Shown in pieces: positions 1 through 38,761 of a DNA stretch of 38,761 bases (the stretch's first letter is position 1; every line of letters begins with the position of its first letter). The stretch comes from Flavobacteriales bacterium. GTDB lineage: Bacteria > Bacteroidota > Bacteroidia > NS11-12g > UBA955. Under the pieces are notes generated by a model, which did no database searches, was not told the origin of the DNA, and worked only from the letters and a program-made list of their open reading frames with translations. The stretch lies in the NCBI GenBank assembly GCA_002737625.1, contig NSIB01000008.1, positions 1 through 38,761 of the forward strand, in the 5' to 3' direction. The translations under genes were made by a program, and so were the position numbers.

Positions 1-82
1 AATTATCCCTGGAATGATTGGGAGTAATTTGATTGTGGCAAAAACTCAAAATGTAATGGTATTAGCAATCCGCGGTGCTGAA

Positions 83-1480
83 TTACATATAGCCCAATGT
101 TTTCAGCATGCTCTTGTAACTCTGCTCTTTGGAGAACAAACGGAAGTGGTGATCTCCGTTTTCATCACGATCAATAATCACGTGTTTTGGAGCTGGTGTT
201 AGGCAGTGTTGAATTCCACCATATCCACCAATGCTTTCTTGGTATGCGCCAGTATTGAAGAATCCCAAGTACAATGGATCTTCTGGATCGTATTTTGGAA
301 GATAAATCGCGTTTACGTGTTGCTCGGAGTTGTAGTAGTCGTCGCTATCGCAAGTGATACCGCCCAGCAATACGCGCTCTTGCTCCTCGTTCCAACGATT
401 GATCGGAAGCATGATAAATTTCTTATTGATTGCCCAAGCATCGGGAAGGGTAGTCATGAAACTGGAATCAATCATATTCCATTTTTCACGATCGTTTTGA
501 GATTTTTGATCGAGGACAGAATAGATGTTTCCACCGGCTTCTCCAACCGTGAATGAACCAAATTCTGTGAAAATGTCTGGTTCAGGGATGTTATTCTCGG
601 TACAAACTTGCTTAATCTGACTCACGATTTCGGTAGCCATGTATTCGTAATCGTAATCAAATGTAAGTGAGTTTTTGATCGGGAATCCACCGCCAATATT
701 CAGGGTGTCCAAGTCGGGGCATTCCTGTTTTAGTTCGCAATACACTTTTAAGCACTTGTGCAATTCGTTCCAATAATAAGCAGTGTCGTAAATGCCGGTA
801 TTGATAAAGAAGTGAAGCATTTTCAACTTCACATTTTTATTCTTTTTCACTTTGGTCCTATAGAAGTTGACCAAGTCTTTGTATCCGATGCCCAATCTGG
901 AAGTGTAAAATTCAAATTTGGGTTCTTCTTCCGCAGCAATTCTAATTCCAACTGTAACGGGTTTGTCAGTATATTGGGTAAGTAAGTCAATCTCATTGCT
1001 GTTATCCATCACAGGAATTACGTTTGTCCAATCGTTATTGATCAGATTTGCAATGTTTTCGATATAGTTTTCCTTCTTGAAACCGTTACAAACGATGAAC
1101 TTGTCTTTGCTAATTTTTCCTTGTTCAAAGAGGTTTTCTAGGATGTTGATGTCAAAGGCCGACGAGGTTTCAATGTGTACGTTATTCTTTAGCACTTCGT
1201 CGATGACATGCGAGAATTGGTTGCTTTTTGTACAGTAGCAATAGAAGTATTTGCCTTGGTAATCGGCTTTTGCAATGGCTACATTGAACCAGGTTCTTGC
1301 CTTTTGAATATTCTCGGATATCTTGGGTAAGTAGGTAAATTTCAATGGTGTTCCATATTGTTCAATGAGGTCCATCATGGGAATTCCGTGGAATTCTAAA
1401 TTGTCGTTACTGTCTAACTTGAACTCTTCTGTGGGGAAGTAGAAAGTTTGGTTGATTAGGTCGACGTATTTGTTTTTCAC
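83..1480 (-). CDS. speA: Arginine decarboxylase (PLP-dependent, SpeA-like)
   Basis: This 465-residue protein is a fold-III PLP-dependent decarboxylase that converts arginine to agmatine, the first step of a polyamine route. The PLP lysine is probably Lys85 in CYCTKSNQF. A glycine-rich phosphate loop (NIGGGFP), a CDSDD motif that includes the conserved active-site Cys-Asp, and a GAYQE segment near the C-terminus follow in family order. It is shorter than the roughly 630-residue proteobacterial SpeA, as is usual in Bacteroidota. The ATG at 1480 begins a collinear N-terminus, and a TAnnTTTG promoter element lies 33 bases upstream. It is divergent from malate dehydrogenase. Diaminopimelate or ornithine decarboxylases share the fold, but the CDSDD and GAYQE context fits arginine decarboxylase best. 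Substrate is inferred from family. Confidence 0.87.
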   Translation of the reverse strand: MKNKYVDLINQTFYFPTEEFKLDSNDNLEFHGIPMMDLIEQYGTPLKFTYLPKISENIQKARTWFNVAIAKADYQGKYFYCYCTKSNQFSHVIDEVLKNNVHIETSSAFDINILENLFEQGKISKDKFIVCNGFKKENYIENIANLINNDWTNVIPVMDNSNEIDLLTQYTDKPVTVGIRIAAEEEPKFEFYTSRLGIGYKDLVNFYRTKVKKNKNVKLKMLHFFINTGIYDTAYYWNELHKCLKVYCELKQECPDLDTLNIGGGFPIKNSLTFDYDYEYMATEIVSQIKQVCTENNIPEPDIFTEFGSFTVGEAGGNIYSVLDQKSQNDREKWNMIDSSFMTTLPDAWAINKKFIMLPINRWNEEQERVLLGGITCDSDDYYNSEQHVNAIYLPKYDPEDPLYLGFFNTGAYQESIGGYGGIQHCLTPAPKHVIIDRDENGDHHFRLFSKEQSYKSMLKTLGYM

Positions 1481-1512
1481 TGGATTTTTGTGTTTAGTTT
1501 ATAAAACGATTG

Positions 1513-1546
1513 CAAAAGTAAGTGAGTTAGATTGATTTTTTTTAAA
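1513..1546 (-). promoter_or_regulatory. Bacteroidota-type promoter of the arginine decarboxylase gene
   Basis: On the minus strand a perfect -7 element TACTTTTG (1520-1513) is preceded by TTTA (1546-1543) at 22 bases, within the 17-23 range known for Bacteroidota sigma-70-type promoters (TTTG / TAnnTTTG). The expected transcript start lies about 25-28 bases before the ATG at 1480. The upstream element is only a three-of-four match. Confidence 0.5.
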
Positions 1547-1593
1547 TAAAGTAAATGAGTTGGAATTTTCGCAAAAGATCGTTTTTGATTTTG

Positions 1594-1601
1594 TAAATTC
1601 G
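1594..1601 (+). promoter_or_regulatory. Candidate -7 element of mdh
   Basis: TAAATTCG, one base from TAnnTTTG, lies 27 bases before the mdh start codon. No convincing -33 TTTG is found at 19 bases; the nearest (TTTC at 1567-1570) is 23 bases away. The 27-base leader resembles that of other abundant-protein genes in the window (L31, bactofilin). Confidence 0.35.
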
Positions 1602-1628
1602 CGCTACCAAAAGAAAAATCACATCATT

Positions 1629-2552
1629 ATGAGCAAAATAAGTGTCATCGGAGCAGGAAACGTAGGCGCAAGCTGTGCGGAGTACATTGCAATCAAAAAC
1701 TTCGCAGCAGAAATTGTGCTGTTAGACATTAAGGAAAACTTCGCCGAGGGAAAAGCCTTGGATTTGATGCAAACTGCGGCCCTGAATGGGTTTGATACGC
1801 GTATCTCCGGTAGTACAAATGATTACACCAAGACCGCTGGAAGTGATGTGGTTGTAATTACAAGTGGTATTCCACGTAAGCCAGGAATGACGCGTGAGGA
1901 GTTGATTGGTATCAATGCCGGTATCGTTAAAACGGTGATGGAGAATTGTTTGGCGCACTCGCCAAATGCTATTTTTGTTATCGTAAGTAATCCTATGGAT
2001 ACAATGACCTACTTGGCTAAATCAAATGCAGGTGTGTCGAAGCATAAGATTATTGGTATGGGTGGCGCACTTGACTCAGCTAGATTTAAATATTATTTGT
2101 CGACCGCCTTGGGTTGCCCAGCATCTGATGTAGATGGTATGGTTATCGGTGGTCACGGTGATACTACAATGATCCCCTTGACGCGAATGGCTTCTTACAA
2201 AGGTGTTCCGGTAAGTCAAATGTTATCGTCTGATGTGTTGGCGAAAGTAAAAGCCGATACTATGGTTGGTGGTGCTACATTGACAGGTATGTTGGGAACA
2301 AGTGCTTGGTATGCTCCTGGAGCTGCAGTAAGTGTCTTGGTTCAGAGCCTTGTTTGCGATCAGAAGAAGATGATGCCTTGTTGTGTTTCTTTGGATGGCG
2401 AATACGGTCAATCAGATATTTGCATCGGTGTTCCAGTAATCCTAGGTAAGAACGGTTGGGAGGATATTATTGAATTGGAATTGAATGATGAGGAGAAAGC
2501 TGAATTTGAGAAGAGTGCTGCCGCAGTTCGCAGTATGAATGCAGCGTTATAA
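1629..2552 (+). CDS. mdh: Malate dehydrogenase (LDH-like, NAD-dependent)
   Basis: This 307-residue cytosolic TCA-cycle enzyme interconverts malate and oxaloacetate. The N-terminal Rossmann fold has the NAD-binding GAGNVGA motif. The substrate loop GIPRKPGMTR carries the two arginines typical of malate rather than lactate specificity. VSNPMD follows, and the catalytic His is in GGHGD. The reading frame is open back to 1560, but the extra 23 residues lack conservation and precede the GAGNVG strand too far, so the ATG at 1629 (MSKISVIGAG) is chosen. Length matches the family of bacterial LDH-like MDHs. A strong terminator follows 40 bases after the stop. Confidence 0.95.
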   Translation: MSKISVIGAGNVGASCAEYIAIKNFAAEIVLLDIKENFAEGKALDLMQTAALNGFDTRISGSTNDYTKTAGSDVVVITSGIPRKPGMTREELIGINAGIVKTVMENCLAHSPNAIFVIVSNPMDTMTYLAKSNAGVSKHKIIGMGGALDSARFKYYLSTALGCPASDVDGMVIGGHGDTTMIPLTRMASYKGVPVSQMLSSDVLAKVKADTMVGGATLTGMLGTSAWYAPGAAVSVLVQSLVCDQKKMMPCCVSLDGEYGQSDICIGVPVILGKNGWEDIIELELNDEEKAEFEKSAAAVRSMNAAL

Positions 2553-2591
2553 ATCAGAATCTCTCGAGTATAACTATTCGTATAGATTAGC

Positions 2592-2621
2592 AACAAAAAG
2601 GGCCGAAAGGCCCTTTTTGTT
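2592..2621. terminator. Bidirectional rho-independent terminator between mdh and glmU-like gene
   Basis: A perfect 13-bp stem (AACAAAAAGGGCC, GAAA tetraloop, GGCCCTTTTTGTT) lies in the 85-base gap between two convergent genes. The A-run and T-run flank the GC core on both sides, so it can end transcription in either direction. Confidence 0.92.
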
Positions 2622-2637
2622 TTAGTATTTTCAGCGA

Positions 2638-3840
2638 TTATTCTTCGCCACGAAGTGGCGCTGTAATTTTGTAGGCGTATTCCATGACCTGCTTTTCGAA
2701 ATCGCCGTATTCGCGTTTTCTGCGGGGTAAAACCAATGCAGCTGTTTTGTGCACTGCATCCAATTTATGGGTGACAAATCCTTGTGCACCGCCCCAACTA
2801 AAATCAGGGACGAACTGTCTGGGAAAGCCCGCACCAAATAAATTGCATCCAACGCCAACCACGGTTCCCGTATTGAACATCGTATTGATTCCGCACTTGC
2901 TATGATCGCCCATAATTAATCCGCAGAATTGCTGTCCACTTTTTTCGAAACGACCGCTGCTGTAATTCCACACTTTCACCTCGTCGTATGTGTTTTTGAG
3001 ATTCGATGCATTGGTGTCGGCTCCAATATTGCACCATTCGCCCAGGACTGCATTGCCAAGAAATCCATCGTGGCCTTTGTTGCTGTAGCCCCAGAAAACA
3101 ACGTTTGAAATCTCACCGCCGGCTACACAATAAGGACCAAGGGTTGTTGCACTGTACACTTTGGTGCCCATCTTCAGTACAGCCCCTTCGCACATCGCAA
3201 AAGGACCGCGAACTAGACTGCCTTCCATGATTTCGGCGTTCTTACCTATGTATATAGGGCCATCGTTACTATTGAGCGTAGCGCATTCCACTTTTGCTCC
3301 GTCTTCAATAAAAATTGGGTGGGTGCCAAGCGGACGGTTGCTGCTGGAGAGATTGGCCGAAGTTCTGCCGTCAGTAATTCTCGCAAAATCCTGAATGATT
3401 TCTTTGCCGTTTAGTGCGAAAATGTGATAAGGTCTATCTATGGAATCAAATGAGTCCGTGTAATTGATGGTATTGCTGATTTCGCTGGACTCTGATGTGA
3501 TGCAAGAAACGATGATTTCGTTGTTGTGCGATAATGCTTCTCCGGGTTTGAGTCCTTTTGTATGCGCAATCAGCAAGGGGTTGGGGATGATTGCTCCGTG
3601 AATCTGAATGATTGTGGATGTGATTCCCGTTGTCCTAAGCCCATTGAATCTGCTTTGCGGATGATTTAGGTGTTCACGGCTAAGGAAGCCGGTGTTTTCT
3701 TGTTCGATGCCTAAATCGCGCATCCATTTTTCTGCAATTGTTAGGATGCCACAGCGCAAATCTGCCGCTGGCCTAGTTATGGTAAGGGGGTAGAGGTTCT
3801 CTATTTGAGAGGGTTCAACAAACTGCAGCAGGGTTGTCAT
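2638..3840 (-). CDS. GlmU-like sugar nucleotidyltransferase / acetyltransferase (Bacteroidota type)
   Basis: This 400-residue protein matches the alternative GlmU family found in Bacteroidota, expected to make UDP-N-acetylglucosamine or a related nucleotide sugar for peptidoglycan and surface glycans. The N-terminal segment has the family signature TRPAADLRCGILTIAEKW (about residues 19-36). The second half is a left-handed beta-helix of hexapeptide repeats (roughly residues 195-330, for example IYIGKNAEI and GTKVYSATTLGPYCVAGGEI). It has no close similarity to the canonical proteobacterial GlmU N-terminus, so the exact substrate is inferred. The start at 3840 leaves the expected short N-terminus before ENLYPLTITRP. 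A -7 element ends four bases before the ATG, suggesting a leaderless mRNA. Its last codons form a small hairpin (2646-2660). Confidence 0.82.
   Translation of the reverse strand: MTTLLQFVEPSQIENLYPLTITRPAADLRCGILTIAEKWMRDLGIEQENTGFLSREHLNHPQSRFNGLRTTGITSTIIQIHGAIIPNPLLIAHTKGLKPGEALSHNNEIIVSCITSESSEISNTINYTDSFDSIDRPYHIFALNGKEIIQDFARITDGRTSANLSSSNRPLGTHPIFIEDGAKVECATLNSNDGPIYIGKNAEIMEGSLVRGPFAMCEGAVLKMGTKVYSATTLGPYCVAGGEISNVVFWGYSNKGHDGFLGNAVLGEWCNIGADTNASNLKNTYDEVKVWNYSSGRFEKSGQQFCGLIMGDHSKCGINTMFNTGTVVGVGCNLFGAGFPRQFVPDFSWGGAQGFVTHKLDAVHKTAALVLPRRKREYGDFEKQVMEYAYKITAPLRGEE
2646..2660. repeat. Small GC hairpin with 3-base loop at end of glmU-like gene
   Basis: CGCCAC, loop GAA, GTGGCG. It lies inside the last codons of the GlmU-like gene. 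A 6-bp stem with a fixed 3-base loop is expected several times by chance in 38 kb, so this matters only as a possible weak relative of the longer hairpins at 25836, 36534 and 37964. Confidence 0.35.
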
Positions 3841-3844
3841 GTGG

Positions 3845-3874
3845 CAAATTTACATGAAAAACAAAAAAGCCAAC
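3845..3874 (-). promoter_or_regulatory. Promoter of glmU-like gene, overlapping the L31 terminator
   Basis: On the minus strand TAAATTTG (3852-3845) is a perfect -7 element. GTTG (3874-3871) lies 18 bases upstream, inside the stem of the L31 terminator. Only four bases separate the -7 element from the ATG at 3840, so transcription would start at or beside the start codon. Confidence 0.5.
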
Positions 3875-3893
3875 CCAAAGGGTTGGCTTTTTT
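3863..3893 (-). terminator. Rho-independent terminator of the L31 gene
   Basis: A perfect 14-bp stem (AAAAAAGCCAACCC, loop AAA, GGGTTGGCTTTTTT) starts 25 bases after the L31 stop codon. In the minus direction it ends with a run of six T, and the A-tract on the other side makes it symmetric. Confidence 0.9.
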
Positions 3894-3918
3894 AAGTCTA
3901 TCGACGAAACGACAAGAA

Positions 3919-4167
3919 TTATTTCTTGTTGTAACGCTTCATGAACTTGTCGATACGTCCTGCCGTGTCGATCAAATTCTGTTTGCCTGTGTAAAAAGGA
4001 TGTGATTGTGAAGAAATCTCCAATTTGTACAAAGGGTATTCGTTGCCGTCTTCCCATTTGATGGATTCTTTTGTGTTTACGCAACTGTGTACGATAAAGC
4101 TATGATCGCAACTCATGTCTTTGAAAACAACTTTGCGGTAATTCGATGGATGAATATCGGGTTTCAT
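3919..4167 (-). CDS. rpmE2: 50S ribosomal protein L31 type B
   Basis: This 82-residue large-subunit ribosomal protein starts [17 protein letters not shown] and ends with the conserved [12 protein letters not shown] tail. It lacks the paired CxxC zinc ligands of type A L31 and carries the internal extension of type B (CHSF-like core replaced by SCDHSF, then [23 protein letters not shown]), so it is the zinc-independent form. In other bacteria type B is the zinc-starvation paralogue, but in many Bacteroidota it is the only L31; this window cannot show which applies. It has its own promoter (TATATTTG) and terminator, so it is monocistronic. Confidence 0.96.
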
Positions 4168-4192
4168 TGGATTTATTACTTTTTAAGGGGTG

Positions 4193-4224
4193 CAAATATA
4201 ACAAAATTATTTGTCAAAAACAAC
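4193..4224 (-). promoter_or_regulatory. Promoter of the L31 gene
   Basis: On the minus strand GTTG (4224-4221), a 20-base spacer and TATATTTG (4200-4193) fit the Bacteroidota promoter consensus, with a perfect -7 element. It lies directly after the stop codon of the upstream penicillin-binding protein gene and 25 bases before the L31 ATG. Confidence 0.65.
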
Positions 4225-6456
4225 TTATTCTCCAAGTCCTGGAATATTTACTGGGGGTCGGAGTTCGCCGCCCATCGCCCGTTTGCTACAGTCCAATATA
4301 CTTAGGTTAAACCCCTCTGGCATATCCAAGGCATCGGCAGAAATTCCAGTCGATTTATCGTCTAGCGCTGCCTTGATGAAATAAGCGAAAATGGGTAAAC
4401 TCATATTGGCACCCTGCCCAATGAGCGTACCACGAATCCTTACCGTTGGATCATCCGCGCCAACCCAAGTGGCACAAACCAAATTTCTTGTAAGACCCAT
4501 GAACCAACCATCAGCAGATCCTTGTGTAGTTCCAGTCTTTCCCGCGATATGTCCTTCAACGGCGTATTTGCCGCCACGAATCCTGCTCCCAGTACCGCCG
4601 TTTACCACATTCTCTAGCATCCGGAACATCATATAGGCCTTTTCGGCGCTGAGTACTTGGTCGGTTTTGGGCTGATTAAAATCCTCCAAAATATTCCCGT
4701 TTTTATCTTCAATACGCAGTAAGAACGTAGGCTCTACCCATAATCCGTTATTTGCAAATGCGGAATAGGCGCTTGCCATTTCAAAAGGAGACAATTCCAT
4801 CGTGCCCAAGCAAATCGATGGTACTTTGGGAATTCTGTTCGCTTCAATGCCTACGCGTTCTGCAAATTTCACTACGATTTCGGGTGCGTCATCGCCCAAA
4901 CTCTTCATGACTTGCGCGGTGATTAAATTATCAGACAGGGCCAAACCTTTCGTCATGGTCCAAACTCCGCCTGATTTTCCATCCGCATTGCGCGGACTCC
5001 ATTCTTTTCCGCCAGAGAAAAATGTGGTGCGCTCCCTTGGGAATTCTGTGCAAGGGGACATTTGGTTAATGTCTATTGCAGTCGCGTAAACAATGGGCTT
5101 GAACGTAGATCCCACCTGACGGCGAGCACGACGGTTTACGTGGTCATACTTAAAATGTTTGTGATTGATTCCACCCACCCATGCTTTCACATGACCCGAT
5201 TCGGGTTGAACGGCAATAAATCCTGCCATCAATACTTTTTTGATGTAAGCCATACTGTCGTAAGGCGACATCATAGTATCCACATCACCGTGCCAAGAGA
5301 AGACGGTCATTTTGATGGGCTTTTTTAATTCTTGAATAATTTTTGCGGAATCATCGCCCATTTCTTCGGCGAGGCCTTTGTATCGTTCCGTCCGTTTTAA
5401 GGCGCTTTCGATGAATCCAGGAATCACGGCGCGGGTAGTTACGTAGCGCCACGGTTTTTCTTTGCCCCAACTTTTATTGAATTGGGATTGCAGTTCAGGC
5501 ATGTGTTGTTGTACGGCCTTTTCTGCATATTGCTGAAGTTTGGGATTAAGGGTAGTGTAAATTTTTAAACCGCTGCGGTATAGGTCGATGCCTTTTTTCT
5601 TGCACCAAGGCTTGAGATATTCGCCCAAATAGAATTTGAAATACTGGGCCACACCATCCATTTCTGCGCTGCGATAATTTATTTTTATGGGTTTGGCTTT
5701 GAGAAGATCCAAGCTATCATCACTTAAAAAATTGTATTTATTCATTTGTTCCAAAACGGTGTTTCGTCTGGATAATGATTTGTCTGGATTGAATTTTGGA
5801 TTGTAACGATGGTTCGCCTTAAGCATACCAATCAATACGGCAGCTTCTTCAATTTGAAGGTTTTTTGGGCTTTTGTTAAAGAATTCTTTTGATGCGGATT
5901 CAATGCCAAACGAAATTCCCGAAAAGGGAACTGTATTGAGGTACATCGTAATGATTTCATTTTTTGTATATCGGCGTTCTAGTTCTACCGCGATGACCCA
6001 CTCTTTGAATTTCTGCATCACCATGCCAATTTTGGATGACGGTTTTTGAAAGCGATAAAACAGGTTCTCTGACAACTGCTGGGTGAGTGTAGATGCTCCA
6101 CCATCTTGTCCGAGGGCTACCAAAGCGCGAATTGTGCCGCGAATATCGATGCCAGAATGAGAGCGAAAGCGCACATCTTCAGTGGCTTCTAGTGCGTTAA
6201 AAATACAGGGCGCGATGTCTTTGTGTGCGGTATTGATTCGATTCTCCAGATAAAAACTACCCATTAACGTGCCATCGTCGCCCAGAATCTCTGAGCTCAG
6301 CGCATTCTTGGGATTTTCTAAATCCTCTACATCAGGCATTCCCCCAAAAAGACCAAAACTGACCAAAATGAAAAGTAAAAAAACGGCGATGGTTCCACCA
6401 ATGAGGAATTGCCAAAAGCGTTTGATTAACGTGAATTTAAACCCCGGAGCAGCCAT
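4225..6456 (-). CDS. Class A penicillin-binding protein (PBP1A-like transglycosylase/transpeptidase)
   Basis: This 743-residue inner-membrane enzyme polymerises and crosslinks peptidoglycan. After a short cytoplasmic tail there is one membrane helix (about residues 17-38). The GT51 domain has the catalytic Glu93 in ATEDVRFRSHSGID and the GGASTLTQQL motif. The transpeptidase has the acylation Ser450 in GSTFKP, Ser508-Asp509-Asn510 and Lys640-Thr-Gly. All catalytic residues are present. Length is normal for the family. It lies 32 bases after porW on the same strand with no terminator between them, so the two are probably one operon. Confidence 0.93.
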   Translation of the reverse strand: MAAPGFKFTLIKRFWQFLIGGTIAVFLLFILVSFGLFGGMPDVEDLENPKNALSSEILGDDGTLMGSFYLENRINTAHKDIAPCIFNALEATEDVRFRSHSGIDIRGTIRALVALGQDGGASTLTQQLSENLFYRFQKPSSKIGMVMQKFKEWVIAVELERRYTKNEIITMYLNTVPFSGISFGIESASKEFFNKSPKNLQIEEAAVLIGMLKANHRYNPKFNPDKSLSRRNTVLEQMNKYNFLSDDSLDLLKAKPIKINYRSAEMDGVAQYFKFYLGEYLKPWCKKKGIDLYRSGLKIYTTLNPKLQQYAEKAVQQHMPELQSQFNKSWGKEKPWRYVTTRAVIPGFIESALKRTERYKGLAEEMGDDSAKIIQELKKPIKMTVFSWHGDVDTMMSPYDSMAYIKKVLMAGFIAVQPESGHVKAWVGGINHKHFKYDHVNRRARRQVGSTFKPIVYATAIDINQMSPCTEFPRERTTFFSGGKEWSPRNADGKSGGVWTMTKGLALSDNLITAQVMKSLGDDAPEIVVKFAERVGIEANRIPKVPSICLGTMELSPFEMASAYSAFANNGLWVEPTFLLRIEDKNGNILEDFNQPKTDQVLSAEKAYMMFRMLENVVNGGTGSRIRGGKYAVEGHIAGKTGTTQGSADGWFMGLTRNLVCATWVGADDPTVRIRGTLIGQGANMSLPIFAYFIKAALDDKSTGISADALDMPEGFNLSILDCSKRAMGGELRPPVNIPGLGE

Positions 6457-6488
6457 GAATCAATCGCGAATATACGCAGAAATTGGCC

Positions 6489-9170
6489 TTATTGTTTCTC
6501 GGAAAACTGACGATATCCGTTTAAATCCAGCGACTTTGCAAGTTCAACAAAATTCGCTTCCGTAATGGAAATGGCAGAGTATTCAAAGAGGCCTTTTGCT
6601 GCAAAATCTGCCGTTGCTTTATTGATGAAACTGGAATAATCTTTGGCAACACTAGGTTTGCTGAATTGGGAAATATGGATCACATAATTGCTTCCAATCA
6701 ATATAGGAGGGGCAATGGAAAGGTTTTCAAAAGAAAATTGTTTTTTATTGAAGTCGCTAATGGCAGCACGAATCATATTTGCATTGGTGCCTTTGGCAAA
6801 AATAAAAATGATATCTAGCGATTCATTTGGCGTTGCGGGTTTGAATTTGGCTTGCGCAGAGATATTGTTGCTTGATGTGTTCCCTGCTTCGACCTCGGAT
6901 TCCAGTTTAAGTCGCTGCTGGGCTTCGATGATGTCCCGCGCTCTTAAGGATATATCGTTTGAGGGATAATCTAAGATCAATTGCTCGAGCAGAGAAATTC
7001 CTTTTGGGATATCGCCCTTTTTGATGAAACAAAGCGACTGTAAATAATCGAATTTGGCTTGAATATAATTGCCGGCAAAGTTCCTGTCGGAAGCCTGTTT
7101 GATGGCGAGCGCTTCGGCATAATCCCCCTGCATGTAAGAGGTAACCATTTTTTCAAATAAACTATCAATAACATGGTTTCCTGATTCATTTTGCGCCAAT
7201 TCGCTGAGTGAACCACCCGTTTCAAGCATCCGAACATAAACACTTTTGCCGTATTTGGTATATAATTGGGCTTTCCACTCGTCTGCTTGTGAATAATCGC
7301 CAGATTGCTTATTTAACTTTACCAATTCGTATAGTGATTGTGGTGCGTTTTCCGAATTTGGGAAACGGCGTATAAGTTCGGTAAACAATCTGATTGCTTC
7401 CGGATATTCAATCAATCGATCTTGATAGATTTTTGCTGCTTCAAATATTGATAAAGCAACTTCGGCTTGGTTTTTTGTTTGAGCCTCTGATGATAGGGGC
7501 AGATCAACATAATATTTTTTTTCATTCGCTGAAATATTGGTTGGAATGGCGGTAGTATCGATCGCTTTTCTGTCTTTTTTATTGTCGGCCAATGCGGTGC
7601 TGGAACTATCGGAGCCTGGGCTAGGGTTTAGATTCCCATTGTCTGACTGAATTTTTTTGCCATTGTATTTCCAGTAGTCGCGATTCTCTCTCGTGCCCCA
7701 ATTTTTCACAAAATCCTGCTGTCCTTTGGTTCTATTGGCTGGGTTGTAAAATGGAAAAGAGGAGTTTGTGCTCGATGTGCCCATATTGTCCATGGGGTTA
7801 CCCATGCCGCCGCCCACATTCATTCCACCCATACCACCCGTGCCTGGATTCTGAAAACCTGAATTTGCCTTTTGTTGATTGGCCATATTCTGCGCCTTCA
7901 AAGCGGCGTCTAGTGCTTTTTTCTCTCTTTGAATGGCTTCTGTAATTTTCTTTGAACGCCAGTCTGGATCCCTCGCCATCCTTAACAAACTATCGTTATT
8001 TGTAATCGTTAACACTTCTTTTAATAAATCGCCCAGAATGTCGTTCCGTTGAACGATCGACTCAAAGTCGGGATGTGATTTATCTATGATAGTATTGGCA
8101 GAATCGTAGTATTTGGCCGCTTGTTCATAGCGATGGTTGGTGAAATAGTAATTTCCGAGCGAGAGATAAGCATTTGTTTTGTATTCGTTGTTCTGTGTGA
8201 GAAGGATCGCTTGGTTGAATCGCTTTAAGGCCATTGGGATGTTCTGCGCCTTCAATTCGTTTTCTCCCACACTAATATATATAGTACCCAAATAATCAAT
8301 ATTTTTGTCATCCTTTAACATTTTCCCTAAAACCTTATTGGCTTTGGCATAGTTTTCTTGTTTTGCGGATAAAATATTCACTTGAGACATTCGAGCATGA
8401 AAGGCGAGCTCATAGGGTGGGTTGAGTTTGCTAATTTTACTGTAGTGTATCTCGGCTTTTTCGTATTCTTTTGAGTTGATGTAACAATGACCCAATGCAA
8501 AGTGCAAACGGTATTGGTCCATTCGGGTTTGTTTTCCCACCAAGGCAATTTCCAAGGGTGCTGTTGCTTGTGAATATTTACCCAGTGCAAACTGCATCGC
8601 TCCCAGTAAATAATTGGCTTCTGTGATTAATGTATTTGGGAAGTCAGGATTTTTAAGTGCGTTTTGAACCAATATCTCAGCATCTACATATTGTCCTTTT
8701 ACATAAAAACTGCGGGCAATCCATAATTGAGCGGAGAACTGGATTTTTGGATCGCTAAAATGCGACTGTACAAATTCAAACAAATCAATCGCCGCACTAA
8801 TTTCACCTTTCATAAAGTAGGCTTTTCCGTTTAATAAGTAGGCATCATCCACCCAGTGGCTTCTAGGGTGTTTGTCGATCATGGTAGAAGCTTTTTTGAT
8901 GACCTCATCCATCGCCGCTTGATTTTCCTTTAGGATGTCGATGGTGCCATAGTTGATGAGTGATATGGGTTTTCTGAAGTCGTCTTTGTAACCTTCTCTC
9001 GTGGTTTCAACTGTTTCTATCCATTTCTGTTCGGCATTAAAAAAGGTGTTATAGTGCGCAAGGGTGTTATGCCACTCTTTGTAAGCCCAAGACTCTTGGT
9101 TACTGCACGACGTAAAAAAAGTTGCCAATAACAGCAAGATGTATAATTGAATTTTTGAGCCCAGGCGCAT
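6489..9170 (-). CDS. porW: Type IX secretion accessory lipoprotein PorW/SprE (TPR)
   Basis: This 893-residue protein has a signal peptide ending at a lipobox-like FFTSC, then the characteristic HNTLAHYNTFFNAEQKW segment and many tetratricopeptide repeats (about residues 80-400). A glycine/asparagine-rich linker (about 430-480) leads to the FPFYNPANRTKGQQDFVKNWG segment typical of PorW/SprE. More TPRs and a C-terminal globular domain follow. Family members bridge the T9SS trans-envelope motor and outer-membrane parts and are needed for secretion and gliding in Flavobacterium and Porphyromonas. The assignment rests on recognised motifs, not on a search. It precedes a class A PBP in the same operon. 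T9SS cargo genes occur elsewhere in the window. Confidence 0.83.
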   Translation of the reverse strand: MRLGSKIQLYILLLLATFFTSCSNQESWAYKEWHNTLAHYNTFFNAEQKWIETVETTREGYKDDFRKPISLINYGTIDILKENQAAMDEVIKKASTMIDKHPRSHWVDDAYLLNGKAYFMKGEISAAIDLFEFVQSHFSDPKIQFSAQLWIARSFYVKGQYVDAEILVQNALKNPDFPNTLITEANYLLGAMQFALGKYSQATAPLEIALVGKQTRMDQYRLHFALGHCYINSKEYEKAEIHYSKISKLNPPYELAFHARMSQVNILSAKQENYAKANKVLGKMLKDDKNIDYLGTIYISVGENELKAQNIPMALKRFNQAILLTQNNEYKTNAYLSLGNYYFTNHRYEQAAKYYDSANTIIDKSHPDFESIVQRNDILGDLLKEVLTITNNDSLLRMARDPDWRSKKITEAIQREKKALDAALKAQNMANQQKANSGFQNPGTGGMGGMNVGGGMGNPMDNMGTSSTNSSFPFYNPANRTKGQQDFVKNWGTRENRDYWKYNGKKIQSDNGNLNPSPGSDSSSTALADNKKDRKAIDTTAIPTNISANEKKYYVDLPLSSEAQTKNQAEVALSIFEAAKIYQDRLIEYPEAIRLFTELIRRFPNSENAPQSLYELVKLNKQSGDYSQADEWKAQLYTKYGKSVYVRMLETGGSLSELAQNESGNHVIDSLFEKMVTSYMQGDYAEALAIKQASDRNFAGNYIQAKFDYLQSLCFIKKGDIPKGISLLEQLILDYPSNDISLRARDIIEAQQRLKLESEVEAGNTSSNNISAQAKFKPATPNESLDIIFIFAKGTNANMIRAAISDFNKKQFSFENLSIAPPILIGSNYVIHISQFSKPSVAKDYSSFINKATADFAAKGLFEYSAISITEANFVELAKSLDLNGYRQFSEKQ

Positions 9171-9191
9171 TCTTTGTGTTGGTTAAAACGC

Positions 9192-9199
9192 TATTTTTG
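9192..9199 (+). promoter_or_regulatory. Candidate -7 element before the M23-like short gene
   Basis: TATTTTTG is a perfect TAnnTTTG match 28 bases before the ATG at 9228. The nearest TTTG upstream (9173-9176) is only 15 bases away, shorter than usual, so the promoter is tentative. Confidence 0.38.
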
Positions 9200-9227
9200 A
9201 TTTTTTATTGATACAATCCCGATAAAA

Positions 9228-9602
9228 ATGTCCAAAACCTCACGCAGGCGCAAAATTATCGCCAATCTTCGAAACAAACATCGTTTTGTATTGATAAACG
9301 ATACAACTTTTGCGGAAGTTTTTTCTGTGCGATTAACGCCTATCAATGTTTTGATGGTTTTTAGCAGTTTATTGTTGGCTTTTACGGTAATTGTTCTGTT
9401 GCTTTTGGCTTATACCCCTTTGCGTGGTATTGTTCCAAATGCAGTAACAAAGGAATCTCGTAAAGAGATCATGCAGTTAAACCAAAGAATTGAGGATTTG
9501 TCGAGGACATTGGAGGTTCAGCGAAGTAAGCAAGGGGTGTTAAACGCAATTTTAGAAGGGAAAGACGCCCAATTTGATTCAATATCTGCCCGACCGAAAT
9601 AG
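9228..9602 (+). CDS. M23-peptidase-like membrane protein lacking the catalytic domain
   Basis: This 124-residue protein has a basic N-terminus (SKTSRRRKIIANLRNKHRFVLIND), one membrane helix (about residues 38-61) ending in the motif AYTPLRGIVP, and a short coiled-coil region (about 72-105). It closely resembles the N-terminal third of Bacteroidota M23 (LytM-type) peptidases of about 290 residues, but the frame stops before any HxxxD or HxH zinc motif. No catalytic domain is found downstream, because bactofilin starts 71 bases later. In other Bacteroidota an M23 peptidase commonly precedes bactofilin, so this may be a degenerate or minimal membrane anchor for bactofilin. Function is inferred. 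Confidence 0.7.
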   Translation: MSKTSRRRKIIANLRNKHRFVLINDTTFAEVFSVRLTPINVLMVFSSLLLAFTVIVLLLLAYTPLRGIVPNAVTKESRKEIMQLNQRIEDLSRTLEVQRSKQGVLNAILEGKDAQFDSISARPK

Positions 9603-9614
9603 GTATTGGCCCGC

Positions 9615-9645
9615 TTTGAAAAGCTGTCGCGTTTTGTTATATTTG
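9615..9645 (+). promoter_or_regulatory. Consensus Bacteroidota promoter of the bactofilin-ATP synthase operon
   Basis: TTTG (9615-9618), an exact 19-base spacer and TATATTTG (9638-9645) reproduce the Bacteroidota consensus without a mismatch. It sits between the M23-like stop codon (9602) and the bactofilin ATG (9674), giving a leader of about 22-25 bases. It is the best promoter match in the window. No terminator is seen between here and the hairpin after atpE. Confidence 0.8.
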
Positions 9646-9673
9646 TAAGGAATCAAAAAGAAATTTTACAATC

Positions 9674-10096
9674 ATGTCAATGTTTAATAATAATACCACA
9701 AAAAACGAAAAGGCGGTTCAGTCGCAGGGGATTCTTAATATCATTGGCCAAGGGACAAGGATAACGGGAGACTTGGTTTCAAACGGTGACTTTAGAGTGG
9801 ATGGTGCCATTGAGGGACATGTAAAAGTAGGTCAGCGTTTGGTGATTGGTGGAACGGGCAAGATTCTAGGGAACATCGAAGCGGATTCTGCAACTGTTGC
9901 TGGTCATATTAAGGGCAACATCACAGTAAAGAACATTTTGGAGTTAAAACCTTCCGCCAAAATTGATGGGGATATCGTGACCAATAAAATGGTAATTGAG
10001 TCGGGTGCACAATTCAACGGCCGTTGTACAATGAATGTTGTGGTAAGTGTTCCGGCGGGTGGTGCAGCGGCATCGACTCCTGTGGCATCCAAATAA
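9674..10096 (+). CDS. Bactofilin (polymer-forming cytoskeletal protein)
   Basis: This 140-residue protein has the bactofilin core: a right-handed beta-helix of short repeats (for example GTRITGDLVSNGDFRVDGAIEG, GNIEADSATVAGHIKGNI, AKIDGDIVTNKMVIESGAQFNG), with a polar N-terminal tail and a flexible Pro/Ala/Gly C-terminal tail. Bactofilins polymerise without nucleotide and scaffold cell-wall enzymes, often M23 peptidases. The gene has its own consensus promoter and is followed by AtpZ with an 18-base gap, so it probably leads the ATP synthase operon. The cargo for this bactofilin is unknown. Confidence 0.92.
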   Translation: MSMFNNNTTKNEKAVQSQGILNIIGQGTRITGDLVSNGDFRVDGAIEGHVKVGQRLVIGGTGKILGNIEADSATVAGHIKGNITVKNILELKPSAKIDGDIVTNKMVIESGAQFNGRCTMNVVVSVPAGGAAASTPVASK

Positions 10097-10114
10097 TATT
10101 ACTATTTGTAGTAC

Positions 10115-10294
10115 ATGCAAGATTTTGCGAAGTATACAGGTATCGCATTTCAGATGATTGCAACGATTCTCGTTATTACGTATTTGGGTTATTTATTGGA
10201 TCAGTGGTTGTCGTTGGCATTCCCTGTGGGTATCTTGTTGGGTGTATTTATAGGTGTTGGCAGTAGTTTATACATAATTTTGAAGAAATTTTAG
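10115..10294 (+). CDS. atpZ: AtpZ/AtpI family small membrane protein
   Basis: This 59-residue protein has two membrane helices joined by a LDQWLSLAFPVG loop and a basic end (LKKF). The pattern matches the small AtpZ/AtpI-like proteins encoded at the start of F-type ATPase operons, proposed to help c-ring assembly or Mg/Ca transport. It starts 18 bases after the bactofilin stop and ends two bases before the next gene. Confidence 0.8.
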   Translation: MQDFAKYTGIAFQMIATILVITYLGYLLDQWLSLAFPVGILLGVFIGVGSSLYIILKKF

Positions 10295-10296
10295 GG

Positions 10297-10698
10297 GTGA
10301 AAACATACAGTGTTAGGCTTTGGGTATTAGGGTTTTTGCTGGGTGTTGTCACCGGCATTATAGATTATTTCAATACAAAGGTAGTTGTCTCAGCAGATGC
10401 ATATTGGGGTTTGTTGTTCTTGGTTGCGCTGTTCTGGTCACTGCGATATTATGTGGATCGAAGTCAGGTGGCTAACCCAAATCAGTGGATTCGTCGTGCC
10501 ATGATTTCGAGCATGATGCGGTTGATGGGCGTGCTAACTTTTTTACTGATATCCGTTTTGAGGCAGGGAAAAGCCAATTTGGTTTTTGTAATGGCTTTTG
10601 GTTTATATTTTATTTTGTTTTTGTTGTTTGAAATGTCTGAAAAGCGTATTAACTTGCGCCCCGATTCAAATGATGGGCCACCCAAAGAAAATGCCTGA
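10297..10698 (+). CDS. AtpI-like ATP synthase operon membrane protein
   Basis: This 133-residue protein has four predicted membrane helices (about residues 8-25, 35-54, 66-86 and 93-113), with a charged C-terminal tail. Its size, topology and place between AtpZ and atpB fit the AtpI role in c-ring assembly, but sequence similarity to AtpI is not evident by eye. The start is a GTG two bases after the AtpZ stop. Its stop overlaps the atpB start (ATGCCTGA), indicating coupled translation. Confidence 0.62.
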   Translation: MKTYSVRLWVLGFLLGVVTGIIDYFNTKVVVSADAYWGLLFLVALFWSLRYYVDRSQVANPNQWIRRAMISSMMRLMGVLTFLLISVLRQGKANLVFVMAFGLYFILFLLFEMSEKRINLRPDSNDGPPKENA

Positions 10699-11815
10699 TT
10701 TTATTGCACTTTTTAGCATATCCTCTGTAAGGAAAACACTAGTTTCTTTTGTTTTTTCGGCGTTTTTGATCGTTTCAACTTTTGCAAACCATTCTAGCGG
10801 TGAGGGTGAAATTGCTGCAGGTCATCCGAAAGCGGCCCAGGAAGTTTCTGCTTCTCACGATAAACCAACCAAATACGATCCAGGAAAAATGATTATGGAT
10901 CACGTGACAGATGCACACGACTGGCATTTGTTTGGTGAGGGCCATGATGCGGTTTCTATTTCATTGCCAGTTATTCTTTACGTTAAATCAACAGGATTTG
11001 TTACTTTCAGTTCTTCCAATTTCCAACACGGCCACGCTGCCTATGATGGATTTGAGTTGAATGAAAAAGGAAGCGTTGTTTGGGAAGACAAATTAAATAC
11101 TGAATCGATATATGATCTTTCCATCACCAAGAATGTTTTCGCGATGATGTTGGCCGTGCTTTCATTGATGTTAATCACAATTGGCATGGCAAGGTCGTAT
11201 CGCAAAAGAGAGGGTAAGGCTCCCAAGGGGTTTCACAATTTGATTGAACCTTTAATTTTGTTTATTCGTGACGATGTTGCACGGGCTTCAATTGGACACA
11301 AGGCAGATAAATATTTGCCCATGTTGCTGAGCATATTCTTCTTTATTTTTGTTAATAATCTTTTTGGTTTGATTCCTATTTTTCCTGGGGGTGCGAACGT
11401 AACGGGAAATATTGCGGTGACTATGGTGTTGGCCGTGATTGTGTTTCTTACGGTAAATTTGAATGCAAATAAATATTATTGGAAACACATTTTTGTACCG
11501 GACGTTCCAGTGTGGATGTATGTAATTATTATCCCTATTGAAATAATGGGTTTGGTTTTAAAGCCTTTCGTTTTAATGTTACGTTTGTTTGCTAACATCA
11601 CTGCAGGTCACATTATTATATTGGGCTTCTTTAGTTTGATTTTCATTTTTGGAGCAATGAAGCCAGGATTGGGATTGGCAGTTTCTCCTTTGAGTGTAGC
11701 ATTTACCGTGTTTATGAGTTTGTTGGAATTGCTAGTGGCTTTCTTACAAGCTTATGTATTTACTTTATTAACGGCCATTTATATTGGCAGTGCCATCGAG
11801 GAACATCATCATTAA
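10691..11815 (+). CDS. atpB: ATP synthase Fo subunit a
   Basis: This 374-residue proton-channel subunit has the essential arginine in MLRLFANITAGH and the conserved ELLVAFLQAYVFTLLTAIY helix near the C-terminus. The N-terminus has a signal-peptide-like helix and a periplasmic, His-rich extension (DAHDWHLFGEGHD), as is usual for Bacteroidota subunit a and longer than the E. coli protein. The frame is open upstream to 10598, but ATG at 10691 gives the expected start and overlaps the preceding stop by eight bases. It sits in the operon order atpZ-atpI-like-atpB-atpE-atpF-atpH-atpA-atpG. Confidence 0.95.
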   Translation: MPDFIALFSISSVRKTLVSFVFSAFLIVSTFANHSSGEGEIAAGHPKAAQEVSASHDKPTKYDPGKMIMDHVTDAHDWHLFGEGHDAVSISLPVILYVKSTGFVTFSSSNFQHGHAAYDGFELNEKGSVVWEDKLNTESIYDLSITKNVFAMMLAVLSLMLITIGMARSYRKREGKAPKGFHNLIEPLILFIRDDVARASIGHKADKYLPMLLSIFFFIFVNNLFGLIPIFPGGANVTGNIAVTMVLAVIVFLTVNLNANKYYWKHIFVPDVPVWMYVIIIPIEIMGLVLKPFVLMLRLFANITAGHIIILGFFSLIFIFGAMKPGLGLAVSPLSVAFTVFMSLLELLVAFLQAYVFTLLTAIYIGSAIEEHHH

Positions 11816-11849
11816 AATTAATAAACCTATATAAAAAAATCAAATAATT

Positions 11850-12116
11850 ATGAGTCTAATGAACACTCTCCTTCAAGCAGCTGCGGACACTTCAGCCGCT
11901 GCCTACAGCAAAATGGGTGCCGCTATTGGCGCTGGTTTAGCAGCAATCGGTGCCGGTATAGGTATCGGTAGAATCGGCGGTAGCGCCTTGGAATCCATTG
12001 CTCGCCAACCAGAATCTTTGGGCGACATTCGTGCAAACATGATCGTAGCTGCGGCCCTTGTAGAAGGTGCTGTATTCTTCGCAATCGTTGTTTGTTTGTT
12101 AATCATGTTTTTGTAA
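11850..12116 (+). CDS. atpE: ATP synthase Fo subunit c
   Basis: This 88-residue hairpin proteolipid forms the rotor ring. Helix 1 carries the GxGxGxG packing motif (GAAIGAGLAAIGAGIGIG), the polar loop is ARQPE, and helix 2 has the ion-binding Glu in ALVEGAVFF. There is no Gln in helix 1, so proton rather than sodium coupling is expected. An extended N-terminus (about 18 residues) is common in this phylum. A hairpin follows the stop. Confidence 0.97.
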   Translation: MSLMNTLLQAAADTSAAAYSKMGAAIGAGLAAIGAGIGIGRIGGSALESIARQPESLGDIRANMIVAAALVEGAVFFAIVVCLLIMFL

Positions 12117-12127
12117 AAAATCCAAAT

Positions 12128-12152
12128 GGGGCCAAAAAACTTTGGCCCCTTT
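12128..12152 (+). terminator. Intercistronic hairpin (attenuator or mRNA stabiliser) after atpE
   Basis: Stem GGGGCCAAA, loop AAAC, TTTGGCCCC, followed by TTT. It begins 12 bases after the atpE stop, in the gap before atpF. The T-run is short, so it looks like a partial terminator or a 3' end stabiliser of the atpE mRNA. Because the c subunit is needed in about ten-fold excess over others, such a hairpin may set the ratio. This is inference. Confidence 0.72.
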
Positions 12153-12170
12153 ATTTAAAAACCCAGAAAA

Positions 12171-12659
12171 ATGCAGTTAGTAACACCTGCCATAGGACTT
12201 TTATTTTGGATGCTGGTAACATTTTCATTGTTGCTATTTATCCTTAAGAAATTTGCTTGGAAACCCATTTTAGAATCCATTCGCAACCGCGAACAGACCA
12301 TTGAAGATTCTCTCTCTTTGGCTGAAAAGACAAAGTCAGAAATGATTCGTCTTCAAGGTGAGAATGAGTCTTTATTGGCGGAAGCCCGCAAAGAGCGTAA
12401 TGCTATGTTGAAAGAAGCGCGTGAAATGCGTGATAAAATTGTTGGAGATGCAAAATCTGCTGCCGATGAAGAGGCTAAGAAATTGATGAATCGTGCCCAA
12501 GATGAAATCGAAAAGCAGAAGTCTGCTGCGATTGCAGAAATCAAGCGCGAAGTATCTATTTTGTCTGTTCAGATTGCAGAGAAATTGATGCAACAACAAT
12601 TGGAAAACAACTCTGCCCAGCAAGGCATTATCGAAAACCAATTGTCTCAACTAAACTAA
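12171..12659 (+). CDS. atpF: ATP synthase Fo subunit b
   Basis: This 162-residue peripheral-stalk subunit has one N-terminal membrane helix (about residues 5-27, TPAIGLLFWMLVTFSLLLF), the conserved KKFAWKPILESIRNREQTIEDSL start of the stalk, and then a long, charged coiled coil rich in Ala, Glu, Lys and Arg. Length matches the family. The ATG follows an A-rich leader with little Shine-Dalgarno character, as usual for the phylum. Confidence 0.96.
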   Translation: MQLVTPAIGLLFWMLVTFSLLLFILKKFAWKPILESIRNREQTIEDSLSLAEKTKSEMIRLQGENESLLAEARKERNAMLKEAREMRDKIVGDAKSAADEEAKKLMNRAQDEIEKQKSAAIAEIKREVSILSVQIAEKLMQQQLENNSAQQGIIENQLSQLN

Positions 12660-12669
12660 GCCATACGGT

Positions 12670-13209
12670 ATGTCAGAATTTAGAATTGCATCTCGTTACG
12701 CCACTGCTTTATTTACTAAGGCGATGGAGGAAAAAGCGATTGACGCTGTAGTTGCTGATATTTTGGTGATTCAACAGGCTTGTAAAGAAAGCGATGACTT
12801 AATCGTTTTCTTGAACAGTCCAATGTTGAAAAAAGCGGTCAAGAAGGATGGCTTAGCAAAAATCTTTATTTCTTGTTCTGAACTAACCAAGCAATTGTTG
12901 AATCTGATGGCGGAAAAGAATCGCGAGGCATTTATTCCAGCGATGACGCATGCTTTTGTTGATTTGTATAATGTTCACAAGGGAATTACCATGGCCGTAG
13001 TGACGTCGGCTGTGCAATTAACAGATTCGGCGCTTTCGGCTATAAAAAAATATGTCGCTCAAACTTCGGGCGCAAATGATGTTGTGTTAACACAAAGCAT
13101 AGACCCCACTGTAATTGGTGGAATGAATATCGTATTTGATGGGAAGATTTATGATGCTACCTTATCAAACCAAATTTTAAAATTGAAAAAAGACCTTCAA
13201 ATCGCATAA
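12670..13209 (+). CDS. atpH: ATP synthase F1 subunit delta
   Basis: This 179-residue subunit links the b-stalk to the top of F1 (OSCP homologue). It starts MSEFRIASRYATALFTKAMEE, with the typical RYA-ALF motif, and ends with the conserved IDPTVIGGMNIVFDGKIYDATL segment. It lies ten bases after atpF and ten before atpA. Confidence 0.96.
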   Translation: MSEFRIASRYATALFTKAMEEKAIDAVVADILVIQQACKESDDLIVFLNSPMLKKAVKKDGLAKIFISCSELTKQLLNLMAEKNREAFIPAMTHAFVDLYNVHKGITMAVVTSAVQLTDSALSAIKKYVAQTSGANDVVLTQSIDPTVIGGMNIVFDGKIYDATLSNQILKLKKDLQIA

Positions 13210-13218
13210 AACACTGTT

Positions 13219-14799
13219 ATGTCAAATATTAGACCCGACGAAATTTCCAGCATTTTAAAAGACCAGATCACTGGTTTTAACACTGCTGCGAGTTTAGAAG
13301 AAGTAGGTACCGTACTCCAAGTGGGTGACGGTATAGCCCGTATCTATGGCCTCTTGGGCGTACAATATGGAGAACTTGTAGAATTTGCCAACGGCGTTCG
13401 CGCGGTGGCTCTGAACCTTGAACAGGACAACGTTGGTGCTGTATTGATGGGAAGTAGCGGAGACATCAAAGAGGGCGACAAGGTGAAACGTACAGGTAAA
13501 ATCGCATCAATCAAAGCTGGACACGGTGTTTTAGGTCGTGTAATTAATGCTTTGGGAGAGCCTGTAGACGGTAAGGGTCCGATCACTGGTGAATTGTTTG
13601 AAATGCCTTTGGAGCGTAAAGCCCCAGGTGTTTTATATCGTGAGCCGGTAACTGAGCCTTTGCAAACAGGTATAAAGGCAATCGATGCCATGATCCCTAT
13701 CGGTAGAGGTCAGCGTGAGTTGATTATTGGTGACCGTCAGACTGGTAAAACGGCCATCGCGTTGGATACCATTATCAATCAAAAGGAGTTTTACGAAAAA
13801 GGAAACCCTGTGTATTGTATTTATGTTGCTTGCGGACAGAAAGAATCAACGGTAAAACAAGTAGTGAAATCGTTGGAAGAGAGTGGTGCTATGGCTTATA
13901 CAGTAGTTGTAACTGCTGCGGCTTCTAACCCAGCAGCTTTGCAATTCTTTGCCCCAATGGCGGGATGTGCGATTGGTGAATATTTCCGCGACTTAGGATT
14001 GCCAGCATTGGTGGTCTACGACGATTTGTCTAAACAGGCTGTAGCATATCGTGAAGTTTCTTTGTTGCTTCGTCGTCCGCCAGGACGTGAGGCATATCCT
14101 GGAGACGTATTCTACTTGCACAGTCGTTTGCTAGAGCGCGCTTGTAAGTTGAACTCTTCAGATCATATTACTTGTAACATGAACGATTTGCCTGATAGCT
14201 TGAAAGGTAAAGTAAAAGGGGGTGGTTCATTAACTGCCTTGCCGATTATCGAAACGCAAGCGGGTGATGTATCAGCATATATTCCAACAAACGTAATTTC
14301 TATTACGGATGGTCAGATTTTCTTGGAATCAAATTTATTCAACTCGGGAATTCGTCCAGCCATTAACGTAGGTATTTCGGTATCTCGTGTGGGTGGTAAT
14401 GCGCAAATCAAGTCAATGAAAAAAGTGGCTGGTACGTTGAAATTGGATCAAGCACAGTATCGTGAATTGGAAGCCTTTGCAAAATTCGGTTCTGACTTAG
14501 ATGCGGCAACCAAATCGGTTTTGGAAAAAGGGTCTCGCAACGTGGAAATTTTGAAGCAGCCCCAGTACAGTCCAGTATCTGTAGAGAAGCAGGTGGCTAT
14601 TATCCACTTAGGAACATCAAACTTAATGAGAAGTATTCCTGTAAAGAAGGTTCGTGAATTCGAAGCGGCTTATTTGGAGTATTTGGATGCAAAGCATAAA
14701 GATACTTTGGAATCATTGCGCAAAGGAGTGATAGACGATGCAGTGAAGGCTGTGTTGAATGCCGCTTGTGCTGAAATTTCAAAGAGTTACACTGCGTAA
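13219..14799 (+). CDS. atpA: ATP synthase F1 subunit alpha
   Basis: This 526-residue nucleotide-binding subunit has the N-terminal beta-barrel, the Walker A motif GDRQTGKT (near residue 172), [16 protein letters not shown] for the Walker B region, and the conserved visiting [20 protein letters not shown] segment. C-terminal ISVSRVGG is in place. Length is slightly over the 500-515 typical range. The partner catalytic beta subunit is not in the window; in Bacteroidota atpD and atpC lie elsewhere. Confidence 0.98.
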
Positions 14800-14808
14800 T
14801 TTATTGCC

Positions 14809-15690
14809 ATGGCTAACCAGAAAGAGATTCGGGCGAGGATTTCGTCTACCATCAGTACACAGCAGATCACGAAAGCGATGAAGTTGGTGAGCGCAACCAA
14901 GTTGCGGAAAGCCAGTGAAGTTATCATTCGTATGCGTCCGTATGCCCAAAAATTGCAGGGTATTATGGGCAATTTGCAAGACAGTACCGATGACGCTCAA
15001 TTGGCTGGATACTTTGAAACTCGAGAAGTCAAAAGAGTATTGTTATTGGTGATTACCAGTGATCGTGGTTTGTGTGGTGGTTTCAATGCCAATGTGGTTA
15101 AACGTGTTCGTCAGTTGTTAGACACTGATTATGCAGCTGCACTTCGTGCAGGAAACGTAACATTGATGTGCATGGGTAAAAAGGGTGGAGAAGCCTTGAA
15201 GCGTTTGGGTTATGCTGTGAATATGGATATGGTGAATCTTACTCAAAACGCAGATTCTCAAACTGCTTTTGCCGCAATGCAAAGTGTTATCGATTCATAT
15301 CTTGCAGGACATTATGATCGTGTGGAAGTAATTTATAACAAATTCAAAAACGCAGCGACACAAATTTTGGTTAATGAGCAATTGTTACCCGTTGTTCCCG
15401 CTGCGAATGTTGAGAAATCATCAACTTCAAATGATTATATTTTTGAGCCAGATCAGGTTGCCATTTTACAAGATTTGATTCCTCGCAGTTTGAGTACTTT
15501 GTTCTATCGTTCTTTGTTGGATTCGTTGGCTTCTGAGCATGGTGCTCGTATGGTTGCCATGGATAAGGCTACCGAGAATGCTGGAGATTTGTTACGCGCA
15601 TTTCGATTGGCATACAACCAAGCGCGTCAGGCAGCAATTACCCGTGAAATCTCCGAGATTGTGGGTGGTGTTGCGGCTTTGGAAGGATAA
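14809..15690 (+). CDS. atpG: ATP synthase F1 subunit gamma
   Basis: This 293-residue central-stalk subunit has the conserved N-terminal helix (MANQKEIRARISSTISTQQITKAMKLVSATKLRKA), the SDRGLCGGFN motif, and the C-terminal SEHGARMVAMDKATENAGDLL helix that turns within the alpha3beta3 head. It is the last gene of the operon and is followed by a clear terminator. Confidence 0.97.
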   Translation: MANQKEIRARISSTISTQQITKAMKLVSATKLRKASEVIIRMRPYAQKLQGIMGNLQDSTDDAQLAGYFETREVKRVLLLVITSDRGLCGGFNANVVKRVRQLLDTDYAAALRAGNVTLMCMGKKGGEALKRLGYAVNMDMVNLTQNADSQTAFAAMQSVIDSYLAGHYDRVEVIYNKFKNAATQILVNEQLLPVVPAANVEKSSTSNDYIFEPDQVAILQDLIPRSLSTLFYRSLLDSLASEHGARMVAMDKATENAGDLLRAFRLAYNQARQAAITREISEIVGGVAALEG

Positions 15691-15711
15691 AATTTTATTG
15701 GAAACATATTC

Positions 15712-15740
15712 AAAAGGCAGCGTGTTGGCTGCCTTTTTTT
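15712..15740. terminator. Terminator after atpG, shared with convergent rel
   Basis: A perfect 10-bp stem AAAAGGCAGC, loop GTGTTG, GCTGCCTTTT followed by three more T. It lies 22 bases after the atpG stop and immediately next to the rel stop codon (15742) on the other strand. The A-run ahead of the stem makes it usable in both directions. Confidence 0.88.
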
Positions 15741-15741
15741 A

Positions 15742-17979
15742 TTAATCCTCACGCGTTACTTGAATGTATTTGTGTGTGGCTTTTATTTTTCTTATCAACT
15801 GTTCTAGGTGGAGTAAATCGTATATCATAACTTCAATTTTCCCGCCAAATGTGCCATCGTCGTTACTCGAAATATTGATACTTTTCATATTAACCTCCAT
15901 GTCTTTGGAAATGATATCGGTAATACGACTTACAATTCCCACATCATCAATACCCCTTACAGCAATTGCAGTTTCAAAAGCTTTTTGATATCCATCGCCA
16001 CGCCATTCTGAGGGAATAATCCGGTATCCGTATTGCGACATGAGCCTAGTTGCGCTGGGGCAGGTTGTTCTGTGGATCATGACTCCCTCACCCACGGTAA
16101 TGAAACCAAAAATAGAATCTCCTGGTACGGGATGGCAACATTGTGCTAGTGTGTAAGAGGATTCGTACTCATCGCCAATAATAATTTGTTCTGATTTGGA
16201 TTTTGCCTTTTTGTTGATGGTTGGCGAAATACTACTTTCAATATGTTCGATATTGGCATCAATGGATTTTTTCTTTATAATTTGGGTGAGTAAATCCTTG
16301 TTCAATCGAATTTGCCCATCGGCAACACTGTGAAAAAACTCCGCACTCACCATGAATTTGAAATGATGCATGAGTTTCTTGATATTGCTATCGGAAAGTT
16401 CTAGTTTGTGTTTTCGGAACAAGCGTTCGAGTAACAATTTCCCCTGCTTTGCTCTTTCTGTCCTTTCGGCTTTGAGTGCTTCTCTGATTTTTGATTTGGC
16501 TCTTGCGGTTTTAACGATATCGAGCCAATCACTTTGAATGCGGCTTTTACTGGTTGTTAGAATTTCAATGATATCTCCGTTCTTCAATACTGTTTGAAGC
16601 GCAACCAGTTTATTATTAACTTTTGCTCCCAGCGTTCTTATGCCAATTTCTGTATGAATTGAAAATGCGAAGTCAAGTGCTGTGGCTCCCGTGGGTAAGG
16701 ATTTTACATCGCCTTTTGGTGTGAAAATATAAATATCTTCACCCAGGAGACTAGTTCTAAATTCACTCACCAAATCCAAAGCACTTAAATCACTATTGGA
16801 AATGGTTTCCTTGACTGTGTCTAACCAATTTTCAAATGCTACGTCTTGTGGAGTGGGCATTTTACTTTTAGAACCCGCTTTGTACTTCCAGTGCGCCGCC
16901 AGTCCACGTTCGGCGATATCGTCCATGCGTTTTGATCGAATTTGTACCTCAATCCATCTTCCTTTTGGACCCAATACAGTAGTATGCAGTGCACTATATC
17001 CATTGCTCTTGGGGTGGCTAAGCCAATCTCTAAGGCGGTTGGTATGTGAGCGATATTTATCAGTAATGATGCTATAGATCTTCCAACAATCGGCCTTTTC
17101 TAAATTCAATGGAGAATCAACAATCACGCGAATCGCAAATGCATCAAAGACTTCTTCAAACGGGATATGTTGTTTTCCCATTTTTTGCGAGATACTAGAA
17201 ATGCTCTTCGGTCTGCCTTTGATTTCGAGAATATTTAAACCCGATTTATCGAGATCCTCTTTGATTGGTTCGATAAATTCCTTGATATATCGTTGTCTTG
17301 TATTTTTTGTTTCGGCGAGCTTGGAGGAAATGTCTTTGTATGTAGTTGGATCTGTAAATTTAAGAGCCAAGTCTTCCATTTCTGTTTTTACCGCGTTCAA
17401 ACCCAATCGGTGGGCGAGTGGAGCATAAATAAACAATGTCTCAGAAGCAATCTTTAATTTGGTGTTTTCCGAAACAGAACCCAATGTTCTCATATTGTGT
17501 AGTCGATCGCACAATTTGATCAGAATCACCTTTAAATCATCGCCCAAGGTGAGCAACATCTTTTTAAAATTTTCGGCTTGTATACTTTGATCTTTGTCTA
17601 CAGTTTCAAAAACGGTAGAAATTTTTGTGAGTCCGTCGATGATATTGGCTACGTCCTTACCAAATCGATGTTCTATGTCATCTAAGGTTATGTCTGTGTC
17701 TTCAACAACATCATGCAGTAAAGCGCAAACAACAGATGTTTCGCCCAAACCCAATTCGGAAACGGCAATTTCTGCGACTTCTAGCGGATGGAAAATGTAG
17801 GGTTCCCCGCTTTTGCGCACAGTTCCCTCGTGGGCTCTTGCGGCCATATCAAACGCATCCCGAACCATCCGGGTTTTTTCCGGATCGAGATTTTTACCAA
17901 GGCTTCGCAATAAATGTTTGTACCGCTTGAGTAAATCTGAGCGGTAGGCTTCATAAACCGGACCTTGGAGCAACGCCAT
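15742..17979 (-). CDS. Bifunctional (p)ppGpp synthetase/hydrolase Rel
   Basis: This 745-residue stringent-response enzyme makes and degrades (p)ppGpp. The N-terminal HD hydrolase has FHPLEVAEI, HDVVEDTD and CDRLHNMRTL, all intact, so hydrolase activity is expected. The synthetase follows (EIKGRPKSISSI, AFAIRVIVD, HTTVLGPKGRWIEVQIR). A TGS domain (IYIFTPKGDVKSLPTGATALDFAF), a conserved-cysteine domain (LAQCCHPVPGDSI) and a C-terminal ACT domain complete the standard order. The start ATG shares its A with the TAA stop of the upstream M20 dipeptidase, indicating coupled translation. Confidence 0.96.
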   Translation of the reverse strand: MALLQGPVYEAYRSDLLKRYKHLLRSLGKNLDPEKTRMVRDAFDMAARAHEGTVRKSGEPYIFHPLEVAEIAVSELGLGETSVVCALLHDVVEDTDITLDDIEHRFGKDVANIIDGLTKISTVFETVDKDQSIQAENFKKMLLTLGDDLKVILIKLCDRLHNMRTLGSVSENTKLKIASETLFIYAPLAHRLGLNAVKTEMEDLALKFTDPTTYKDISSKLAETKNTRQRYIKEFIEPIKEDLDKSGLNILEIKGRPKSISSISQKMGKQHIPFEEVFDAFAIRVIVDSPLNLEKADCWKIYSIITDKYRSHTNRLRDWLSHPKSNGYSALHTTVLGPKGRWIEVQIRSKRMDDIAERGLAAHWKYKAGSKSKMPTPQDVAFENWLDTVKETISNSDLSALDLVSEFRTSLLGEDIYIFTPKGDVKSLPTGATALDFAFSIHTEIGIRTLGAKVNNKLVALQTVLKNGDIIEILTTSKSRIQSDWLDIVKTARAKSKIREALKAERTERAKQGKLLLERLFRKHKLELSDSNIKKLMHHFKFMVSAEFFHSVADGQIRLNKDLLTQIIKKKSIDANIEHIESSISPTINKKAKSKSEQIIIGDEYESSYTLAQCCHPVPGDSIFGFITVGEGVMIHRTTCPSATRLMSQYGYRIIPSEWRGDGYQKAFETAIAVRGIDDVGIVSRITDIISKDMEVNMKSINISSNDDGTFGGKIEVMIYDLLHLEQLIRKIKATHKYIQVTRED

Positions 17980-19346
17980 TATTGATTAAGGGCTGCGAAG
18001 TGCTTAAAGAATTGAGGAATGGTTTCGATACCTTTAAAATAGTTGAAGATTCCATAGTGCTCATTGGGCGAATGTATCGCATCAGAATCTAATCCAAATC
18101 CCATCAACACGGTTTTGGTTTGCAATTCTTTTTCAAACAGGGCTACAATGGGAATACTTCCACCACCACGGGTTGGGATTGGGTCGATACCAAATGTGTC
18201 TTTCATGGCAAGTGCTGCCGCTTTGTAAGGGATTGAATCTGTTGGAGTAACTACAGGCTCACCACCGTGATGAGGGGTTACTTTTACCATTACGCCAGCC
18301 GGTGCAATGCTTTCGAAATGTTTCTGGAACAGCTGTGTGATTTCATCGCTGATTTGGTTGGGAACCAAACGCATTGAAATCTTTGCAAATGCTTTGCTCG
18401 GCAATACGGTTTTAGCCCCTTCTCCAATATATCCACCCCAAATTCCATTCACATCTAGGGTAGGGCGGATGCCAGTACGTTCAATGGTTGAAAATCCTTT
18501 TTCTCCCATCACGTCGTTAATAGCTAAGTGTTTTTTATAATTTTCAATATCAAATGGAATCTTCGACATTGCTTCGCGGTCTGAGGCAGAAACTTCTAAT
18601 ACTTTATCGTAAAAACCAGGGATGGTGATATGGCGATTTTCATCGTGCATGCTAGCGATCATCTTACACAAAGCATTGATTGGGTTTGCAACAGCACCAC
18701 CATAAACGCCTGAATGTAGGTCGATTCGTGGGCCTGTTACTTCTACTTCAACGTAACTTAATCCGCGCAATCCAACGTCGATACTCGGTATGTCGTTAGC
18801 AATCAAAGCGGTATCCGAAATCAAAATCACATCGGCCTTTAACTTGTCTCTGTGAGTTTTGCAGTAAGTGCCCAAATTATTTGATCCCACTTCTTCTTCA
18901 CCCTCAATCATGAATTTGATATTACAAGCCAAAGAATTGGTCTGCATCATTGTTTCAAACGCTTTTACATGCATGAAAACCTGACCTTTATCGTCGCATG
19001 CGCCACGGGCATAAATCTTACCATCTCTAACGGTAGGTTCAAATGGAGGCGTATCCCATAATTCGTTTGGAACACTGGGTTGTACGTCGTAATGTCCGTA
19101 AACTAAAACGGTTGGTAAAGAAGTATCGATGATTTTCTCACCGTAAACAATGGGGTAACCCGCGGTTTCTTCAAGGACAACATTGTCGGCCCCAACTTTT
19201 CTCAGGTGGTCGGCAACGGTTTCTGCACACTTTCTAACATCCCCGGCATAAGCTGGGTCTGCACTGATACTTGGAATGCGCAAAAGATCAAACAATTCAT
19301 TGAGGAAGCGGTCTTGGTTTTCTTGTATATACTGATTAACAGACAT
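17979..19346 (-). CDS. M20 family dipeptidase
   Basis: This 455-residue cytosolic zinc metallopeptidase is of the carnosinase/DUG1-like M20 type. Metal and catalytic residues are in GHYDVQP, ARGACDDKG and EGEEEVGS, with a lid domain in the middle (about residues 190-330) and a C-terminal RGGGSIPIVALFEKE segment. It likely hydrolyses dipeptides with broad specificity. It overlaps rel by one base (TAATG). Upstream, TAAATTGC ends four bases before the ATG, consistent with a very short or absent leader. Confidence 0.9.
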   Translation of the reverse strand: MSVNQYIQENQDRFLNELFDLLRIPSISADPAYAGDVRKCAETVADHLRKVGADNVVLEETAGYPIVYGEKIIDTSLPTVLVYGHYDVQPSVPNELWDTPPFEPTVRDGKIYARGACDDKGQVFMHVKAFETMMQTNSLACNIKFMIEGEEEVGSNNLGTYCKTHRDKLKADVILISDTALIANDIPSIDVGLRGLSYVEVEVTGPRIDLHSGVYGGAVANPINALCKMIASMHDENRHITIPGFYDKVLEVSASDREAMSKIPFDIENYKKHLAINDVMGEKGFSTIERTGIRPTLDVNGIWGGYIGEGAKTVLPSKAFAKISMRLVPNQISDEITQLFQKHFESIAPAGVMVKVTPHHGGEPVVTPTDSIPYKAAALAMKDTFGIDPIPTRGGGSIPIVALFEKELQTKTVLMGFGLDSDAIHSPNEHYGIFNYFKGIETIPQFFKHFAALNQ

Positions 19347-19404
19347 ACCCGCAATTTACATTGCATTTTCCGCACCTACCACATGGGTTTGATGAAAATT
19401 TTCA

Positions 19405-19435
19405 TTTAAATGGGTCTTTGATTTTACTACCTTTG
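19405..19435 (+). promoter_or_regulatory. Promoter of the small membrane ORF
   Basis: TTTA (19405-19408), an exact 19-base spacer and TACCTTTG (19428-19435). The -7 element is perfect and the -33 element matches three of four. The ATG lies 12 bases downstream of the -7 element. Its presence is one reason to treat the small ORF as real. Confidence 0.55.
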
Positions 19436-19447
19436 TATTCTCAAATT

Positions 19448-19630
19448 ATGGATACTCTTGCGGCCAATATTAAGGCGATTTCAGTAGAAACATTTAAACA
19501 ACAGGTATTGATGTGGGAGTATATCATTACTGCTATAATTTTCCTTGCGTCGTATTTTGTTTTGAAGCGGTACAAGAAAAATCAGTTGTTTGCGCAAAGC
19601 AAAAACAAAAAGTACAATACGGGAAGTTGA
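19448..19630 (+). CDS. Small single-pass membrane protein, unknown function
   Basis: This 60-residue ORF begins at the ATG at 19448, 12 bases after a promoter element. It has an N-terminal amphipathic stretch, one membrane helix (about residues 22-40, LMWEYIITAIIFLASYFVL) and a basic, Lys/Asn-rich tail, so the tail should face the cytoplasm. I recognise no family. It stands alone between the divergent dipeptidase gene and the convergent CoA-transferase gene. Promoter match and protein-like composition support it, but conservation is untested. Confidence 0.5.
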   Translation: MDTLAANIKAISVETFKQQVLMWEYIITAIIFLASYFVLKRYKKNQLFAQSKNKKYNTGS

Positions 19631-19643
19631 AATAAAACGTAGG

Positions 19644-20297
19644 TTATACGTTTACTGTTTTGATATCACCCTCAACCACAAGTCTACCTAGGGTTTTGGC
19701 TTTTACCTCTTCAATTGAAACGCCTGGAGCCAATTCTTTGAGTTCGAAGCCCCTTTCGGTGATATCAAATACACCCAATTCAGTGACAACTTTCTTTACG
19801 CAACCCAATCCAGTGATAGGCAATGAGCATTTGGGTAATAATTTGCTTTCCCCCGCTTTGTTGGTGTGCTGCATAGCAACGATGATATTTTTGGCTGAAG
19901 CCACCAAATCCATAGCTCCGCCCATGCCTTTGACCATTTTGCCTGGGATTTTCCAATTGGCAATGTCGCCATTGTCGCTCACTTCCATTGCACCCAAAAC
20001 GGTTAAATCGACTTTCCCCGATCTAATCATTCCAAAACTTGTGGCGCTATCGAAAATACTAGCCCCTTTTACCATTGTTACTGTTTGCTTTCCGGCATTG
20101 ATTAGGTCAGCATCTTCCTCCCCGTCAAAAGGGAAAGCGCCCATGCCGAGCAGGCCATTTTCTGATTGTAAAACCACTTCCATGCCTTCGGGGATGTAAT
20201 TGGCAACAAGTGTTGGAATACCAATTCCCAGATTTACATAATAACCATCCCGCAACTCTTGCGCAATTCTCTTGGCGATTCCAAATTTGTCTAACAT
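19644..20297 (-). CDS. scoB: 3-oxoacid CoA-transferase subunit B
   Basis: This 217-residue cytosolic subunit transfers CoA between succinyl-CoA and acetoacetate (or a similar acid), for ketone-body or fatty-acid use. The catalytic Glu is in SENGLLGMG, near residue 46, after the [19 protein letters not shown] segment. Length is standard. Subunit A normally lies next to subunit B, but neither neighbour encodes it. A -7 element (TATTTTTG) ends six bases before the ATG. Confidence 0.93.
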
Positions 20298-20303
20298 GCT
20301 TTA

Positions 20304-20333
20304 CAAAAATACTAATTTTTTATTGGCTACAAG
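20304..20333 (-). promoter_or_regulatory. Promoter of the CoA-transferase subunit B gene
   Basis: On the minus strand CTTG (20333-20330), an 18-base spacer and TATTTTTG (20311-20304). The -7 element is perfect. It ends six bases before the ATG at 20297. A 13-base dyad, TTCAGA-A-TCTGAA (20336-20348), lies just upstream of the -33 position and could be a regulator site, but such dyads also arise by chance. Confidence 0.5.
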
Positions 20334-20412
20334 TGTTCAGAATCTGAAACTGTTTGCCTCGGGATTCGCGTAATAAAGAATGAATTTAAAAAACCAGCGA
20401 CGTTTTTAGCAC

Positions 20413-22389
20413 TTAAAAAGACCAACTTCGGAGAATTTTTGGATCTGCCCATTTTTTAGCTTCTTCGAATAGGATCTTCGCCTTTTTGGGTGCAGTTTTA
20501 TAGTAAATATCAATCAAGATCAATATGGCTTGAGAACGCGGGTTGAGTGACCTTGCCATTTCATATTCTTTGATGGCACCGCCGATGTTGTTTTCACGGT
20601 AATAACAGTTGCCCAAATTGAAATGAAGTAGTTCGTTTTTTTGCTGATGCTTGATTGCTTCTACTATCATTTCTTTGGCTTGACTAATCCGCCCTGCTCT
20701 CACCATAGCATTCGCATATTCAGCGGTAAAGTCGGAGTTCCATGGCATCACGCCGCAGGCCTGTTCATAGTGTAGGAGTGCTTTGTGGTCTTGTTGTGGA
20801 ATAATGAGGTCGTACGACTTAGCCAAACGGTATTGAGTCCAAGCGTTGGATTGCAATGCATCTTTCTGTTCTCTGTTACTTTTGGTTTCCCACAGTTCAA
20901 TGATTTGAGCATGCTCTCTTAAGTTATAATGATACTGAATCTTGGTTTCCAATTCAACAATAGGGTCATTGTAAATTGATTTGGCTTTCTCCAAATACAG
21001 CATTTTAGAATCAAACTTTTCAAAGTACGAAACATAGGCATTAAACAATTCACGATTGCTTGGGTTTTTGCTATTAACAGCCTGTAATCCAATGATTTCG
21101 ATTACGTTTTTGCCATTTAATTTGCCATTGTTTTGAAGGTTGTATTTTGTGTTTGTACGCGAAATGTAGTGGTCATGGATACTAACATGGGGGATATCTT
21201 TTGTGTTGCTGCTTGGCATGTGGCACCCAGCACATGTAGACTTGCTCCGATCAATCTCCGGCAGTTTACATTGATGCAATTTGCTTTTTTGAGATTCTGG
21301 ATTGTGGCAACTTTTACATGTATTGTTGAATTGGTCTTGATGGGTTTTTTTTACGCTCACATGAGGATTGTGGCAACTGATACAAGTGAAATTGATATCA
21401 GCATTGTATTTGGTAAGATTCCCTTTATTGCTCCCTTTAAAGCAAGCGCTCATTTGGAATCGTTCTGCATGGCCGGCCATAACAAAGGCGTTGTCTCCTT
21501 TTTGGCTAGGCATGTAAACTGTAAAAATGGAGTCGAGGTGCATGCCAGGTCTAAAATCGGTAAACTTTTTCCCGGGTTTTAACACATTATTTCCTTGTAG
21601 ATGGCATCGTTGGCAGATATCAACTTGCAATTTCCAAGGCAATCGCTTGGGGTTTACGATGGAATAATCGGCTTGTTTGTTGGTGTTTACTATGATCCCT
21701 GATGATTTTTCTTTAATGTGAAGTGAGCCGGGGCCATGACATCTTTCGCAATCGATACCCAGCGGAAGTTTATTGAAAATGTTGTCGGATCCTTCTTTTG
21801 TTTGCGGCATTCCAGTATGACAACTCAAACATTCGATGTCGATTTTCCTATTAAAATGCGTGTTGAAATCCTCATATCCTGGGGGTAGATCCCAGATTCC
21901 CTTTTGAGTGTAAAAGGTTAATGGTGCTTGAAATAGATGTTGACCATCCATCCAAAAGTGGCTGTTTGTGTGTTGACCGCTTCCAATAATATGTGAGATT
22001 TGCTCGATTCTGTTGTGGATGGTATCTCTTCCGCGCAATTGGAATTCCTGAATATAAAGGCGTTCGTTTTTCCAAAAAGGGTAGTAGTATAGGTCGTTTT
22101 TTTTATCGTAAACGGGCTTTACATTTTTGAAATCCGCTTTGGAGTATTTTCTTTCGGCGAGATGGAAACTCTGACCCATTCCGGTTTCAATAAAAGTGGC
22201 GTGTTTTTCTGAATGGCAGCCTTTACAAGCGGTTATACCCACATAGTGCGCTGAATCGCCTAAGTTTCTGAATGGTTGAGTGGGTTGGGTAGTGGATGAA
22301 CTCAACAATCCGTTACAGCCCCAAATCCCTGATAAGGCCCATGTGATTAGGCAAAGGAAAATGCCGCCAATTATGTGCTTTGGCTTCAA
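20413..22389 (-). CDS. Seven-haem c-type cytochrome with C-terminal TPRs
   Basis: This 658-residue exported protein has a signal peptide with a lipobox-like IWGC (Cys25), suggesting membrane anchoring. Seven CxxCH haem motifs lie at about residues 55, 187, 214, 259, 336, 358 and 386. The layout (CKGCH near the start, then clusters) resembles cytochrome c554-like multihaem proteins. The C-terminal third (about 450-650) is helical, with at least two tetratricopeptide repeats (for example NELLHFNLGNCYYRENNIGGAIKEYEMARSL). An electron-transfer role in the periplasm is likely; the partner is unknown. It follows a rhodanese gene by 14 bases. Confidence 0.85.
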   Translation of the reverse strand: MKPKHIIGGIFLCLITWALSGIWGCNGLLSSSTTQPTQPFRNLGDSAHYVGITACKGCHSEKHATFIETGMGQSFHLAERKYSKADFKNVKPVYDKKNDLYYYPFWKNERLYIQEFQLRGRDTIHNRIEQISHIIGSGQHTNSHFWMDGQHLFQAPLTFYTQKGIWDLPPGYEDFNTHFNRKIDIECLSCHTGMPQTKEGSDNIFNKLPLGIDCERCHGPGSLHIKEKSSGIIVNTNKQADYSIVNPKRLPWKLQVDICQRCHLQGNNVLKPGKKFTDFRPGMHLDSIFTVYMPSQKGDNAFVMAGHAERFQMSACFKGSNKGNLTKYNADINFTCISCHNPHVSVKKTHQDQFNNTCKSCHNPESQKSKLHQCKLPEIDRSKSTCAGCHMPSSNTKDIPHVSIHDHYISRTNTKYNLQNNGKLNGKNVIEIIGLQAVNSKNPSNRELFNAYVSYFEKFDSKMLYLEKAKSIYNDPIVELETKIQYHYNLREHAQIIELWETKSNREQKDALQSNAWTQYRLAKSYDLIIPQQDHKALLHYEQACGVMPWNSDFTAEYANAMVRAGRISQAKEMIVEAIKHQQKNELLHFNLGNCYYRENNIGGAIKEYEMARSLNPRSQAILILIDIYYKTAPKKAKILFEEAKKWADPKILRSWSF

Positions 22390-22403
22390 GATTTAATTGT
22401 TGT

Positions 22404-22712
22404 TTAGCCACCAAATTGAGATTTCCAGTCCACGACACCTCCAATGAGGTTGCGGACATTGGAGTACCCTTGTGATGTTAGGAACATTTTGGCGGTATTG
22501 CTTCTGGATCCCGATCTGCAGTGAACGATGATTTCTTGTTCTTTTAAATGATCGATTTCATTGAGTCTGCTGGGCAATTCACCCAATGGAATCAACGTGC
22601 CGTTTAGGTTGAATTCATCAAATTCGTATTGCTCACGAACATCAATGAGGTTTATAGATTCTTGATTGTCTAAATATTTTTTTAATTCAATAACTGAAAT
22701 ATCGGTGCTCAT
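22404..22712 (-). CDS. Single-domain rhodanese-like sulfurtransferase
   Basis: This 102-residue cytosolic protein is one rhodanese domain. The persulfide-forming cysteine is in VHCRSGSRS, and the N-terminal motif NLIDVREQYEFDEF is typical. The loop CRSGSR fits the class that transfers sulfur or acts in thiol exchange. No signal peptide is seen. Its ATG overlaps the stop of the secreted-protein gene (ATGA), and the multihaem cytochrome follows 14 bases later, so the three are co-transcribed. Confidence 0.93.
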   Translation of the reverse strand: MSTDISVIELKKYLDNQESINLIDVREQYEFDEFNLNGTLIPLGELPSRLNEIDHLKEQEIIVHCRSGSRSNTAKMFLTSQGYSNVRNLIGGVVDWKSQFGG

Positions 22713-24622
22713 GATTTAACGAAGTGTGCGTATGAAATTTGATTGTTAGGTGCTATGCATCGCAAGATATAATGACCCGGTTTTAGGTCTCCTACGAATA
22801 TGCGATTGTTGAATTGAGATTTAATTTGCAGTTTTCCTGTAACATCCCAAATTTCGCATTCAGTAGTCTCTTGCAATTTTCCATTGATGAAAATATAATC
22901 GTTACAAGGGTTAGGGTAGATACTAACTTGAGTTGGGGTTGTTTTTTTTGTTGAGAAGGCATATTCTGCTCGATTTCCATACAACATTCTGATCATTGGA
23001 GTTCCTTTTGCTTCGGTTCCTGCGTATTCCCAGCTCCCAAGCAAATTGCTATATAGGTGCGGATTTGTTTGATTGACACCCAAATATCTATAGTTATTGT
23101 CATACCCAACATTGAGAACATATGGCATTTGCTGAATCCAACCCACGTAGTATTTGCCTGCGGGTAAAAGCAAAACAGAATCGAAAAAAATGTAGGCAAA
23201 CCCATTCATGCTATCTCTATAAATTGGACGATCCATGGCAAATTCATACATGAGTTTGTCTTGATTATCTGGTCTACCAACGGGGCTCAAAGATTTCCAA
23301 ATGCGCAATTTGAAACTTCTTGCTGATACATCGGTAAGACTTTGATTGAAGTAAATTGCCAATCCTCTCAGGGAATCAGATGTAAGCGTATTGAATTCCA
23401 TTGCAAACTGACCTTTCAAATTGCCTAAATAAGCATAGTCGAGACCAAATCCACCTTCAGCACTTCCATCGTCATAGGAATACCATGGCATTATGGTATG
23501 AGATGTCTGGATCATGTTGTTGTTGGTTAGGCTATTGTATGCTGCTGGCGTGCCATCGTTACTTTGTGGGTCGATGCTGTAGATGTAATCCAACCTAGGC
23601 TCGTTGGTAGAGAGCGTGTCGTAAGACAAGGACTCATAACTTTCAGTGGTATCTCTGTTACCGGCCAAATTTCGGCTACTGGCGATGAAGGGTTTGTTGT
23701 AAATTCTGAGTTTGTATTGATTGTAAATACTCAATTGAAATCTCGTTTGTACGGCATTTGCATTGAGGTTCCGTACTAACATGCTAGGCCCTTTCCCCCT
23801 GCCATCTTGAATGTTCGCTTTATAATGCGAATAAGGAATATTGCTGTAATCTTTAAAAAGCCCATCCGTTACAGATGCGATGCCAATGTCTTGAATGGAT
23901 TTTTCTCCATATTTTCGATTTTTTTCAATACGAATGTAATCTATGTGCCAATGGTTCAAGTTTCCAGTCGCTTTGGTGAAATTTACAAATCGAAACTGAA
24001 AATTGGGTGTTAAGTATTGGTATTGAGCAATTGGTACGAAAAATTCTTGAAAACCCCCTATGAAACCACCACAAATTGCCCACTGTTTGATCCAGTTGTT
24101 GTTAATATCTTTAAAAAATAGCATTAACGTATCGTCTATTTCAGGCGCATCACCAATGCCTTGGCGTTGCACAAAAAAACTGATATATATGGAATCTTCG
24201 GGTTTGTAGTTGATGGTAGTTACTCCCATTCTGCGAAACTGCAGGTTTATGGGTTGTGATGTAAGGCTGTCTGCATACACCATTGTTCTTTTATCCAATG
24301 TATGGTATGGCTTTCCTTTCGCATTCAAGTGGTCAAAAGTGGCTGCGCCGTAATTGGGTGCTTTAACGGGAAAGGAGTTATTTACCCAAACAAGGTTATC
24401 GGTCCATATTTTTGGGGAAGGATAGCCAGCGGGTTGGATAAAATCTTCAAAAAATGGCAGGGTAAGGGTGTCGGAAATAGATAAGCCGATTTGGGCGGTA
24501 GGATTGTTTTGAATCGATGTGATGGGTCGATCGCCAATGGGTAAAAAACGCAGGTATGATTGCGCCGAAATCTCGGAATTTGCAAGGATACACAACAATA
24601 AAATTACTTTTCTTACCCGCAT
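22709..24622 (-). CDS. T9SS-secreted protein with type A C-terminal sorting domain
   Basis: This 637-residue protein has an N-terminal signal peptide (about residues 1-20, cleaved after EISA) and a C-terminal secretion domain of about 75 residues with the type A signature VSIYPNP, then a WDVTGKL segment, GDLKPGHYIL and a short basic end. The central part is beta-rich with lamin-like or jelly-roll character (for example GFQEFFVPIA and NHWHIDYIRI), but no enzyme motif is recognised. It is therefore surface or extracellular. It leads an operon with the rhodanese and the cytochrome. Function is unknown. Confidence 0.8.
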   Translation of the reverse strand: MRVRKVILLLCILANSEISAQSYLRFLPIGDRPITSIQNNPTAQIGLSISDTLTLPFFEDFIQPAGYPSPKIWTDNLVWVNNSFPVKAPNYGAATFDHLNAKGKPYHTLDKRTMVYADSLTSQPINLQFRRMGVTTINYKPEDSIYISFFVQRQGIGDAPEIDDTLMLFFKDINNNWIKQWAICGGFIGGFQEFFVPIAQYQYLTPNFQFRFVNFTKATGNLNHWHIDYIRIEKNRKYGEKSIQDIGIASVTDGLFKDYSNIPYSHYKANIQDGRGKGPSMLVRNLNANAVQTRFQLSIYNQYKLRIYNKPFIASSRNLAGNRDTTESYESLSYDTLSTNEPRLDYIYSIDPQSNDGTPAAYNSLTNNNMIQTSHTIMPWYSYDDGSAEGGFGLDYAYLGNLKGQFAMEFNTLTSDSLRGLAIYFNQSLTDVSARSFKLRIWKSLSPVGRPDNQDKLMYEFAMDRPIYRDSMNGFAYIFFDSVLLLPAGKYYVGWIQQMPYVLNVGYDNNYRYLGVNQTNPHLYSNLLGSWEYAGTEAKGTPMIRMLYGNRAEYAFSTKKTTPTQVSIYPNPCNDYIFINGKLQETTECEIWDVTGKLQIKSQFNNRIFVGDLKPGHYILRCIAPNNQISYAHFVKS

Positions 24623-24746
24623 TTTAATTTTTGTTAGACCTTGTTTTAGGGCATGATTGCTAATACTGCTGCAACAATTGTGCTAATGTTAACGAATTTT
24701 AGATTGATTTATTTTAAAATAAAGTCATTTTATTGCATTACATCGC

Positions 24747-25331
24747 TTACTCTTCCTCAGGAACTGGCATTTCCGAAGCATTGGAAGTTGAGTCACTAGA
24801 AGGGGATAATTCAGTATCAACAACGATTAAATCCACAGTCGTACCTTTTAATACTTTTTGACCTGCTTCTATTGACCGCCCTCCCACTTTTTGTCCGATG
24901 ACCAAATTGTTGGCATATTCAGCATATTCAAAGGTGATTTTTCCCAAAATTAATCCCGCATTTTTTAGAAGTGCTTTGGCCAGATTGAAACTGCAATCGG
25001 TAAGTTTGGGCATTGAAATTCTGGGTCTACTCGTCGCGTTCACGGTTACATATAACATCCTTCCGGATTTTACATCTTCGTTTGCCAATGGCAATTGTTC
25101 CACAATTACACCGGGCTTCATTTTGTCTAAGTAGACGGTGTCGATGATTTTCATCCGCAGCCCCATTTCACTCAGTTTCGCTTCGGCTTCAAAGGGTTTA
25201 GATCCAATGACAGCGGGCACAATGATTTTATCCCCGTGTCTCGTATAAGCATCAAGTCCAAAGTAACTTAGTGTTAGAATTATGGCAATGAAAAGTCCAC
25301 CCAGTCCGATATTATACATCCAGTTTTTCAC
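24747..25331 (-). CDS. PASTA-domain membrane protein
   Basis: This 194-residue protein has one N-terminal membrane helix (about residues 7-28) and two extracytoplasmic PASTA domains (about 38-100 and 105-176), ending in a Ser/Glu-rich tail. PASTA domains bind muropeptides or beta-lactams. There is no kinase or transpeptidase domain. Its GTG start overlaps the stop of the ligase fusion (GTGA), and the tight coupling to D-Ala ligase supports a cell-wall role. A PASTA protein next to ddl is a common arrangement in this phylum. Confidence 0.85.
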   Translation of the reverse strand: MKNWMYNIGLGGLFIAIILTLSYFGLDAYTRHGDKIIVPAVIGSKPFEAEAKLSEMGLRMKIIDTVYLDKMKPGVIVEQLPLANEDVKSGRMLYVTVNATSRPRISMPKLTDCSFNLAKALLKNAGLILGKITFEYAEYANNLVIGQKVGGRSIEAGQKVLKGTTVDLIVVDTELSPSSDSTSNASEMPVPEEE

Positions 25332-28045
25332 GCCATTCTATTTTCTCCAAATTTCAATATTTCTCTGATGAATTCAAAAGGTTTGTATCCTTTGATTGCA
25401 GCTTGGTGATAAATACACGTTGCTGGGGTCATGCCGGGCAATGAGTTTACTTCGATGATTATGGTTTCTACCTTGCCGTTTTCAAAAATTCTTACGAAGG
25501 CATCAATTCTGCAATACCCCGTTACATTGAGTGCGATGGCCACTTTTTTTAGCGTATTCCTTACTTCGGTACTGATTCTTGACTGTTCTTTTGGGTTATT
25601 TGAGAATCTGGATGGTGTTATGTTCTGTCCTTGTCCAGCTAAGAATTTCTCTTCAAGGCTAAGAATTTCACTTTCGGCGAGAGATTCAGAGGGTTCAAAT
25701 ATTTCATACAAAAGCTGTCCGTTAATATCATAGGAGGTGAGCATGCCTCCGGTAACTTCAAGGAATTTTGTTGCTCCAGCGCGATCAATAAATTGTTCAA
25801 CTAAGAGGTCGGATTTTTGCGGTATCTCGTCGTTAGATTTCACGTTAAGCGCCGCGCAAAGCGCGGCGCTTAACGTGAAATCCTCTCGAAAAATCGCCTC
25901 CATGAACAAATGCAATTCCTCGGTAGATTTTATTTTCCTCACCGCAGCACTGCATCCGTCGTCCGCAGGTTTGGCAATTAATGGAAGACCATATTTTAAC
26001 GAAATCGCAGTGCATAAATCAAAACCTCTCAATTGCCATTCTGACCTATTCACCAATTGATGTTCCGCCACCAAAAATCCCAAGTCTCTCAGTTTTTTAT
26101 TCGTCTCGAACTTGTTAATTGTTACAGAAGATGCCTCACTTTCACTTCCATTGAAATATAGCCCCAATCGCGATAAATCCGCCTGAATTGTTCCATCTTC
26201 CCCTGGTCTGCCATGAAGCGCAATAAATACCCCCTCACATAAATTTGGCAATTCTGCAATCGGCACTTCTGTAGGTTTGAATGTGGGTAAAGTCCGTAGT
26301 ACGGATTTTGTCAATGCACGACTTGCCTCTTGGATCTCCATTAGAACGGGGTTCGCCGAATAATGTAAAATCTTGTCCCGAATGTCATCGGCATTGTCCT
26401 TCAACATCATATTAATGGGCAAATGAAACAACCTATATGATTGATTGTCCCCAGTTAAAAACAAAGGAATCGGCTCGAATTCTTCGCTGCTACTGAGTTT
26501 TTCGTAGATGTTCCGTCCGCTTTCCATAGAAATATGACGTTCGAAACTGTATCCGCCCATCACCACGGCAATTTTCTTTTTTATCGCCGAAGATCCATGG
26601 CTGTTGTCTAACAATTGCTGACTGCGCTGCAATAGACTTTCGAATTTCTGACCTTTGGGGTGACTTTGAATTCTAGCACGCAGTGAATTGAAATAAATCA
26701 ATGTCAAAAAAGCGCTTGGACTCAATCCAATCTCCGCCGCTTGGTGGAAAAAGAACGAGGACGGCATCATTCCACTCGTAGTATTGGGGTCGTTTAAGAA
26801 AATTTCCCCATTCTCATCGATGAAGCCATCAATTCTCGCATACACTTCAAACCCGAAATGGCCATATAACTGGCAACAAGCAAGCCGGATGTCCTCAATG
26901 AGTTCTGCGGTGACCTCAATTGGGGTTACTTTGTTACTTAATCCTGGTAAATATTTACTGCGATAATCAAATAGCTCACTATTTTTTCTAATTTCCGTTG
27001 GCGGTAAAGCAAAGGGAATGCCTGCCTCATCAGCTACTACGATGCAACTAAATTCTTTGCCTTCAATCAATGATTCGATGAGCACAATTGATTCACTATC
27101 GATCGATTGTAATTCGATGCGCTCCTTTGTTTGAAGCTGATTTTCGATGTACTCCATCAAAGCGTCTGGCAAATGGAAAGTTTGGCCATCGGCGATAAGC
27201 GGTAATCCCAATCCGCTGCGCAGGTCGGTGAGTTGTTTGATGTAAATAATTTGGGCATCGGAATCCATATTGTGCCATTCCTTTTGATGCAACGACAAAT
27301 GGAAAAAAGCTAGGTTAATGGCATTGCAAAAAGCATCGAAATCGGCATGTTTTAATAGGCTGACACCCAAAGAGGAGCCTTGGTGTGCGGGCTTAATGAC
27401 GAACTTCTCTCCAAATTCGATGTTGAATTGCACGAACAAGGATTTTCTTTCATTTTCCGTTGCGGCAAACCAGGATTGTTTATCAATTGTGTTGAATTCA
27501 TTTACGAAAAGACCTGCTGTGGTTTGGAAGTCTTTTTGAACTGCTTTATTTATTCCAAGCGCCGACGGTAAAATGCCAGAACCCGAGTAAGGGATTCCAT
27601 ACCATTCCAATAGCCCTTGAATACTTCCGTCTTCACCATGGGTGCCATGCAATGCAAGGAAAGCGAAATCAAAGTAGGTTGAAAATTCATGCGCTTCAAT
27701 CGGATTCCCAATTTCTTTTAAGAGGTTGAGTTGCTCGATTCTGTTATTCTCCAAATTTGCCAAACTTTCTGCATACACTTGGAAGCTGTGCGGTAATTCT
27801 GGTAAGCAATTGATTCTCTGCGTTTCTCGATGTAAAAAAGTGGGTGGATAAAAATCACGGATACTCCCTTTATACACATGTTCCCAATTCAGAAGACAAA
27901 AGTTTCCAAACGAGTCAACAAAAATAGGAATGGCTTCAAATAGCTCTTTATTGAGGCTGTCGTAGACAGTTCTGCCACCTGCAAACGAAACTTCTCGCTC
28001 TCGCGATTGTCCGCCAAAAAAGATACCGACCTTGATTTTCTGCAT
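25328..28045 (-). CDS. Tandem D-alanine-D-alanine ligase fusion (two ATP-grasp halves)
   Basis: This 905-residue protein holds two Ddl-like units, about residues 1-470 and 489-905, where a single ligase is 300-360. Half 1 keeps Glu16, HGTHGEDG, Ser224 (E. coli Ser150), Lys364-Tyr365 (Lys215-Tyr216) and Arg404, but has Asp419 for the metal-binding Glu270 and TTSGMM for the usual SPGMT. Half 2 has Glu502, HGRPGEDG, Arg846 and canonical EVNSLPGMT (Glu865, Asn867), but Cys698 for Ser150, Phe801 for Tyr216 and Thr876 for Ser281. So each half preserves a different part of the active site. An in-frame palindrome encodes residues 722-737 in a loop before LLVEQFID. It overlaps the PASTA gene by four bases. 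Likely role: D-Ala-D-Ala (or D-Ala-D-X) synthesis for peptidoglycan. Confidence 0.88.
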   Translation of the reverse strand: MQKIKVGIFFGGQSREREVSFAGGRTVYDSLNKELFEAIPIFVDSFGNFCLLNWEHVYKGSIRDFYPPTFLHRETQRINCLPELPHSFQVYAESLANLENNRIEQLNLLKEIGNPIEAHEFSTYFDFAFLALHGTHGEDGSIQGLLEWYGIPYSGSGILPSALGINKAVQKDFQTTAGLFVNEFNTIDKQSWFAATENERKSLFVQFNIEFGEKFVIKPAHQGSSLGVSLLKHADFDAFCNAINLAFFHLSLHQKEWHNMDSDAQIIYIKQLTDLRSGLGLPLIADGQTFHLPDALMEYIENQLQTKERIELQSIDSESIVLIESLIEGKEFSCIVVADEAGIPFALPPTEIRKNSELFDYRSKYLPGLSNKVTPIEVTAELIEDIRLACCQLYGHFGFEVYARIDGFIDENGEIFLNDPNTTSGMMPSSFFFHQAAEIGLSPSAFLTLIYFNSLRARIQSHPKGQKFESLLQRSQQLLDNSHGSSAIKKKIAVVMGGYSFERHISMESGRNIYEKLSSSEEFEPIPLFLTGDNQSYRLFHLPINMMLKDNADDIRDKILHYSANPVLMEIQEASRALTKSVLRTLPTFKPTEVPIAELPNLCEGVFIALHGRPGEDGTIQADLSRLGLYFNGSESEASSVTINKFETNKKLRDLGFLVAEHQLVNRSEWQLRGFDLCTAISLKYGLPLIAKPADDGCSAAVRKIKSTEELHLFMEAIFREDFTLSAALCAALNVKSNDEIPQKSDLLVEQFIDRAGATKFLEVTGGMLTSYDINGQLLYEIFEPSESLAESEILSLEEKFLAGQGQNITPSRFSNNPKEQSRISTEVRNTLKKVAIALNVTGYCRIDAFVRIFENGKVETIIIEVNSLPGMTPATCIYHQAAIKGYKPFEFIREILKFGENRMA
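25836..25882. repeat. Perfect 47-base palindrome inside the ligase fusion gene
   Basis: Two perfectly complementary 22-base arms (25836-25857 and 25861-25882) flank the loop AAA. The inner core is GC-rich (GCGCCGCGC / GCGCGGCGC), the outer part AT-rich. It lies entirely in coding sequence and is translated as residues 722-737 (DFTLSAALCAALNVKS). The gene stays in frame. No clear target duplication flanks it. It is not a terminator, since there is no T-run and it sits mid-gene. It could be an inserted palindromic element or the product of template-switch correction. Confidence 0.95.
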
Positions 28046-28058
28046 ACGCTAATTCCTA

Positions 28059-28066
28059 CAAATTTA
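28059..28066 (-). promoter_or_regulatory. -7 element of the ligase fusion operon
   Basis: TAAATTTG on the minus strand is a perfect TAnnTTTG match ending 13 bases before the ATG at 28045. The four bases at the 19-base spacing read GTTA, a weak -33 match. It drives the ligase-PASTA pair and is divergent from leucyl aminopeptidase. Confidence 0.5.
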
Positions 28067-28182
28067 ATGTGAGTTGCTCATCGGTTAACGTCAGTTCTGC
28101 ACAAAACACAAATGTGTTTTTCTCTTTGGGCATTATTACAAATAAAGTGGGGTTTACCGCTTTGATTTCGTTATTTTGCAGC

Positions 28183-29562
28183 ATGAAGGCAGAAATCTTT
28201 TTAGCCAATGACGTTTCGTCATTTGCAAATACGAAATTACCAGCCAATATCGCCGAATTTTGGAAACAAAAACCCACTGAGAATCACTTTCACTATTACG
28301 GTCCTGAGGGGCGTTTTATTGGGGTTGTGAGCAAAGGCAAGAGCAATGCTTCGGAATGGGAGGTGCTAAGAAAGGCCGCCAATAAGAGTTTTTTGTTGTT
28401 CTCTAAAGACATCGAAAAGGTAGTAGTGAAAAATGTCAATTGCGATGCAGCAAAAGCATTGGCTTTTTTTGAAGGTTTGTTATTGTCTGATTATCAATTT
28501 GATAAATATTTAAAGAAAAAATCTCGTGACACTTCAATTGAATATTCATTAAAGGGTAAGGGTGAGGATAGGCAGGATGAGTTGAAAGTTATTGTTGCAG
28601 CGGTAAATTCGGCCCGTGACTTGGTAAATGAACCCGTGAATGCGCTTAATGCCCAAGGTTTGGCTGATGCTTTTGTGAAAATGGGCGATGCGGCAGGCTT
28701 TAAAGTGGAAGTTTTCGGTGAAGCCCAAATAGAGAGTCTAAAAATGGGTGGATTACTCGCGGTGAATAAGGGAAGTCAGGAACCACCAACATTTTCTATT
28801 CTAGAATACAAGCCTAAAAAAGCCGTAAATAATCAGCCGATCGTTCTCGTGGGCAAAGGTGTTGTATTTGATACGGGTGGGTTGAGTTTAAAGCCAACGC
28901 CCAATTCAATGGATATGATGAAGTGCGATATGGGCGGTGCAGCGGTTGTGGCAGGTGTCTTTGAAGCGGTTGCGAAATTGAAATGGCCCTTGTGGATTAT
29001 CGGATTGGTGCCTTCTACCGACAATCGCCCGGGAGAAAATGCAACTTGTCCGGGTGATGTGATTACCATGTTCGACGGCACAACGGTGGAGGTCCTCAAT
29101 ACCGATGCGGAAGGTCGTTTGATTTTGGGCGATGCACTGTCGTTTGCGAAGAAATTCGACCCCCAATTGGTGATTGATTATGCAACGCTAACGGGCGCTG
29201 CGGCACGTGCTTTCGGCAGTTATGGTTCGGCTTTGATGGCCCAGGCTCCGGATTCTGTGGTTAAGTCATTGAAAAAAGCTGGCGATACCGTTTTTGAAAG
29301 AGTGGCTGAAATGCCTCTTTGGGAAGAGTATTACGAGGAGATAAAAGGAGGGATTGCGGATATCAAAAATTTAGGAAAAGGCGAGGGTGGCGCTCAAAGT
29401 GCAGCGATGTTTTTAAGGCATTTTACGCAGTATCCTTGGGTTCACATCGACATCGCGGGAACGGCATTTTCAACTTCGCCAAGCCATTATATCCCAAAAG
29501 GTGGCACAGGTGTTGGCGTTCGCTTAACTTTGGAGTTTCTTAGACAGCAGATCAATGGATAA
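28183..29562 (+). CDS. Leucyl aminopeptidase (M17 family)
   Basis: This 459-residue cytosolic aminopeptidase binds two metal ions. The C-terminal catalytic domain has VGKGVVFDTGGLSLKP (with Lys and Asp ligands), MDMMKCDMGGAA, and the family signature NTDAEGRLILGDAL. The N-terminal domain (about residues 1-150) is less conserved. The frame stays open back to a GTG at 28069, but the ATG at 28183 gives the expected MKAEIFLAND start. TATTTTGC ends three bases before that ATG, consistent with a leaderless transcript. Its stop overlaps the pdxA start by eight bases. Confidence 0.92.
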   Translation: MKAEIFLANDVSSFANTKLPANIAEFWKQKPTENHFHYYGPEGRFIGVVSKGKSNASEWEVLRKAANKSFLLFSKDIEKVVVKNVNCDAAKALAFFEGLLLSDYQFDKYLKKKSRDTSIEYSLKGKGEDRQDELKVIVAAVNSARDLVNEPVNALNAQGLADAFVKMGDAAGFKVEVFGEAQIESLKMGGLLAVNKGSQEPPTFSILEYKPKKAVNNQPIVLVGKGVVFDTGGLSLKPTPNSMDMMKCDMGGAAVVAGVFEAVAKLKWPLWIIGLVPSTDNRPGENATCPGDVITMFDGTTVEVLNTDAEGRLILGDALSFAKKFDPQLVIDYATLTGAAARAFGSYGSALMAQAPDSVVKSLKKAGDTVFERVAEMPLWEEYYEEIKGGIADIKNLGKGEGGAQSAAMFLRHFTQYPWVHIDIAGTAFSTSPSHYIPKGGTGVGVRLTLEFLRQQING

Positions 29563-30619
29563 TTTTAAACCCGTAATTGGAATAACCCAAGGAGATCCCT
29601 CAGGTGTTGGGATGGAGCTCATCATCAAGGTTTTTTCCGATGAAAATATTTTCAAATATTGCACACCTGTACTATACGCAAACCCCAAAACCTTCGTGGC
29701 TTGGAAAAAGCATATGGAATTGCAGGAGCCTATGTATACCTTGATTTCAACGGCGGCCGAGGCAAAACCCGGGAAATTGAATTTGGTTGTTAGTAGCGAT
29801 GCCGTTTTTGAATTAACCATAGGTAAATCTTCGGATGCTTCTGGTTTGGAAGCTTTGAAATCTTTAGATAAAGCCATTTCGGATGTCAATCATTTACAGG
29901 CTTTGGTTACCGCACCCATCGATAAATCTACTGTTGCTCCCCATTCGGCAGATTTTACAGGTCATACCGGCTATTTGGCAGAAGCATTTGGGAAAACCAA
30001 TTATGCCATGATTTTAGCTAGCGAGGATCTACGCGTTGCTTTGGTAACCGAACATATTGCAATTACCGAAGTGGGTAAACATCTAACCCAGGATAAAATC
30101 GAACAGAAAATCGAAGTTGTATACGAATCATTAAGAAACGATTTCAATGTCCTCAAGCCGCGCATTGCTGTTTTGGGGTTGAATCCTCACGCGGGCGACA
30201 ATGGTTTGTTGGGCAAAGAGGAGGAGACGTTGATTGTGCCGGCGATTCAAACGCATTTCAAGCGCGGAAAACTCGTTTATGGCCCTTATTCTGCCGATAG
30301 CTTTTTTGGCGGTGGGAATTACAAAAACTTCGATGCAGTGATTGCGATGTATCATGATCAAGGATTAATTCCTTTCAAGACATTGGCATTTATGGATGGC
30401 GTTAACGTAACGGCGGGGTTGCCCATCGTTCGAACTAGCCCAGACCATGGAACTGCCTATGACATCGCTGGAACCGGAGTTGCAGATACTTCAAGCTTCA
30501 GAGCCGCGGTATACGATGCAATTCACTTGGTGAGAAATAGAAATCAGTTTGCTGAGGATTTTGCAAATCCATTGGACTACGCAGATATGCGCCGGGAACG
30601 ATTCCGGATTGATTTTTAA
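29555..30619 (+). CDS. pdxA: 4-hydroxythreonine-4-phosphate dehydrogenase
   Basis: This 354-residue metal- and NAD-dependent enzyme of pyridoxal phosphate (vitamin B6) synthesis oxidises 4-phosphohydroxy-threonine. It begins with the family motif GITQGDPSGVGMELI. The metal-binding histidines lie in FTGHTGYLAE, LNPHAGDNG and MYHDQGLIPFK. TSPDHGTAYDIAG near the C-terminus is also conserved. Length is slightly above the typical 330. Its ATG lies inside the end of the aminopeptidase gene (ATGGATAA overlap), so translation is probably coupled. The stop abuts the convergent hydrolase stop with no gap. Confidence 0.95.
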   Translation: MDNFKPVIGITQGDPSGVGMELIIKVFSDENIFKYCTPVLYANPKTFVAWKKHMELQEPMYTLISTAAEAKPGKLNLVVSSDAVFELTIGKSSDASGLEALKSLDKAISDVNHLQALVTAPIDKSTVAPHSADFTGHTGYLAEAFGKTNYAMILASEDLRVALVTEHIAITEVGKHLTQDKIEQKIEVVYESLRNDFNVLKPRIAVLGLNPHAGDNGLLGKEEETLIVPAIQTHFKRGKLVYGPYSADSFFGGGNYKNFDAVIAMYHDQGLIPFKTLAFMDGVNVTAGLPIVRTSPDHGTAYDIAGTGVADTSSFRAAVYDAIHLVRNRNQFAEDFANPLDYADMRRERFRIDF

Positions 30620-32296
30620 TCAGCGCAACCGCGAATGATCCAACAGCCAACTGCAGGCCTTGATATAAATGCTAGCAGTTAGGGTCTCTTCTAAATCGAA
30701 GTATTCCGATAACTTGCCGGTTTTTGCCTGTTGCATCATGTGATTCACATTGGGAAATTCGGCATAGGTAACACCAACCCCCGCTTGTTCCATCGCTTTT
30801 ACGAGTTGTCTTGTGGGTATGGGGTTTACCTGCTCGTCAAGCCCGCCTTGAACCATTAAAATGTCGCAATCTTTGAGTTGCAGAAAATCAGGTACTGGAT
30901 CAAACTGAAAGAAATAGCGCGTCCACGCATTGAAGCCCAATGGTATATAGTTTCTTGCGAAGAAGGTTTCAACCGATTTCTCTCTGTATACCTTGGCGAT
31001 TTTGGCGTTGTCTGATTTCCAAACCTTGTAGGCTTTCTGTAGGTTTTTGTCGCTGGATTTCACCCATTTGGAGAAGGCCAATGCGAATTGGTCCTTTTCT
31101 TCTGAGGTTGGTTGTGCAAGATCCTTGTTTTCGGAATTTCTGTTTTCACCCATTTCAATGGACAGCGATATCAACTTTCGTTGTGCATCGCCCAAATGAT
31201 GGCAAGTAAAAGAGTCGTAGCCGTTGTTTTTCCATTCGTTTTGAAGTTGATAAACACTGGTTTCGATGCCGGTGCTCGTGGCTCCTGCCAAGGTTACAAT
31301 GCCCGAAAGCTGACGTTTTTTCGACAACATCAATGCTACCGCAGCGCCTTCGCTATGGCCAATAACAAAAACCCGCGTGGTATCAATCATGGGTAAACTG
31401 CCCAAGTAATTGATGGCGGTCAGTGCATCGCTCACGTAAGATTCAGTGGTGGTGTTGGCCAAGAATTTGGTATCTCCTTGAGATTTTCCAACCCCACGAT
31501 CATCAACCCGCAAAACGGCAAATCCTGATTGTGTGAGTGCGTCGGCCCAAACAGCAAAGGGCTTATGGGCGCCTAGGGTTTCGTCGCGGTCCTGCGGACC
31601 GCTGCCCGACAATAACAACACTACCGGGAACTGGTGGTGAATACCCGCCGTGTCAATATTGACTTTCACCAAGGCCGGCGCAGCAGGAAAGATGGGGAAT
31701 GGTGCGATGGTTGTTTCGCTAACAATGGGTTTTAACGGCATGGCCATTCTGCTTACGGTGGCTGCCTCTATAAGTTTTTCACCGGACCAATCTCCGGCGT
31801 TATCAGGCGATTTTGGGTAAGTCAGCGTGCCGGAGAATTTCAATTTTCCCGAAGGATGTGAAAAATCCACCAATTTTACTTCGTAAGGAAAGGGGGCAAC
31901 CGGCGTTTGTGGCTTGCGGTCGAAAATACTATGGTAAAACACACAAGGAATTTCCTGCCCGTTCTGTTTCCAGACCCCCTCCAATGTGGTTAAGTCTGTC
32001 AAGTGACCGGAAAATGTAGCTCCGAACCCCATTGTCCATGTCAAAGATTCAGTTTCCTCTTCCACCACAGTAGATTCTACCGCATATTCTTTTAATCCTT
32101 GCATCGGCACGTCTAATGTGGATTTATACTGGCCTTCTGCTCGGGTTACATTAAACGACAACCCAATTTGCATCGGTCCTGCTGAAACGGTTCCTTTCCA
32201 GTAGCCCAACCATTTTTCAAGGCCTGCATCCTGAGCAAATAGCATCCTCGACCAAAATAATATGCCCATCAAGGCAGTTGCAAATTTTAGTTTCAT
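30620..32296 (-). CDS. Secreted alpha/beta hydrolase (S33-like)
   Basis: This 558-residue exported protein has a signal peptide (about residues 1-21, ending MLFAQ) and an N-terminal beta-rich domain (about 22-200) of unknown function. A serine alpha/beta-hydrolase domain follows, with GSGPQDRDE, DDRGVGKS, the nucleophile Ser in GHSEG, Asp in QGGLDEQV and His in FPNVNHMM, a complete triad. Family members act on esters or peptides; the substrate is unknown. It follows the BamA-like gene by 21 bases, so the two are one operon. The stop meets the pdxA stop base to base. Confidence 0.86.
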   Translation of the reverse strand: MKLKFATALMGILFWSRMLFAQDAGLEKWLGYWKGTVSAGPMQIGLSFNVTRAEGQYKSTLDVPMQGLKEYAVESTVVEEETESLTWTMGFGATFSGHLTDLTTLEGVWKQNGQEIPCVFYHSIFDRKPQTPVAPFPYEVKLVDFSHPSGKLKFSGTLTYPKSPDNAGDWSGEKLIEAATVSRMAMPLKPIVSETTIAPFPIFPAAPALVKVNIDTAGIHHQFPVVLLLSGSGPQDRDETLGAHKPFAVWADALTQSGFAVLRVDDRGVGKSQGDTKFLANTTTESYVSDALTAINYLGSLPMIDTTRVFVIGHSEGAAVALMLSKKRQLSGIVTLAGATSTGIETSVYQLQNEWKNNGYDSFTCHHLGDAQRKLISLSIEMGENRNSENKDLAQPTSEEKDQFALAFSKWVKSSDKNLQKAYKVWKSDNAKIAKVYREKSVETFFARNYIPLGFNAWTRYFFQFDPVPDFLQLKDCDILMVQGGLDEQVNPIPTRQLVKAMEQAGVGVTYAEFPNVNHMMQQAKTGKLSEYFDLEETLTASIYIKACSWLLDHSRLR

Positions 32297-32317
32297 AGTT
32301 TATCCAATTTTGAGGTA

Positions 32318-33649
32318 TTAGAACGCTTCGCCAACATAAAAATAGATGCCGTAACCGTCAGGATTGAAACCGACATCGATACGAGAAAAAATATCTTTTT
32401 TGGGAAATAACAAATATCTCAGACCTGCACCAGTTGACCATTTGTAATTGGTGGTTGGTATTTTGTCGGAAACGGACCCAACTGAACCAAAAACAGCACC
32501 ACCAAGTCGCTTGCTAAAGCCGAATGGCAAAAAACGATATTCAATTTGAGCGGAAAGGTAGTTTTTGTCCCTGTAACGACCTAAATAATAACCCCTCATT
32601 ATGGTCTCTCCTCCCATCATGCTGAGTTGATTAAAGGGTACCTCACCAGAGGAAAATTGACCAACGATTTGCATGGCTAACACTTGCTTTTTTGATGTTG
32701 GAATAAAATAACGGCCATCAAAAAATAAGGTTTTCATTGGAAAGGATGTTTCGAATAAAGAAGAATAATTGATATATGCAATTTCTGCTAAATATCCATC
32801 GCGTACGTTCAGCATGTTGTGTCTAGAGTCAAGGATAATCCCCAATCCAACGCCTAAATTTTGTGAGCCCGATGCACCCAAGGGGAGTGGAGTTTGTATG
32901 CTACTTTTCCATTTAAATTCTAGATTGGTTAGTTGTTGGTAGTCGAATTCTAATCCAGCAAATAAATTGTTTTTTAGTCTGTAAATAAACCTTTCTCTTA
33001 CGTTGTAATAGGTTGCATCGACCAAAGCCAATGGCTTTTTTGCAATGTCAGTTCCAATCCCGTAATAAGACAGCGGATAGTTTTGAAAGCGCATTTTACC
33101 CAAAGCCAGAACGTTGTTGTTTTTACCATAAATGGCGTGGTCAACCCAAAGCCCTAACTGTCGTTCTTGGGTGTAAAATCCAAATGCACTGATTTCGCTC
33201 AGCCGCAGGGTAGTGTCATTGTTGTAATGAAAAACAGTGATTGTACTTAATCCAAATTCCCACTTTGTTTCTGGCGAATACCCGATGGTTGGATAGATGA
33301 GAAAACGGGGTTTTTTCGAACTCATAGTGTCGTGAATCATGTTCATGATCCAAACGGGCAAATGGATTTTTTTCTTTTGGTTGGTGTCGCTCACATGGGT
33401 AAAGGGCCTGTAAATTGAGGACTGCATACAAAGTGGGGTGTTAAATTTTTTGTTTTGTATGTCCAAAGAACAATTTAATGATCCTGGATTTTGGCTGCAT
33501 GCAGAACTATTTGTGCCGTTATCAGGAAAGGAATTTGCGACTGCAACGCAATTGAAAAAAAAGAGAAGCGCTCGGAATTGTCGTGAAAAAATTTGCTCCT
33601 TAAGGCTCGTAGACACATTTTGGTATAAAATGCTTTTGGATGTGCGCAT
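32318..33649 (-). CDS. BamA/TamA-like outer-membrane beta-barrel protein
   Basis: This 443-residue protein has an N-terminal signal-peptide-like stretch (about residues 26-40, preceded by a long basic segment) and a C-terminal barrel. The motif MMGGETIMRGYYLGRYRDKNYLSAQIEYRF matches the Omp85 loop/strand signature (RGY followed by alternating aromatic residues), and the protein ends in a strand with terminal Phe. It is too short for multiple POTRA domains, so it is an accessory surface antigen rather than BamA itself. A -7 element ends five bases before the ATG. Confidence 0.78.
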   Translation of the reverse strand: MRTSKSILYQNVSTSLKEQIFSRQFRALLFFFNCVAVANSFPDNGTNSSACSQNPGSLNCSLDIQNKKFNTPLCMQSSIYRPFTHVSDTNQKKKIHLPVWIMNMIHDTMSSKKPRFLIYPTIGYSPETKWEFGLSTITVFHYNNDTTLRLSEISAFGFYTQERQLGLWVDHAIYGKNNNVLALGKMRFQNYPLSYYGIGTDIAKKPLALVDATYYNVRERFIYRLKNNLFAGLEFDYQQLTNLEFKWKSSIQTPLPLGASGSQNLGVGLGIILDSRHNMLNVRDGYLAEIAYINYSSLFETSFPMKTLFFDGRYFIPTSKKQVLAMQIVGQFSSGEVPFNQLSMMGGETIMRGYYLGRYRDKNYLSAQIEYRFLPFGFSKRLGGAVFGSVGSVSDKIPTTNYKWSTGAGLRYLLFPKKDIFSRIDVGFNPDGYGIYFYVGEAF

Positions 33650-33652
33650 CCC

Positions 33653-33679
33653 AACAAATTTAAGACTTTTAAATTTGTT
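33653..33679. repeat. Inverted repeat with two outward-facing -7 elements
   Basis: Arms AACAAATTTAA and TTAAATTTGTT (11 bases each) flank the loop GACTT. Each arm contains a perfect TAnnTTTG element, one facing left toward the BamA-like gene (33662-33655) and one facing right (33670-33677). The left element lies five bases before the ATG at 33649. The right one points at the tRNA antisense strand, with no gene there. It may serve as an operator or a chance AT-rich dyad. Confidence 0.6.
33655..33662 (-). promoter_or_regulatory. -7 element of the BamA-like/hydrolase operon
   Basis: TAAATTTG on the minus strand, a perfect TAnnTTTG match five bases before the ATG at 33649. No clear TTTG is seen at 19 bases upstream. 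The transcript would start at or within a base or two of the start codon. Confidence 0.5.
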
Positions 33680-33686
33680 AAAATAG

Positions 33687-33713
33687 AAAAAGTCACCATT
33701 GCTATTGACTTTT
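33687..33713 (-). terminator. Terminator of the tRNA-Met gene
   Basis: In minus-strand order AAAAGTCA (33713-33706), a ten-base loop and TGACTTTT (33695-33688), then more T. It lies ten bases after the mature tRNA 3' end. The stem is short and AT-rich, so efficiency is uncertain. Confidence 0.6.
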
Positions 33714-33722
33714 CTGTTGTTG

Positions 33723-33796
33723 TAGCGAAGGGGGGAATTGAACCCCCGACCTCAGGGTTATGAATCCTGCGCTCTAACCACCTGAGCTACCTCGCC
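33723..33796 (-). tRNA. tRNA-Met (CAT anticodon, elongator)
   Basis: The minus strand folds as a complete 74-base cloverleaf: acceptor GGCGAGG pairing with CTTCGCT (G1-T72 and one more wobble), D-arm GCTC...GAGC, anticodon arm CAGGATTCATAACCCTG with CAT, and a perfect T-arm GGGGG TTCAATT CCCCC. The discriminator is A. The 3' CCA is not encoded. The 5' pair G1-T72 rather than an unpaired C1 argues against initiator tRNA. A lysidine-modified tRNA-Ile(CAT) is the alternative, judged less likely. Confidence 0.92.
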
Positions 33797-33870
33797 GTTG
33801 AGGGTTGCAAAAATAGTGACTTCCGTGTAATTTTGCAATCTGTGGTGAAAAATCCCCAAAAGACTAGTTA

Positions 33871-34950
33871 TCAGTTTGATGGGCCGTTCAAAACGGATTC
33901 TACATGTCCCATCACTACCTCCGGACTCAAGGTTTCCATGCAACTCGTGCCATCTACGCAACTGCCTCTGTAAAAACACTTACATTCTTTAGGAGGTTGA
34001 ACAATTGCGCCTTTGTTGAATAAATCAAACTCATGGGGATTGAAAATATTATTCATTAACACAATCTTTTTGCCTAGTCCCAATGTTAGATGCATGCCCA
34101 TAGTGACTTGGGTTACAACCAAATCGCACTGGTCAATCAGATTGATAAATTGCTGCAAAGGGAAGTTCCCCAAATAGGTTGCGCCGCTTCCTGCCTCAAT
34201 GGCCAAGTTCCTATCGTGCTCTTGTGCGCCTCCCAGTAACAAGGGCGTATATCCAGCCGCTGCAATGGCTTTTGCCAAATCAATCCAATTTTCAATGCTC
34301 CACAAACGAGTGGTCCAGCGGTCGCCGCATCCTGTATTTAGTCCGATTATTGGCTTGCTATGGTCTAAGTTCCAAACAAAACCTTTGTTGGCGTGATTGT
34401 CTAACAAATAGGGTTCGCCTTCGTATTTGAGACCGCATAGTTCAAAAATTTCCGTGCAATAGTTTTTTGTGTTTGCTTTGCTCACATCATCGAACATGCC
34501 GGTGTTGAATTTGTGCTGGGCAAGTGCATTGACAGGCTGCGTGGCACCATCTTTCAAGATGAAACCATATTTTTCCTTCGCAGTCACCATTTTCAACAAA
34601 GCCGATGCTTCTTTTTCTTTATCGAGGTTAATGGCGATGTCCCAATCGGTGTTGGTAACATACAATTGCGCTTCGATGCCTAATTTATACACTTCATGGA
34701 TTTCATCTTTGGGCAAAATGTCAGGAAAAAGGGTGATCCAAGTAAATTTGGCATGCGGAAATAATTTTTTATATCGGGTAATTAGGGGTGTTGTTCGAAT
34801 CACATCGCCCATGGCGCCCAATTTTATGATAAGAATTTTCTTTTCGATGGGGGTGTATGCGGGGCAGTTTTCACAGTGAAAGCCTTGTTCTTTGTGGGGT
34901 TTGCAAGGTATATGACCCAGGAAGTGAAGACAGTCTGCATTGAATTTCAT
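33871..34950 (-). CDS. GT9 family glycosyltransferase (heptosyltransferase-like) with Cys-rich N-terminus
   Basis: This 359-residue cytosolic enzyme of the GT9/GT-B fold is likely to add a sugar to lipopolysaccharide or another surface glycan. GT9 motifs are IIKLGAMGDVIRTTPLI (about residues 40-57) and GLNTGCGDRWTTRLWSIENW in the nucleotide-sugar domain. The N-terminal extension has Cys7, Cys16, Cys26 and Cys29 with His13, His19 and His25 nearby, and the C-terminal tail has a second cluster (CKCFYRGSC). A metal or Fe-S site is plausible but untested. TATTTTCG, close to TAnnTTTG, ends four bases before the ATG. Confidence 0.85.
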   Translation of the reverse strand: MKFNADCLHFLGHIPCKPHKEQGFHCENCPAYTPIEKKILIIKLGAMGDVIRTTPLITRYKKLFPHAKFTWITLFPDILPKDEIHEVYKLGIEAQLYVTNTDWDIAINLDKEKEASALLKMVTAKEKYGFILKDGATQPVNALAQHKFNTGMFDDVSKANTKNYCTEIFELCGLKYEGEPYLLDNHANKGFVWNLDHSKPIIGLNTGCGDRWTTRLWSIENWIDLAKAIAAAGYTPLLLGGAQEHDRNLAIEAGSGATYLGNFPLQQFINLIDQCDLVVTQVTMGMHLTLGLGKKIVLMNNIFNPHEFDLFNKGAIVQPPKECKCFYRGSCVDGTSCMETLSPEVVMGHVESVLNGPSN

Positions 34951-34954
34951 GGGG

Positions 34955-34962
34955 CGAAAATA
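34955..34962 (-). promoter_or_regulatory. Candidate -7 element of the GT9 gene
   Basis: TATTTTCG on the minus strand, one base from the consensus TAnnTTTG, four bases before the start codon. The -33 element is not obvious at the expected spacing. Confidence 0.38.
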
Positions 34963-35039
34963 GTTTTTTCATTTCAAACCCTTGTCATTGCAACTATTCA
35001 GGCACAAAAGTTGTCTAAATTTAACAAAGAGAAATAAGC

Positions 35040-38000
35040 GTGCTTAGAATTCTGAAACGTTGTTTGGTATTGGTTTTTTTGTCGGCTGCTTCAATCGCGC
35101 AGGCCACTCACCTTGTTGGGGGATTTTTGACGTATCGTTATTTGGGCTCGAACGGTAGTAACAGTCAGTATCGGGTTAATATTTATACTTATCGGGATTG
35201 TTCGCCATTGGATGGTGGGGTAAAGTTTGATACGGAGGTTGGACTCTGTGTTTACAACGACAATAAAACGCTTTACACATCCTACAAAGCAAAGTTGATA
35301 TCGGAGAAAAGCGTAAATCCTGTGGGGAATACCAGTTGTCCGGAAGTTGCAAAAGCTTGTTTGAAGCAGGGCGTTTTTGAGGTGAACATAACGCTGCCTA
35401 ATTCTACTAAGGGGTATCATTTGAAATGGGAGCGTTGTTGTAGGAATACGCAGACCAATTTGATCGACAATAATGGTTCGCCTTTTCAGGGTCAGACTTA
35501 TTACGGGTATATTCCTCCGTCTGCGATTCAAAATAGTTCTCCTTCGTTTTTGGATATGCCGGTGCCATTTATTTGTGCGGGTGATACTACTACGATTCGG
35601 AATCGTGTGATTGATTTGGATGGAGATTCGCTCAGTTATCGTTTGGTAACGCCATGGCAGGGGGGGCAGGCCAACTGGGTTGATGTTTTAAATTGTCCGG
35701 ATCCGATGGCTATTTTTGATACGGTACAATATGTTGCGGGTTTTAATTCAAATAAACCTTTTGGTAGTGGTGGGTATGCTTTTGTGGATGCCTTTAACGG
35801 GTTAACGACCTATATGGCTCCTAGTCCAGGTAGATATGCGGTGGCAATTGAGGTCACTGAGTGGAGGAACGGCATCGCAATTTCATGGGTTCGATTGGAC
35901 TTGCAGATTATGGTGATTGCTTGCGGGGTGAACAACAAACCTCGTTTGAGTTATGAGGGAGGAAGTTCAAATTGGTATGTGGAGGCTGGCGAGACGATTT
36001 GTAGGAAGGTTACGGCCACGGATTTGAAAGACACGGGGGATATTCTTACTTTGAAGGCTTATGGCGATATTTTAACAGGCACCAACGGCTTCAAAGGAAC
36101 CAAGGCTACTATGTCGCCCAGCACCAACAGCGCCCGTAAAAAGGTTGAATCTACATTTTGTTGGACGCCTGATTGCAATACGAATGCGAAGGTGCCTTAT
36201 CGGGTGACGTTTGAGGTGTACGACAATGGTTGTCCATCGAAGTTTGTGAATGAAAATGTGTTGATTTATGTCAAGCCTTTTGTCCCGGTGGAGACGGTGA
36301 AAGGCTCAGTGAATTTATGTCAGAACACGTTGAATCAGTTATACGAGGTGAACAAGTACGTTGCTTCACGTCAGTATAAATGGGCTGTAACGGGTGGGGT
36401 GATTAGCGGTTCGGATACGGGCAGGTATGTGAAGGTAAGTTGGGGATCTGCGGCTTCGGGCAAGATTACGATTGCGGTGAAGAATAAGTTTGGGTGTAGT
36501 GCTGATATTTCATTGAATGTTAATTTGATAGCGGCGCCGGCGAAGCCGGCGCTCGCTGGTCCCGATACCGTATGTTTAAACCAAACATCAATATTTACTA
36601 CGCCCAATCTTCTGCCCAAATACACGGTTTCTGCGGTGGGTGGTTCTGTGTTGTCGGCCGCCGTGAATGGGACATCGTATCAAATCAAAATTTTGTGGAA
36701 TAAATCAGGGAAAGGCTCGGTTGTCATTTTTGGAACCAACACGGTGGGATGTAACAGTGCCATTGATACATTTAATGTTTATGTGAGTTCTCCCGCCGGT
36801 AGTGGTATCATTGGTCCGGTGAGTGTTTGTCCGAATAACAAAGGCATCTTGTACTCATTGGATAAAAAATATTATAAGGCAACCTACAGTTGGAAGGCGA
36901 CGGGCGCAACCGCATCGAAAAATATCAGCGATACTTTGTTTTCTGTGGATTGGGGAGGTATAGGTACGGGGACATTGAGGGTTATCGTAACGGATCGATT
37001 TGGTTGTATTGATACGGCAAATCTTTCGGTAAAGAAAAATCATGCCCTCGCGGGTCAAGGGCCAACAGGTCCAGGCAATTTGTGTGAATTAACTACAGGT
37101 GTATCCTATTCTGTGAAGCCTGTGAGGGGTGAATCATATATATGGAGCCTTGCCGGTGGTAGTTTTCCGGGTGGATCTTTGGGGAGTTCCATCAAGGTGA
37201 ATTGGGGCGCAGCCGGGTTAGCCTGGGTGGGTGTTATTTCCGCGGCATTTGACTCTGTGAGTAAATTGCCTTGTTTATCGCCGTTGAGTAAATTGCCAGT
37301 GGTATTGAATGGCGCGCCAAAATTATCGCCGTTGAATGATGTTACGTATTGTCAGTCGAAAATGCCATTGGGATATTGGACAGGCAAAAATGCGGGCGTT
37401 AAAAAATATGAATATAATTTTTCTGGTTTGAAGGTTACACCCAATATTTCAACGGATTCTGCACAATGGTTGTTAACGATAAGTCTTGATACATCTGGTG
37501 TTTTCCCAGCAAAGATTCGGGCAATTTCACAAACGGGCTGTCCTGGTCCATGGGTTACGGCGATAATTACGATCAATCCAAAGCCAAAAACGCAGTTGAT
37601 TTCCGGTTCGTCTGCGGTTTGTGTGCCAAATATTACTGGTTATAGTTATGGAATCAATGGGCTGCCCAATAGCACTTTTGTTTGGCGGGTGAGTGGCGGT
37701 AGTTTTGTTTCTGCACCATCGTCTACATCGAGCAGTGTGAATATTGACTGGACATTGAGTGCGCAGCCTGGATTTGTCCAGGTGATTGAAAAAAGCGAGA
37801 AGGGTTGTATGGGAGATACGTTGCGTTTGGAGGTATTTGTAGACAATAGTAGTTTGGATTTGCGTTGGGTGAGTATTGCACCTCCGCCAAGTTCTGATGG
37901 TACAATGAATTTGCGGTTTGAATTATTGAATGCCCCACGGAACGTGGGAAGTTTGGATATTGAGCGCCGCCCTGCGGGCGGCGCCACCTTTGCAAAAGTA

Positions 38001-38672
38001 GGAAGCGCTGCAACCAATGATACTTTTTACTCGGATAATACCATTGCTCCGGATGCTTCGGCGTATGAATATCGCATCGCAACAAAAAACTTGTGCGGAC
38101 AGACACTTTACAGCGCGCCGCATACCTCAGTTTTGCTCAATGGGGTAAAAACCGGCCCCTTTACAATGAACATTACCTTCTCCGGGTATTTGGGATTCCC
38201 CGGCGGCATCGCCAGATACGAATTGTATCGTTCCTTGCCCGGAAGCAGTGGTTTTCAGTTGTATCAAAACTATACGTCACCAACGACAGATAATTTTAAT
38301 AACGGACAAGACAATTACCAGCAAATTTTCCGAATCAAAGCCTATGAGCAGGGGGGGAATCGAGTGAGTTGGAGCAACGATATTGTGATCAATTTTGAGC
38401 CCGTTGTCTTTATTCCTGATGCCTTTACACCCAATAACAATGGTAGAAATGAAGTCTTTTTGCCCTATACAGGCGGTTTGAAAACCTATTTGATGGCCAT
38501 TTATGATCGCTGGGGTGAGAAGATTTTCGAAACCAATAGCACCACCGAAGGTTGGGATGGAACTGTGGGTGGGAAAACAGCCATGGAAGGGGTTTACGTT
38601 TATCGCTTGCAATATTCGGATTTCAAGAATAAAGAATATAGCAACGTTGGTACACTCCACTTGATTCGTTAA
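35040..38672 (+). CDS. Large T9SS-exported multi-module protein with gliding-motility-type C-terminus
   Basis: This 1210-residue protein starts at a GTG. A signal peptide (about 1-22) ends before THLVGG, a frequent beginning of secreted Bacteroidota proteins. An N-terminal domain (about 23-290) is followed by an Ig-like segment (about 300-415). PKD-like modules then open with GSVNLC, GPDTVC, GPVSVC, GPGNLC and GSSAVC (near residues 422, 506, 591, 676 and 855, about 85 apart) with a diverged one between. Fibronectin-like domains (about 940-1120) follow. The last 90 residues (FIPDAFTPNNNGRNEVF...YDRWGEKIFET...GTLHL) are the type B gliding-motility C-terminal domain. It is likely a cell-surface adhesin or matrix protein. 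The stop at 38672 completes the gene. Confidence 0.87.
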   Translation: MLRILKRCLVLVFLSAASIAQATHLVGGFLTYRYLGSNGSNSQYRVNIYTYRDCSPLDGGVKFDTEVGLCVYNDNKTLYTSYKAKLISEKSVNPVGNTSCPEVAKACLKQGVFEVNITLPNSTKGYHLKWERCCRNTQTNLIDNNGSPFQGQTYYGYIPPSAIQNSSPSFLDMPVPFICAGDTTTIRNRVIDLDGDSLSYRLVTPWQGGQANWVDVLNCPDPMAIFDTVQYVAGFNSNKPFGSGGYAFVDAFNGLTTYMAPSPGRYAVAIEVTEWRNGIAISWVRLDLQIMVIACGVNNKPRLSYEGGSSNWYVEAGETICRKVTATDLKDTGDILTLKAYGDILTGTNGFKGTKATMSPSTNSARKKVESTFCWTPDCNTNAKVPYRVTFEVYDNGCPSKFVNENVLIYVKPFVPVETVKGSVNLCQNTLNQLYEVNKYVASRQYKWAVTGGVISGSDTGRYVKVSWGSAASGKITIAVKNKFGCSADISLNVNLIAAPAKPALAGPDTVCLNQTSIFTTPNLLPKYTVSAVGGSVLSAAVNGTSYQIKILWNKSGKGSVVIFGTNTVGCNSAIDTFNVYVSSPAGSGIIGPVSVCPNNKGILYSLDKKYYKATYSWKATGATASKNISDTLFSVDWGGIGTGTLRVIVTDRFGCIDTANLSVKKNHALAGQGPTGPGNLCELTTGVSYSVKPVRGESYIWSLAGGSFPGGSLGSSIKVNWGAAGLAWVGVISAAFDSVSKLPCLSPLSKLPVVLNGAPKLSPLNDVTYCQSKMPLGYWTGKNAGVKKYEYNFSGLKVTPNISTDSAQWLLTISLDTSGVFPAKIRAISQTGCPGPWVTAIITINPKPKTQLISGSSAVCVPNITGYSYGINGLPNSTFVWRVSGGSFVSAPSSTSSSVNIDWTLSAQPGFVQVIEKSEKGCMGDTLRLEVFVDNSSLDLRWVSIAPPPSSDGTMNLRFELLNAPRNVGSLDIERRPAGGATFAKVGSAATNDTFYSDNTIAPDASAYEYRIATKNLCGQTLYSAPHTSVLLNGVKTGPFTMNITFSGYLGFPGGIARYELYRSLPGSSGFQLYQNYTSPTTDNFNNGQDNYQQIFRIKAYEQGGNRVSWSNDIVINFEPVVFIPDAFTPNNNGRNEVFLPYTGGLKTYLMAIYDRWGEKIFETNSTTEGWDGTVGGKTAMEGVYVYRLQYSDFKNKEYSNVGTLHLIR
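36534..36552. repeat. GC hairpin with 3-base loop in the large secreted-protein gene
   Basis: GCGCCGGC, loop GAA, GCCGGCGC. It lies in the linker between the first and second PKD-like modules and encodes part of APAKPAL. An 8-bp perfect stem with a fixed 3-base loop is expected less than once by chance in a window of this size. Its outer GCGCC matches the core of the longer palindrome at 25836. Confidence 0.7.
37934..37948. repeat. Short hairpin, CCCACG-GAA-CGTGGG
   Basis: A 6-bp stem with a GAA loop 16 bases before the next hairpin, in the fibronectin-like part of the large secreted-protein gene. Alone it is within chance expectation; the tandem arrangement is what draws attention. Confidence 0.45.
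37964..37984. repeat. GC hairpin GCGCCGCCC-TGC-GGGCGGCGC in the large secreted-protein gene
   Basis: A perfect 9-bp stem with a 3-base loop, encoding part of the ERRPAGGAT stretch. It shares the outer GCGCC / GGCGC core and a trinucleotide loop with the hairpins at 25836 and 36534. Expected chance frequency is well below one per window. Confidence 0.75.
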
Positions 38673-38761
38673 TGGGTTTTATTCAATCAAATAGGCAGTG
38701 GGTGACCTCGATAATACGACAAAAAACAAAAAATCGAATCGATGAAGTGTATAAAATTCCT

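Follow-up and report, generated by a model that had tools for sequence, protein, structure and literature searches.

A tandem D-alanine–D-alanine ligase with one Tyr-type and one Phe-type half in Bacteroidia

The essential enzyme D-alanine–D-alanine ligase (Ddl) is targeted by D-cycloserine, and Ddl enzymes are dimers. A duplicated and fused ATP-grasp unit is known from the large subunit of carbamoyl-phosphate synthetase (CarB), in which the halves are specialised and both are catalytic. In lactobacilli, a Phe at the position of Tyr216 of E. coli DdlB marks the depsipeptide Ddl (PMC5996685), so the Phe/Tyr rule invoked in an earlier sequence-only reading of this locus is documented. Ddl trees and vancomycin were treated in PMC4814524, in which no fusions are described. 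The tandem Ddl was a variant of the known enzyme family that was new to the literature searched: no description of the architecture was found there for fused or duplicated Ddl, Bacteroidetes, Hymenobacter or PASTA, and the tandems were annotated as generic Ddl only, where this was checked.

Gene organization and domain make-up

The window, that is, the whole stretch of DNA analysed, was 38,761 nucleotides from a Flavobacteriales bacterium. The tandem gene and its neighbour were located as follows.

25328..28045, minus strand: gene for the tandem D-alanine–D-alanine ligase of 905 aa (start codon ATG at 28045, stop codon at 25328-25330; ORF and translation; Pfam PF01820 and PF07478 duplicated)
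26588..28045, minus strand: H1 half, residues 1-486, Tyr-type Ddl unit (residue alignment)
25331..26587, minus strand: H2 half, residues 487-905, Phe-type Ddl unit (residue alignment and stand-alone AF2 model)
24747..25331, minus strand: downstream gene for an N-terminal membrane anchor and PASTA domains (Pfam PASTA, 56 bits; 4-nt overlap)

Pfam, MAFFT L-INS-i and HMMER confirmed that the single chain holds a complete Tyr-type Ddl unit and a complete Phe-type one. In the 905-aa protein, Dala_Dala_lig_N was matched in two stretches and Dala_Dala_lig_C in three stretches across the two units, and no Mur ligase domain was detected by Pfam. The AF2 model of the full-length tandem had a pLDDT of 85.6 and a pTM of 0.84, and the corresponding values for H2 by itself were 84.5 and 0.85. 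The best Foldseek matches were all Ddl-family structures, including those of the stand-alone H2 model, for which 1EHI ranked 25th. The plus-strand reading of 25328-28045 was discarded because of its many stops, the 905-aa ORF being on the minus strand. A sequencing or assembly artefact was ruled out by 85 distinct tandems over many assemblies, isolates among them. In a 1389-aa frame of genome G424, the 5' portion was a spurious open frame, with the Met at 483.

The whole protein scored 328 bits against the TIGR01205 cut-off of 246, a value summed over split matches; in the genome searches, no single stretch or unit reached this cut-off. The NCBIfam equivalogs for D-Ala-D-Lac and D-Ala-D-Ser ligases (NF000206 and NF000207) were missed, with 165 bits for a cut-off of 550 (D-Ala-D-Lac) and 167 bits for a cut-off of 520. 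The PASTA gene lay immediately downstream of the tandem in about 60 of 75 relatives, and in one genome (L166) the tandem, a membrane segment and PASTA formed a single 1200-aa chain. No VanH- or VanX-like genes were present within the window. Moreover, a VanX-like M15 peptidase was missing from 5 of the 10 genomes tested that carried a tandem or H1 plus an H2 remnant, including all three genomes of the window's genus.

Residue conservation in the two halves

MAFFT L-INS-i was used to align the tandem halves with 30 canonical Ddl from Bacteroidota and with DdlB of E. coli. The residues concerned are listed below.

26948..26953, minus strand: K364-Y365 codons, the omega-loop Lys-Tyr of H1 (translation, alignment)
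25640..25645, minus strand: K800-F801 codons, the omega-loop Lys-Phe of H2 (translation, alignments)
H1 residues: E16, H133, K167, K218, S224, E324, E331, K364, Y365, R404, D406, D419 (for Glu270), N421, S424 (for Pro275), S430
H2 residues: E502, H611, K645, K692, C698 (for Ser150), A701, E750, L795-S796-L797, K800, F801, R846, D848, E865, N867, T876

Y365 of H1 and F801 of H2 both aligned with DdlB Tyr216, D419 of H1 occupied the Glu270 position and C698 of H2 the Ser150 position, exactly as the sequence-only reading had placed these four residues. A separate HMMER alignment set K800-F801 of H2 on DdlB K215-Y216, so Phe801 was found at the Tyr216 position by two alignments. The four residues were near-invariant (97% or more) among the 85 distinct tandems, which excluded chance. 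In a second set reaching down to about 42% identity, D270 and Y216 were each found in 51/51 H1 halves, and C150 and F216 each in 48/48 H2 halves (DdlB numbering). The E. coli DdlB deposited as PDB 1IOW is a Y216F mutant.

The D-Ala-site residues E15, S150, Y216, R255 and S281 and the ATP/Mg set were kept in H1, with the E15-S150-Y216 triad complete as E16, S224 and Y365. The metal ligands of H1 were D406, D419 and N421, and the conservative change from Glu270 to Asp was fixed in all H1, including those of lineages lacking an intact H2. At the Pro275 position, 48/48 intact tandems had Ser, whereas the four H2-less H1 all had Pro, as did canonical Ddl. This pattern suggests that the H1 metal loop may be coupled to H2.

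In H2, E502 of the triad was kept, and S150 and Y216 were altered to C698 and F801. Besides the Phe at 216, H2 differed from the canonical pocket by S150C, G153A, Y210L, D211S, Y212L and S281T. The D-Ala pocket and omega loop of H2 were rebuilt in a uniform manner, the pocket being fixed as Cys150, Leu210-Ser211-Leu212, Phe216 and Thr281, and C150, L210-S211-L212 and T281 had no counterpart in 31 aligned canonical Ddl or in VanA. The equivalents of Lys97, Lys144, Glu180, Asp257, Glu270, Asn272 and Arg255 were retained together with Glu15; the metal ligands D257, E270 and N272 were all present as D848, E865 and N867, and the ATP/Mg residues were conserved in 48/48 H2 of the second set. The mean column identity was 67% for H2 versus 56% for H1, and this higher conservation ruled out H2 as a recent pseudogene or decaying copy. 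The description of the two halves as having complementary losses was therefore too strong: D419 and C698 were placed correctly, but the change of Glu270 to Asp is conservative and H2 keeps every ATP/Mg residue.

Distribution of tandem and canonical Ddl in Bacteroidia

The search for the two-domain architecture, which the sequence-only reading had proposed, revealed it to be very common across the Bacteroidia. Of 396 sampled genomes, 168 (in 84 of 199 genera) had the tandem or, in four cases, H1 with an H2 remnant. A canonical single Ddl was found in 219 of the 396 genomes; no genome had both types, and the union was 387. The fusion replaces the usual single ligase in about 40% of the sampled Bacteroidia and is neither rare nor recent, and each half had one origin. 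Among 58 relatives, 39 had the tandem and 17 the canonical type, again with an overlap of 0. Both states occurred within each of five families (f1, f2, f7, f95 and f106), so the exclusivity did not reflect one deep split. A second hidden Ddl in tandem genomes was ruled out: the extra matches (G020:C12, G018:C1, G015:C37 and G247:C1) were distant ATP-grasp proteins of 319-334 aa that scored 36-55 bits to the canonical profile, covered mainly the C-terminal domain and had no HGxxGEDG. Because no genome carried both types, these lineages most likely rely on the tandem as their housekeeping D-Ala-D-Ala ligase, and genomic complementarity points to it as the sole ligase supplying MurF.

Of 247 genomes, 116 carried H2; every copy either shared a reading frame with H1 or lay at the edge of a contig, and none of the 247 yielded a complete H2 standing alone. 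Frames of 435 aa in G636 were rejected as free H2 because they start 42 nt from a contig start. H2 did not occur alongside a canonical Ddl in any of the canonical-Ddl genomes listed. The role of H2 hence goes with H1, as H2 was only seen together with H1 and never with canonical Ddl. H1 with an H2 remnant only was found in G306, G247, G412 and Bernardetia (WP_338815673.1), with D270 kept; these lineages, which have no H2 ATP-grasp domain, retained about 60-100 aa of the H2 N-terminal region. No other Ddl was found in the three H2-less genomes searched. As D270 was also kept, H1 appears to be enough without intact H2. One tree nested the H2-less lineages within the tandem H1 and another placed them at the base, and the homology of the tail to H2 favours loss. 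These lineages may represent a single event, in which case the arguments from H1 sufficiency and from Pro275 rest on few independent cases.

Proposed roles of the halves and comparison with known systems

With modest confidence, we regard the tandem as the cell's D-Ala-D-Ala ligase, duplicated and fused, with H1 as the working ligase and H2 as a cis-acting partner half. On the basis of its residues and phyletic pattern, H1 would join two D-Ala at the expense of ATP and with the help of two Mg ions, Asp419 taking the place of the bridging Glu270. H2 is predicted to fold as a full Ddl, and it probably binds nucleotide and a small D-amino-acid ligand. It would act on H1 within the chain, as the second subunit of a putative intramolecular pseudo-dimer, and may be an allosteric or nucleotide-dependent regulator. 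A cis partner is favoured over an independent D-lactate ligase because H1-only lineages live, no free H2 was found, and H2 was absent wherever canonical Ddl was found. A regulatory half, the last option of the sequence-only reading, would best fit the phyletic pattern. Against the cis-partner reading, H2 retains R255, E15 and every Mg ligand, more than a purely regulatory site would require, which favours a catalytic H2.

A second ligase activity of H2, yielding another product (D-Ala-D-Lac, D-Ala-D-Ser or another D-Ala-X) while H1 makes D-Ala-D-Ala, is possible but doubtful. In H2, Glu15 and the residues for ATP, Mg and the oxyanion are invariant, the pocket changes are fixed without drift, the Phe is the depsipeptide mark of lactobacilli (PMC5996685), and CarB is a precedent for two specialised ATP-grasp halves per chain. 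However, an independently useful product should sometimes have retained H2, which is never free and is absent beside canonical Ddl; moreover, the Cys150, Leu-Ser-Leu and Thr281 pocket is unmatched in the 31 canonical Ddl aligned and in VanA. A link from Phe801 alone to D-Ala-D-lactate or glycopeptide resistance was not supported, given the many other pocket changes, 165 bits against 550, no VanH/VanX-like genes in the window and M15 missing from half of the ten genomes. That H2 is a catalytically dead scaffold, standing in for one subunit of the Ddl homodimer, is improbable: a fused duplicate of a dimeric enzyme would yield an obligate pseudo-dimer, and the N-terminal remnant was kept as if packing on H1, but ATP, Mg and oxyanion residues conserved at 100% class-wide are not needed for a scaffold. 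The reverse assignment, H2 working and H1 degenerate or regulatory, is very unlikely. It would explain the canonical metal Glu and Pro275 of H2, missing from H1; yet H1 with Asp is the only Ddl detected in H2-less lineages, and Ser150-Tyr216-Glu15 is kept by H1, not H2.

More tentatively, H2 could sense nucleotide and D-Ala or D-Ala-D-Ala and gate H1, possibly coupled to the PASTA protein, or could have ligase activity towards a new kind of acceptor. If gating by H2 holds, the committed step to D-Ala-D-Ala in a large part of Bacteroidia would be under a kind of control that is not known outside them. Should a large fraction of Bacteroidia rely on a two-unit Ddl with its second unit more constrained than its first, single-unit models of kinetics, inhibition and regulation would not apply, genome-level profile searches at the family cut-off would miss these enzymes, and single-residue (Phe/Tyr) vancomycin predictors would misread them. 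The halves are separately expressible, which makes the role of the duplicated ATP-grasp half testable in cultured Hymenobacter or Pontibacter.

The tandem resembles canonical Ddl (TIGR01205; E. coli DdlB 1IOW/2DLN; Salmonella DdlA 3I12) in the fold of both halves and in almost all of their ATP/Mg residues, in the D-Ala-site triad of H1, and in the PASTA gene, which also adjoins the canonical single gene in sister genera. It differs in having two units per chain, insertions of 60-70 aa in each half, the replacement of Glu270 by Asp and of Pro275 by Ser in H1, and a remodelled H2 pocket. H2 shares the Phe at the Tyr216 position with the Phe-type depsipeptide Ddl of Leuconostoc and Lactobacillus (1EHI; PMC5996685), whereas it also alters Ser150 and the omega-loop Tyr-Asp-Tyr and is phyletically bound to H1. 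The ATP-grasp core is common to VanA, VanC and VanG, but the tandem falls far under all Van cut-offs and has no vanH/vanX neighbours, and the VanA omega loop has no resemblance to that of H2. The MurC-Ddl fusion (NF011171) is also a natural Ddl fusion; its MurC partner is missing in the tandem, which reached 148 bits where the cut-off is 1015. CarB is a working analogy, in which internal ATP-grasp duplication and fusion are common to both and the family and chemistry differ.

Architecture and catalytic residues of the two halves

The minus strand of the window contained one open reading frame of 905 aa with its ATG at 28045, within the coordinates of the sequence-only reading, and the plus strand there was not coding.

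28045-25328, minus strand: tandem Ddl (first half, H1, residues 1-486; second half, H2, residues 487-905)
24747-25331: PASTA membrane protein gene, its start overlapping the tandem stop by 4 nt
9674-15690: bactofilin gene, then F-type ATP synthase operon (A, C, B, delta, alpha, gamma)
4225-6456: class A penicillin-binding protein with both transglycosylase and transpeptidase, a further gene for the cell wall, some 19 kb away from the ligase

Dala_Dala_lig_N and Dala_Dala_lig_C (Pfam) were both found in two units of the protein, which, with the 905-aa frame, bore out the earlier claim of two Ddl units in one chain. The AlphaFold2 models had a pLDDT of 85.6 and pTM of 0.84 for the full chain (alignment of 57 orthologues); for H2 modelled by itself the values were 84.5 and 0.85. 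Among the best 50 PDB matches listed by Foldseek, all were Ddl enzymes for both models, and the TM-scores to the DdlB Y216F structure were 0.90 (full model) and 0.86 (H2).

The tandem halves were aligned with E. coli DdlB (L149) and 30 canonical, single-unit Bacteroidota Ddl, in which S150, Y216, E270 and P275 (DdlB numbering) were all 100% conserved. This alignment confirmed Tyr365 and Phe801 at Tyr216, Asp419 at Glu270 and Cys698 at Ser150, as first read. The canonical positions in H1 were filled by E16, H133, K167, K218, S224, S225, E324, E331, K364, Y365, R404, D406, N421 and S430; only D419 (Glu270) and S424 (Pro275) deviated among the core catalytic residues. H2 matched canonical Ddl at E502, H611, K645, K692, E750, K800, R846, D848, E865 and N867, and less surely at E763 (Glu187), the placement of which hinges on an alignment gap. 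Its departures were H504 for Glu17, C698 for Ser150, A701 for Gly153, L795-S796-L797 for Tyr210-Asp211-Tyr212 in the omega-loop region, F801 for Tyr216 and T876 for Ser281. These states were near-invariant among 85 tandems. In a second, deep-branching set (identity down to about 42%), D270 and Y216 were each found in 51/51 H1, and C150, L210, F216, T281 and every ATP/Mg residue in 48/48 H2.

Distribution relative to canonical Ddl

The tandem, including a form with H1 plus an H2 remnant, was widespread: it occurred in 168 of 396 evenly drawn Bacteroidia genomes (84/199 genera). Named isolates with the tandem include Hymenobacter, Pontibacter, Rufibacter, Adhaeribacter and Rhodocytophaga. When the draw spanned the whole phylum, with more weight on other groups, 8/392 genomes had it, all within the window's class. 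Canonical Ddl (TIGR01205, E <= 1e-50) was found in 219 of the same 396 genomes; none was shared with the tandem list, and the union was 387. Among 58 relatives, 39 had the tandem, 17 had a canonical Ddl over the cut-off and none had both. Hence, the tandem most likely stands in place of the ordinary enzyme. Since the window's genome is 73.6% complete, the sole-Ddl claim rests on relatives, among which two members of its genus, G008 and G013, are 100% complete.

Further PF07478/TIGR01205 matches in tandem genomes were AccC/PycA- or CarB-like by frame size and position, or distant ATP-grasp proteins; the latter (319-334 aa; L161, L162, L163, L164) were stand-alone kin of the Ddl C-terminal domain in several tandem genomes. 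The tandem and canonical states both occurred inside families f1, f2, f7, f95 and f106, which argues for repeated replacements. Canonical DdlA-like single genes unlinked to PASTA (L153-L157, L159) took the place of the tandem in some genera of the window's family and order, pointing to repeated swapping of an essential enzyme.

Role of the second half

A complete H1 followed by a short tail was found in family f12 (G306, G247, G412; L150-L152) and in Bernardetia sp. Wsw4-3y2 (WP_338815673.1, whose annotation says no more than D-alanine--D-alanine ligase).

L257 5998-7869, megaplasmid: Bernardetia locus with H1 and, as in f12, a remnant of the H2 N-terminal part

The tails matched the profile of H2, with E-values of 3.2e-13 for Bernardetia and 4.6e-9 for L151 and a pooled hhalign probability of 96.7; they had no match to the H1 or canonical Ddl profiles. 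No further H2 and no canonical Ddl were found in the three f12 genomes, the ones covered by this search. Because these lineages keep H1 with Asp270 while intact H2 is gone, H1 appears able to serve without intact H2, and Asp270 appears compatible with activity. All four had Pro275 as in canonical Ddl, and 48/48 intact tandems tabulated had Ser275; the H1 metal loop may be tuned to the presence of H2 if this correlation holds in more independent losses. These lineages were nested among tandem H1 in one tree and basal in another.

The mean column identity was 67% for H2 versus 56% for H1, which argues against decay of H2. Moreover, the ATP/Mg/oxyanion residues and Glu15 were all fixed in H2, favouring a ligand-binding or catalytic role. 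These fixed residues would suit a second ligase activity, the main rival of the cis-partner reading given below, as would F801, at a site where Phe marks depsipeptide ligases in lactobacilli (PMC5996685). However, in the 116/247 genomes where H2 was found, it was either in the same frame as H1 or truncated at the end of a contig, and none of the canonical-Ddl genomes listed contained it, which argues against an independent metabolic role; if H2 made a useful product of its own, it should have persisted somewhere after H1 replacement. As for Phe801 as a depsipeptide mark, the residue and the lactobacilli rule stood, but the D-Ala-D-Lac reading did not fare well: other pocket changes accompanied F801, no VanH/VanX-like neighbours were found in the window, and the protein scored far below the D-Ala-D-Lac model (NCBIfam). 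An M15 peptidase was present in only 5/10 tandem or H1-plus-remnant genomes. A second ligase is therefore a rather doubtful explanation, and the reading slightly preferred is that H2 would still bind nucleotide and act in cis as a partner of H1.

Origin, PASTA neighbour and known systems

The SH-aLRT support was 99 for the H1 clade, 100 for the H2 clade and 94 for their grouping. The halves thus probably derive from a single old duplication and fusion, the last step (the H1+H2 grouping) not being strongly supported. In sister genera (f2 g16; L158, L160), a canonical single Ddl adjoined the same PASTA gene, so the tandem occupies a ddl-PASTA locus; other canonical Ddl of the same order were of a different type with no PASTA match alongside. 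A tandem locus with PASTA downstream (L172) served as the comparison for canonical single loci. Of the 75 relatives whose flanks were long enough, about 60 had the PASTA gene directly after the tandem: 55 satisfied the strict rule, and in 5 the stop-to-stop frames overlapped more. Furthermore, in G235 (L166, 5742-9341) the tandem, a membrane segment and PASTA repeats formed one 1200-aa frame, an arrangement that would anchor the ligase at the membrane beneath a periplasmic PASTA domain.

No tandem Ddl was described in the open-access papers searched that touched Ddl; an earlier description elsewhere is possible. NCBIfam has models for single Ddl, for Van ligases and for the fusion of MurC with Ddl, but none for a tandem among the matches listed; the tandem is rated as a common, old and uncharacterised architecture of an essential enzyme.
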